NCBI GenBank assembly: GCA_022828595.1
Contig: JAKGHH010000002.1
Span: 106,947,254 to 107,011,253 of the forward strand
DNA: 64,000 bases
Source of the DNA: Nelumbo lutea
Taxonomy: Eukaryota; Streptophyta; Magnoliopsida; Proteales; Nelumbonaceae
Direction of reading: 5' to 3'
The position numbers were made by a program, and so were the translations under genes. The notes below the pieces were generated by a model. That model searched no databases. It saw only the letters and a program-made list of their open reading frames with translations, and was not told where the DNA came from. Shown one piece after another: positions 1 to 64,000 of the stretch. Every line of letters starts with the position of its first letter. Within the stretch, counting starts at the first letter, position 1.

Positions 1-889
1 AACAACAAATAAATGAATAAAATCACATAAACAGATAATAACATCCTTCTTTAGAGAGAAAAAACAAAACCCAAATATCTTATACCTGCAATAAAATGAA
101 TCCAAACCCAAATATCTCCCATCGATTTCTTAAACAAGCACCTTATACCATCACAACTCAAACCATCAAAAATACCCTAAGCACATGAATAATTTCTAAC
201 TACATTTAACCTTCTAACATACCCAAAATCCCCATTTCTATTTATAATCATCAAAATCCCCATTTCTTCGATTCAAAGAGAGAAGATGGTTTTTCTATCT
301 CAAGATTTTGGCTCGGATCAACAATGACATCAAAAAGAAAACACAAAGATGGTCGGAGAACACAGAAAGGTAACTCAAGATTTCTTCGCTAAGCAAGAAC
401 CATGGAACGAAAAACAACAAAAAAAGGGTAGAACAGGACCGCTAGAGAGAGGGATTCATGGATCTTGTGTTACCATCCACAGAGATCGCCGGAGAAGCTA
501 CCAGAGATATGGCCATTGGAACAATGGCTTCGAAGGGGAGACGAGCTTGTCGACTTCTTGCTCTGACAAACCCGATAAATTTTCTTAGACTTTTCTTTTC
601 TCACCGGTGTCACACCAAAATGGTGCGATCCCGCTCACTAAATTTTGGGAACCCGCGTCCCTCTAGTTTCTCATCCCAAAACACTGTTTACCAGTAAACA
701 AACACAAGAAAGAGAGAATCATTCGGGAATATTCCCTTTTCTCATCCCTTTCTCTGCAAACAAACATAACCTGAGAGAACTAATTGTATTTGAAATTTTG
801 AATCTATTTGCTGAGAAATGTGAATTTGTCAAAATCAGCACCAAATCATTCATGGTGATGAGACTGTGCTTCTCAAAGTAGGAAATATC
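1..889. other. Non-coding 5' flank, no gene recognised
   Basis: AT-rich sequence with only short unconvincing reading frames. The part at about 640-790 resembles the right end of the PIF-like MITE found at 57473-58330: both carry a ctcatccc stretch, then ggaatattccc, then a purine/pyrimidine-skewed end. A diverged MITE relative may lie here, but its left end was not found. Confidence 0.4.
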
Positions 890-1136
890 AAATTGATGTT
901 TGAACAAAGCACTTTGTGAAATTCCTTCAACCGAAGACGTAAGATCGGCTCTCTTTTCTATTGGCCCTTTAAAGGCCCTTGGACTAGATGGAACCCATGC
1001 TTTGTTCTACCAGAATTGTTGGCCTGAAGTGGGAAATTTATCCAAGATATTTTTCAAAATCCTAAAAAAACTAAGGAAATTAATCATATAAACTTGGTTC
1101 CCATCCCCAAAAGGGAGAAAGTGGAATCGGTGAAAT
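890..1136 (+). pseudogene. L1-like LINE reverse transcriptase, N-terminal fragment (5' side of copia-1 insertion)
   Basis: The frame at 900-1091 contains IPSTEDVRSALFSI and GPLKALGLDG, the typical start of the RT domain of plant L1-type non-LTR retrotransposons, where the family has a GP-K-PG-DG motif. A following frame reads INHINLVPIPK, another LINE RT landmark. The LINE is cut at 1136 by copia-1 and resumes at 6661 with RPIGLTNVTYKIV, the next RT block, so both parts belong to one element. Stops and frame changes show that it is dead. Confidence 0.85.
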
Positions 1137-1141
1137 GATCT

Positions 1142-1376
1142 TATTGGGAAACCTACCTGTATTGGAGATCTCCACGTATCCTTCCTGTGTTGGGAATCTT
1201 CTTGCTAATTGGTAGTTTCCTAGATGTATTTGGATAGTAGTTCCCTAGATTTCTTTGGGAACTTGTAATTAGTAATTTCCTACTGCAACTGAATCTACTA
1301 AATTCAGGCATAGGAATTGTATATATATAGGATGTATCATGCATAATGAGAGACACAATTTCCACAAGGTTTTTCA
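1142..1376 (+). repeat. Copia-1 5' LTR
   Basis: Direct repeat of 6419-6655, starting tattgggaaacc and ending aaggtttttca. A TATA-like run (tatatata) lies near 1320. The primer-binding site follows directly. Confidence 0.93.
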
Positions 1377-2004
1377 TGGTATCAAAGCCATAAACGGGAG
1401 CGAGAGGTCTGTGTTCTAAGAGCTGGAGATCGGTAGCGGTAGTGACATTGCTCGGGCCAGCAAAGTACAGACTTTGCACTCCAATTTCCAGTTCAACACT
1501 TCGTCTTCCGCAGTCCTCACTACGGTGCTCCCAAAAACCAGAATCCAGACTCGAGACTTCCATCGAAAATAGAAAGAAGGGAAGACTCTTCGTCTCCCTC
1601 ATTCCTCATGCGGCTCTTTTAGAATTTAGACTTCAGAATTCCATTCCAGACTTTCCAGTTTAGCAGTTACCAGTTGGACCAATTCCACTGTTCGTCTCAT
1701 TGTTTGTTCCAGACTCCAGAGCAAGAGCAGACCAGACTCCAGAGAGACAGAGATCGAGAATCCTCCCAAGGTTGCAACTGGCGGTTCCGAGTTCCGAATT
1801 CTGACTTTCGCAGTTCAGACAAGAACTCTGCACTCAAGCAGAGTTCTTCAGTTCTTCTTCTTCTATAGTCTTCTTCCAACAACGGCGAAGTTTTCTTCTA
1901 CAATCTCCTACAGTCTTCGGTTTTCTTTTCTTTATCGAAGGATCGGAATAGTGCACAACAGTGTGAACTAGCAAATCAGAACGCGTCTCGATGGGTTTTC
2001 CACT

Positions 2005-3246
2005 ATGTCAGGCGGAGGTGAAGAAAGCAGAAAAGGCGCAGAGAAAGACACGACTGTCTTCTCGCTGTACTACTTGCATCCGTCTGACAACCCTAGAATG
2101 ATTATCTCACCTGTTCAGTTAAAAGGTGAGAACTATGAGGAATGGGTGAGATCCATGAGAAACGCCCTCAGAGCAAAGAGAAAGCTCGGGTTCATTGACA
2201 GAACATTGAGCAAACCAACAGATGACTCGACCGATATCGAAGATTGGTGGATGGTGAATTCAATGCTGGTTGCATAGATTTTCAATATAATCGAACCAAC
2301 CTTGCGATCTACTATATCATATACGGAGAGCGTGAAAGACTTGTGGGAGGATCTGTGACAGAGATTTTCTATCGGGAATGGATCTCGAGTCCATTAATTG
2401 AAGGCTGATTTGGCTGCTTGTAAACAACGGGGACAAGCAATGATGGCATACTACGGGAAGCTGAAGGTCATGTGGGACGCACTGGCAGATTATGATCCAG
2501 TTCCCGCGTGACGTTGTAGCGGTTGCAACTACAAAATTGCGACCATACTTGAAAAGATGCGAGAAGAAGAGAGGGTACATCAGTTCTTGATGGGCCTTGA
2601 CGACACAACTTATGGCACCGTGTGTTCGAATATTTTGAGCATAGAGTCGTTGCTGAGTTTGAACCATGTCTATGCAATTGTCATTCAAGAGGAAAGGCAT
2701 CAAAGTATAGCCAAGAGCAAAGAAGAACGAAGTGATGCTGTGGGTTTTGCGGAACATGTAGGTGCTGGTGCAAAAGCAGCTGCTGCATGTACAAAGGATA
2801 AAAATGTGAGTTGTACACACTGTGGAAAATCCAGACATGAAGCAAAGAACTGCTTTCAGGTGATCGGATATCCAGAATGGTGGGGAGATAGACCACACTC
2901 AACCGGGAAAGGAGCAGGCCGCGGGGGAAGTGGTTCGGGCGTGGGTGCCGGCGGACAAGGACGAGGAAACAAGGCAAGAGCAAATGCTGCCCAAACAGCG
3001 GGAAGTGAGACTGGAGGACAGAAGGTTGGAACCACAAATGATCATGACTGTAGCGGGTTTTTAGGGCTGAGTGGAGATCAATGGACAACACTTCTCAATA
3101 TTCTGAATTCACATAAATCTGGTGAAAGACTTTCTGGTAAGAAAAATTCTACTGATTGGATAATTGATTCCAGGGCGTCGCACCATATGACTGGAGAAAT
3201 TGATTTATTGATTGATGTTTGGAATATTACACCGTGTTTGAAGTAA
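2005..3246 (+). pseudogene. Copia-1 gag and protease start, broken
   Basis: Gag remnant in two main frames. The first (2005-2277) has the N-terminal gag signature LKGENYEEWVRSMRNALRAK and ends at an in-frame stop. The second (2557-3246) carries a CCHC zinc knuckle (CTHCGKSRHEAKNC) near residue 90, a Gly/Arg-rich stretch, and the protease start DWIIDSRASHHMT, where the family has DSGAS; the active-site Gly is replaced by Arg. The region between them is out of frame, so no functional Gag can be made. Confidence 0.9.
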
Positions 3247-3273
3247 CTTCCCAATGGGAAGCAAACTACTGCA

Positions 3274-4995
3274 GTGAAGGAAGGGACTTTGCATTTGGGT
3301 GGAAATATTTATTTACATCATGTGCTTTTTGTACCAAGAATGAACTACACCCTTATTTTTGTAGCTAAATTATTGCAAGAGATAAATTGTACTGTCACTT
3401 TTACTGACAAGTTGTGTGTGATACAGGACTCAACCTTGAGGACTCTGATTGGAGCGGGTGAGCAGTGTGATGGGGTCTATCATTTTAGAGGAGCAACATC
3501 GGTTCAGGCAAATAGAATAAGCGGAATGAGTGAATGAGAGTTGTGGCATCGCAGATTAGGGCATCCGTCTAAACAGATATTATCTTCTCTTCCTAAAGTA
3601 GGTAAATTAAACAGTAGACTTAAAAGAGATAAGCCATGTGATGTTTGTTATAGAGCAAAACAAACTAGGGAAGTTTTTCCTGAAAATAAACATAAAGTTG
3701 ATGATTGTTTTTCTCTAATTCATTGTGATACATGGGGTGCTTATAAAGTACCTGCCTCTTGTGGTGTCATTTACTTTCTAACCATTGTTGATGATTATTC
3801 CCGTGTTGTGTGGGTTTACCTGTTACTTGAAAAAAGTGAAGTAGCACATATTGTTGAGAATTTTTGTTCCATGGCAGAACTCCAATTTGGCAAGCAAGTC
3901 AGAACTGTTCGAAGTGATAATGGAACAAAGTTTAAAAGCCTGAAATCATACTTCGAGACTCATGGCATTCTGCATCAAACTTCCTGTGTTGGAACACCCC
4001 AATAGAATGGTCGAGTGGAGAGAAAACATAGGTATATTTTGAATGTTGCGAGAGCATTGAGGTTTCAAGCAGGTTTGCCTGTTCGTTTTTGGGGGGAGTG
4101 TGTCTTGACCGCCGGATACTTAATAAATAGGACACCTTCTTCCGTACTTGGCGGGAGGACTCTGTATGAGATACTGTTCGGGACAACACCTCAATACGAG
4201 CAAATAATAGTGTTTGGTTGTCTCTGCTATGCTCATTGGAGTCCTCGAGATAAGGATAAGTTTGGAGCGAGGAGTAGGAAGTGTGTTTTTGTAGGCTATC
4301 CCTACGAAAAGAAAGGTTGGCGTGTATATGATGTTGAGAGCGGTAAATATTTCATCTCCCGTGATGTAGTCTTCCATGAAAATGTATTTCCATATGCCGG
4401 TGATTTAGAAGTAACTTTTGAAGACAACCCCCAGGCAATTGCGGCCGTAGTTGATGATGATGTTTTTCATAGCCATAGAGGAAATAAAGCCAGGGGAAGT
4501 GACGAAGACAATATTTATGCGAATGATAGGGAAAGCTTTCAAAATACTAATAAGAGAGAGGAGGAGCAAGGCAATGGAGGGGGTGTGCAAGAAGTGGAAG
4601 TTAATGGCGGAGAGGACGGAATTAGTGTGGATCCAGCACCACAAACAACACCAGAAGAGCAACTTGGCAGGGGACATCGACATCGCATGCCATCTGTTTT
4701 ATTAAAGCCTTATGTAACCTACATTGATCAATGTTTGAAAGACCCCATTCACACTCAAGCCAACTCTGAGTCAAAGTCCTCAGGTACGACTCCCTATCCC
4801 ATAATAAATTATGTGAAATGTACTAACTTCTTTGCTAGACATCAAGCTTTCTTAGCTGTAGTTACTACAGGAGCCAAGCCTATCAGTTTTTCTGAGGCAG
4901 TAAAAAGTGAGAAATGGAGAGAAGATATGAGGAAGGAAATCCAGGCTCTGGAGGATAATGGTACATGGACATTGAGAAACCTACCTCCCGGATAA
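3274..4995 (+). pseudogene. Copia-1 protease end, integrase and start of RT, broken
   Basis: The fragments at 3274-3537, 3541-4005 and 4015-4995 read on in one direction but are separated by stops. Visible blocks are the pre-integrase WHRRLGHPS, the zinc-binding end CDVCYRAKQ, the integrase core CDTWGAYKVP and FLTIVDDYSRVVWVYLL with catalytic Asp positions, RSDNGTKF, and the RT-proximal EAVKSEKWREDMRKEIQAL. An in-frame stop falls near the conserved TPQQNG site (about 4003), and another stop at 4993 ends this part. Confidence 0.9.
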
Positions 4996-5103
4996 AAGGC
5001 AATAGGGAGTAAATGGGTTTATAAGATCAAATATAATTCAGATGGGACGATTGAGCGGTATAAGGCGCACCTAGTTATTCTCGGGAATAGACAGGTTGAA
5101 GGG

Positions 5104-6411
5104 TTGGATTACAATGAGACTTTTGCTCCTGTGGCCAAAGTGACGACAATCCAAAACTTCTTAGCCGTGGCGACCGCTAGGAACTGGGAGTTGCATCAGA
5201 TGGATGTACATAATGCTTTCTTACATGGGGATTTGAATAAGGAAGTATACATGCAATTGCCACCAGGCTTTATATCTAAGAATCGAACAAAAGTGTGCAA
5301 ACTGAAGAAATCTCTCTATGGACTACATCAAGCTCCTAGATGTTGGTTCTCGAAGTTAACAATGGCCTTGATACAGTTCAGGTTTGTTCAATCGTATCCA
5401 GACTACTCTTTGTTCACCTATTGCAAACACAATGTTCGTTTGCACATGCTAATATATGTTGATGACCTGATTGTTGGGGGAAATAATATTGTTGCCATTG
5501 TAAAATTCAAAAAGTATCTCCATCGATGCTTCCATATGAAAGATTTGGGTCCACTCAAATATTTCCTAGGGATTGAAATAGCTTGTGGCCCTGAGGAAAT
5601 ATTTTTGTCTCAACGGAAATATGCCCTAGACATCATCTCGGAATGTGGACTCTTGGAAGCCAAACCAACATCCGTGACCATTGAGCAGAATCATCATCTT
5701 GCACTAGTAAAGGGCGCTCTAATGGAAAATCCAAATCAATATCGACGATTAGTGGGATGGTTGATCTACTTAACCATTACACGACCTGAGCTGTGTTATT
5801 GTGTTCATATCCTAGCTCAGTTCATGCAAAGTCCATGACAAGAACATTGGGAGGCAGCTCTGCGCGTAGTGCGTTATCTGAAAGGATATCCGGGACAAGG
5901 TGTATTGTTCCGTTCTGATAGCGATTTGCGTCTATATGCCTATTGCGACTCTGATTGGGCAAGCTGCTCATTGACGCGACGGTCGTTGACTAGTTATTTT
6001 GTTCTGCTAGGGTAGTTACCGGTTTCTTGGAAAACAAAAAAACAACATACCGTGTCGCGCTCCTCTACAGAAGCCGAATATCGTTCGATGGCTGCAACAA
6101 GGTGTGAGCTGAAGTGGATGAAGAAACTTCCTTTGTCATTTGGGGTGGTGCATGATGAACCTACGCGATTGTATTGTGAAAAACAGGTAGCTTTGCACAT
6201 AACCACGAATCCAGTGTTCCACGAGCGGACAAAGCATATTGAGGTCAACTGTCATTTTGTTCGTGATGAGCTACGGCATGAGAACATTGTTACTTTCCAT
6301 GTTCAAACCACAAAGCAATTGGCTGATATCTTGACGAAGGCTCTTGGAAAAGAGAAATTCGCATATTTCCTTGGAAAATTGGGCATTCGGAATCTGCATG
6401 CGCCAATTTGA
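5104..6411 (+). pseudogene. Copia-1 reverse transcriptase and RNase H, broken
   Basis: 5104-5838 holds copia RT: ETFAPVAKVTTIQ, HQMDVHNAFLHGDL, KKSLYGLHQAPRCW and the catalytic YVDDLIVGG. A stop follows at 5836. 6052-6411 holds the RNase H C-terminus (SRSSTEAEYRSMAA, HERTKHIEVNCHFVRDEL) and the usual end GIRNLHAPI just before the purine tract. Catalytic RT Asp residues are present, but the polyprotein is split by stops. Confidence 0.92.
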
Positions 6412-6418
6412 GGGGGAG

Positions 6419-6655
6419 TATTGGGAAACCTACTTGTATTGGAGATCTCCACGTATCCTTCCTGTGTTGGGAATCTTCTTGCAAATTGGTAGTTTCCTAG
6501 ATGTATTTGGATAGTAGTTCCCTAGATTTCTTTGGGAACTTGTAATTAGTAATTTCCTACTGCAACTGAATCTCCTAAATTCAGGCGTAGGAATTGTATA
6601 TATATATAGGATGTATCTTGCATAATGAGTGACACAATTTCCACAAGGTTTTTCA
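6419..6655 (+). repeat. Copia-1 3' LTR
   Basis: Near-identical to the 5' LTR. It is preceded by the purine tract gagggggag and followed by the GATCT target duplication and then LINE sequence. Confidence 0.93.
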
Positions 6656-6660
6656 GATCT

Positions 6661-8300
6661 AAGGCCTATTGGATTGACTAATGTCACCTATAAAATTGTA
6701 ATTAAAATCATTGCCATTTGCCTCCAGAAGTATATAGGCTCTCTCATCACTCCCTTCCAGAATGCCTTCACCCCTGGAAGGCAGCTCTATGACAATAGGA
6801 TCATAGCTTCAAAGGTTCTGCACTTCTCCCCCAGTTTTGCTCTCTTATCAAAGCCTGTATATCCACAACATTATACTCAATTCTAGTGAATGGGGAGTCT
6901 GAAATACCTTTCCAACCTAAGAGAGGGTTGCGGCAAGACTACCCCCTCTCTCCATATTTATTTATGCTATACATGGACCTGCTGTCTAGATTGCTAACTC
7001 GTCAGATGGATTCTAATTCTCTCTATGGAATCAGGCTAGCCTAGAACTATCCGAAAATTAATCATATATGTTTTTCGACGACATATTGATTTTAGGTAAG
7101 AGTTCAGATCAGGAATTGAAATTCTCACAGTTAAAAATTCTTTGATGCATTTTTGTAGGTGTTGGGACCAGGAAATCAACTTTTCAAAATCTTCTATTTA
7201 CTTATGCAATAATACCTTTTGAGGAGAAGTTCCCATGAAATCCACCCTCACAGCCATTTACTTTTCCATTAATACCTTTCAAAACCTGCTATTTACTTAT
7301 GCAATAATCTCTTTCGGAGAGAAGTTCTCATTGTATTGTGGATAAATACAAAAATAAACTTCAATCGTGGAAAGCCAATTGCCTATAACACGTTGGACGG
7401 GAAGTTATCATTAAATCCACACTCACAGCCAATTTCACATCTCCGCCCCACAACGCCCCATAGCACATCTCCCTCATGTATTGGGAAAATCTCTCAGTGA
7501 TGACATCATGGGGAGTGGTACTATCATTGGGAGATGTTCCCCATACACGGCCAAGATGTGTTATGGGGCATTATGGGGCAATTCCTTGTGGGGCGAAGTT
7601 TACATCTACCTTCAGGCTTGGCAAAACTTCTAGCTACGAAGGAGATGGGTGTATTAGGAATTCATGATGTTTCCACTAAAAACAAAGTGATTATCATGAA
7701 ATTATCTTGGAGATTCCTCAAAGAACAAAACAGGCTCTAAGCACAACTCTTGTACCAAAAATATTTGGGCACACAAAATTCTTTTTGGAATATTAAAAGG
7801 AGGAATTCAGATTCTATCATCTGGCGAAGCATGTTGGAAGTCACAAATGAACTGATTAAGGATACTAGATGGATCATTGCTAATGGCTGGCAAGTTAATA
7901 TACATGCAGACCCATGGATTCCGAATCTTATCATCAGCCAAGATTTGAACCAGTCAAATCTGAAAGTTGCATCTTTGATAAACCATACTACTAGCAGTTG
8001 GAACGCAGATCTTATCCACTCAATGTTTGATGAGGCGACTGCAAATTAAGTGTATTTTGTCTATTGAATCGAAGGTTGTTCTCACCCTGTTGAACTCTCA
8101 GTCTGAGGTTCCTTGGCGAATTCACTCAACTATAGCCGATTGCAGGGTGCTTCTATGCCTTATTCCTCAAGCCTCAGTGTCTTTCACTCCCGCCTGGAGG
8201 CAATAAAGTTGCACACACAATAAAGCATGGTTCAAAGTGTGGATACATCTCTGCGTACAGGCAGAGGCGTATTGGTACTTAGATTTACATAGAATTATCT
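6661..8300 (+). pseudogene. L1-like LINE RT and C-terminal part (3' side of copia-1), unit A
   Basis: Continues the LINE interrupted at 1136. RPIGLTNVTYKIV and ITPFQNAFTPGRQLYDNRII are classic L1 RT blocks. A degraded KRGLRQ..PLSPYLF block follows near 6915-6965. The frame at 7750-8049 (YLGTQNSFWN, WRSMLEVTNEL, WQVNIHADPWIP) is the C-terminal domain found after RT in plant L1 elements. Part of the region near 7190-7330 is internally duplicated. From about 7249 on it is repeated in unit B at 15225. Confidence 0.85.
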
Positions 8301-8571
8301 TTTTTAGTTTCTTTTTTTTTAACTTTGGTTTTTTGGGAGTTAAAAAAGGATTTTTTTATTAAAAAAGGGTGGGATCCTGAAACAGGTGTTTCAGAACCCA
8401 AAAGATATGATACGATATGCCTGATATGGGGCATATTGTATTGATTTTTTGAACCTTGCTTGTAAGGTTTCTAGACCACTTACCTAGTGTTCTCCTCCTG
8501 AATTCTTGTTGCCTGTACTCAACCTTGATTTATTACATAATTGAAGCCTACGGACCCCTTTTTCAAAAAAG
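8300..8571. other. LINE 3' tail and AT-rich spacer, unit A
   Basis: T-rich and A-rich runs near 8300-8370 may be the tail of the LINE. No gene is visible. The counterpart in unit B is about 16180-16450. Confidence 0.4.
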
Positions 8572-9276
8572 AAGCTCTAATTAAAAGGTTAACTTTTTAA
8601 AAATAATATATTTAAAGAGTAATATATTTAACTTTTGGGGTTTAATATCAATAAAAATAATATATTTAAAAAAAATTCAAAATTATGTTTTTTTAAAAAC
8701 AATATCAACAAAGGGCAAAAACACTGTTCATTTTCTTCTTCTTGCCATTTGTTCACTAGAACCGTCGTTCGCTGCCGCCCACCACAACCCACCACCTCTG
8801 TCCGTTGTCGCCCACCGCCGCCTCTGGCAACGTTGCTGGAGGTGGCCAAAGGCAGAGGTGGCGGTGCCGGTGCTGGTGGTCATTCCTCTGCCCGCCACCA
8901 CCGCCACCTCTATCTCCACCCATCTCTGGCAACATCGTCGGAGGCAAAGGCGGAGGTGAGCGGAGGTGGCGACATTGGACAGAGAAATCACCAACGCCAC
9001 CATCGCCACCTCCAACAACGTTGCCAGAGGCGGAGGCAGAGGTGGGCGGAGGCAGCGGACAACGGTGGCGGGCGGCGATGAGTGGTGGCAGACGGCCGCT
9101 CTGGTGAACAAATAGAAAGAAGAAGATGGTGAATAGTGTTTTTGCCCTTTATTGATATTATTTTCAAAAAGTTAACCTATTTTTAAAATTTTTTTAAATA
9201 TATTACTTCTATTCATATTAAACCCCAAAAGTTGCCCTTATATACTATTATCCCAAAAAAAAAAGCTCTAATTAAA
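8572..9276. mobile_element. Foldback element with long inverted arms and GC-rich core, copy A
   Basis: Left arm features (acttttggggtttaatat near 8631, gggcaaaaacactgttcat near 8713, ccatttgttca near 8746) reappear inverted at the right (tgaacaaat near 9103, gtttttgccc near 9138, attaaaccccaaaagt near 9217). The core (8760-9105) is a low-complexity mix of CCACC/CCGCC on one side and GGTGG/GGCGG on the other, and is open in several frames without resembling a protein. A 14-bp direct repeat, aagctctaattaaa, flanks it at about 8572 and 9263. A Mutator-like non-autonomous element is possible but unproven. Confidence 0.65.
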
Positions 9277-9815
9277 GCCTATCCGTTAGACTTAAATGTA
9301 TACATGTAGTAAAAGTGACATATTTTAAATTTAAGACCATAAATGAGAATACAAGCAATAGAATAATCCAATACTTATCTACAATTTACCCTAAAATAAA
9401 TCTTCATTAAAGAAAAATTCAAACATGTAGAATAAGCAAAGGAAGGGAACCATAATACTAATTTACTTGTCTGCATGCAAAGTTTGAATAGTCCAATACT
9501 TCTAAACCACGAGTTCAATGTCCGTATTCATGACGAGCCGAGTATTGATTCTAGTCTTGCGATTCAGCTTGGATACTTAATCTAACCCAATTAATTTGCT
9601 AGAAAGGCTTGACTTGAGCTGAATAGATTAATTAATCATCCAACTAAAGATATATAAAAAAGTGGGTCAATATCTAAACAATTACAGAATAATTAAGTAT
9701 ATATGGGAAAGTATACCGACAAGTTAAACGACGAATTAACCATTATTTTATCTCCCTTCATTAACCATATTGCACTCTAAACTATGATTATATTCTCTTT
9801 CTTGAAGTGTATATT
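9277..9815. other. AT-rich spacer upstream of lipoxygenase fragment A
   Basis: No gene is visible. It is matched closely by unit B sequence on both sides of copia-2 (17059-17130 and 22160-22610), which makes it the empty-site reference for that insertion. Confidence 0.5.
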
Positions 9816-9817
9816 TT

Positions 9818-10084
9818 TCAAAGCTTAATTTGCGGAATTCCTTCAAATTTGAGATCGCCACTCTGAACTGTTAAGTGCAAAAACTCGTCCTTGTCAGGAT
9901 TTGCAGGAGGTAGCCATGTGAAGCATGTGGGAATTGGAACACAACCATCCAACTGTAAGACTTGAGACCCGCCGGTAAATGTCATTGTTTTAAATGTAGA
10001 GACCATCCCGGAAATTGACCAGAAAGCTGCCGGTGAATGGTTGGAAACCATCCTTTTGTTTGCAACTGTGCAACAGGCCTGTGA
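9818..10084 (-). CDS. Possible terminal exon of an unrecognised gene, copy A
   Basis: A minus-strand frame ends with GIPQIKL and a stop at 9818, and includes FTGGSQVLQLDGCVPI and FTWLPPANPDKDEF. The composition is protein-like and the frame is kept open in unit B (22612-22845) with only two visible substitutions in 77 residues. A plausible splice acceptor (tgcacag) lies just upstream on the minus strand, near 10066-10072. I do not recognise the family. No upstream exon was found, so it is at best a gene fragment, or chance coding potential preserved because the duplication is young. Confidence 0.3.
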   Translation of the reverse strand, partial: SQACCTVANKRMVSNHSPAAFWSISGMVSTFKTMTFTGGSQVLQLDGCVPIPTCFTWLPPANPDKDEFLHLTVQSGDLKFEGIPQIKL

Positions 10085-10486
10085 GAATGCAAATCACAGT
10101 TGCAACATGTTTTAAATTACATGTTTTTTTATTTGATAGAAACAATTTATTTCTGAAACTCCCAATCATGACAACAAATTACACTGAAGAACACCCCCAA
10201 AAATGTCCAATGTGTTGAGTATTCAAGGCTATCATCATAGGACCCATCCAATGGTGGGTCCAGATCCTCTTTGTATTGACAAGTGCCAACAGGTAAATCT
10301 CTTCATTATTGCTCTGATTAGGAGGGAACCCTCACTTCTAACCACTGTTCTTAAGAAATATTTAAACAACTCGAACCAGTCAGCTTAATTAAGAACAGCT
10401 CTTCACCAATTCTACATTAATTTCTGCTTACGTGCAACGACGACGTAATACCAAAAAGCTAAGTCAACCTCTTTCACGACTTCGTC

Positions 10487-10493
10487 TATAAAG
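10487..10493 (+). promoter_or_regulatory. Putative TATA box of lipoxygenase copy A
   Basis: TATAAAG lies about 80 bp upstream of the ATG at 10572, a normal spacing for a plant core promoter. The same box in unit B is at 23262-23268, directly against the copia-3 insertion. Confidence 0.55.
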
Positions 10494-10571
10494 GGAACCA
10501 ACAACTTAGCTTTATGCACAATGGGAGGGAGCTCAAAGGAAAGGAGTCGTAATTAAATAGCAAGAGAAGCC

Positions 10572-10716
10572 ATGGCATCTTCTAGTGACATTAGAGCAGT
10601 AGTAGCGAATACAAAGGAGAAGTTTGTCACAGTTAATGCAGTTGTCACCGTTAAAGAAACAACTGGTTTGTTGTCCAACCTGGGTCTGGGCAAAGTGGCA
10701 TTCACCATCAACTATT
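10572..10716 (+). pseudogene. Lipoxygenase exon 1 fragment, copy A
   Basis: Starts at an ATG in good context (gaagccatggca). It reads MASSSDIRAVVANTKEKFV and continues with NAVVTVKETTG and LSNLGLGKVAFTINY, matching exon 1 of the complete copy at 28010. It keeps six residues (NAVVTV) that copy B has lost; these agree with the usual 13-lipoxygenase N-terminal PLAT region. The reading stops at 10716, where sequence switches to a truncated gypsy LTR at a shared ACTATT. Nothing downstream of this exon remains in unit A. No plastid transit peptide precedes this start. Confidence 0.8.
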
Positions 10717-10862
10717 CTGAGTTAATAGAGAACACAGAATTTCTTTATTCACTTCTCTCTCTTCCAAGGCATATGCCTAGTTACCACAGGCTTCACGACG
10801 AAGTCTTGTGTTCGTCCGGTGCTTGCATAGCCAGCCCGGTTTATGGCTTCCACGCTGCGTCA
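10711..10862 (+). repeat. Gypsy 5' LTR, truncated
   Basis: About 151 bp matching the last part of the 3' LTR (15074-15224), ending gctgcgtca. I count six substitutions and one indel between the two. The first roughly 270 bp of the LTR are missing. The break lies inside lipoxygenase exon 1 at the shared ACTATT. Confidence 0.88.
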
Positions 10863-10864
10863 GG

Positions 10865-10877
10865 TGGTATCAGAGCA
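10865..10877 (+). promoter_or_regulatory. Gypsy primer-binding site
   Basis: tggtatcagagca, two bases after the LTR end, complementary to the 3' end of initiator tRNA-Met. This is the usual primer for plant LTR retrotransposons. Confidence 0.8.
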
Positions 10878-10894
10878 GGGAATTCGCCCAGTCA

Positions 10895-11786
10895 GATGGC
10901 CAACCAAGACGGTAGCAGTCGCAACCCACCCCGTGACGGAGATCAGGGGTTACAAGCTGTTTGGTGAGCGATTGAAGAACAGTGCACAGCCAGACATAAC
11001 ATCGAACAGCAGTTGGCAGAAATCGCTGGACAACTGCGAACCTTGTTACGGGAGGATGTTCCACGGAACCGGGAGAATCCGTATCCAGTTGAAGGAGATG
11101 ATCACGACAGACCTGTATCCCAGCATCCAGTCCTTGACGATGACAGTAATGATGAGCTAGAGTTCGGTGGTGCTCCAGTTTTTCCCGGCGATGACAGAAA
11201 CGGTAGAAATTGACACAATCAAGGTAATTTCAATCCCCGTCGGAATCATGATGAATTTAAACTCAAAGTAGATATTCCTACTTTTAGTGGGGAAGATGAA
11301 GAATGTTTATACGAGCATGAGGAATATACATGTGTTGTGAGGAAATTAATGTTGTCCCAAAGAAATATAGATACCTCTCAACGACACAAATTGTTCGGTA
11401 CTAGATGTACTGTCAAGGGTAAATTATTCGATTTAATTATTGATAGTGGCAATCAAGAAAATATTATTTATAGGGATGTAATACAAAAGTTACAACTACT
11501 TCCTAAAAAACATCCAAACCCATACACAATTGGGTGGATCAAGGAAGAAGGCGGTGTACGGGTAGAGGAACGCTGCAAAGTACATTTTTCAATTGGTAAG
11601 TACCATGATGAAGTATATTGTGATATTGTTGATATGGATGCTTGCCATATTTTGTTAGGGAGTCCTTGGCAATTTGATACAGATGCAAGGCATATGGGTA
11701 GGAAGAATACCTACCAACTGGAAAAAGAGGGTACGCGTTATACTTTGTTACCCATAGCCGATTACAAATGCTCCAAAAGCACATGA
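10895..11786 (+). pseudogene. Gypsy gag-protease remnant with large gag deletion
   Basis: Gag begins at the ATG at 10895 and has one early stop. It continues through a charged region to FKLKVDIPTFSGEDEE (about 11257), the start of the capsid domain. The capsid core and zinc knuckle are missing: the sequence jumps to EEYTCVVRKLMLSQRN, which lies just before protease in this lineage. Protease follows (11380-11760): TVKGKLFDLIIDSGNQENII has the DSG active-site motif, and NPYTIGWIKEEGG and CDIVDMDACHILLGSPWQ are highly typical of plant Ty3/gypsy. A stop at 11784 ends the frame. Confidence 0.88.
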
Positions 11787-11877
11787 GAAAAATTTCCTTA
11801 CCATCACCCATCATCATGCTGAATTTATAAAAGAATGTAAGGATACCCACGATGTACATTTATGGAAGGGAGAAAAT

Positions 11878-12030
11878 ATGAATGAAACACTGGAGGAGAA
11901 TAAAATTCTAGTTGAAGTACAGGGACCAATTGATGAATTCCATGACTTAGTTCCAGATAAGTTACCAAATGAACTCCCACCTATGCAAGATATACAGCAC
12001 CACATTGATTTTGTTCCTGCTGCTAGAATC
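11878..12030 (+). pseudogene. Gypsy pol N-terminal piece before the captured block
   Basis: Residues 1-50 of the 661-residue frame at 11878-13863. DEFHDLVPDKLPNELPPM and DIQHHIDFVPAA match the linker just before gypsy RT, where the family goes on into a segment such as LPNLPHYRM. Here the sequence departs after VPAA, marking the left junction of the captured host sequence. The frame stays open across the junction. Confidence 0.85.
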
Positions 12031-12054
12031 GTAATTTTGTACGATGCATCACTT

Positions 12055-12165
12055 GCATCGTCGCCGGGGTCTGACAACCGAAAACGGCAGGTTGGGAAAG
12101 CTGTCAACCGAGAGTCAGTGCCGCGTAAGTCAATCGATACATTTGGACAACGAACATCTCAATTC
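12055..12165 (+). pseudogene. Captured AINTEGUMENTA-like (AP2/ERF) fragment
   Basis: Residues about 60-96 of the chimeric frame. KRQVGKAVNRESVPRKSIDT and FGQRTSQF are the sequence at and before the first AP2 repeat in AINTEGUMENTA-like/PLETHORA transcription factors, where the family continues YRGVTRHRWTGRYEAHLW. The homology stops at FHGV, before the DNA-binding residues, close to where these genes usually have an intron. The fragment cannot bind DNA as an AP2 domain. The family assignment rests on this motif alone. Confidence 0.7.
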
Positions 12166-12204
12166 CATGGTGTTGCAGGCTTTATCGCCCACGTCCGTCA
12201 TCAT

Positions 12205-12395
12205 CCCTCTCCTTCCTCGGGGAATCAGTTAGATGCATCAACCACAGAAGCCACCGGGTACTCTAATTTGAGCGGTGATTCATTTGGATACTGTAGGACC
12301 AATTCTGGAACTTCAGCTTTCTCAGAACCCACCGATGACAACAGTTGTTCTGACGAGCATTCTACTTTGGGCTGGCCAATCGCCAAATCTGTCGC
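12205..12395 (+). pseudogene. Captured Ser-rich host fragment, possibly ROP-GEF N-terminus
   Basis: Residues about 110-172 of the chimeric frame, with GYSNLSGDSFGYCRTNSGTS, FSEPTDDNSCSDE and LGWPIAKS. This acidic/Ser-rich style ending in GWP resembles the variable N-terminal region of plant ROP guanine-nucleotide exchange factors. No PRONE catalytic domain is present. The assignment is tentative. It clearly differs from both the gypsy sequence on its left and the subtilase on its right. Confidence 0.35.
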
Positions 12396-12483
12396 TAGGC
12401 ATGACGTTGGCATCACGATTTTGGTAGAGACGAAGCAACCCATCAAAGTTGTTGACAAGAAATCCGATGTTCATGAGGTTTCA

Positions 12484-13895
12484 GACTCGTACCCGGATTC
12501 AGATTCTGTGATTAGAGCCAACCACGAGATGCTTTCTTCAGTGATTGGCAGTATTGACGGAGCACAACAGGCAGTAATTCACCATTATACCAAGAGCTTC
12601 AGGGGTTTCTCTGCCATGCTCACGCCAGAACAATTAAAGAAACTTTCTGAGATTGAATCAGTTGTTTCCGTCTTCGAGAGCCAGACATATTATCTTCAGA
12701 CCACGCATTCTTGGGAATTCTTGGGAGTCGATTCTATTCACCAATACAACCAAATGCCCGTTGACGTGAAGTCGGATATTATCATTGGTGTCATTGACAG
12801 TGGAATTTGGCCTGAATCAGAGAGCTTCAATGATAGAGGCTTAGGACCTGTGCCCAAGAGATTTATGGGAGAATGTGTCACTGGTAATCATTTTACATTG
12901 GCAAACTGTAACGGTAAAGTTGTAGGTGCTCGGTATTACTGGAAAGGATTTGAGGCAGAATATGGGCCTCTTGAATCTTTAAATTCTACTTTCTTCCGAT
13001 CAGATCGGGATGAGAATGGGCATGGCACCCACACCGCATCCATAGTGGTTGGATCCATGGTGAGAAATGCCAGTTTGTATGGAATTGTCGGAGGTGTTGC
13101 GAGGGGAGGTGCGCCTAGCGCTAGGCTTGCCGTCTACAAGGTTTGCTGGGGGACCTTGAGGCTATGTTCCGAAGCTGACATCCTTTCAGCCTTTGATGAT
13201 TCCATCAATGATGGCGTCGATATAATCTCCATCTCACTTGCCAGGATCCCTTTCGTTAGCTACTCTGGTGATGCCAACTCCATTGGAGCTTTCCATGCAT
13301 TCAGGAAAGGAATTCTGGTCTCAGCCGTAGCTAGAAATCTTTTCTTCCCTGGAACAGTGGAAAATGCCACGCCTTGGATTCTCACTGTCGCTGCGAGCTC
13401 TGTGGATCAAGAATTCATCTCCGATGTTCATCTTGGTAACTCAAAAATTCTCAAGAGTTACTCGTTAAACCCATTTAAGATGGATGGGTTTTATGGTGTG
13501 ATAAACGCGAGTGATGCAGCTGCTCCCGATGTTCCTTCTACCAATGCTAGCCTCTGTGAGGAGGAGAGTCTTGACCACACGTTGATTAAGGGAAATATAG
13601 TGGTGTGCGTGCGTAATAGCACAAGAATAGATATATCAGGGGAAACCATACGACGGGGCGGTGGTGTCGGGATGATACTCGCCTATCCATTTCCCAAGGG
13701 AGGACTCAGACAATTCGAAATCCCAGGCATTCAAATTAATGTTAAACAATCACAAGTACTTCAATCATATCTGGCTACGGATAGAAAACCAATTGCCGAA
13801 ATCTCTCCAACAAAAACGGTTCCGCCTTCTCAAAGGGCCCAAACTTACTTGCACCTAGCATAACAAAACCCGATATTGCAGCACCAGGGGTCAAT
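12484..13895 (+). pseudogene. Captured subtilase (SBT3-like) fragment, no introns, no catalytic Ser
   Basis: Secreted plant serine protease fragment. Order: inhibitor I9 propeptide (HHYTKSFRGFSAMLTPEQLK), S8 domain with Asp in GVIDSGIWPE (residue 307, base 12796), His in NGHGTHTAS (residue 382), oxyanion Asn in VSAVARN (residue 487; usually SAGN), then the PA-like insert (RRGGGVGMILAYP). A frameshift near 13828 moves the last part ([16 protein letters not shown]) into the next frame. It ends before the GTSMSCPH segment, so the catalytic Ser is absent and it cannot be an active protease. The signal peptide is also missing. Plant subtilases of this type have many introns; none is seen, which implies a spliced mRNA source. 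Confidence 0.88.
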
Positions 13896-13934
13896 ATATT
13901 GGCAGGGTCATTTCGGAGGGTTATTCAGCGGAAG

Positions 13935-14573
13935 TACAACCTGAAGAACCCAGCGGTGAAGAGGATCCTTCAGGAGGTGAAGGAAATACGAGCAACCCCT
14001 TCCGATGATTTCATGAGCCTTCCTCTCGAGGAAAATATATTTGAGTGGCAATTTGTGATCAGAGGTCCCCGTGACACAGAGTTCAAGGGAGGAATCTATC
14101 ACGGACGGATCCAATTGCCAGCAGAATATCCATTCCAACAACCTGCATTTATGCTGTTAACTCCTAATGGTCGTTTTGAAACGCACACGAAGATTTGTTT
14201 AAGCATATTCAATCATCACCCAGAGCATTGGCAGCCATCTTGTAGCGTGAGAACTGGTTTGGTAGCATTGATTGCATTCATGCCCACCAACCCAGATGGT
14301 GCATTGGGCTCATTGGATTACAAGAAGGAAGAAGGACGTGCATTAGCCATCAAATCTCGTGAAGCAGCCCCCAGATTTGGAACTCCAGAACGTCAGAAAT
14401 TGATTGATGAGATTCACCAATGTATGTTAAGCAAGGCACCACCAATTCCGCAATTAAATGCCCCACGGGCCTCGAATGAAGAAGAATCAACCGAGAAAGA
14501 AGCAGAGGTTAACCCGCAAAATTCTGGTGCGGTAGTTGCAGTCGAGGGGGGTCATCCAAACCCAGAAGGTGAT
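13935..14573 (+). pseudogene. Captured UBC32-type ubiquitin-conjugating enzyme (E2) fragment, fused to gypsy integrase
   Basis: E2 domain of the ER-anchored UBC32/33/34 group, which acts in ER-associated degradation. The frame at 13899-14870 has [17 protein letters not shown] at the start of the fold, [49 protein letters not shown] with the catalytic Cys (TGT at 14196-14198), [10 protein letters not shown] and [20 protein letters not shown]. The UBC fold is nearly complete and free of stops and introns. The C-terminal membrane anchor is missing: at NPEGDE the frame passes into gypsy integrase. The Trp usual after WQPS is Cys here. Upstream it is fused to the subtilase end. Expression is unknown. 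Confidence 0.87.
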
Positions 14574-14870
14574 GAAATCATGGTGTTTTTAAGGAAGGAA
14601 CGCATATCCGTGGGGAAGTATAACCAGCTACAGCCTCGGCAATACGGCCCATACAAGATCCTCAAGAAGATCAATGACAATGCTTACGTAGTGGACTTGT
14701 CAGATCACATAGGTATTTCCAAAGCATTTAATCTTGTTGATCTTCATCGTTATTTGCATATCCCGATCATGACTCGGGGTCGAGTTCTTTTCAAGTGGGG
14801 GAGAATGATGGAGGACCATCTCACCAACCGGCAACAGCTCACGTCTCTCACGTCTAGAGACCTTATGTGA
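14574..14870 (+). pseudogene. Gypsy integrase C-terminal (GPY) remnant
   Basis: [20 protein letters not shown] then [19 protein letters not shown] is the C-terminal integrase module of plant Ty3/gypsy elements, with the GPY motif. It is in frame with the E2 and ends at TGA 14868-14870, inside the 3' LTR. The integrase zinc finger and DDE core are absent. Confidence 0.85.
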
Positions 14871-15224
14871 TCCAACAACCATAGGATAAACCACAGGATA
14901 ATGGTGACAGCTCCATGCATTGATAAACATTGGAAGATGGTGGCTATTGGACGGTGGATATCAAAGGCAGATTTCAAAGATGTCTAGAAGTCCAGTTCCT
15001 AGTTGTTTTAGTTGTTTTACAATTTTAACTTTCCTAGTTACTCTATAAGTCTATCAGATGTATTATAAATACTACTATTCTGAGTTAATAGAGAACACAG
15101 AATTTCTTTATTCACTTCTCTCTCTTCCAAGCATACGCCTAGTTACCACAGGCTTCACGACGAAGCCTTGTGTTCGTCCGATGCTTACATAGCCAGCCCG
15201 GTTTATTGCTTCCATGCTGCGTCA
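14806..15224 (+). repeat. Gypsy 3' LTR
   Basis: About 419 bp starting TGATGG after the purine tract aagtgggggagaa (14793-14805) and ending GCGTCA. The start is inferred from the purine tract because the 5' LTR lacks this end. LINE unit B begins directly after it. Confidence 0.75.
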
Positions 15225-16180
15225 CAGCCATTTACTTTTGCATTAATACCTTTCAAAACCTGCTGTTTACTTATGCAATAATACCTTTCGGAGAGAAGTT
15301 CTCATTTTATTGTAGATAAATATAAAAATAAACTTCAATCGTGGAAAGCCAATTGCCTATAACACGTTAGACGGAAAGTTCTCATTAAATTCACACTCAC
15401 AGCCAAGTTCACATCTCCGCCCCACATGGAGCCACCCACAACGCCCCACAGCACATTCCCACCATGTATTGGGAAAATCTCTCGATGATTACATCTACCT
15501 TCAGGCTTGGCAAAACATCTAGCTAAGAAGGAGATGGGTGTATTAGGAATTCATGATGTTTCCACTAAAAACAAAGTGCTTATCATGAAATTATCTTGGA
15601 GATTCCTCAAAGAACAAAACAGGCTCTAGGCACAACTTTGTACCAAAAATATTTGGGCACACAAAATTCTTTTTGGAATATTAAAAGGAGGAATTCAGAT
15701 TCTATCATCTGGCGAAGCATGTTGGAAGTCACAAATGAACTGATTAAGGCTACTAGATGGATCATTGCTAATGGCTGGCAAGTTAATATACATGCAGACC
15801 CATGGATTCCGAATCTTATCATCAGCCAAGATTTGAACCAGTCAAATCTGAAAGTTGCATCTCTGATAAACCATACTACTAGCAGTTGGAACGCAGATCT
15901 TATCCACTCAATGTTTGATGAGGCGACTGCAAATTAAGTGTATTTTGTCTATTGAATCGAAGGTTGTTCTCACCCTGTTGAACTCAGTCTAAGGTTCCTT
16001 GGCGAATTCACTCAACTATAGCCGATTACAGGGTCCTTCTATGCCTTATTCCTCAAGCCTCAGTATCTTTCACTTCCGCGTGGAGGCAATAAAGTTTCAC
16101 ACACAACAAAGCATGGTTCAAAGTGTGGATACATCTCTGCGTATAGGCAGAGGCGTATCGGTACTTAGATTCACATAGAA
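15225..16180 (+). pseudogene. L1-like LINE C-terminal part, unit B
   Basis: Repeat of 7249-8300. The 15641-15937 frame differs from its partner at 7750-8049 by a single residue in the shared 99 (Asp to Ala). It begins abruptly at the gypsy 3' LTR end, in the middle of the LINE. Like unit A it is not coding-competent. Confidence 0.85.
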
Positions 16181-16439
16181 TTATCTTTTTTTTAGTTTTT
16201 TTTTCAAACTTTGGTTTTTGGGGAGTTAAAAAAGGATTTTTTTATTAAAAAAGGGTGGGATCCTGGTGTTTCAGAACTCAAAAGATACGATACGATATGC
16301 CTGATATGGGGTATATTGTATCGATTTTTTGAACCTTGCTTGTAAGGTTTCTAGACCACTTACCTGGTGTTCTCCTCCTGAATTCTTGTTGCCTGTACTC
16401 AACCTAGATTTATTACATAATTGAAGCCTACTAACCCCT

Positions 16440-17058
16440 TTTTCAAAAAAAAAAATCTTTAATTAAAAGGTTAACTTTTAAAAATAATATATTTATCTTT
16501 TGGGGTTTAATATCAATAAAAGTAATATACTTTAAAAATAATAAAAAGTAGGTTAACTTTTTAAAAAGAATATCAATATAGGGCAAAAACACTGTTTATC
16601 TTTTTCTTCTTGCCATTTGTTCACCAGAACCGTCGTCCGTCGCCGCCACCGCCACCGTTGTCTGCTGTCGCCCGCCACCACCGCCACCTCTGTCTCCACC
16701 CATCTCCGGCAACGTTGTCGGAGGCGGAGGTGGAGGTGGCGGCATTGGACAATAGAAATCACCAACGCCGTTGCCACCACCTCTGCCTCCGGCCACCTCC
16801 GACAACGTTGTCGGAGGCGGAGGCAAAGGTGGGCGGAGGCAGCGGACAGCGGTGGCGGGTGGTGGCGGACGGCGATGGGCGGCGGCAGACGGCTACTTTG
16901 GTGAACAAATAGCAACAAGAAGAAGATGAACAGTGTTTTTTCCATTTGTTGATATTATTTTTAAAAAGTTAACCTATTTTTGAATTTTTTTTTAAATATA
17001 AATCCCAAAAATTGCCCTTATACTCTATTACGCCCCCCAAAAAGAGCTCTAATTAAAG
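16440..17058. mobile_element. Foldback element with GC-rich core, copy B
   Basis: Second copy of the element at 8572-9276, with the same inverted arms (ttttggggtttaatat at 16500, gggcaaaaacactgttt at 16580, and inverted counterparts at 16905-17010). The GC-rich core (16625-16905) differs from copy A by several in/dels and is shorter. Inherited through the tandem duplication rather than by a new insertion. Confidence 0.6.
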
Positions 17059-17130
17059 CCTATCCGTTAGACATAAATGATAGTAAAAGTGACATATTTG
17101 AAAGTTAAGACCATAAAGTGAGAATACATG

Positions 17131-17631
17131 TGTTGAAAAGTAAAAAAAAAAGGTGGGCTAGTCGGTGGCTCACCGAATTTACAATCGGTGGCCCACCGAA
17201 CTGAGCCCACCATATTGAACGATTTGTTCGGTGGCACACCATTTTTGTTGTTTACTTAACATTGAAGAAAATTATTAAAAACCCCATTATACCCCTCAGC
17301 TCAAGTATAAATAGGGGTCCCCCCTATGTATTTGAAAATATATTCCATTTCATTTCAGTGTATAGTATATGCAATGTGTTGAGAGGAGTATTGTGTTTGT
17401 GTGTATTGAGTGTCGGGTACGGGTGTGATTTTGGTGAGGTCATCTTTGTATTTTCTCCTGTTTATAGTAAGAAAAGGAAACTCTGAACTGTTGCCCGTGG
17501 ACGTAGGCATTTTGACCGAATCACGTAAATCTAGTGTTCTCTCTTTCTTTTTCTTTCTCTATTGCTATCTGCTTTTTATTTTCTTTTTGTGCACGTACAG
17601 ATTACATTATTTCCGCTGTGCAATTCCAACA
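17131..17631 (+). repeat. Copia-2 5' LTR
   Basis: Has a TATA box (tataaata, 17306-17313). Upstream, in U3, the motif cggtgg-cNcaccg occurs three times (17163-17243), each an imperfect palindrome. The primer-binding site starts two bases after the LTR end. Confidence 0.92.
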
Positions 17632-17712
17632 ATTGGTATCAGAGCCACACGGTTCTGTTCTGGGATTCTGCCGAAATCTGTATTTGCTGTTCCGATATTG
17701 CACGTGTTGAAT

Positions 17713-18852
17713 ATGGCAAGTTCGAGCTCTACCCGGTTCAACATACCGAAATTCAACGGATCCAACTATGCAATTTGGAAGCTGAAGATGCATGCTGTGT
17801 TGGTGAAAGAAGATTGTGCAATTGCCATAGAAGGAAAAGAGAAGAAGCCTGCTGATATGAAAGATGAAGACTTTGAGAAGAAAAACCAGATAGCCATGGT
17901 TGATATTCTTCTTGCTTTAGAAGATTCGGTTTTATTCAACGTGTCTGAGGAAACCACTACCAAAGCTTTATGGGACAAGTTGCGAAATCTCTACGAGGGG
18001 AAATCGATGTCTAACAAAATCTTTCTCCGACGACAACTCTACAATCTGAGGATGAAGGACGGAGCCTCTTTGCAAGTACATTTGAATGAGTTCAACACTC
18101 TAGTAAGCAAATTAGCAATTGTAGAGGTACGTATTGATGACGAAGAAAATATTGCTCTTTTGCTTTGTTCTATGCTAGACTCTTGGGATAGTTTGATAAT
18201 GAATTTGAGCAATACTAAAGATTTGTCATTAGAATCTACTATTTCTATGTTGCTTACAGAAGAATCTCATAGAAAAGTTGGTGAGAATTCTTCAGGTGAT
18301 GCAATGATGGTACGAGGTAGATCGAATGAGAGAAACAACTCTATCAAAAATCAAACGAGATCCAAGTCAAGAGGCAACAAGAAAGGACTCAAGTGTTGGA
18401 ATTGTGGTATGAAGGGGCACCTTCGAAAAGATTGTTGGAAACCCAAAGCAGAGCAAAATCGGCCCAACTCTGACAAAGATCCAGCTTCAAATAATTCCCA
18501 AGGAAACATCGCAGAAGGAAGTGATTCATCAGAAGATGGCGAGGTATTGTCTATTGATTCTTGTGAAAATTTAAAGCATAACTGGATATTAGATTCTGGT
18601 GCTTATTTCCATATGACGCCATGCAGAGATTGGTTCTACACATACCAATCGTGCAATGGTGGGACTATTTACATGGGCGATAATAGCACATGCAAAATAG
18701 TGGGAATTGAAAACGTTAGAATACTATGTTTGACGGCATCACTCGTACAATCTCTGGTGTACGGTATGTTCCTGAACTGTGAAAGAGTCTCCTGTCATTG
18801 GAAAAGTTTGATGAAGACGGTTACAAGTTTTCTGGAGAAAAGGGCCAATTGA
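17713..18852 (+). pseudogene. Copia-2 gag and protease, frameshifted at end
   Basis: The gag start ATG is taken at 17713 (MASSSSTRFNIPKFNGSNYA), the usual TNT1-like beginning. KALWDKLRNLYEGKSMSNKI and LRRQLYNLRMKDG are gag core blocks, CWNCGMKGHLRKDC is the CCHC knuckle, and WILDSGAYFHMTP is the protease active site (family DSGAS). Gag itself is open. A frameshift near 18720 throws the end of protease out of frame, and the sequence continues in the frame starting at 18798. Confidence 0.92.
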
Positions 18853-20606
18853 AGATCTGTAAAGGAGCTATGGTAATTGCAAAAGGCAAATTACAAGAGA
18901 AGCTATACCACTTGATCGGGGATACCATGGTCGGCGATGCCATCATTGCAAATGTTGTGACCGATTCTGTCATGATTTGGCACAGACGTTTAGGTCATAT
19001 GAGCAAGCAAGGACATAAGGTACTTCTTGATCAAAAACTACTTCTTGGTTTAAAATCTACTGATTTGAATTTCTGTGAAAATTGTTTATTTGAGAAACAC
19101 CATAGAGCTAGTTTTCACAAGTCTAAAGCCAGGAGTAGAGAGGTATTAGATCTAATACACTCTGATACGTGGGAAGCTACTACGGAATCTCTTGGAGGTT
19201 CATTATACTTTGTCTCTTTTATTGATGATTTCTCTAAGAAAGTATGGGTATATTTACTCCAACGGAAGAGTGATATTTTTTCCTATTTCAAGAAGTTCAA
19301 AGCTCTAGTTGAAAATCAAAAGGGGAAAAGAATTAAGTGTCTAAGAACCGACAATGGGAAAGAATATACCTAAAAAGAATTTGAAGGATTTTGCAATGAG
19401 CATGGCATTCTGAGACAGTATACGGTTCCACGAACTCCACAACAAAACGGAGTTGCTGAACGGATGAATCGTACACTTATGGATCGAGCTAGAAGCATGT
19501 TGAGTGCAGCTGGGCTGGAGCAGTACTTTTGGGCAGAAGCAGTCAATACGGCATGTTACCTAGTAAATCGCTCTCCCACTACGACACTTGATTGCAAAAT
19601 TCCAAAAGAGGTATGGTCAGGAAACCCTGTTGATTATTCTTTCCTACGTACATTTGGTTGTGATGCTTATGTTTGGATTCTTAAGGAGCAAAGGACTAAG
19701 ATAGAGGCAAGGTCCAAAAAGTGTATTTTTCTTGGCTATGCAGAAGGTACAAAGGGATACAGATTATGGGATCCTACTGCCCACAAGATAGTTGTTAGCC
19801 GAGATGTTGTCTTCAATGAAGATTCGATGCAAAAAGAATCAAACTCTAAGACAACAGAGAAAGTTGAAGTGGAATCTTTTCAAAAGATTCAAAAACAACA
19901 AATTGATACAACTGTTGATGTATCTGAAGAGCACATTGAAAATTTTGAAGAGACTCACGATGATCAAGGTCGATCAAGGAGAGCTACAAGACCTCCTGTC
20001 TGGCTTCAGGATTATGTAACAGCTTATGCTTGCATTACAGAAGAGCATGAGCCTTGTTCATACCAGGAAGCATGCAAATGTCCAAGTGCTCATCATTGGC
20101 AAATGGCAATAGAGGAAGAAATGGAAGCTCTAAAGAAAAATAAAACTTGGGACTTAGTCAAACTATCTAAGAATCAAAAGACCATTGGTTGTAGATGGGT
20201 GTACAAACTCAAAAAGGATACTAGTGGAAATATCAAAAGATACAAAGCTCGACTAGTTGTAAAAGGATATGCTCAGAGATCAGGTATCGATTTCAACGAA
20301 ATATTTTCTCCTATTGTTCGATTAAGTAATATTCGTATTCTATTGAGTATGGCTGCAATACTTGACTTGGAGCTGGAGTAGTTAGATGTTAAAACTGCAT
20401 TCTTGCATGGTAATCTTGAAGAAGAGATTTATATGACTCAACCTGAAGGCTTTGTCGAGAACGACAAAAAGGATCTGGTTTGTCAACTGGCCAAATCACT
20501 TTACGGTCTAAAACAGGCGCCAAGGTGTTGGTATAAGCGATTTGATTCCTTCATTGTGAGCTTGGGGTTTAGCAAATGCGAAGTAGATCATTGTGCTTAC
20601 ACATAG
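18798..20606 (+). pseudogene. Copia-2 integrase and RT N-terminal half, with stops
   Basis: 18798-19373 holds WHRRLGHMSKQG, CENCLFEKHH, SDTWEATTESLGG and DDFSKKVWVYLLQRKSD of integrase, and ends at an in-frame stop near 19371. 19464-20381 holds the integrase C-terminus (SPTTTLDCKIPKEVWSG, FLGYAEGTKGYRLWDP) and RT start (GCRWVYKLKKDTSGNIKRYK). It stops at 20379, just before LDVKTAFLHGNLEEEIYM. The block at 20403-20606 ends at another stop. Confidence 0.9.
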
Positions 20607-20633
20607 TTTGGTAATGATCACTTCATCATTTTA

Positions 20634-21624
20634 TTGTTATATGTTGATGACATGCTAGTTGCAGGTACTGATAAAGGAAGTTTCTCAACACTGAAAGTTC
20701 GTTTAGCTAGGGAGTTTGACATGAAGGATCTGGGGGTGGTTAATCAGATTCTTGGGATGACGGTATATAGGGACAGAAAGAACAGGAAAGTCTGGATAAC
20801 TCAAAAGAGTTATGTTCAAAGGGTCTTGCGGCGCTTCAACATGCAAGATTCTAAACCAATCAGTATCCCATTTTCTGTTGGTTGCAAGTTGTCTTCGGAA
20901 CAATCACCTAGCACTGAAGCTGAGAAGACAGAGATGTCCCACATATCATATTTATCAGCAGTAGGGAGCCATATGTTTGCTATGGTGTGCACCAGACCAG
21001 ACATTGCACAAGCAGTGGGAGCAGTCAGTAAGTTTATGGCAAATCCAGGAAGAGATCATTGGACTGCGGTGAAGAGAGTCCTTCAGTATTTGAAAGGTAC
21101 TTCTGAAATCTCTATTTGTTATAGTGGCCAAAGCTTAAAACTAGTTGGTTATGTGGATGTAGACTATGCAGGAGATCGCGATAATAAAAAATCAACTACT
21201 GGTTATGTGTTTTCTTTAGCTAATGGTGTAGTGAGTTGGGCATCAAAATTACAATCTGTAGTAGCTTTATCTACAACAGAAGCAGAATATATGTCAACTA
21301 CACAAGCATGCAAAGAAAGTATTTGGCTAAAGAGTTTGCTTGAATAATTCCACATCAAGAAAGAAGTGGTGACTATTCATTGTGACAGTCAAAGCGCATT
21401 ACACTTAGCAAGAAATCTTGTCTTTCATGCACGGACTAAACACATTGATGTACAATATCACTTTGTTCGTGAGGTAGTTGAAGATGGGCAGATCTCGTTA
21501 TAGAAGATCCACACTAACAACAATGTTGTCGATATATTGACAAAGTCGGTGATGAGAGAGAAGTTCATCTGGTGTAGAACTTCTCTGGGACTTGAAGCCA
21601 CATAGCAAGAGATGATCGGCAGCT
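20634..21624 (+). pseudogene. Copia-2 RT C-terminal half and RNase H, with stops
   Basis: Contains the catalytic YVDDMLVAGTD, FDMKDLGVVNQILGM and RNase H blocks (STTEAEYMSTTQACKESIWL). A stop falls at 21345, and the remaining RNase H end (HCDSQSALHLARN, RTKHIDVQYHFVRE) carries one more stop near 21501. Confidence 0.9.
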
Positions 21625-21672
21625 ATTCTCGAGCAAGTTTTTCACTATGAAAATTGTCTTCAAGTGGGAGAA

Positions 21673-22159
21673 TGTTGAAAAGTAAAAAAAAAAGTGGGTC
21701 AGTCGGTGGCTCACCGAATTTACAATCAGTGGCTCACCGAGCTGAGCCCACCATATTGAACAGTGGCACACCATTTTTGTTGTTTACTTAATGTTGAAGA
21801 AAATTATTAAAAAACCCCATTATACCCCTCAGCTCAAGTATAAATAGGGGTCCCCCTATGTATTTGAAAATATATTCCATTTCATTTTAGTGTAGTGTAT
21901 GTAGTGTGTTGAGAGGAGTATTGTGTTTGGGTGTATTGTGTCGGGTACGGGTGTGATTTCGGTGAGGTCATCTTTGTATTTTCTCCTGTTTATAGTAAGA
22001 AAATGAAGCTCAGAGCTACTGCCCGTGGACGTAAGCATTTTGGCCAAACCACGTAAATCTGGTGTTCTCTCTTTCTTTTTCTTTCTCTATTGCTATTTGC
22101 TTTTTATTTTCTTTCCGTGCACATACAAATTACATTATTTCCGCTGTACAATTCCAACA
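21673..22159 (+). repeat. Copia-2 3' LTR
   Basis: Matches the 5' LTR with scattered substitutions and small deletions, one of which removes part of the third palindromic U3 motif near 21760. TATA box at 21839-21846. Confidence 0.92.
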
Positions 22160-22611
22160 ACATGCAATAGAATAATCCAATACTTATCTACAATTTACCC
22201 TAAAATAAATCTCCATTAAAGAAAAATTCAAACATGTGGAATAAGCAAAGGAAGGGATCCATAATATTAATTTACTTGTATGCATGCAAAGTTTGAATAG
22301 TCCAATACTTCTAAACCACGAGTTCAATGTCTTTATTCATGACGAGCCGAGTATTAACTCTAGTCTTGCGATTCAGCTTGGATACTTAATCTAACCCAAT
22401 TAATTTGCTAGAAAGGCTTGACTTGAGCTGAATATATTAATTAATCATCCAACTAAAGATATATAAAAAAGTGGGTCAATATCTAAACAATTACAGAATA
22501 ATTAAGTATATATGGGAAAGTATACCGACAAGTTAAACGACGAATTAACCATTATTTTATCTCCCTTCATTAACCATATTGCACTCTAAACTATGATTAT
22601 ATTCTCTTTTT

Positions 22612-22863
22612 TCAAAGCTTAATTTGCGGAATTCCTTCAAATTTGAGATCGCCACTCTGAACTGTTAAGTGCAAAAACTTGTCCTTGTCAGGATTTGCAG
22701 GAGGTAGCCATGTGAAGCATGTGGGAATTGGAACACAACCATCCAACTGTAAGACTTGAGACCCGCCGGTAAATGTCATTGTTTTAAATGTAGAGACCAT
22801 CCCGGAAATTGACCAGAAAGCTCCCGGTGAATGGTTGGAAACCATCCTTTTGTTTGCAACTGT
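22612..22863 (-). CDS. Possible terminal exon of an unrecognised gene, copy B
   Basis: Partner of 9818-10084. It differs at two residues (Ala to Gly near the start, Glu to Lys in the DKDEF segment) and keeps the same stop. Family unknown. Retention of the frame may only reflect the youth of the duplication. Confidence 0.28.
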   Translation of the reverse strand, partial: TVANKRMVSNHSPGAFWSISGMVSTFKTMTFTGGSQVLQLDGCVPIPTCFTWLPPANPDKDKFLHLTVQSGDLKFEGIPQIKL

Positions 22864-23261
22864 GCAACAGGCCTGTGAGAATGCAAATCACAGTTGCAAC
22901 ATGTTTTAAATTCCATGTTTTTTATTTGATAGAAACAATTTATTTCTGAAACTCCCAATCATGACAACAAATTACACTGAAGAACTCCCCAAAAATGTCC
23001 AATGTGTTGAGTATTCAAGGCTATCATCATAGGACCCATCCAATGGTGGGTCCAGATCCTCTTTGTATTGACAAGTGCCAACAGGTAAATCTCTTCATTA
23101 TTGCTCTGATTAAGTGGGAACCCTCACTTCTAACCACTATTCTTAATAAATATTTAAACAACTCGAACCAGTCAGCTTAATTAAGAACACATTAATTTCT
23201 GCTTACGTGCAACGACGACGTAATACCAAAAAGCTAGATCAACCTCTTTCACGACTTCGTC

Positions 23262-23268
23262 TATAAAG
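23262..23268 (+). promoter_or_regulatory. Putative TATA box of lipoxygenase copy B, cut off by copia-3
   Basis: Identical to the TATAAAG at 10487 in unit A. Copia-3 begins at 23271, only two bases on. The box is now about 4.7 kb from the ATG at 28010. Confidence 0.6.
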
Positions 23269-23270
23269 GG

Positions 23271-23490
23271 TATTAGAAGACCAAACCGGTACCTTACAAA
23301 AGTTAGTTACGATTAGCCAAGATTAGTTACAAGCTTTCTTTTTTCTTCTTCCAAAAGTTAGTTAGGATTAGCCAAGATAGCTACAAGTTTTCTTTTTTCT
23401 TCTTCCTTTTTCTTTTTTTGTTGTATATAAACCCCTTCTGTATTATTCTTCAAATCAATAAAGAGCATTATCTCTCTGCAAATTCTAATA
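23271..23490 (+). repeat. Copia-3 5' LTR
   Basis: Contains an internal direct duplication of roughly 55-60 bp (units starting aaaagttagtta near 23298 and 23354), a T-rich tract and a TATA box (tatataa, 23424-23430). Confidence 0.9.
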
Positions 23491-24560
23491 TGGTATGAGA
23501 GCGTTCCTCAGCTTCTGCTATATCGTTTTCCGGTGTCGCCATTGTCACAGACGCGTTCAAGGATATTTGATTTTGTTTCTTAGAGCTTGTTGCTGTTCGG
23601 CACCAGCAGACTCCTCTTTTCTTTTCTTTCTCCTGCATGGCTCTCTATCATCTTGCTTGATTTTGATTCTTTCTTTGTTCAGTTTTGGCGCCTTATTGTG
23701 CCTGTTGTTCATTCTTTTGATTTTCTTGGTGCCTGATGTGCGATGTTTTCTTGAAATTTTATTTTTCCATGATTGACTATATACAATGTTGATATTCTTT
23801 ACAATAAGAAACAAAATGATGAATCCTCGAGAAATTAATGGTTTCTTGGAATTCTAGACATTAATTCACTTAATTTATATATATTTGAGTTAATTATAAT
23901 TGTTTCTGATATTGTGGTTCTTCCCGCGGTAATGCAAGTTCCGAATTACTATACTTTTTTTTCGTGCTCTATTTTGGAGTAAGCTATATTAAGAACTCCT
24001 TTGACTTTCTTTTTTTCCTGTATTTCTGAATGCAAGTGTATTTTTTGAGCACTTGTGCCTTTTTCTTTTGACAACCATTATTTATTAAGAGATCCTAATC
24101 TACTAAAAATTAATGTCTGGTATAACATTTTAAATTGGAGATAGTTGCAAAAAGTAAGATTCTGTTCCCGAAATTTCCTGGTTTTGCCACCATTACCTTT
24201 CGATGCGAAGAATATAGTTCTCTGCTTTCTTTTGGTTGGATTTCATGTTGTTTACGTACAACTTCACTTGAGAAGTATGTTTCATCTATATGGATCATAT
24301 TCTTGTTGATCTTGGGTGCGTAGCAGGTCCCTCTAGATCAAGATTCATTTGGACAATCTCGGCAAGGCTTTCTTGGCGTTGCTTGTTTTGATTATCGACA
24401 CCCCTTCGATCTTCCACTTGCATACATCGGTGGAAGCTCTTGGACAGAATTTTCTTTTCTCAGAAAATTTTCCTTTGGTCTTCTGCCTGCATACATCGAT
24501 TTCACAAAAATTAGTTCAATTTGATCAAGCTTTTCTACTAAAGTCAACATGGCAAACAAT
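23491..24560 (+). other. Copia-3 leader, non-coding
   Basis: No gag-like protein is seen. The frame at 23495-23776 is Cys/Leu-rich from T-rich DNA and is not a known domain. A short gag start (MANNKIPPIDDN) appears at 24549 and is joined almost at once to the protease region. Confidence 0.5.
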
Positions 24561-25566
24561 AAGATTCCTCCTATTGATGATAATAAGTCTCATCAAACAC
24601 ACTAGATTCTTGATAGTGGTGCCACTGATTATATAACCAATAGATTATCCAATTTTTCAATCTATGCACCTATCATAAATACACATGTAGTTTTACCCAA
24701 TTTTGTACTGTTATATTCTCTTGCAATTTTGTACTTCATAATGTTCTTTATATACCTCATTTTTCTTTCAATCTTATATCTACTAGCAAGCTTATTGATT
24801 CATATCCTTATTGTTTCATTTTTCAACACAATCTTTGTATCCTCTAGGATCATCAATGCTGGAAGATGATTGGACTAGCTAAAAAGGCTAATGGCCTCTA
24901 CAGGCTTGTCCTACCTTCTGTTTCTTGTAATTCTTCCATTACTTGTAATTCTGTTTCTATTCCCTTTTGTAATAAGCCTAATGCCATTGATATATGGCAT
25001 TTTAGGATGGGGCATTTGTCCAATACTCGATTGAAACTTTTGAAAGAATTGGATCATTCTATATCACTACCATCTTCATATTAATGCTCTATATGTCACT
25101 ATGCCAAACAAAGAAAGCTTTCATTCCCCATCAGTCAATCTATTTCTGCAAACTATTTTGATTTGATTCACATTGATACATGGGGTCCTTTTTCTGCTCC
25201 TTCATTTTATGGACATAAATATTCCTTGACAATAGTTGATGACAAGAGTAGATATACATGGATATACCTTATGAAAACTAAATCCGAATCTAGACAACAT
25301 ATTCAAAACGTTTGTTTTTTGATTGAAACTTAGTTTTCTACAAAAATAAAATGTATTAGATCTGATAATGCTTTAGAATTTAACATGCCTGATTTTTATG
25401 CTTCAAGAGGTATTGTTCATCAAACTACATGTGTATATACTCCTCAACAAAACTCTATTGTTGAGAGAAAACACCAACATATTTTGAATGTTGCCAGAGC
25501 TCTCAGGTTTCAATCACAACTTCCCCTTTCCTTCTGGTTTACTGTATTTCTCATGCAGTCTATCTA
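24549..25566 (+). pseudogene. Copia-3 gag start fused to protease, integrase, broken
   Basis: After about 18 gag residues a stop occurs, and the next frame gives ILDSGATDYITNR, the protease active site (DSGAT). The gag body and zinc knuckle are deleted. Integrase follows: IWHFRMGHLSNTRLKLL (24990), [41 protein letters not shown] and [17 protein letters not shown] (25440). Stops occur at about 25081 and 25332, and the frame ends at 25565. Confidence 0.88.
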
Positions 25567-25647
25567 ATAAATAGAACTCCTTCCCCAATCATTTCAAACA
25601 AAACTCCATTTCAGCTTCTTTATCATACTGCTCCTTCATTTGATCAT

Positions 25648-27804
25648 TTGAAAGTTTTTGGATGCCTTTGCTTTGCTTCTACGCTTGATACAGATAGAAG
25701 TAAGTTTGATACTAGAATTGATCCATGTGTATTTCTGGGCTATCCTTCTGCTACTAAAGGTTTTCGTTTGTATAATTTCAAAACTAAGAAGGTTATTGTC
25801 TCAAGAGATGTTCATTTCCATGAACACTCGTTTCCTTTTAATTCTAATTCTTTTTCAACAGATAATTCAGACTTTGTTCTACCCACAGAATATGCAGTTC
25901 CTTTAGCAGAACCCTCTCCACCTTCATTTACATCTTCACCTACTAACTTTCCCCACATCACAACTTTGCCTCTCATTAATCAATCACCACCACTTACCAC
26001 TTCAGGTAATACCACTATTGATTCACCCCCTTCTACTAATATTTCACCAGATCCCATACAATGTACACATCCTGAAACTTAACCTAGAAGATCATCTTGA
26101 CCTCATACACTTCCTTCATATCTTGACCAATATCACTGTCAAATACCAAATCCTAAAGCCAATTCTATTTTCAAAACCTCCAACCCTCACCCCATATCTT
26201 CTACCTATTCCACTCACAAATTATCTTCTTTTCATAGGATCTTTACTACTCAAATCTCTCAAACCAAAGATCCTAGAACCTATAATGAGGCTATAAAATC
26301 ACAATGCTGGAAGGATGCAATGGCACTTGAAATCAACACATTAGAGCAAAATAATACTTGGGTTTTAACCGATTTACCTACAGGAAAATGTCTTATAGGG
26401 TGCAAATGGGTTTTCAAAACCAAGTATCATGCAAATGGCAGCATTGAAAGATACAAGGCAAGATTAGTTGCCAAGGGCTATACTCAACAGAATGGCATTG
26501 ATTATCTTGATACTTTTTCTCCAGTTGCAAAAATAACAACTATTAGATCTTTACTTGCTATTGCAGCTATTAAAATTTGTCATTTGCATCAACTAGATAT
26601 TAACAATGTTTTTTTACATGGTGACTTGCATGAAGAAATTTACATGACCCTTCCCCTAGGTTTTGAAACATCTGATCCTTCAAAAGTGTGCAGATTAACT
26701 AAATCACTCTATGGTCTCAAGCAGGCAAGTAGACAATGGAATCAAAAACTCACTAATGGCTTGTTGTCTCAAGGATTCATTCAGGCAGTTTCTAATACTT
26801 CTCTGTTCACAAAATAAGCTGGTTCTTTTTTTTTAGCCTTGCTAATTTATGTTGATGATGTCATTTTGGCAAGTGACAACATTGATTTGATAAATGAAGT
26901 CAAAGAGTTCTTACATGATACCTTTAAAATTAAAGATCTCGGCCAACTCAAGTTCTTTCTTGGCTTAGAAGTTGCCAAATCCACGGCTGGCATCAATCTC
27001 AGCCAAAGGAAGTATGTGATTGATCTCTTGGAGGAAACAGGTTTTATAAACAGCAAGCCAGTAGCTACTCCTATAATTACCTCTCAAAGACATGATAAAG
27101 ATGTTGGTACTCCTTTACTAAATGTTACTTCCTATAAAAAATTGGTTGGCAAATTAATTTATTTATGTAACATAAGGCCAAACATTTGTTTTGCTGTCCA
27201 ACATCTTTCTCAATTTCTAGACTGCCCTACAGATCTTCATATGCAAGCCGCGCATAAAATTCTTCGATACTTAAAAGCTAGTCCTGGCCAATGTGTGTTC
27301 TTCTCTGCTTCATCATCTCTACAGTTGAAAGCCTTCTCAGATTCAGATTGGGCTTCATGCCCTAATACCAGGAGATCTATCACTGGCCACTGTGTTTTTT
27401 TGGGAGACAGTCTAATATCTTGGAAATCCAATAAGCAACAAACTGTTTCCAAATCTTCCTCTGAAGCTGAGTATCATGCCCTTGTTGCTGTTATATGTGA
27501 ACTTCAATGGCTTACTTATTTATTGAAAGACTTGCAGATTCCTCAAGTTGCCCCTGTTCTTGTGTTTTGTGACAATCGATCAGCTCTTCACATTACTCGT
27601 AATCCAGTTTTTCATGAGCGTACAAAACATATTGACATAGATTGCCACATTGTAAGGGAAAAATTGCAAGTTGGTCTGATTCACCTGATGCCAATAGCTT
27701 CTGAATACCAATTAGCTAACTGCTTCACTAAGCCCTTGCCACCTCACTCATTTAATAGTTCAGTCTACAAGCTGGGCATTCAAAATTTGTATGCTCCAGC
27801 TTGA
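25648..27804 (+). pseudogene. Copia-3 integrase C-terminus, RT and RNase H, broken
   Basis: 25648-26082: FGCLCFASTLDTDRSKFD and FLGYPSATKGFRLYN, then a Pro/Ser/Thr-rich linker. 26320-26817: RT with GCKWVFKTKYHANGSIERYK, FSPVAKITTIRSLL and KSLYGLKQASRQW, ending at a stop. 26839-27804: YVDDVILASDN, FKIKDLGQLKFFLGLEV, SKSSSEAEYHALVAV, HERTKHIDIDCHIVREKL and the terminal LGIQNLYAPA. The last frame is intact and long, so decay is moderate. Confidence 0.92.
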
Positions 27805-27811
27805 GGGGGGC

Positions 27812-27928
27812 TATTAGAAGACCAAACTGGTACCTTACAAAAGTTAGTTACGATTAGCCAAGATTAATTACAAGTTTTCTTTTCTTCAAATCAATAAAGA
27901 GCATTATCTCTCTCTACAAATTCTAATA
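27812..27928 (+). repeat. Copia-3 3' LTR, internally deleted
   Basis: Matches both ends of the 5' LTR but lacks about 100 bp in the middle, including the second duplication unit and the TATA box. Confidence 0.9.
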
Positions 27929-30445
27929 AAGGGAACCAACAACTTAGCTTTATGCACAATGGGAGGGAGCTCAAAGGAAAGGAGTCGTAATTAAAAAGCA
28001 AGAGAAGCCATGGCATCTTCTAGTCACATTGGAGCAGTAGTAGCAAATACCAAGGAGAAGTTTGTCACCGTTAAAGAAACAACTGGTTTGTTGTCCAACC
28101 TGGGTCTGGGCAAAGTGGCATTCACCATCAACTATTTTCTGGATGAAAATCTTCTTCTGGAGCTTGTGAGCGCGGAGCTCGATCCAAGTAAGTAATAACA
28201 AAAAATAAATGAGAATTATTTCTGCACCAAACCTTAGCATTCTGCTTTGGAGGTTTATGAGCCATAAATGCATTAGCTTCCCAAAACGAAAAAGCTAATT
28301 ACAGAAGTCAAAATATCATTTAAAATGGAAAGCTGAGTCAAGTCTATCAGATCTCACTAATCCAGTTTCCAGAAAAACTTTCTGGTTTCTGGGTTTCTGC
28401 ATTCGTAGTGTTTCCACCAGTTGTAGTAGTAAAGGGTGGCCTTAATTAGCTCACTGGTTTCTGGGTTTCAATCAAAGGGCATTAAGTTCTTGCTAACAGT
28501 TGTTTGTTTTGGTTATGTATTATGTTTTGATGATGAAGAGACGGTATTGGAGAAGAAAACAGTGAGAGGGCATGTAGACTGGGTAAGCCAAGATGGGGAG
28601 GATGTCAAGTACCAAGGCAAATTCGACGTTCCTACGAGTTTTGGCGATGTAGGAGCAGTTGTTGTGCAGAATGAATTTGGTAAAGAGATTTTCCTGAAGG
28701 ACGTTGTTCTTGGTGGCATTTCTCAGGCTCCTGTTCATATTGTCTGCAACTCTTGGATATGAAGGACCTTAGATGTAATGCAGCTGTGCATCGGAAAAAA
28801 CTTTCAAGTACGGAGATGTTTTCAATGAATGGTTGAAACTTAAAGGGCAATGGGCAATGAAGACAGTTTTTGAGGATCAAATCTGAAAAACAATTACTAT
28901 ACTACATCATTGTGATATTGCAAGTTGACCCGTTGAGCCCAGACTGGGTCAACTCATATACAAGCAATTTTTTTTTGTTAAGCTCAATTTGGAAGGAGTA
29001 CAAACACAAATATGCCCAGACGGCGTTTGTTAAGCTCAACTGTATATATTTGTATTTTTACTCCTTCCAAACTGAGCCTTAAAAATAATATAACAGGGTT
29101 GGGGTTAGAGTTTCTAGCCTCGGGATGGGCTTAGAGCTTGGAAAATGGGATCTGATCCAAGTCTAATTGAGATTGGTTTTGCCCATTATGGGATCGAGCC
29201 TCAAATTTGATGACAAAGAGCCCAAGACTTAAGGTTCGGCCTTGAATTAGCCATAAACTCCACCATATTAAAGGATGATCAAAGAATTCATTAGTCTTCC
29301 AGTTCAATGAGCCATTCAGCTGGTTTTAGTTTGATTTGGTTCACTGTTTGAACCGAACCATTAACTGACATGGTGTTTGGAAGTATGGGTGATTTTGGGG
29401 ACCAATTTTCAAGAAAAAATATCTGTGCTTCCAGGACCCATTTTTCACAAAAAAATACTTCTGCCATGTAGGCAGTGAGTAATACTATGCTGTTTGGTAA
29501 GGTGACTTTCATAACTGTTTTTCATACATGTGCTAACAGGTAAGCACCACATAGAATACACATCAATCAACCATTGAGATTCCAATTTTCGAGGCATGTC
29601 CGATTTTTTAATAATCGGCTGAACCAAAGAATGAAATACATGGGCATTTATTGAAATGCCTATTGAATCCAACGTGACACCATTTTTTTGAAAAACCGTC
29701 TCTGTTCCAAACATCCCCTGAATTGGTCCAGTCTTCGTAGGATGAATTGAAAAGGAGTGTTTAATCAGTTTTTCATATTCTCACATTTTTTCAAATTGTT
29801 AAACACTTTCTAATTTTGGTTCTTTTGTGTCATCCAGTCCTACTTGCCATCACAGACACCAAGTGGCTTGAAGACACTAAGACAGAAGGAACTCGAGAGC
29901 CTACGTGGCAATGGAAAGGGAGAACGAAAGACTTTCGACAGGATATACGATTATGACACGTATAATGATCTTGGGGATCCAGACAGGGACGATGACTTTG
30001 GCACGACCCATCCTAGGTGGCAAGAAGCATCCATATCCTAGGCGTTGCAGAACTGACCGTGAAAAGATCAAGAAAGGTATATGAATTATGGCTTTACCAT
30101 TCAACGTTACACGGTCCAATTCCATAGATCTTAAAACCCAAAATGGGCTCCAACCCAATATGGTCCACCAGTCCAGTCCAGCCTTATTTCTTTTCGACGC
30201 AAATCAATCAACTTATATAACAAATTTGTTGAGCTTATTTAGCCGAAAAGAAAGGTTTATTGGGCCTTCATTTTCAGGCTCTGAGAGACTGAGAAGACTG
30301 AGATGGGCCTTCATTTTCAGTTTCAGAGTTTTAGTATCTAGGACCAGCCAGGCACAATTGATTGTCCCATGGATTTGCCTACTCCAGGCTTAGTAGGAGT
30401 GATCATTTCTCCCTAATTCAAAAATTTTCTGGCTTCGGTAATTAA

Positions 30446-30759
30446 GGTTTTTAAAACCGAATAGTACAACAAACCGACCCTGGATGGCCCATTCTGACAA
30501 ATGATCAGACCGTTTTTAGGTTAAACGGTCTGATCATTTAAATTGAATGGATGGCCCATTCTGACAAAAAATGTAAAAAAATAAAAAGCAGTCAAAAATC
30601 ATTGTCCGAATCAATGGTTCAAACAATTCGATCGCCCGGATCAACGGTTTGTTGACCAAATCTATAGTTTTTGGCCAAAAAACGGTTCTGGGTGAAATGG
30701 AACCAGGTTTCTGCTTTTTCTGGTCTGACCATCCAGTCCGGTCCAGTTTTGAAAACATT
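30446..30759. mobile_element. hAT-type MITE (GGTTTTTAAAACC family), copy 1, in lipoxygenase intron 3
   Basis: Left aaggtttttaaaaccgaa, right ccggtccagttttgaaaac. The interior resembles the copies at 39016 and 61699. A clean target duplication is not visible. A further diverged relative may lie at 31510-31790. Confidence 0.6.
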
Positions 30760-33653
30760 GTTGTCAACAAATTCCTTGGTTGCAATGCAAATTTATGGTA
30801 GTGCAATTGATTTCAATGCAGATTATGGTTTATCTTTATTTTGAATTTTACCTTGTTTTATTTAATTGCAGTACAAATGAAGTAAAATAAGACCTGAAAC
30901 AGAATAAAGTAAAACTTAAATCAAAATTAAACCAGAATTTGTATTATTTTCATTTACACTCCCAAGCATTTGTACTAGTGCAAATAAAACTGCACTGCTG
31001 CAACCACAGAACACAACCAAAAGTTCAAAACTTGATGCAATTATCTCAAATTTGGATGACCCATTTACATAATCAGATTGGATGCGGATTTAAGTCTATA
31101 TCCTATCCGATTAAAGCCCAAGTCCAATTACTTTATGATATATATTGAATTAATATATAAAATTTATATAATTATATAAATATAAAAATATATAATTATA
31201 TATTATAAATTCAATATTTCATATTTATATTAGCTTATTTTATATTGATTTTTATATTTTTAATTTCTTTCTTTATTTAAAAAATAAAATGTTGACCAAG
31301 TCCAATTTCTTTCTTTATGTTCCAATATCCCCAAATCTGAATGGATTCAAATTTCAGTTTTCATTGATTAGACCGGATTTGAATGTTGCCTAATCTGACC
31401 TCAATACTTCAAGTCTTCAAGCGCCTGGTCCAGGCCTGCAATATATATTATATGTATTCTATATTTAGTGTGTATGTGTGTATTAGTATTTTATTTTATA
31501 TTATATAAAGTAATGTTTTAAAAAATGACCCAAAATCAGAACTGTTTTGGCCACTAGTTTCTGGGTCGATAGTTCAATCTTTTGGTCCAAATGGATGGCC
31601 TGTTCTGATAAAATATATGAAATAAATAATTAAAATTTAAAAAATGACATAAACTGCTGAGCGGGTCAATGATTCGATCGCCTGAATCAATGATTTGTTG
31701 AACAATTCAACGGTTTTTGACCAGAGACTGGATTTGAGGTAAAACAGAACTGATTGCCTGGATGATTCCCGGGACGAATGGTTATATGCATATTGTGTAT
31801 TATACAAAATGGGTTGAGGATAGGTTACCTCTATTGTGTAGTCCTTCAAAAGAAATAAAAGAAAAAAACATCCTCTTAATTTGATTGATCATTGATTATA
31901 AATTATGGAAATAGAGGTAAAGAATTGGGATGAAGAGTATAAGAGGATAAAATGTGCATTGAGCATTGATGTTGCAGATCCATTGTCGGAGAAAAGGAGT
32001 AGCAACAGCTACTATGTACAAAGAGACGAGGTATTCTCCCAAGTGAAGCAACAGGAATTTACTGGTGCAACGGTCTCATCAGCACTGAATGGATTGCTCC
32101 CTTTGATCAGAGAAGCCCTTGTTGACACCAACCTTCACTTCCCTACCTTCAAGGCCATCGGCAACTTATTCGACAAAGGGATGCCCATTCCTTCACAAGC
32201 TGTGATATCACAGGTAACCAACACTGTGACGGAATTTAAGGATGATCTCTTACGCTTTGATCCCCCTGAGTTGCTAAATAGTAAGCCTCTCTCTCTCTCT
32301 CTCACAGTCTCATGCATTTTCTGCTTTGCAGGGGACAATTTTTCTTGGTCCAGGGACGAAGAATTTGCTTTGCTCGTCAAACTCTTGCTGGCACCAACCC
32401 CTTTAGTATTAAGTTGGTCACAGTATGATATACACCAACCCCTTTGGACAAATCATAAGTTCCCACGTAAAATCACTTTAAGGCATCTTAATTTGCCACG
32501 TGACTAGGTTAAATCCAGAACTCTGGCCTGGCTTGGCCTAGCTTAGCTTGGCTTGCTTTAAGACGGAACAAATGTGCTATAATACCCTTTAGCTAGGGTT
32601 AGACCTGTTCAAATCAAAATCAATTTGGATTAATAGAAAGATCAATAAGACATATTGAAGAGTGAACTTGACCCTAGCTAGATGATTAGCCTTTATAATC
32701 TCCTGTTACTAGGATTTGGATCCAAATATTGTATCAAAATAGTAGACTTAAATAAAATTGTGCAGATTGGCCATTGAAGAGTGAACTTGACCCGAAGAGC
32801 TATGGTCCACCTGAATCCGCAATCACAACTGTACTTGTGGAGAGAGAGATCAAGGGAGTCATGATGATTGATGAGGTAACACCTCTAAATATATATGATG
32901 TACATTATTAATGGAATACTAATATGAAGAGAACGGACAAAACAACTAATTACTTACATACTTTGTGACTCTCTATATGCTTGTAGGCTTTGCAGCAGAA
33001 GAAACTTTTCATACTAGATTATCACGACCTACTCCTGCCTTATGTGAACAAAGTCAGAGAGATAGAAGGGACGACTCTCTATGGGTCACGCACTTTATTC
33101 TTTCTTACCCATGAAAATATATTAAGACCCATAGCGATTGAGCTCACTCGGCCACCCACCAATGACAAACCCTCGGTGGAAGCAAGTGTTTACGCCAAAT
33201 GGGGATGCCACCAATTCTTATTGAAATATTCCTCTAAGAGCAGAAGAATAAATTAATACTCAACTTCATGATCATCACTGAAAATGAACATATATAAGCC
33301 CAATTTTAATTGCATTAAACTCTAAAATGATAGAAGAACTAATGCTCAACTTCTGTTACTTCTCTATCTTTTGTAGTTTAAGGACACATTGTTGTATGGA
33401 GCCTTACATAATCGCATCGAATCGGCAGCTGAGTGCAATGGAGCTTGGCTCCGTTATGTATGACAAGTTTTGGCAATTCGACAAGCAAGGTCTTCCAGCA
33501 GACGTAATTAGCAGGTAAACTGAAAATGATATCAGGTTATGTTTAATCTCCATTGAGAATGGAGTGATATTTTTTACTCTAAAATCTTATACTATATATT
33601 AATGTAAGCATAGAGATAATTCTAACTGATGAACCAACTTCACCAATTACCAG

Positions 33654-34413
33654 GGGAATGGCAATAGAGGACCCAACAGCCAAACATGGTCTGAAGCTAA
33701 CGGTTGAGGACTACCCATTTACAAGTGATGGCCTCCTACTGTGGACAGCCATAAAACAATGGGTTAGTGACTATGTCAACCACTACTACCAGGATCCTAA
33801 CCTCATTGAATCAGATCAAGAGATCCAGGCGTGGTGGACAGAGGTCAGAGTCAAAGGCCATGAAGACAAGAAGGATGAGCCATGGTGGCCTGTCCTCAAA
33901 ACTCAAAATGATCTTATTGAGATATTGACAACAATCATCTGGGTTGCTTCTGCTCATCATGCCGCTGTCAAATTTGGCCAATTTGCATATGGAGGCTACT
34001 TCCCTAATCGACCAACAATTGCTAGGACTAATATGCCTACTGAGGACCCTACAGAACAAGAGTTGCAGCAATTCTTGGCAAAGCCTGAGCTCGCACTCAT
34101 GCATTGCTATCCTTCACAAATTCAAGCGCCGCTGGTGATGGTTGTCCTTGCCATACTATCGACTCATTCATCGGATGAGGAATATCTTGGAACTCAAAAA
34201 GAGCTTTCATGGATAGAGGATCCAGTGGTAAAGAAGGCATATGAGCAGTTCAATAAGAATTTGAAGGATGCCGAAGGAATTATTGATGCTAGAAATAAAG
34301 ATATCAACCTGAAGAACAGAACAGGACCTGGTGTTGTGCCATATCAACTTTTGAAGCCATTTTCTAAGCAAGGGTTGACAGGAATGGAAATTCCCAATAG
34401 CATTTCCATTTAG
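33654..34413 (+). pseudogene. Lipoxygenase last exon, open reading frame retained
   Basis: The longest undamaged piece of the pseudogene, 252 residues after the acceptor at 33653. GMAIEDPTAKHGLKLTVEDY, HEDKKDEPWWPVLKT, FPNRPTIARTNMPTEDPT, SSDEEYLG and the C-terminal ...NSISI agree with plant 13-lipoxygenases. In WVASAHHAAVKFGQF the second His corresponds to soybean lipoxygenase-1 His690. The residue at the Asn694 position is Lys (aaa, 33970-33972), a change not expected in an active iron site. The C-terminal Ile ligand is kept. Confidence 0.9.
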
Positions 34414-34665
34414 TTTAATTTAGTTTTCTTTTTATTATTTCATATTGTCATAAACTTGTAACAAGCATACCAATCTTAATTGGCTTCAATAATCCAGTAA
34501 TTAGACCAAATAAACAGATTTTGGTCTCTAGTTCCAGCATAGCCAATTGCATCATCATGATTTTGGGGCACCCACCTAGGATCATTATTTGGTACAAAAC
34601 AGTAAAATCTTAGGCTACAAATATGAGAACATAGGGCACCCACCTAAGGGATCCGCCTAGGGCCA
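34414..34665. other. Spacer between lipoxygenase and O-fucosyltransferase pseudogenes
   Basis: Downstream of the lipoxygenase stop. It contains a short direct repeat (gggcacccaccta at 34566 and 34634). No gene is seen. Confidence 0.4.
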
Positions 34666-35064
34666 TTCCAACTGTAGTGCAGTCCTTCATGTGCTTGTGA
34701 CATACTAATGGCTGAATTGTGGCAATACCTGGTTTACATGGCCCATATTTCCCCCATGAGATGCCATGAGAACATCACTGTTCTCAGAAGATATATAATC
34801 AAATAGCAGTAAGAATAGAGACCCTATCTACAAATGGCTCCAATTTATCCAACAAGGCATGGTCATTCTTGTTGAAGAAATAAAGGAAATTCCTTGATTA
34901 AATGTAGCAATGCTTCTTCGGGCCAAAGGGTGGCCCTCCTACCCAATATATCCTGGTATCCTTGGAGCTCCAAGTGCTTTAAGTAGCCTAAAACATGCAA
35001 GGAAGAGTGGATTAAGTTTATATAATGGAAGAGAGGTTTTCAATTAGTACCTCTTAACTTCTGA

Positions 35065-35684
35065 GGCCATGTTTGGGAGTGTTTATGTTAAAAATAAGTA
35101 CTTATTCAAATAAGCACTTGTTTGCATTTGGCACTCAACTTTTTAAGTGTTTATTTAAAAAAAAAAACACTTATTTCATATTAGGCATTTGATAGTCTTT
35201 TTCATCAATAATCAATCAAATAAGCATTTGTGACTATTTTGTCCTTCATTTTCTTTCAAGTTTTCAAAACACTCTTATGAAAATATTTTTATTAAATTAT
35301 TTTTATAAAAATACTTTTATGAAATTACTTTTATGAAAGCACTTTACAAAATAATTTTATAAAAAGTACTTTTACACGAAAGCACTTTTATAAAAATGCT
35401 TTTATGAAAGTGCTTTTGATAAAAGTACTTTTATAAAATTCAACTAGTGATGGTTTATAAGTGGTATTCTAAAATTCAACTAGGGATAATTTTGAAAGAA
35501 AATAACTGAATAGATGCGTATTGTATAAACACTTGAAAAAACTGGAAATTTGGGATTAGAAAATAAGCCCTTATTTTTTAAATAAGCACTTATTTCGGAT
35601 TTATTTCCCAAACACCAATAAGTGCTTAATGGTGTGGTCACAGCCCAAATAAGCATTTACTTTTAAGCACTCCCAAACATGGCC
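35065..35684. mobile_element. PIF/Harbinger-like MITE inside pseudogene exon
   Basis: Perfect 17-bp terminal inverted repeats GGCCATGTTTGGGAGTG / CACTCCCAAACATGGCC, with 3-bp flanks TGA and TAA that fit a TWA-type target duplication. The interior is AT-rich with repeated actttta units. No coding capacity. Confidence 0.8.
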
Positions 35685-36389
35685 TAAAGCATCCAAGGGA
35701 TAGAGCCCAGCAAGCTTGTGATCATGGTAAGTCATGTTTGACCTTCCTATGTCAATGGACCGGTTTTGGGTTGGACCCCTCTAGGACGGATTGGATGGAC
35801 CAATAAGACATCAAATTGGGCCAGTCCAGACTTAATGTCCAAAGTATATATTGAATTGGATTGGACCTGCTCTATCTATAATGGACTTATATTGGATTGG
35901 GTTAGATTGAACCAATACCCAGTCTATTGATAGAAGATAATACAAGAATACAATTGTCAATGGATCAGGTCTGGATTGATACAAATCTAAATAAAAACCA
36001 ATTTGAATAGATTGGACAGTCCAGATATTGAATTGGGCCAGTCCAAAATGGTCCAAAACATTCATTGGATTAGATCGGACTTGATCCATTTGTACTCCCC
36101 TACCTATGATATGAGGAGATCCAACCTTAACTTTCTCTCATAGTTGATGATCTCATCATACTCAAGGTCTCAGCCCAGAAAGACAACCAGTCTTCATCCA
36201 AACATCTTTCTCCAAGCTTAGATGAAGTGCAAGTTATGGCCCCTTTGGCTTGCATCCTCTCTGCTATCTTGTCACCATTATCCATAATAGCCGGGGCAAA
36301 CCACAATGCATGAAAATCCACCTACTGCAGTATACAAATAAGACCAGACTCACCTTTATTAGAACTTTTTAATTTAAGAAATTCATCTA

Positions 36390-36518
36390 TGCTCCCTTTG
36401 GGTAGATTATAAATACAAATATGTTCAATGCAAATACAAAAGGATTCTATGTGTAGGAACTGTGCGTATTTATTTTTGCACTGAACATATGTATTTGCAC
36501 TCTTCCCAAATGAAGCCT
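36390..36518. repeat. Small foldback element
   Basis: Inverted arms: gctccctttgggta with aatacaaatatgttca at the left, tgaacatatgtattt and cttcccaaatgaagcc at the right. About 130 bp. Sits where intron 3 of the O-fucosyltransferase copy would be. Confidence 0.6.
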
Positions 36519-36690
36519 AAATCATAGTTGGCGTCAGAAGGAAGATCCTTAGAGAGCCTTGAGTCCAAACCTCCTAAGTGCAAAACTGGTTATTCCTTGT
36601 TCAGCTGCAAAGAAAAAGAAATATGCATCGTCATTCTCCCCTATCACATTGGGGCCTAGAAGAAACAATTTTCACCAGAAAGAGGATGAC

Positions 36691-37944
36691 AAGGGAAGAA
36701 CTTCTTAGCTAATAAAACAAAGTTGATAAGATTGGAAGAAATCAGATAGGCATTAAGTTGACCACAAGACCATCGAATTGTTAGAGGATGTCTTTTCATT
36801 TGTCTCATGTACAGAGTACAAGGTTGAAACCTGCCAGCTAGGGTTGTAATAAATCCAACAAGATTTGAATACATTGGATTCAAATTAATCGATTTGGACC
36901 GAATTCAGATTTAACACAACTCTACTTTAATCATCTATTTACATTAGTCTTCTCTTTGGTACTTAACTTTTACTTTAGTTTCCTCAAGATCAATCAAATG
37001 CAAACTTTCTTTTCAATATTAGAATTTTAGATTAATTCATTTAATAGTTTAATTAATTAGCATCTTCATGTTTTGTTTTTTAAATTTCAATAATTGATAA
37101 GGAACGGATCAATCCTAAGTTCCTAACCCAAATGTTTAGGATCAGGGTATAGCCTTCATTGACCTTATCCAAATCTTGACCTGACCTAGAATTAACCCGA
37201 AAATTTCTCAACCCAATCTGATTACCAGGTCTAGGGTTGACAGGTTGGGCCAATTTTTTGCCGTTATAATATAATCAAATCAAATCGAATCAAATCCAAA
37301 TCCAATCTAATTAGATCAATATGTCATCCAAATCCAAAATAATTAGAAACCAAACCATCCTGTAGGGTCTGTAACTTTAGTCTCATAACTGAATCAATCA
37401 GCTCATGGGCAATCCATGGACCCAATTACAATTGTATATATGACTCGGTTGTGGGTTCGGGTCTGAGTCGATTCAGGTCTAAGTAAAATTGGTTCCAAAA
37501 CCAATAATCATAAGGACAATTTATCAAGAACTGGAACCGGCCCATCAACACTGGATCCTGGAACCAGAACCAACCCAACTGGCTCGAGTCCATCAGGTTG
37601 GACCCGACACATTAACCTTCCTAACCCCAATGCAGCTATGGACTTTGGGGGCAGTATGGATTTGCAAATTATTTTCCAAACAGGTCCACTATTGCCAGGA
37701 GGCCCAAGACTAACATACTATTGGATTGGACCTAATGTGTTTGCAATGGATTTATACTTTGGACCAGTCCAAAATCGTTCAAAAGTATTCATCTGATTGG
37801 GATTGGACCTGATCTGTCGGTAATGGACTCATATTGGACCGGATTTCGTCAAATTGAACCCAAATCCGATCCATTTGACACCCCAAGGAGGCAAGGACCA
37901 ATTAGAGTGAAAATTCAGAAGCTTCTTGAGCAAACCAAAAATGT
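36691..37944. other. Repeat-rich intergenic region, no gene
   Basis: Contains degenerate sequence of the kind gattggacc/ggtccaatcc (37730-37885 and related to 35750-36095 and 63255-63750), characteristic of a diverged MITE family whose right end reads gatccatttg-cacccc. No coding sequence was recognised. Confidence 0.45.
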
Positions 37945-38016
37945 TCCGTTGTCGGAACTCGAACCCGGGTCTCTCAGGTGAGAGCCGAATATCCTAACCA
38001 ACTAGACTACAACGGA
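37945..38016 (-). tRNA. tRNA-Glu (CTC), probably degenerate copy
   Basis: 72 nt with acceptor halves TCCGTTG and CAACGGA, anticodon loop CTCTCAC (anticodon CTC) and T loop TTCGAGT. Compared with the copy at 40766, it has a C-A mismatch at the base of the T stem and wobble pairs in the anticodon stem, suggesting decay. About 150 bp beyond it also match the sequence beside the second copy. Confidence 0.8.
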
Positions 38017-39007
38017 TCAATGCAACATACGTGAATAAGAATATTCTCAATATGTCTGTTATAGGAGCAATTCCACACGGCTGTACCAATGGAAGAGTTT
38101 TCGTGAAGAACAATTTAACAATACAGCTACAAGGTTTTGAGTAATAATCCTCCTCAAATATGTACAGCATAAATACATACAAAATACAAGATTTTGCACT
38201 CTATAAATTTATATTTCTACACCTTCCAAACTGAGCCAGGGAAAATGGAACGAACTTGAAGGTATTAAAAATACAAGTCATGGTGCTGGTGAAAGCATAC
38301 TGCTTAGGCATCAAAATGTTACCAATGGATATTGCATTTGAGAAATAAGCCTTTTTGGATCAGACTTCAGAAATGGGCACGCAAATTCAAGATTGCTTTC
38401 CCTCCAATACAAAAATTACCTCTAAATTTTGCAAATAAATCAGAGGCATAGTTTTAAGTTGCGTGTCTAAACTAACTTATAAACCCAGTAGCTTCTTTGA
38501 TCATCTGCATATGTATGTATCTATAGCACTTAGAAGAAATATTTGGGAGGTATTTCCCTGAGTGCTTGAAAGGGCTAAGAATCCATGTTGAAATCAGTCG
38601 AATTAAAACATTTTACGCAAGCTGCATTTCTGTAATTCGTTGGGACAACTTTTGATTGGAATCAGGTGGTTCAAATTAAATCAAAAGATGGATTTCCGGC
38701 AATCACTCAGTGTCACAGTCTCACAGACGTCCACTCTCTTAAATTTAGGAAAGCTTTTTCGCTTGATTGAATTAAGATCACCCTCTCCATAATTTCCTGT
38801 CATCGCATATTATGTTATTCATCTTCATCTTATGTTAAACCCAACAGATCAAATCTGCATGTTAGTTTGGGCAGCCCAGTGCATAATGCTCCCGCCAATA
38901 CAAGGTTGGGGAGGGACAGATGTATGCCGCCTTATCATTGTACATAAAGAGATGCATGTATGTTCTTCAATGAAATGCCTTCTGTTGATTAATTGATATT
39001 CAAACAT
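38017..39007. other. Intergenic, no gene recognised
   Basis: The first roughly 150 bp match the flank of the second tRNA-Glu (40838-41000). The remainder is unremarkable AT-rich sequence. Confidence 0.4.
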
Positions 39008-39015
39008 CAAATTTG

Positions 39016-39316
39016 TATGGTTTTTAAAACCGGATTAGACTGAACGGTTGGACCGAAAAAATCAGGAACTGATCAGGTGATCGGTTCGGTTTTATCCCAA
39101 ACCATTATTTTGTCAAAAAAATGTTGATTTGGTCAGCAAACCGCTGACCTAGGTGATCACACTGTTTAAATCGTTTAGCGGTTTTGATTGTTGTTGTTTT
39201 TTTTCTTAAGTTTTTTGCCGGAATGGACCGTCTGTTCAGTTCGAATGATCAAACCGTTCGACCCAGGAACCGGATCCCTGACCGGTTCATCGTCCGATTC
39301 AGTTTTAAAAGCCTTG
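39016..39316. mobile_element. hAT-type MITE (family with GGTTTTTAAAACC ends), copy 2
   Basis: Ends tatggtttttaaaaccgg and ttttaaaagccttg are inverted relative to each other. Flanks CAAATTTG and CAAAATTG are 8-bp, 7/8 matching target duplications, as expected for hAT elements. No coding capacity. Confidence 0.75.
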
Positions 39317-39477
39317 CAAAATTGACAGATGTATGATGCCAGAAAGTTGCTAATATCATTTCTTGAGAAAACAAAGAGATATTTAGTGTGTAAGGGAAGA
39401 GGGAGTGGGCAGTTTGAAGAAGTTACTAAATGAAGAAGGCTTAACGTTGTGTTAATCATCACACGACTATCAATGAT

Positions 39478-39634
39478 GAATCTGGATTTGCTCCTCACAG
39501 CACATGCAGCCACATATATTTGGAACATCTCTCAATTTATAAATTATATTTTATGAGAAGATATTCTCAATGCACGGTTGCAACATGCCATGAGGTTGGT
39601 GTGAGGCATGTTCTCTGAGAAATAAATCCAATTT
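39478..39634. mobile_element. Small foldback MITE (tttgctcctcaca family)
   Basis: Left end gaatctggatttgctcctcacagcacatgc; right end ggcatgttctctgagaaataaatcc, inverted. Relatives at 39655-40578 and 54458-54622. Confidence 0.65.
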
Positions 39635-39654
39635 AATCAGTCATATCATAGGAA

Positions 39655-40066
39655 CGGGATCTGCTCCTCACACATGGGCATCTCACAAGTACGTCCATTG
39701 TGCATTGGAGATAGACTTGTTCATGGGCTGGGCCGGGCTTTTACTCTTCATTAATGAAAATTTGTTAGGCCCGAGCCCAAGCCCGGCCCGACCAACGGGC
39801 CTACAACTTGGGCCCGAGCTGGCCTTGATAAAAAGCCCGAAGCCCGATTGTGTTCGCCAGTGATTGTGTTCGCCGGAACTGAGTTCGTGGTGACTGTGGT
39901 CTGTGAGCTGCAACCTACAATTTTAAGTTTAACAGTGATCAGTTCGCGTCTGAGAAAGAGAGAGAGAGAGAGAGAGAACTCACCGCCGATGCCTATATTC
40001 GCCACCTCGTCGTCGCCGGTGTTTGATATTTGAGAAGAGGAACGAGAGAGAGAAAGAAAGAGAGAG

Positions 40067-40105
<39 letters not shown>

Positions 40106-40578
40106 AGAGGAGTGAGGACTCACCGTCGGAGTTGTTGCGCCGGTGAACGTTCTTCGTCTCGCCAATTGTGTGGCTACCTGAGAGTGTGAGGATGAGAACT
40201 GTGGAGGATGTGGAGAAGAATGGTTCGACTGGAAAAATAAGGGAAAGAGGCAAATAGGTGAAAAAAGATGGGGTATTCAACTAGGGTTTTTAGGTTTAAT
40301 TATAGGTCGAACTGGGCCGGGCTCGGGCCGGGCTATTTTGGCAAATCTCGAGCCCAGTTCGAATTTATTGCAGGCTGGGCTTTTTGCCCCGAGGTTAAAC
40401 CCACAGGCCTATATGCGTGTTCAAGCCCGTCCAGGGACTGGGCCGGGCCGGGCCACACGGCCCATGAACAGGTCTAATTGGGAACATCTCCCGTGTAAGT
40501 ACGAGAGATGTTCCCAATGCATAGTAGAATATGAGTGTAAGGTCGAGGCGTCCTGTGTGAGGAGCAGATCCAGTCTCC
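39655..40578. mobile_element. Foldback MITE of the tttgctcctcaca family, interrupted by a hAT-type MITE
   Basis: Outer inverted ends gggatctgctcctcacaca (left) and tgtgaggagcagatcc (right), with an inner inverted pair around cattgggaacatctc / gagatgttcccaatg on the right side. It is split at 39711 by the element at 39712-40476. Confidence 0.65.
39712..40476. mobile_element. hAT-type MITE with GGGCCGGGC ends
   Basis: 17-bp inverted ends TAGACTTGTTCATGGGC / GCCCATGAACAGGTCTA, flanked by 8-bp ATTGGAGA and ATTGGGAA (6/8 match), fitting hAT. The interior has repeated gggccgggc blocks on both sides and GA microsatellites (39955-39979, 40073-40102). No transposase. Confidence 0.75.
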
Positions 40579-40765
40579 ATATGATACAAGTCTGTGGACA
40601 TGGTAAGAGCAACATGTATGGGTTCGGGGATGGGCTACCCCTGATGTGTAGCCCCATGGAGCATAAAAAATAAAGAGCAAGATGGCTTTTAATTTCATAC
40701 CGTGTCTTTTTTTTTTTTGTTTGTTTTTTTGAGCCATGCTTTTTAAGAAAAACAGATTAAAATAT

Positions 40766-40837
40766 TCCGTTGCCGGGACTCGAACCCGGGTCTCTCGGGT
40801 GAGAGCCGAGTATCCTCACCAACTAGACTACAACAGA
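40766..40837 (-). tRNA. tRNA-Glu (CTC)
   Basis: 72 nt. Acceptor TCTGTTG pairs with CAACGGA (one T-G wobble), anticodon stem CTCGG/CCGAG is perfect around loop CTCTCAC (anticodon CTC), T stem CCGGG/CCCGG is perfect with TTCGAGT. Internal promoter boxes A and B are conserved. It lies about 600 bp downstream of the O-fucosyltransferase 3' end, same strand. Likely functional by structure; expression is unknown. Confidence 0.88.
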
Positions 40838-41440
40838 TTGATGCGAAATCAGTCAATAAGAATCTCCAAATCTGTCTGCTATAGGAGCAATTCCGAACGA
40901 CTGCACCATTGGAAGAGTACAAGAAAACTGAATGAACAACAATTTAAGAATACAGCTACAAAATGAGACAGAGAACAAGGTAATAATATTACCTCAACAA
41001 AATGGTATTTTATACAAATATACACGTATGAAATATTGATGCAAAGAAAGAAGGAATGAACAAAAAAAATTCTTGACAAAATTCCTCCACAAAGAAATAA
41101 AAAAAAAAAAGAACAAAAGGCCTTCGTGTTTATTTTACATGGAATTCTATCTCATTACACATTCTTGCATACACAGGCACACAAGCAGGAATGCATGTGT
41201 ATGTATGAATATGTATTTGCAGAAGATGCTCTTCCAAAATTGGGCTTACAATATAGTTTTCAAAAGGCGGCAAACCGTAATAACTGCAACTTTCTGGCAT
41301 TCAAAGGACCCAAGGCATAGATAGATGTCATGATTCTCTGATCACAGGATCCTGCATTCAAAAGCTTGTTGCAAAACTTGCAATCTGATACTGTGAAAAT
41401 CTCAAGAGAAACCTTCCACATTTGAATCATGAAAAAGATC
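40838..41440. other. Intergenic and 3' flank of O-fucosyltransferase
   Basis: Starts with about 160 bp shared with the flank of the first tRNA-Glu. The remainder includes the likely 3' UTR of the minus-strand gene. No poly(A) signal was assigned with confidence. Confidence 0.4.
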
Positions 41441-44434
41441 TTATGTGTGTGTGTCATTGCACATGCATTCAGGGATAGGATACTTGGTCACATCCCTTCC
41501 CACTTTGCTTGTTCTGAACTCTGGCTGTCCTAGAGAGTCCTGGTGCAACTCTTTTATAATCCTGTTGAACTCTGATTCTGGAAGAGAGGAATTTAGAAAG
41601 TAAGGGAGCATTTGCCTTTTGTTTGGAGTTATATACTTCTTGTGCCCAGCATAGGCCCTATGCCCCTGCATTAACCATAAACATTTGTTAGTCACGAACA
41701 ATTAAGTAAAAAATACAGAAACTGGGGTAACTTGAAATGCCTAGGATTCTCAAAAAAATGGCAACACCTGAACACAAACAAAGATCAATGGTTTGTGTCA
41801 ATTCAGCAAACCAACTGTAGCTGAGTCCTTCATGTGCTTGTGACATACTAGTGACTAAACTGTAGTATGATATAGGAATAGGAGGCAGTACCTGAATGGC
41901 ATGGCCCATATTTCCCCCATGAGATGGCATGAAGACATCGCTATTCTCTGAAACAACATAATCAATAGCAGCCAAAACAGAGGCCCTGTCTGCAAATGGC
42001 TCCAATTCACCCGGCAAGGCAAGGTCATTCTTATTGTAGAAATAAGGAAATTCTCTGGTTAAAGGCAGTAATGCTTCTTCGCCGCCGAAGGGAGGCCCTC
42101 CTGCCCAATATATCCTTGTATCCCACGGAGCTCCAAGTGCCTTAAGCAGCCTAAATCATGCAGGGAAGAGAGAATTAAGTTTAATATGAGCAATATAAAT
42201 ACAACTAGAAATTCAAAAGAGAGGTTTTCACTTTCCAATCAGTACCTCATGACTTCTAAGGCATTCAAGGGGCAGAGCCCAGCAAGCTTGCGATCATGGT
42301 AAGTCATGTTTGATCTTCCTGTGAGGAGTTCCGGCCTTAACTTTCTCTCATTGTTGATGATCTCATCATACTCAAGTCTCAGCCCAGGAAGACAACCAGT
42401 CCTCACCCAAACATCTTTCTCCAAGCGTAGATGAAGAGCAAGGTACGATCCCTTGGCGCGCATCCGCTCTGCTATCTTATCACCAATTTCCAGAATAGGT
42501 GGGGAAAACCTCAATGCATGAAAAGCAACCTAATGCAGTATACAAATAGAACCAGACTCAGTTTTAGTTGGTGATTTTTCGATTACAGTTTTCACCTACA
42601 AGAAACAAAACATATATATTGAAGTGCAAGTTAATTCCAATTAAGATTTACAAAAGAAAGTTGACAGGAAATCAAGGAGCTTCCCTGCAATTTATGCAAA
42701 GCAAGTCAAGAAATCAGTAAGACCAAGCACATAACTACCTTGCACCGAAGCTTCTGAAGGTCAGAAGGAAGATCCTTAGAGAGCCTCGAGTCCAGACCTC
42801 GCAAGAGCAGAACTCCCTCCTTGTTCAGCTGCAGAACAAAGGATATATGCATCATTCTCTCTGTCACATGGGGCTCAAAAAAAAACAATTTTCACCAGAA
42901 AGTTGATAAGAGAAAAAAAGAGGACAGTAGTCTGGTTTCTTTGGAAGTCCAATCTCATGAATTGATCAGGGAGCAATGAAACAATTAACAAAAGTAACAA
43001 TCAGAAGCCCTTCTGAAAAGACCATTCACTTGGACTGTTAAAAATCGTTCAATGAGTATGAGTTTCAGTTTATTGCAATATTGTATATTCAGCAATTCAA
43101 TGTTCAAAGATCACCTGAATCTGTATAATGAGGATTAAATATAAAAAGAAGAAATTCAACTGTAACTAGTATTTCTTGAGATTTGGCCAACTTAGGAGCT
43201 ACCAATTATCAGACCAGCAACTTCACAGATTTCAAACTACTGTTGAACCCACAATCAAGTTCAAGTAGCTAATAAGAAACGCATGCATTATGAATAAGAA
43301 CAGAGAAATAGCTCCCAGGGAGGATATTCAAATCAACAACCAGAAGCTACAAATAATTGAATCGAAAAAAAGATAATGAATGGTTCTGACTTCTGAGTTC
43401 TTGGTTCTTACCCTCTTGAGGTAGCGTTGACGAATCCATTGAGGGGTGACATGAAGTGGAGTCCGCTTCTCCTCCACTGGTCTTGACATCAGATGCGTCG
43501 ACGGCAGAGATGAAACAATCCGTACGTCATTAGCAAGAACTTTCTTGAAATGCTCCAAATCAAATATATCAGAAAACTCACTGCAACCACCAAGACAAAA
43601 TCTAAAGAAAATCAGCAACTCAATTGGTCTCTCTTCTGTAACACAGAACGCATCATCAATTTATTTTTATCTGAATCAACAAAAGCTTATAGGGATTTTT
43701 TTCGTCTTAAAATTTGAACTAAGTACTAATCCTTCTTTCATCTTTATTTTTGTCTTGTTTTTCTTGATCTCTCTCTTTATTTATTGCCTCTATCTCTGTT
43801 CATGAGCTTATCCTTACCTTTCATCTCCCCAGATGACGTTGACTTGCAAGATTGGAACCACCAAGGCTGCTCCAAGAATCCGAGCGATGACAACGGCATC
43901 AACAATCTGATTCCTCTGCTGATTCACCCCACCTGAAACCACAACCATCATATACCTCCTACGGTTCTGCACAATCGCTTCGCTCGACCTTAGATACTCG
44001 TCGCTGAAATCCAGACACGGCCGGTAACCCAACCCGTCCGGCTGCTTCCAGAACTCCGTCTCCTCACCATCTTCCGCTTCCCCGCCGGCGTTCTCACCAT
44101 TTGCCCCAAGACCCATCTGTACAACTGGCTCCTTTTTCGGGAATAGCGTCTGCACCTGGCCAATCAAGCACGGGTTGTGCGAGAAAGGCAACAATGGGTC
44201 GAGATTGAAGCCCAACCTCAACATTCCGAACAGAGAAAAAAGAAACAGAACGGAAAGCCAGAATCTTGGCCTCCTCGAGGTGTTGAAAAACCAGTTGGCA
44301 TTCCTGGACGGCTTCTTGGGCGAGAGAAGAAGAGACTGAAGAGATGAAGACGAGAGAGAGTGGATTATCTGAGACGGGACCGAGATGTAAGAGAGCTTCT
44401 GCTTGTTGTTCTTCAACTTTGCCATCACAGCCAT
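41441..44434 (-). CDS. Plant O-fucosyltransferase family protein, six exons, intact
   Basis: Predicted GDP-fucose protein O-fucosyltransferase of the plant-expanded family, a type II membrane protein expected in the Golgi/secretory path. Minus-strand exons: 44434-43818, 43580-43412, 42828-42739, 42529-42246, 42150-41892, 41665-41441, summing to 1644 nt (547 residues). All internal junctions are GT-AG and keep frame. An N-terminal hydrophobic anchor lies at about residues 58-76 (FWLSVLFLFSLFGMLRLGF). VSGGVNQQRNQIVDAVVIAR (166-185) is the N-terminal nucleotide-sugar motif. ALHLRLEKDVW (about 323) carries the conserved Arg segment, and GGPPFGGEEALLP (about 403) the last family motif. VFMPSHGGNMGHAI precedes exon 6. 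Substrate unknown. A damaged partial copy lies at 34666-36690. Confidence 0.92.
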
Positions 44435-44560
44435 CAGAGAGACCCCCCTTCAGAGCCTCTCTGTTTCTGTTCTTCGTTTTCTTTCTCTGTACTCTAGAGC
44501 TAGACCAGAGAGAGAGAGAAGAGAAAGAGAATTTAATACAAAATGTTACAGATTTACACG
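44435..44560 (-). promoter_or_regulatory. 5' UTR / promoter-proximal region of O-fucosyltransferase
   Basis: CT/GA-rich sequence (ctctctgtttctg and agagagagagaag on the plus strand), common in plant 5' UTRs. No TATA box was assigned with confidence. Confidence 0.4.
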
Positions 44561-47354
44561 CGGCGAGAGCGCGAAATGCCTGTGATCAAATCAATCAGCT
44601 TTAACGAAGGTTAATGAAGAAGAGGATAGCAGTTTTGGAATTTGGATGGATTAACAAATCCCACTGGCCGAGGCCAACTCCCCATTCTTATAAGTTAATT
44701 GAACGTTTAATATTTTTAAATAATTTTCACCAAACACCCTTAATTTATCTCCAATTACTCACGAAGCCCTTCCAACAGAACCCCAACTCATAACCAACTG
44801 TCGATTGATCTTGACCATTCAATAAGTGGACCACCGGATCCAACGGCTGAAGGTACAAACTAGTCTTATGAAAATAGAAGGTAAAATAATGGAGGGTGGT
44901 TTGTTTGTTTTTTTCTTTTCTTTTTGTTTGAATGAAAAATGATGGAAAAATCAAAAACAATGAGTATCGTGTCGTGTTGTGAGAGTGCCAGCTGGTCCAC
45001 TGGCGGAAGGACATAAGACCACGTGACACTGCCGCCGTTGCACTTACCATTTCTCCGACACGCTGGTCGATAGGCGATAGCTCGACTCCCAATAATTATA
45101 AAACTCCAGCCCCTTTTTTGCCAGCTGGTTCCTACTTAGGACGCAGGCTTTACAGTCCACGTGTCGGAAAAAGGTTGCTTTATTAGCTGCCACGTTGGTG
45201 TGACAGGACGTTTATCCAATCCAAGACTAGGGGGCCCCACACCTAAAAGACTACTGCTGGTCCCTTTTGGTTTCCGAGGTGGCGAGATGGTCTCAGGATT
45301 TCAATTTTCAAACCGTGGCGACCCATATGGGTCACGACCCGATGGATTGGGATTCGTTTGGTTTTGTATTTTCCTGTCCATAGAAAACTGAAAAATCGAA
45401 AAATCGAACGGAATTGACTAATTGAAGAAACTGAACAAAAAAATTTGATTAACCAAACTGCCGTTTGGTTTCGGTTCAGTGTTTTGCAAAAATCAATGGT
45501 ATCAGTTCGATTTTTAATTAACCTAAAAGAAAATTGAGAGTTAATCGAATTGAATAGTATATGAGAAACTACAGCCGAAGGGAGATGAGAAACTATTGTC
45601 GAAGGAAGATCTTTCTTTCTATTCTTGTTCCAGCAAACGATTGCTGGGAATTTATATACAGAACAGAGTTCGGCTCACCACTAGGAATGCAATTACAGTC
45701 TCCTAAAACAATAATGAAAAACAAAAGAAATAACAATTAAAACATACAAGAGATAAGGATAAGGTTTACAGAGGATAAGGCGATTCTAAAATAAGGCTCG
45801 CTTGTTCGCTTAATATATAAATTAAATAAATTGTATATTGCATATATTTTGGTAATATTTATAATATAATATATTATACAGTTGCATATTTTTTATAATA
45901 TACATTAAAAATATATAAAAATCAAGAAACCAATGAACCAAACCAACCAATTAGCTAACCTATTGGTTTCAACATGGTTTTAGTTCCTGGTTTTTCAAAA
46001 ACCAATGGTACCAGTTTTGTTTTAAAAATTAAATCATGATTCGATTAATTAAACCGAGAGCACCCTTAACTTTATTTAAAACTGGTAATGGGTCAGGTTT
46101 AATTCGGTAGAGGGTGGACCAATCCTGAAATTATTATTAACCCGTTCTATGAAATAAATCCAGCATTTAACCAATTATTAATCAGGATAGGTGCGTCTGA
46201 CTCGATTAAAACTGATTGTACATAACATCTGTAGTTACTACTTTGGAACTTCACTTTTGATAATATAAATAAAAATGACAGTAAATAATAAATTGTTTAT
46301 ATATTGATAAAACTGTATCATCAAACAACAAATGCGAACCAATAATATGTGATTAGTTGAATCTTGATTTAATCAGAGCCAACATATTTGGTTCGATTTT
46401 GATTGAGTTAAGCCAACCACTTGAAGAGACTGTGGTTAAACCAAAGTGGGTTGGCAGATTTTGGATAATTAGATGGTTTAATCAGTTAAACCATGAAATC
46501 CACCTCTAACTATGAACCAAATCTTTATGAATCCGAACTGACCCACTGGGGCATCTGGGAACCCGAATTAGAATAAGTTTGAAAATGGTCTTAACTCAAA
46601 AGTCGTTAAGTAATAAGGTGAGTCATTGACCTCTTGTTTCCTTTTTCCTGTGAGCACAAGTCGGTCATATTCAATTAAATGAAACAACCTGGCAAGTTAT
46701 GGGACTGTGACTAACACGGAACCATGACCGCACAAGTTCGCTACTTCCATTTAAGTGATTAAGTTGATTGGGAAACGAAATTCAAGCCTTTATAACAATG
46801 TTGCTTACTTGTCCATCACTAAAGATGCTCGGAGTAAATGGACAACCAACTCCGTCAATTGATTTGTCCCTTGTTTGGATGGTTCTAACTATTGGTAATG
46901 GGCGTTTAATTCATTCATGCAATCAAGACAGACCAATGGGGATGTCAGTCTGGTGCAATTCGGGTTGGCCCAAATTAATATTTTACACTTTTTTGGATTC
47001 GGGTCTTTGGATCAGATCCCTTCAATTTTTGGTAAAAGATTAACCTAAGCCCGCCTAAGTTACATTCCTTCATATCAGTGGGTCAAGTTAAATGATATAT
47101 CTACACCGGTCCAACTTAATTTAGTTAAGTTTGGATTGGCCTTAATTTGTGTTGGCATTTTGGATCTATTCAACTTTATTGAATTAGGGCCGGGTTGGCT
47201 TCAAATTTGGGTAGGGTTTGTGTTGAGGTGAATTCCTGCTAAATGGACAGGTTGGCTTTAAATAGGGGGGGAAGCCAAGAATATTAATGGGGCTTCTTTT
47301 CAATTTTTTTTTTATTAAAAGTTAAAACCATTATTTATATATATGATTATTAAT
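44561..47354. other. Intergenic, no gene recognised
   Basis: AT-rich. The section 45557-45815 interrupts a repetitive aaccaa/ttggtt-rich sequence and contains atttatatacagaac, so it could be an LTR fragment, but no partner was found. Reading frames here do not resemble proteins. Confidence 0.4.
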
Positions 47355-47444
47355 GTTAAGTTTGGTTTGAAGGAAAAGGTAGGGAAAAGAAGAAAAATGT
47401 AGGAAAACTTATATTTTCCTTTCCTTTAAATCAAACACAGCTTA
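47355..47444. repeat. Short foldback MITE (tgtttggtttgaagg family)
   Basis: Left aagtttggtttgaagg, right cctttaaatcaaacacagctt: inverted. Related to 59825-59950. Confidence 0.55.
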
Positions 47445-47691
47445 AGTGAAAACAGGGTAAAAAAAAACTTTATAAATCAGCTTTAGGTGTTTCATCAAAG
47501 GTTCTTCAATATGTTTTCATTATTATAACTTGGAGCCAGACCCATCCTTTTTTAGAATGACTGCAATTGCTTACGAAAATAATGTCTGAAATGCCATGAT
47601 AGGGTGAGGTAGGGAGGTTTGGAGGGGGGGGGGTCTAATTGAAATTTTTATCAAATAGGAAGAGTCGAGATAGGAGAAGAATTATTTCTCT

Positions 47692-48033
47692 AGCTGTATT
47701 TAGAAACGATGCAAATAAATGTGAGTGCAAATATGTAGAATATAATCGGTTTATTGTAAAGTTGGGTTAATTTTGCACTGATATATTTACTTAACTGTAA
47801 TGGATGTAAACACGAATCCCAATAAAATATATGACTTTTTTTTTATTTTAATGCAAATTTATTTATTTTTTTATTAATGTACTTTTACATCTTATTATCA
47901 ATGTAAATATGCATTGATTTGTCATTTGTCAAGACAAAAATGTAATGTTGTCAAATACAGGCAAAAGTGAAATAGAATACAAATTTACCCTGAACCAGGA
48001 TTTACACTCTATTTGCATAGTTTTCAAACACAG
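47692..48033. mobile_element. MITE with gctgtatttagaaa ends, copy 1 (uninterrupted)
   Basis: Left agctgtatttagaaacgatgc and right gcatagttttcaaacacagcc are inverted. About 340 bp. Serves as the empty-site reference for the interrupted relative at 56921-58938. Confidence 0.7.
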
Positions 48034-48619
48034 CCTCTAGAATGCTGCATCAATGGAATAGCAATGCCAAAAAATGGAATCTCAGGAGAAACAACGGCAT
48101 ATCAGAATTTTAGAGAAATTTACTAATCTTGAAAATCCTTTGATTTTGGATTTATGTGAGAATCTTTTCTCCAAGATCCAAATTCATTTGAAGTGGGCCC
48201 CACTCATTATCTTGTAGTGAATAATGGGCACGGTATCTCTCTGTCATCTTGTTTGAATGTGTCACTAAAGTGGATTCCACTATTTTGAAAATTTAAAGAT
48301 TTATCAAAGATAAAAGAGACTTTTTAATAATTCCATTAGACATAACTTTGATAGGGGAGGACTTACTCCAATTAAAAAAAAAAAAAAACAAAAAGAGGAG
48401 GTTTCAGTATTTATAAGAAATATTAGAGGAGATTTAAGCCTTTTACCCTAAAATATACCATTGCAATACCTAAAAATTATCAATTTATTGTTTATTGTTA
48501 GCATTTCATCAGTTATCTGTATCACCTAATAAACAGTGGTGCCGGAATTGCAAAGAAAAGAGATTATTTTGGCCATTTTCAAATAAAAACTTGAGAGATA
48601 TTTGTGTTTTTTAATATCA
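48034..48619. other. Intergenic, no gene recognised
   Basis: AT-rich sequence without recognisable genes, with a poly(A) run near 48375. Confidence 0.35.
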
Positions 48620-48627
48620 CATCTAAT

Positions 48628-48912
48628 CATGGTTTTAAAAAACAACTTGGAAAATGGAATAGTTCTGACCACCAGCTTTTGAATCAATGGTTTGATTATT
48701 CAGTTCGAATGGATAATCCATTTTGATGACAAAAATTAAAATAATTAAAAATAAAATAATAATTAAAAACTGTTGAACGGGTTATAGGTTATTGACCGAT
48801 TTAATGGTTTTTAAATAGGAACCAAGTTTGAGGTAAAACAGAATTAATTACCTGAACGATTTTGGGGCTAAACGGTCCGACCGTCCGGATCAACGGCGGT
48901 TCGAAAAATATG
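48628..48912. mobile_element. hAT-type MITE (GGTTTTTAAAACC family), copy 3
   Basis: Begins catggttttaaaaaac and ends ggttcgaaaaatatg. Flanked by a perfect 8-bp duplication CATCTAAT (48620-48627 and 48913-48920). Confidence 0.8.
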
Positions 48913-48920
48913 CATCTAAT

Positions 48921-50470
48921 GTCCTTAACATTTTGGAATAAATTGGCAGTATTCGAAAATTCAAATGGTATGAGATAGTACGTTACAAAGTTGAGATACT
49001 TGAAACCGGCGCCGAAGTGAGAAGTGAAAACGTGAAATTGTAGGAACTGGGAAGCATTTTGTGGATTACGTTTACGTACCCGTGGAAGTCCAACGAGAAG
49101 GACGCAAACAGTGCTATCCTGCGCGGGGTACACAGATTAGCGTGTACGGGGTACACGCCAATCAGCGCGTCTCGTACAAACTGGCTCTCGCTCTGCACTT
49201 AAGTATTTTCTAATTTCTATTGGCCCGAGGAGAGGGAAGTCGTCGTCGTCGTCGTCATTCATGCTGACATGTGGGTCCCACCCCACGTATGTTCGCCTCG
49301 TTTCGAATCTCAAGAAACGACAACCTTCCACACCCGATGCACTGTTTTCACTGTTCCCCTCTTCTCTAACCAATCCAATGTTTGATGTTTCCCTTGGTCA
49401 TGAACGGAACGCTTCGCTTCGATTAATTAAATTGAACTCTGTTTTTTTTTTCAAAGCGGCCCTCCTGTTGTTTTGGATTTTTCATTATAAGCCCCTCGTT
49501 TTCCATTTAGCTTAAAAAACAGAGAAAAATAAAAAAAGAAATTGAAGAGGAATGCCATCGTGTCATTACTTCATGGAAGGATCCCGGCTTCTTCTATTTA
49601 TCAAAAGTTAGCCTTTTTTGTTAATTTTTTTTTTCACCAAAATTTGAGGAACCCACAAACTCATGTCAGACTGATACAAGAGGACATCTAAGAGCTGACT
49701 TAGGGATAACAATATTTCCTTTGTTTGAAATATTCTATTTTACTATATTCATGTCACCCTTGATCATGAGTATCTAGAAAACAATTTAAAACATATATTG
49801 GGAATATATGTTAGGGAGAATTACCAATCAGCCCAGATCAGAATTCTGATCTGGGCTTATAGGGAGAATGCATCATGACCGTGAATTGATGTCAAATTCA
49901 CGGCCAGGATGTGGCTTATAGGGGGAGAGAGGGTTAATAGTAGGGGGGTTGGAATTCAGAATTCTGCATAGGGTGTATTCGTATTTCTCCGTATATGTTA
50001 TATATAAGCTTGAATATAATAGAAAACTTGGGATTTGCATTGATATCTTAGGAAAATTCAAATAAATCTAAAAAAAAAGGTCTATCAATAAAATTAAGTT
50101 TAAGTCTCAAATATGAGTTATGAATAAGGTATGAATTACCAAGATGCAACAAGGGAATGGAAGGAAATGGTAGAAGAATTAAAACATTTTCTTAGGTGAA
50201 ATTACTGATTTCAATGATCATTTACTTAGTAATAAAAAAATTGATAAAATTGGTTCAGAAAGTAAAAACTTAAAGCATGTATAATTTTAACAAATGGTAA
50301 TACTTTAGGTTAGTGGAAGTATCTTTTTTTTTTTCTTTTATTTAGGAGATTTGTGTTGAAGTCTTTGCAATTGAATTTGTGTATATATAGATTAACAATA
50401 TTGACTAAGAGAATAATTCAAATTTAAAATAGGAAGGAATGTTTACAATTGATATTAATTGGGTTTAACT
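48921..50470. other. Intergenic, no gene recognised; contains a perfect palindrome
   Basis: AT-rich. A 28-bp perfect palindrome is at 49830-49857 (centre gaattc). A second hairpin (ccgtgaatt / aattcacgg) lies at 49879-49904. Confidence 0.45.
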
Positions 50471-50910
50471 TTTAATAATTGAATATGATATCATGTATAT
50501 AGTTGAGTATCAATTTTTAATGGTTGGGTATAGGTTTGTAACAGTCAAGTATATATGGTTTGTTGAGTATGGGATGGAATCAATTGAATACTACTATAAT
50601 AGTTAAGTATATGGATTTGTAATAGTTTATACCCGTTGAGTACTGATAGCAGTTGGATTGAGTTTCTAACAGTTTGTATTAGGTGGTGAGTATTGCTTTG
50701 TAAAGGTTGACTATGAACTTCTAGCAGTAGAATATGATTTGTAATAGTTTGGTATGTCTGGGTTTGTAGCAGTTTCTACCAATTCAGTATCGCATTGCAA
50801 TGGTTGAGCAAGGGTTTATTTGCAAAAGTAAAGCATGGTTTTTTATGAGTGGGTCTGAGTTTGTGATAATTGAGTATGATTTGTGATGGTTGGGTGTGGA
50901 CTTGCAATCA
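50471..50910. repeat. Degenerate minisatellite
   Basis: Many imperfect head-to-tail copies of a unit of roughly 20-30 bp resembling ttgagtatg...ttgtaacag, with variants such as gagtatgatttgtaatag. No coding sense. Confidence 0.6.
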
Positions 50911-50944
50911 TTTATAGTAACTAGTAAGAAAGTATGTATCAATT

Positions 50945-52196
50945 TTAGATGATGATAATGATAATAATAAGAATAATAATTATCCAAAATTTTCTATAAA
51001 TTTATATATTATTTATTTTTTGTTTCTTTATTATTAATTAGATGTAAATTGTAAAATCCAAATCTAATTACATAAACACCTCAACCAAATATGTGATAAT
51101 CAGATTGAGTTATGAAGTCTCAAATATCATTGGCATGCCTACTTGCTTGGCTAGACTATTAATTTTGCAGTGTTTTATCCATTTGGTGTATCTTTTTTCT
51201 TTTGTTCATTTATCAAAAAAATGCAAGATTTAAATAGAGGAAATTTAATGAGGTAAAAAGTAATAGTTCAAATTTACAATTTAAACTTTACAATTAAATA
51301 GGGAGTAAATTCAAAAATGAGTATTTTAGTCAAAAGAATGTTCTCAATCTTATTCATACTTCTAATAGTAGTGTAAATATAGAATTATAGATGTGTTCAT
51401 TTTTTTTCTACAATTTTTTTTTGTATTTTTGTATATAAAAATAAACTTTATATATCACACTTACTTTTGTTTAATATGATAAATATATGATATTATACAT
51501 GTGTCTGTATGTTTTTCAAAATTTATGTTTTTTTAATTTTTGTACTTTATATTTTATTAATTTTTAATATCTATTTCTGACATTAAAGGTTAACAAATTT
51601 AACCCAAAAGCTGAACTGTTTATTATTAATTTTTATATTTCATTTTTTGTCAATTATAAATTATGTATTTCATTTTCGTTATCAATAAAAATTATTCTTG
51701 TTTATTATAGTTATTTTTTTTAATTGACTAATAAAAATATCATAAATGTGTCTAATTTTTCTATATTTTTTTTGTAATTTTTTATATTTATTTATATTTT
51801 AAAAATTTTATTACCTAACTATGACTTCATAGGTTGATCAATTTGATTCGTATGGTTGAATTGCTTAGCCACCATTTGGATAAAAATGGTTTTATTTTTT
51901 AGTCACTTTTAAAATATATGGGTTTATATTGTTAGAAATATTGACACAAATTTAATTAATAACATTTATTAATGAAAAATAATTGAAAAATACAATAATT
52001 AATAAGAGAAAATGGGATTTAATACCTTATGTATAAGACTTAATGAGAGGGGATTAAATGAGGTAAAAAGTAATAGTTGAATATACATTTTCAACCCTTA
52101 TAATTAGAGATGGATTAAATACACAATTATAAGCATTTTAGTAGCCATTAAATCTGACATTAATGCTATAATAAAATGACTTTTATACCCTTTCAA
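50945..52196. repeat. AT-rich tandem duplication, copy 1
   Basis: Aligns along its length with 52233-54341. Shared landmarks: atccaaaattttctataaa, tcatttatcaaaaaa, gagtattttagtca, aggttgatcaattt, and tttcaacccttataattagagatgga. No gene in either copy. Confidence 0.75.
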
Positions 52197-52232
52197 CCCT
52201 TACAAGTGCACATGCTTTGCATGTGGCAATTC

Positions 52233-52700
52233 TAAATGATGATAATTATAGTAATAATATATCCAAAATTTTCTATAAACTTTATGTATGTTTTATTTTT
52301 TGTTTTTTTATTATTAATCAGATGCACATTGCAAAATTCAAATATGATTACATAATGCCTCATCCAAATATGTGATAATTAGATCAAATTGTGAAGTTTC
52401 AAGTATCATTGACAAATCTACCTACTTGACTAGACTCTTCTTTTTGTACTGTTTCATCTTTTTTGTGTATCTTTCTTCTTTTGTTCATTTATCAAAAAAG
52501 AAGTAAGATTTAAATAAAGGGAAATTGGATGGGTGAAAAGTAGTAGATCAATTTACAATTTAAACCTTATAGTTAAATAGGGACCAAATTCAATAATGAG
52601 TATTTTAGTCACTTTTTTTAAAAACTGAACCAGACTAGATGGTCAAACCATTGTTCTAGGAACTAGTGAGGTCACCAATTCTATTTTGGCCTTGAATCGC

Positions 52701-52733
<33 letters not shown>

Positions 52734-54341
52734 CGTTGAAATGGTCAAAGAACTGTTGACCCAGACGATTTAACCGTTAAAATGTTCGACCTGATTAACG
52801 TTATTGGGTTGCTTTCAAATTAATTACAAAATTTTTATTTATTTTAAAATAAGAATGAAAAAAGAAACTTTCATACATCATAAACTTGTTTGATTATTCC
52901 TAGTGGCCAAAATTATTTAGGGTTTTTAGTTTTCTCATTTCTATGATTCTTTTTAAGTTGTAATAATAAAAAAATTGCATCTCTAATAAAGAAATCGAAA
53001 AATTGGTGTAAGAGATGAGAGATTAAACACCAATCTTATATTAAAGTCTGAGATACACCAATGAAGCCAACAATCTGTGATTTGAGAAAGATTTAGAGAG
53101 ATGTAAGAAGAGGGCAAATGGTGTTGTAGCGGTCGTGATGATGAACATAGAGATATTAGCTTATGGTAGTTCCTTCTTCTTCTTCTTCTTAAGGAAAAAT
53201 GGTTCTATAACAATGATCAGTGAACATGGTATCAACCACCTCTGACAGCACTCCCTTTTCTTCTTCTTCTTCTTCTTGTTCTTTATTTTTCTTTCTTAAC
53301 TTTAACCAGTCGCCTCTTTCTCAAAGTCTCACACTCCCTTCTCATAATAATGTATATATACTGTGGACTTTTAATCTAATACTAATCTAACCGTCAAAAT
53401 AAAATGTTACATTATATTTTACATCTTATTGGTTTGACCTGCTCAAACTGGATTGTTGAACCATTGATCCGAAAACTAGAAACCAAAGCAATTCCATTTC
53501 TGGATCGGTTGTTAAAACCTTGATTTTAGTAAAAAAATCTCCATAATCTTATTCATATTTTTAATAAGTATTGTAATTATGGATGTATTTAATTTTTTCT
53601 ATATTTTTTTTGTATTTTTGTGTATAAAAATAATTCTGATATGCCACACTTACTTTTTGTTTAATATGATAAATACATGATATTATACATGCTCCTAAAT
53701 GTTTTTTTGCAAAATTTATGTGTCTTTTTTTATATTTTTTATTTTATTAACCCAAATGTTGAACTATTTATTATTAATTTTTATATTCCATTTTTAGTTA
53801 GTTCTGAATTATGTATTTTGTTTTCATTATTAATAAAAATAATTCTTGTTTATTACACTTATTTTTTATTTAATTAATAAAAATATCATAAATATATCTT
53901 TTTTTTTTGCATTTTTCTGTAAATTTCTATATTGATTTATATTTAAAAAATTTTATTTCCTAACTATGAAATCATAGGTTGATCAATTTTATTTGGATAG
54001 TTGAATAGCTTAGCCACCACTTGGGTAAAGAATGGTTTTGTTTTTTGAGTTAGTTTTAAAATATATGGGTTTATATTATTAAAAATATTGACAAAACCTA
54101 ATTAACAGTATTTATTTGTGAAAAATAACTTAAAAATATAGGATTTAATAAGAAAAAATGAGATTTAATATCTTAAGTATAAGACTTAATGAGAAGGGAT
54201 TAAATGAGGTGGAAAGTAATAATTGAAGTTACATTTTCAACCCTTATAATTAGAGATGGATCAAATACAAAATATGACCATTATAATAGCCATTAAAGCT
54301 TCCATTAAAACTATAATAAAACTTTTATAGCCTTTTCCAAA
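52233..54341. repeat. AT-rich tandem duplication, copy 2 (interrupted)
   Basis: Second copy of 50945-52196, expanded by the hAT-type insertion at 52610-53522. Confidence 0.75.
52610..53522. mobile_element. hAT-type non-autonomous element (GGTTTTTAAAACC family), long version
   Basis: Starts cactttttttaaaaactgaacc and ends cggttgttaaaaccttg, flanked by a perfect 8-bp duplication ATTTTAGT (52602-52609 and 53523-53530). Copy 1 of the tandem repeat shows the site without insertion. It contains a 24-bp A run (52708) and CTT repeats (53170, 53260). No transposase seen. Confidence 0.8.
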
Positions 54342-54457
54342 CAAAGAAATAGAGGGTAATTTTAGTCCAAAAAACGTTTCACATTGCATCCACACTTTCA
54401 TATATATAGAATAGATTAAGTATTAACAAATATAGATTGATACACACATACAAGACG

Positions 54458-54622
54458 ATCCAGATTTGCTCCTCACAACACATGCCTATACTAACCTCCA
54501 CACATCACGGATATCACCCGTATTTGTATATATCATTAATAAGGAGATATTCCTAATGCACAGTTGCAACGTGCTGTGAGGTTGGTATGGGACATGTTAT
54601 GTGAGGAACAAATCTGGATTCA
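54458..54622. mobile_element. Foldback MITE (tttgctcctcaca family), third copy
   Basis: Left gatccagatttgctcctcaca, right tgtgaggaacaaatctggattc: nearly perfect inverted ends. About 165 bp. Confidence 0.75.
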
Positions 54623-56918
54623 TACAAGATACAAACATATAGTGGAGTATTACCTAACCCAAAAAATGCTTGGGTTTAACTTGGACCACCTTGCCTCATT
54701 GGGAATGTGATAATGCTACTTTTGCCTCAGTTTCACCTAACAAAGCCCATGCATAGTATGAATTCTAACTAGTTATATTATATATCAATCTTTCCAAAAG
54801 TCCAAAATATGTCAAATTATATTGGTTGGTGCATGTTGAAATTTTAACCTTGCTTCTAAACATCACCCTATATTCACTTCCATTTCCCAAAATTTTTAAC
54901 CTTGTTTCTAAATATTCCTTTCTGCAGACTCCATATTCTTCTCCCTCTCTCTTTCTCTCTGCACATGGCATTCAATTAGAGATGAATGATGACAATACAA
55001 GTTAATTAGGGATGTACCCCGTACTTCATGCAAATAGCTTATGTTAATACATACTTCTCTTCTTTAGTCCTGTACAAATTAATAACTTATATAATACCAC
55101 CAATTTAGAACATTCAGTTAATCATGCATAGTGGTTAATAAAATGATAATAAGTTAATAATGTCAGCATATTGTTTTTTTCTTCTTTAAATAGAAGATAG
55201 GGCTGCAAATATATTAGATCAAATCAGATATAGGAATATCCAAATTTGGTTTATTTATATTCGACTTCAAATCAAGTCTTATCCATCTGTATAGATCAGA
55301 TATGAATGTCAAATATTATTAATAAGTTACACTTAAAAAAATGATTATTAATAAAATGAGCTAAAAATGACTTTGATATTTTTATAGCATGAACCAACTT
55401 CTATGAGATTTTAACCTATAGTTACAATATTTGATTCAACTTCACCAATATATATCCGTATTTGATGCTTTGATCCAATAATTATACAAAATTTAAAAAA
55501 GAATCAAATTAAAATGAAGAACATGTCAAAACGTTTAGGGTTTTATCAAATTAATTAATAATTATAAAGCTTGCACAAAATTTATTAATTATAAGAGGTA
55601 AGAGACATCAATTGAGACATATTTTTGGTTAACCAGCTAAATTTTGACTAGAGTCTAAATCATTCATGTAAGACATTAGCAAAGTATATATTAAAACAGA
55701 AAGTGAGTCCTTGCTCCAAGAAGGGTTTTCTTGAAAAAGGTTTCAGAGGTAAAGGGATGAGAATATGAAATCAGAAAAATGGAAGGATGTGTTTAAGTTT
55801 TTTTTTTAATTTTTTTATTGGAATTAGTATGACGTGATCTTTTATGTTTTGCATTGCTTATTATTATAGTGGAGGACAACCTCGGAAAAAGCTGGGGAGC
55901 ATCTTCCCAGCTCACGAGTCTGTGTTACTGTTTTTTTTTTTTTTTTTTTGTGTGTCAGTGAACATTAAGCTTAATTAGTTTAATAATATATTGATTCTAT
56001 GATGGATTTAATGTCCATCACCAATGGCAATCATCCTACGTGGGCCCTTATCCACGGGATGCTGGAAATGTGGCCCATAGACTCATGAATCTGGGTCATT
56101 CAATCAGTGATCACTGATAAAAATAAATAAAAAATAAAAACCCAAAAGTTAAATTGACTGAAAAAAAGGAAAATTTTCATTTTTCCTCTTCATTTATAAA
56201 TTTCTGGTGAAACATTGATCAGCCCACAAATCGACTTAGGTCCTAATGCTGAGGAGTGAGGAAGCTTGGTTACTGCCAGAAAAAAATAAAAAAAAGGAAA
56301 AAATGTAGTGGAACGAGTCATTGGGTAACCAACTCACAGAGGGGTGAGTCCCAACTAACAGATTCACAAATTCCAATTGTACGGTTGTAGAGGAATAAAA
56401 ATTGGGTAGGACCAGGTATGGTTGCAATGTTAATATTCTCTAACTACTTGAAGATGTCTGTTGTTTAGTAATCCAACAGTAGTGTTTAGTATTTAATTCT
56501 GAAATTCAGAGAGTTGGCAAAGCTATCTCTTTCTCTTTGATTTTCTTAATTTGTTTATCGTTTTTCCTGCTGGTAAGCTATCAATTCTGGGTTTCCGCTC
56601 AACTCCTTGTGTTGGGTTTGGTAAGTAAACCTTCCGAAAGCTAGTCACCTAATTCTAATATTTTAGAGAGAAGTGGTCTAGTTTGTCTAAATCTATCTGG
56701 AGTGCTGACATGGCAAATACGAACAATACATTTGATGATGAGGGACCATTAGATGGCCACCTGTTTTAGTCTTCTTCTATGTGGCAGAGCATATATTCAC
56801 TCCCACAATGATCATCTTCATTTTTATATGAAAATTCTAAATTTTAAACCCTAAATCCTAAATCTTAAACTTATAAAAAACCTTAAACCTTAAATCGTAC
56901 AATCCAAGATCTAAACCC
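54623..56918. other. Intergenic, no gene recognised
   Basis: AT-rich. 55199-55330 starts agggctgcaaatatattagatc and resembles the left end of the gatcc-atttgcacccc MITE type. There is a 20-base T run at 55930. Confidence 0.35.
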
Positions 56919-57258
56919 TAGGCTGTATTTGGAAAAAATGCAAAAAAGTGTGAATGCAAATATGTAAAATGTAAAACGGTCCATATAAATTGTAAAGTTG
57001 GGTTAGTTTTGCACCAACAAATTTATCAAACAGACTTTTGGCTATAATTGACGCAAGCACGAATTCCAATAAAGTATATGCCTTTTATTATCAAAAACTC
57101 ATTTGAATGCAAATTTACTTCTTTTTTATTGATGTACTTTTTCATCTTATTATCAATGCAAATATGCATTAGAAAATGTGTTTTTTGTCATTTGTCAATG
57201 CATAAATGTAACGTTGCCAAACAAAGGCAAAAGTGAACTAGAGTGCAAATTTACCCTG

Positions 57259-58890
57259 TGTAGGTAAGGTGGTGGCTAGGTTAAGAAGGCAGTCTTCTTT
57301 GAAAGACAGAGAAAGATCGTGGGTAAAGGGGATTGAATCTGAGGCTAGGGCATCAAGCAAGAATGATAGAGTTGAGAATCAATGGTGAAGATGTCGATGA
57401 CTAAATGAATTTCATTACGAGGAGGATCTCTATTTATGAGGGGAGATCCCAAGATCCTAAAAGGAAGGAGCTAAGGCTCCATTTGGTTCGTGGGAAGATT
57501 TGAGTGGGATGGGAAAAGATGGGATAGGATGGGATGGGAAAGTGTAAAAGTTTACTCTTCCATTGTTTGGTTAAAATTATACATGGGAAAATAATAGGAA
57601 AACACTATTTCAAGGGAGAAGAGAGAAGAAGGCGAGGGAGAAGAGAGAAGAGGAAGATGGAGGGAGAGATGGAGAACTCCATGATTGAAGCTCTGATCTG
57701 TGTCTACAAACCCAGATCTAAGTTCTACCAACATAGATTTGTGTCTGCGAACCCGTATCTGTGTCTGTGAGCCTAGAAGAAGAAAAAGAAGAAGAGAGGA
57801 GAGAGGGAGGAAAGGAGTGTCTTCGATCTGTGTCTACGAACCTGGATCTAAGTTCTACCATGGCAGAACTTAGATCTATGTCTATGAACCCAGAAGAAGA
57901 AAGAAAAGAAGAGAGGAGAGAGGGAGGAAGGGAGTGTCTTTGATCTGTGTTTGCGAACCTAGATCTATGTTCTACCATGGCAGAACTTAGATTTGTGTTT
58001 GTGAACCCAGATCTGTTTCTGTGAACCTAGAAGAAGAGAGGAGAGGGGGAGGAAAGGAGTTGTTGAGAGGGATTGCCGCCACCACTGCTCTGTTTCTGGG
58101 TTCGAACGGGGAGGGGTGCCATTGCCACTGGTTTCGCTGAAGGAGAGAGGGAACAAGGGTTTCTCACAATTTTCCACCGGGGTCACACGGTTTTGGTGTG
58201 ACTCCAAATCCACAACTTTGGGATCTGACATCCCACATTTTTCTCATCCCATCTCTCTATTTCCCTCAAAACAAATGAGAAAAAGGAATATTCCCTTTTT
58301 CCATCCCCATTCCACAAATCAAACAGATCCTAAAGGTGCTCATTTCCTATTAGAAAAGGGAATATTGGATTTGCTGTCAATCATTAAGGGCACTGTTGGG
58401 TTTCACCATGTGGGGATCTTTTCGAGGATTGACTTTCCTTTCACTCGGATATCCTCATAACCCACGTGTGCTATTACCTTTTGTGTGCCTTTCTTAACTG
58501 ACGTGGCACTAATGATGTCACCGTCTGGCGGATGACGTCTTACTAGACCTACGCGGTGCACTTTCGCTTTTGTTCCTTCGAAGTTATGTGCGTAGGTAAC
58601 ATTTGAGCTTGGTTCTTGGTGAATCGGGGTGCTGTAGCGACTGAGAGTTTATCACAGGGCCGAATGCATGTGAACCTCATCGCAGGTTCGACCTGGGTTT
58701 GCTTTGGTTTGAGCTTAGGAATAAGCTCATCACAAGCGTGCGATGACCCCTGGGTTTATCGCAGTCTTGGGATGTGCTGTAGGTTCATCGCAGAGGGAAG
58801 ATTGGCTACAGATTGATCGTAAGCATCCATGTAGTATCAATGCGGTGATTACTATGCTCTGAGGGACTGAGCGAGCACTATATACCTACA
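57259..58890. mobile_element. Solo LTR of an LTR retrotransposon, containing a MITE
   Basis: Ends TGTAGGTA and TACCTACA, target duplication CCCTG (57254-57258 and 58891-58895). Without the nested MITE the length is about 770 bp. No internal retrotransposon region is present, so it is the product of LTR-LTR recombination. The uninterrupted MITE at 47692 confirms the pre-insertion sequence. Confidence 0.8.
57473..58330. mobile_element. PIF/Harbinger-like MITE with internal tandem repeats
   Basis: Ends GGCTCCATTTGGTT and AATCAAACAGATCC are imperfect inverted repeats. Flanks TAA (57470-57472 and 58331-58333) fit PIF/Harbinger. Inside, about 2.5 copies of a unit of roughly 120-135 bp (gaagaagag...gagtgtctt...gatctgtgt...gttctacca) run from 57700 to 58060. 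It lies wholly inside the solo LTR. Confidence 0.75.
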
Positions 58891-59270
58891 CCCTGAACCG
58901 GGACTTACACTCTATTTTCATCATTTTTAAATACAACCTAAGTGAATAAAAGATTAACGGACCAAATAAATGAGGCTAGGTTAGCAAAGAAAGCAAAAGA
59001 ACAAAGCAAAAACTAATATGGTGTTTGGTGGTGTGGATGCACCACGAGATATTGTGTTTTCAAACACACTACCCCAAAACTAGTGGTTTGGTTGCACCGT
59101 GGTGTAGAGCAAACCACACTATATCGTGGATTGGTCTACACCACAAGGCAAAATATCATCCACAGTTATTTCTCATGGACAATCCATTGCTACCATGGAC
59201 ATTTATCTCCAATATGTTTCCATGCTTCGCACTACTCTATAGTGTGTCTTCCCGCATGATTCACACTACT
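58365..59270. repeat. Block duplication, copy 1
   Basis: Very close to 62181-62978. It covers the 3' part of the solo LTR, the right end of the split MITE and about 330 bp beyond, including a tggtgtttggtggtgtggatg repeat. Confidence 0.85.
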
Positions 59271-61690
59271 GATTATGAATTATAGAACCATGTCCGCATC
59301 CAATCTGATTATGAAATGGATGCGGGTTTTATATTGTTTCAACATCCGAATCCCAAATAATCAGATGGGATGTCGGAATGGGTTTTGACATTAATCCATT
59401 ATTGACACAGCCCTATTGCATGCGTGAAGGCGAATTTCATTCAATTATATAAGAATGTTCATTAATGGGAGAGCAATAGGTTAATCTTAATATAGAAAAT
59501 TGAAGAGTAGTTCAGTGGTTAACCATCTTCCTCGATGTTGTTTTCGTTTTAAAGGCGGGAGATTTTCTTGGCCAATGTGTATATATATATATTTTTAGTG
59601 GTTAACCATTTTCTTGAACAACAACTCCCACTGCATGGTATAGAGCTAGAGAATAGGTCAAACTAAACAAACACTCCTTGAACAATAGGGATTATTCCAC
59701 AAAGCTATAACATCCTAGACCAAATCTTAACAACTTAACAGTACGTACATATGCCATTTATGAATATAGGGATCAAATTGATTGAATTAAGTATTAATTT
59801 AGAGGGTTTACACTTTCACTAAGACTATGTTTGGTTTGAAGAAAAAGGTAGGAAAAGAAAAGAAAGGGTAGGAAAACATGTACAAGATTTGTAAAAGTTT
59901 TCCTACCTTTTCTTTTCTTTCCCTACTTTTTTCCTTCAAACCAAACATAGGTTAAAGTAGTGATTTCCTTATTTCAATGCATGGAAGTAACTGGGTGTCA
60001 ACAACCACCCAACTATGGGTGGATTGACTCCATTAATGAATGGGTTTGGTATGCCTCTTATGTGGTTAAGGTTGGGTTTGGGGTTTTAAAAATATCAGTA
60101 CATGGCAGATTTGGGTTTTAAAAATATCAGTGCATAGTCCTTGAATTGTAGTACTATATGAAGTTTCAACTGCCTTTTTATTGATTTTAAGTGTTGTTGC
60201 TTTTATTGTTCTTGAAAAATTATTTAAACATCCATGTGTATATTTCTTGACACATACTTAAGTCTCCCTTGTACTTTTAACTCTGCAGATGCCTATCTTC
60301 ATATTTCAAATAAATATGCAAATTCACCCCTTCCATTAATTATCCTGTAATGGAAATACCAAAATTGCAACTTTGGTCTTGATAGGAATGTGCATGGAGT
60401 ATATGGCATTTCTGGTAATAGGGGAGGTTTAAGTTCAACCCAATTTCACTTTCAGGCCTGTTTGTTTTTCAGTAAGTTATTTATTCAGGTAAATGCAATT
60501 ACCTTGGTAAGTTTTTCTTAGAAATACTTACCTAATTAAGTGTATTTACCCATGTTCTTTTATTTCTCAGGTAAATAAGGTAATGACCATTTTACTATAA
60601 AAACCAATTATTAATAGGGGCACTTTTGTCCCATTTAAGTGTTGGCAATTTTCCTCTATGTGGGAAAGTTATTTACCCATCTAAAAGATGGGTATCACTC
60701 TCCTGGGTAAGAAAATAAACTTTCCTTGATCCCCACATAAATCTAAAAAAAAGCATGAGATTCTTGGTCAATAAGAACCAAAATCACATTGACCAACTTT
60801 ATTCTCCCTCCAAATCCAAAAAAGAACGCCCCCTTATTATTTACTCAATGGAGAGAACAACAAACCCATTTAAAAAAAAAAAAAACGAATCACCTTTTTG
60901 TAGGTAATTCGACAAACCTTCATTCATTTACATAAAATTCCTTAGGGCAAAAGTAGTACGTCGGTGTTTTCCATCAAGACAATTAACAGCATATTTATTT
61001 TAAATATGAAGGAAGGTTTTTGGAGAGGTCAAAATATATGGGAGATTTAAGTATTTGTCAGGAAATATATAGGAGATTTAAGTTGAGTGACTTGACCCAA
61101 TTTCTATTTTATAGAAGTTTCTTGTTTGTATTTATTCTATTTTTATTAACTACTGTCATATTTTATTTTATTTGGTCCTACTTCATGTGTTGAGATCACC
61201 TTAACCTACCCTATTAATAAGGTGGGGGCAGAGTCAGGTTAGGGTTAGTTCAAATTGGGTCGGTTTCAGGTTAACCCCAAATAATGCCAAATTGACTTTT
61301 TGACCACCCATATCTACAATCGAGGAGATTCAAAACTAGAATATTTTATATTAAAAATTTATATGATTATTAGATGATCATATATGTGAGCAATGATAGA
61401 GATATGAGTTTTTCTCTTGTTTTTTTCCTCTTGTACCAGTGATAAATCCATTACACCATAGAAGTGAAAACTTGGGCTATCAGTTTGATTGGGGTTTAGC
61501 ATTCATCATTCTACGAAAATAAAGCAATGTACGCAACATACAAAAGTTGTTTACATTAATTTCAAAGGGCTGATACTTGGTGCAAAATGTTCCAAACTTT
61601 GAACCTGATTCCCTGAACATGTTTAGGAAGGATATTATCGATGACCCTGAATAAAATTTATTTGTTAGTTATGTATGGAAAAATTGTATT
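59271..61690. other. Intergenic, no gene recognised
   Basis: AT-rich. It contains the 126-bp foldback at 59825-59950 and a (ta)n run at 59580. A possible further MITE begins near 60460 (ggcctgtttgtttttcag), without a clear right end. Confidence 0.35.
59825..59950. repeat. Short foldback MITE (tgtttggtttgaag family)
   Basis: ctatgtttggtttgaag at the left, cttcaaaccaaacatag near the right; the arms are almost the whole element. Confidence 0.75.
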
Positions 61691-61698
61691 CTTGAGAG

Positions 61699-61974
61699 TA
61701 TTGTTTTCAAAATCGGATCAGAAAAACCGAAAATCAGTTAGGTGATCAGTTCCGTTTTACTCAACAACTGTTAGTTTTCCTAATAATATTGATTTGGTCA
61801 GCAAACCACCGATTTGGGTTGTTGAACCATTCAGTGGTTTTGGCCATTTTCTTTTCTAATTTTTTATTTTTTTTTGTTAGAATAGACCATCTGTTCGGTT
61901 CGAAAGTCAGATCACTCGACCTGGGAACCAGACCCTTGATTGGTTCATTGTCCTATTCAGTTTTTAAAACCTTG
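61699..61974. mobile_element. hAT-type MITE (GGTTTTTAAAACC family), copy 5
   Basis: Starts tattgttttcaaaatcgg, ends cagtttttaaaaccttg, with a perfect 8-bp duplication CTTGAGAG (61691-61698 and 61975-61982). A (GA)n tract begins in the right duplication. Confidence 0.82.

Positions 61975-61975
<1 letters not shown>

Positions 61976-62016
<41 letters not shown>
61976..62016. repeat. (GA)n microsatellite
   Basis: About 40 bp of uninterrupted GA dinucleotides that probably expanded from the target duplication CTTGAGAG. Confidence 0.9.
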
Positions 62017-62019
<3 letters not shown>

Positions 62020-62081
62020 TAGAATGGAAAGATAGGAAATAGACGCACATAGAGGATAGGTAGGGGTGGGGGGATAAATCA

Positions 62082-62180
62082 TCATGTATGCCTAATGCCT
62101 TATCCCAACTATATGGGGTTGGCTACTTGAATCTTGTTTCATCAATCTATTATATTTAAATCCATACCAACTATATGGGG
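62082..62180. repeat. SINE-like sequence (ccttatcccaactatatggggttgg)
   Basis: Contains gccttatcccaactatatgg and ggttggctac followed by a second ccaactatatggggttgg. This motif recurs in plant SINE-related repeats; the assignment is tentative. Confidence 0.35.
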
Positions 62181-62978
62181 TTGGATTTGCTGTCAACCAT
62201 TAAGGGCACTGTTGGGGTTTCACCACGTGTGCTATTACATTTTGTGCGCCTTTCTTAACTGACGTGGCACTAATGAAGTCACCGTCTGGTGGATGACGTC
62301 TTACTAGACCTACGTGGTGCCCTTTCGCTTTCGTTCTTTCGAAGTTATGTAGTAGGTAACATCTGAGCTTGGTTCTTGGTGAACCGAGGTGCTGTAGCGA
62401 CTGAGAGTTTATCGTAGGGCCGAATGCATGTGAACCTCATCACAGGTTCAATAAGTTCATCACAAGTGTGCGATGACCCCTGGGTTTATTGCAGTCTTGG
62501 GATGTGCTGTAGGTTCATCGCAGAGGGAAGATTGGCTACAGATTGATCGTAAGCATCCATGTAGTATCAATGCGGTGTTTACTGTGCTCAGAGGGACTGA
62601 GCGAGCACTATATACCTACACCCTGAACCGGGATTTACACTCTATTTTCATCGTTTCTAAACACAACCTAAGTGAACAAAAGATTAACGGACCAAATAAG
62701 TGAGGCTAGGTTAGCAAAGAAAGCAAAAGAACAAAGCAAAGACTAAGGTGGTGTTTGGTGGTGTGGATGCACCACGAGATATTGTGTTTTCAAACACATT
62801 ACCCCAAAACTAGTGGTTCGGTTGTACCGTGGTGTAGACCAAACCACACTATATCGTGGATTGGTCTACACTACAAGGCAAAATATCATCCACGGTTATT
62901 TCTCGTGGATTGGTCTCCAATCTGTTTCCATGCTTCGCACTGCTCTATAGTGTGTCTTCCCGCATGATTCACACTACT
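62181..62978. repeat. Block duplication, copy 2
   Basis: Copy of 58365-59270 with a few internal deletions (one of about 60 bp near 62222, one of about 30 bp near 62452, one near 62910). It carries the same LTR terminus (tacctaca then ccctg), so it postdates the solo LTR insertion. Confidence 0.85.
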
Positions 62979-63249
62979 CTCAACATATTACCGTTGCATT
63001 TAGGGCTCGTCACTATAAAGCTCGCGTTTGCTACCTCTTTATCTCACGTCGGGTACTATTGCTACTTCGAACACCATTGCATAATTGGACTGTCAGATGT
63101 AAGTGATTCATCTTTGTTTACCATTGTCATTTTCTTTTAATTTTTTTTTTGTGCAATATTTTCCCTCTTACCTTTTGGTTTCATTGGTCATTACAAGGCT
63201 TTTCGTTACTAATCCGTTGTTAGGTAGAAACTCTCCATTGTTCACCATT

Positions 63250-63752
63250 TCTCGTTGTTAGGGATACAAACCGATCAAATCGAATTCAAATCAAGGTATA
63301 TCCGAATCTAGTTTGACATTGCTCATTGTAGATTCGATCTGATCGGATTTGATAAGCAAGGGTTTGAATTCAAATCCGACTAAGAAGTCAGATATTTGGA
63401 TCTAATCCGATCCAATTTGTTTCTTTAAAAAATAATAAATTATTAAAAGAAAAATAAAGTATACCAATTTAAATAATGAAAAACAAAAAATACAAGTATT
63501 TTTTAATTATTTTCATCATATATATACATGTTTTTATAAAAAAAATAAAAAATATAACAAATTTACAAAAATACAATATAAATAATATATTTATAAATAA
63601 ATAAATAACATATATATATAATACATAACATATATATAGAATAAGATCTTCTCGGATCAGATACGGGTGATCCAAATCCAATTTGATTTCTAATTGAATC
63701 CTATTATCCGACTTGAAGATACAAATAGGGGTGATCCATTTGCACCCCTACC
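63250..63752. mobile_element. Probable MITE with tagggatacaaacc / atttgcacccctac ends
   Basis: Left TAGGGATACAAACCGATC and right GATCCATTTGCACCCCTA are imperfect inverted ends (14/18). The interior has many gatc/ggatc-type units and an AT-rich middle. No clear target duplication. Confidence 0.5.
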
Positions 63753-64000
63753 CTCGTTATCTGCTGCTGCAACAACTATCATCACCACTGGTAAGAATTT
63801 ATGCACTTGCTATTGTAAAATTAGCTGGATTTTGGGAGAAGCATTTCCAATTCCCAATTACTCTCATATCGTGTGTTAACCCATGTTATAACCGAGTTGA
63901 ATGGAATTATAACACAAGGTGTGGACTGAAATGCAGCAAATAAGCCTTGTAGAATGCATACAGAGGTGTGGTGTGGTTCAATCCACACATCTTTGTCCAA

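Follow-up and report, generated by a model that had tools for sequence, protein, structure and literature searches.

Nested pieces of four host genes in a non-autonomous Ty3/gypsy element of lotus

In lotus (Nelumbo), one non-autonomous Ty3/gypsy retrotransposon carries spliced host pieces that come from four genes. The chimera had been predicted at 10711..15224 of a 64,000-nucleotide stretch of Nelumbo lutea DNA (the window), and it is present there. It is very probable that reverse-transcribed host mRNA replaced the core of the element through template switching and that the resulting chimera then moved. The original prediction that template switching captured host mRNA is well supported and largely holds, based on the donor loci, the absent introns, microhomology at the joints, and mobility as seen in the target site duplications of two copies (L010 and L009). 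The chimera illustrates how parts of several genes can be combined within a single LTR element.

Structure of the element in the window

The window copy retains a complete 3' LTR and a remnant of its 5' LTR. Direct repeats at 10711-10862 and 15074-15224 were 95.4% identical. By repeat comparison, the first (10711..10862; this and all features below are on the + strand) is the last 152 bp of an LTR of ~419 bp, and its left end is joined to a lipoxygenase-like exon at ACTATT. The 3' LTR (14806..15224; 419 bp, TGATGG...CGTCA) was delimited by LTR comparison. An LTR had been predicted to follow the integrase C-terminus, which is correct for the full 3' LTR; that the 5' LTR is cut down to the 152-bp remnant had been overlooked. 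The primer binding site region, GGTGGTATCAGAGCAGGG (10863..10880), is identical in L009 and L010 and presumably resembles a primer binding site for initiator tRNA-Met. A polypurine tract, AGTGGGGGAGAA, lies at 14794..14805. Paired LTRs were found in L010 and L009; compared to the TG...CA ends expected of such repeats, the 5' LTRs of both terminate in TTA rather than TCA.

Most of the gypsy coding region is gone. Comparison with relatives identified an N-terminal part of gag (10896..11293) with in-frame stops, and ~0.8 kb of gag that relatives have is absent at ~11290, a loss that had not been noted before. Protease and the first residues of reverse transcriptase (RT) follow at 11288..12047, from a profile match and alignment to relatives; the protease-like match (11403-11663, PF13975) scored 20.2 bits, under the curated cut-off of 28.2, and the RT start was named from the alignment. 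RT beyond these residues, RNase H, and most of the integrase are missing. After the captured block comes the predicted gypsy integrase C-terminus, a Tf2-1-like SH3 domain (14576..14793; PF24626, E 1.3e-14; relatives L032 and L033), which marks the pol as gypsy-type. Gypsy relatives are present in the genome (RVT_1 in L048, integrase SH3 in L044), and a query consisting of the LTR, gag, protease, and RT start gave at least 80 matches including the window (40 of 748 candidates scored). In all three copies of the captured cassette there is no room between the mapped parts for a core of RT, RNase H, and integrase, and the element is therefore classed as non-autonomous. The core is gone, as had been predicted.

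The captured block is 2544 bp long, in agreement with the ~2.5 kb of plant coding sequence that had been predicted, and its pieces were traced to separate donor loci. It begins with a piece of AIL1 (AINTEGUMENTA-like) in its native frame (12051..12176; 96.8% identity to donor L014), followed by 23 bp of the UBC32 5'UTR (12177..12199; L012 2800-2823) and a piece of RopGEF exon 1 in its native frame (12200..12488; 96.2% identity to donor L013). Next are an SBT5.3-like subtilase mRNA piece without eight introns (12489..13905; donor L011), a second RopGEF piece, SFRRVIQRK (13906..13933; L013 3953-3984, 96.9%), and a coding piece of UBC32, an E2, without four introns (13934..14575; donor L012). Protein domains were recognizable for the subtilase (PF00082, E 1.3e-14; inhibitor I9 PF05922, E 1.4e-12) and the ubiquitin-conjugating E2 (PF00179, E 2.2e-17). 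A 31-nt deletion near 13820, private to the window copy, shifts the subtilase frame. The AINTEGUMENTA-like, Ser-rich, subtilase, and UBC32-type pieces of the original prediction are all there, the Ser-rich one being the RopGEF N-terminus. The short UBC32 5'UTR piece and the second RopGEF stretch had been missed, and of the predicted three or four genes in a non-autonomous element there are four, in a nested order that had not been seen.

Donor loci and nested joints

The four donors lie at separate places of the same assembly, away from the element: the subtilase at C6:58.27M, UBC32 at C3:109.96M, RopGEF at C1:38.93M, and AIL1 at C6:67.89M. Because the donors are dispersed in this way, we reject the idea that the pieces adjoin one another as ordinary genomic DNA. 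All 12 donor introns within the captured stretches were absent (8 of 8 in the subtilase, 4 of 4 in UBC32), with GT...AG borders chosen for the closest match, which left 0-2 mismatches per 24 nt. This confirms exon-exon junctions for these two genes and bears out the predicted lack of introns; the AIL1 and RopGEF pieces each fall within a single exon, so the evidence for spliced mRNA comes from the subtilase and UBC32. We looked for the pieces together with introns at one locus and for separate insertions with their own target duplications, and saw neither. No public protein listed in a search with the 701-aa open reading frame of the window spanned the cassette (120 listed of 2721; 7991 candidates scored); listed Nelumbo proteins covered at most 64% of the frame, and any listed match at most 69%.

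The UBC32 sequence almost certainly came from the gene. A Copia element with an antisense, spliced copy of UBC32 (L015, L016, and L017) was considered as the source, as one 5'UTR A of the gene is missing both from the chimera and from L015 and L016. However, at sites uniform among the three chimeras and also among the three Copia copies, the chimera grouped with the gene at 27 and with Copia at 3, and the gene grouped with Copia at 2; the Copia copies also lack 30 nt that the gene and the chimera share. Based on these sites, we reject the Copia source as extremely improbable.

The pieces are nested, and the returns to earlier templates are co-linear. The order is AIL1, UBC32 5'UTR, RopGEF, subtilase, RopGEF, UBC32 coding sequence, and integrase end. 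L012 was used to position 2823 and resumed from 2885, skipping 61 nt that include the start codon at 2871; L013 was used to 3053 and resumed from 3956. Microhomology at the six measured joints was 6, 0, 4, 3, 9, and 8 nt (sum of 30), that is, 3-9 nt in five of the six. None of 20000 random sets of breakpoints in the same donors reached this sum (mean of 4.1, maximum of 18), indicating that microhomology exceeds chance, as predicted by out-and-back template switching. The final 6 nt of the AIL1 piece match the donor microhomology TGTTAC, the first RopGEF piece ends in ACTC, and the UBC32 coding piece ends in GGTGATGA. The joint between the UBC32 5'UTR and RopGEF has 0 nt of exact microhomology, which counts against template switching. 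In L010, divergence of the relatives prevented an exact placement of the joint between gag and AIL1, and this joint is excluded from the counts of microhomology and of frames.

We propose that gypsy RT would have copied element RNA in a particle that also contained host mRNAs. The growing minus strand would quit its template at short matches, copy a stretch of host mRNA, and then rejoin the template it had left, at a point further upstream; a series of such switches would lead from the integrase end to UBC32, RopGEF, subtilase, RopGEF, UBC32 5'UTR, AIL1, and back to gypsy. The finished chimera would have retained its LTRs, primer binding site, and polypurine tract, and may have been moved in trans by the enzymes of relatives to the three places where it now resides. 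Later, a related deletion derivative would have supplied the window copy with its gag-protease-RT start, and the join with the lipoxygenase-like exon would have removed most of the 5' LTR. The particle, the direction of reverse transcription, and the helper are steps that we infer for this path.

A patchwork assembled at the DNA level, from host cDNAs or processed pseudogenes that landed inside each other or were fused by post-integration repair while the element's own cycle involved no template switching, seems very improbable to us. End joining leaves microhomology too, and the window copy has DNA-level joins such as that of the exon to the LTR. However, the pieces are internal fragments of mRNAs, each nested insert costs the outer template a stretch, and the inner joints, which had no poly(A) and no target duplication in the alignment, are identical in three dispersed copies, two of them with target duplications.

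The template switches might all have occurred in a single round of reverse transcription, in which RT moved among the element RNA and four mRNAs packaged with it and went back to each earlier template last-in, first-out. This is a sub-case of template switching whose odds overlap with those of the general account, and we regard it as possible, if somewhat doubtful. Such nesting is expected of a strand that returns to a still-tethered template. A search of the genome found no cassette intermediate with fewer captures among the matches; a stepwise history allows such intermediates and does not require them. All pieces are similarly diverged from their donors: differences from the state shared by the copies were 0.8% for AIL1, 1.4% for RopGEF, 2.4% for the subtilase, 3.0% (one change) for the second RopGEF piece, and 1.4% for UBC32, with 49 changes overall. 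A single round requires that RT switch seven times within a particle containing four host mRNAs. Successive rounds predict that outer pieces are older, and the differences from the donors give no such order. No observation here separates the two, and we slightly favor successive rounds.

Copies, divergence, and reading frame

The cassette moved as a unit. The genome-wide search for other copies, which had been suggested with the prediction, matched the block from position 22 to 2538 or 2544 at two further places (94% identity), giving three copies on contigs C2, C7, and C3 that are 95.5-96.9% alike and have the inner joints in common. With these further copies and the separate donor loci, the structure is not a product of chance. 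L010 is flanked by a 5-bp target duplication, TTCCT/TTCCT. For L009, the probable duplication AAGAA is read from its right side and from the left side of L046, a segmental duplicate of the L009 insertion, as the left side of L009 itself reads AAAAA; the assignment thus rests partly on the duplicate. The target duplication of the window copy is not visible because its 5' end is lost. The gag, protease, and RT start of this copy, although present as predicted, are a secondary joint missing from the other two copies: the sequence up to 12047 is common to the deletion derivatives L023/L034 and L030/L035, and 11186-12050 matched neither of the other cassette copies by blastn.

Divergence of the LTRs does not give ages for the insertions. 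K2P distances between paired LTRs were 0.075 for L009, 0.079 for L010, and 0.041 for the window (151 bp), compared to 0.032-0.047 for the cassette between copies. The window pair is about as diverged as the cassettes, whereas the L009 and L010 pairs are more diverged. Simple retrotransposition with a uniform rate does not lead one to expect such an excess. Because of this, and because the 5' LTR of L009 is unusually mutated, no ages were derived. Two 5' LTRs carry an excess of C>T and G>A changes.

Native frames were kept in all seven joints that could be assessed. Selection on the amino-acid sequence was rejected: 105 of 136 private changes were nonsynonymous (0.772 versus 0.715 expected, sd of 0.037), as were 34 of the 49 changes between donors and copies (0.694 versus 0.697 expected), and substitutions in the cassette look neutral. 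A tentative and rather unlikely reading is that the single long frame (AIL1-RopGEF-subtilase-RopGEF-UBC32-integrase tail, with gag/pol ahead) was kept while the element was mobile because movement needed the whole RNA to be translated, whatever its amino-acid sequence (for example, for escape from nonsense-mediated decay or for packaging), and that out-of-frame captures were lost. If so, LTR elements would be a filter that yields in-frame fusions of several genes.

Relation to known systems

Capture of several genes by plant LTR elements is rare in the literature covered, which includes one maize survey without any case and Bs1, cited for three genes. Because one assembly contains the four donors as well as three copies with their joints, the route that RT took can be followed nearly nucleotide by nucleotide, along with its returns to templates left earlier. 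This makes it possible to test capture in one burst against capture over several rounds, and whether movement of the element itself exerts selection for fusions that stay in frame, from which multi-domain proteins could arise. By title and the start of the abstract, we found neither nested capture of several genes in an LTR element nor this Nelumbo element in the open-access literature, a search that lies mostly outside subscription papers.

In maize, rice, and sorghum, there are LTR elements that bear host genes or gene fragments (PMC2774510, PMC3726574). It had been stated that captures usually involve a single gene. This fits the maize survey as far as its text was available, in which 425 elements had at least 189 captures and, under its conditions, none had fragments of more than one standard nuclear gene (PMC2774510), unlike the four genes of the lotus element. 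It is not the whole picture, as maize Bs1 already has three. Bs1 is the nearest precedent that we found: as described in the relevant part of PMC13317346, it is an LTR element with segments of a plasma membrane ATPase, a xylan endohydrolase, and a beta-1,3-glucanase gene, and it resembles the lotus element in having several host gene segments and chimeric coding potential. The lotus element differs in host, genes, and element, in its four genes, their nesting, and returns to the same mRNA, and in being known here from sequence.

Related switching has been described in the portions of the sources considered here. In LTR-mediated retroposition (Tan et al. 2016, summarized in PMC5408686), mRNA becomes part of an LTR element through joints at microsimilarities, as in lotus, and repeated template switching is held to be possible in theory (PMC5408686). 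Tripartite chimeric retrogenes arise from double template jumps of LINEs, in which three transcripts are likewise fused during reverse transcription; these use LINE machinery, have no LTRs, and are described as fusions, not nested returns (PMC2104539). In the Triticeae, abnormal template switching was proposed to build complex LTR elements, with switches between element RNAs, in contrast to the host mRNAs in lotus (PMC1950507). Compared to LTR-mediated retroposition as described in PMC5408686, the lotus element differs in having several out-and-back, nested switches within one LTR element.

Donors and copies of the captured block

The element at 10711-15224 is a real, mobile, non-autonomous gypsy element that has captured four host mRNAs in a nested arrangement. 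It is bounded by two direct repeats with a mutual identity of 95.4%. A domain search of the block between them identified a subtilase together with its inhibitor domain; the block also encodes an E2 ubiquitin-conjugating domain and, from the integrase, a Tf2-1-like SH3 domain. Protein searches gave the highest identities with Nelumbo nucifera (AIL1, 93%; subtilase P0003, 90%; UBC32 P0138, 84%), and the top rows by E-value were from other plants (Tetracentron, Liquidambar, and Camellia).

We searched the captured block (12030-14573) against the assembly that contains the window, which has 63 contigs and a size of 843.7 Mb (76 matches, 37/37 candidates scored). The original prediction had suggested a genome-wide search for other copies of the chimera, and the entire or nearly entire block was found at three places: the window (contig C2), C7:29.64M, and C3:113.40M (94% each for the latter two). 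The AINTEGUMENTA-like, Ser-rich, subtilase, and UBC32 pieces that it had named have separate donors: AIL1 at C6:67.89M, RopGEF at C1:38.93M, and the subtilase and UBC32 genes at C6:58.27M and C3:109.96M, where the matches were split into separate exons. When the window was aligned with each of the four donors in turn, 18 stretches matched, with identities of 86.5-100%. The remaining matches were weaker ones, which look like paralogues, and UBC32 stretches on C1 and C8 that are borne by a Copia element.

The subtilase and UBC32 pieces came from spliced transcripts. Inside the captured stretches, the cassette lacks all eight subtilase introns and all four UBC32 introns. The missing introns have GT...AG borders, and the joint shows 0-2 mismatches per 24 nt for the subtilase and 0 or 1 for UBC32 (tested on cassette copy L009, with the best-fitting border picked by the script). 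The exon-exon junctions expected from alignment to the donors were present. The claim that all pieces lack introns holds for these two; the AIL1 and RopGEF pieces each lie within a single exon and are uninformative for splicing.

The Copia element (RVT_2) carries a spliced UBC32 copy near one LTR, antisense to pol (L015 5439-6098, L016, and partially L017). At informative UBC32 sites, the chimera agreed with the gene at 27 and with the Copia copy at 3, and we read the Copia-borne sequence as a probable independent, older capture.

Two public Nelumbo proteins match the third cassette copy, L010. P0146 (200 aa, 'UBC core') is identical to L010 over residues 1-181 and then continues into integrase sequence, and P0003 (385 aa, 'Peptidase S8/S53') has its best match in L010, across a frame change. 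From these alignments, both look like gene predictions from this element copy (L010 4900-6053 and 6244-6844). Given these matches and the protein identities above, we take the genome to be that of a Nelumbo.

Nested order, joints, and reading frames

The order of the pieces indicates nesting. A 23-bp stretch of UBC32 5'UTR (12177-12199) separates AIL1 from RopGEF, and a second RopGEF stretch (13906-13933) separates the subtilase from the UBC32 coding sequence, thus placing UBC32 around RopGEF and RopGEF around the subtilase. Minus-strand synthesis would have quit each outer mRNA and later rejoined the same mRNA further upstream. The UBC32 donor, L012, was left at 2885 and rejoined at 2823, with the loss of 61 nt including the start codon at 2871. 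AIL1, of which L010 retains 636 bp, is outside the nest and adjoins gypsy sequence.

Going from AIL1 to the integrase, the two templates at each of the six joints share exact microhomology of TGTTAC, none, ACTC, CAG, GGAAGAGAA, and GGTGATGA, a sum of 30 nt; the gypsy-AIL1 joint of L010, a seventh, was not placeable and was excluded. Over 20000 trials with breakpoints placed at random in these sequences, the sum averaged 4.1 and never exceeded 18.

The native frame is continuous at the AIL1-RopGEF, RopGEF-subtilase, subtilase-RopGEF, and RopGEF-UBC32 joints in all three copies, read as they stand. UBC32-integrase is in frame in two of the three, the exception being L010, which has a private insertion, and the copy-specific joints gag-AIL1 in L009 and pol-AIL1 in the window are both in frame. 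In total, 7/7 assessable joints were in frame (about 1 in 2200 at one third each, a figure computed post hoc). Indels common to the three copies relative to the donors were 3 and 6 nt in the coding pieces; 8/12 private indels, scored by eye from the alignment, were not multiples of three. Despite the kept frames, private substitutions showed no constraint (105/136 nonsynonymous versus 0.715 expected). The frame, if it mattered, did so for something other than the amino acids.

Mobility and later history of the copies

Both LTRs are present in L010, which is flanked by an exact 5-bp target duplication, TTCCT. L009 is flanked by AAAAA on the left and AAGAA on the right; we read its duplication as AAGAA because AAGAA is found at the left of L046, a truncated segmental duplicate of this insertion 288 kb away (flank identity 98.0% over 639 bp). 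A DUF4220-like coding stretch adjoining the insertion is likewise duplicated 288 kb away (L009 2569-3209; L046 42-656, PF13968 E 2.1e-19).

LTR-pair divergence (K2P 0.075 for L009 and 0.079 for L010) exceeded that of the cassette between copies (0.032-0.047). Polarised by the other copies, 22/28 changes in L009 and 22/30 in L010 were in the 5' LTR (6 and 8 in the 3' LTR); those in the 5' LTRs were mostly C>T and G>A (L009 3210-3800, L010 2972-3380). The window's short LTR part had 3 changes versus 3, and the 3' LTR of L009 was closer to L046 (96.2%) than to its own 5' LTR (92.9%). For these reasons we give no element ages.

In the window copy most of the 5' LTR is gone; what remains is joined at ACTATT (a 6-nt match) to exon 1 of a gene we take to be lipoxygenase-like, so that the copy's target duplication is hidden. 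The fused sequence (10488-10716) comprises the upstream region, start codon, and exon 1, which is in frame through the LTR into the gag start (ORF 10557-10967); the exon's counterpart is at about 28010-28190. The element sits inside a region of interleaved duplications (7248-28136), with pairs 7594-9353/15483-17128, 9351-10495/22160-23270 (95%), 17131-17632/21673-22160, and 10488-10716/27926-28136.

Window 11186-12050 had no blastn matches in L009 or L010 and matched relatives. Up to 12047 it matched two related gypsy deletion derivatives (L023/L034 and L030/L035). This match takes in about 20 bp after the RT start that are common to the window and the derivatives and that two other relatives, L032 and L033, do not match. 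We therefore read the window copy, on sequence matches, as a probable recombinant of the cassette with such a deletion derivative.

Comparison with known captures

In the available text of published work, Bs1 of maize carries three host genes (PMC13317346), a maize survey reports no LTR elements with fragments from two or more standard nuclear genes (PMC2774510), and three-part fusions arise from LINE double jumps (PMC2104539). Among the publications listed by our literature search, none described a nested capture in an LTR element. In a published model, the reverse transcriptase switches templates between LTR RNA and an mRNA where the two share microsimilarities, and repeated switching is described as theoretically possible (PMC5408686, available text). 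The element works like known retro-capture, but a specialist would not have expected its nesting, its returns to templates already left, or its kept frames.
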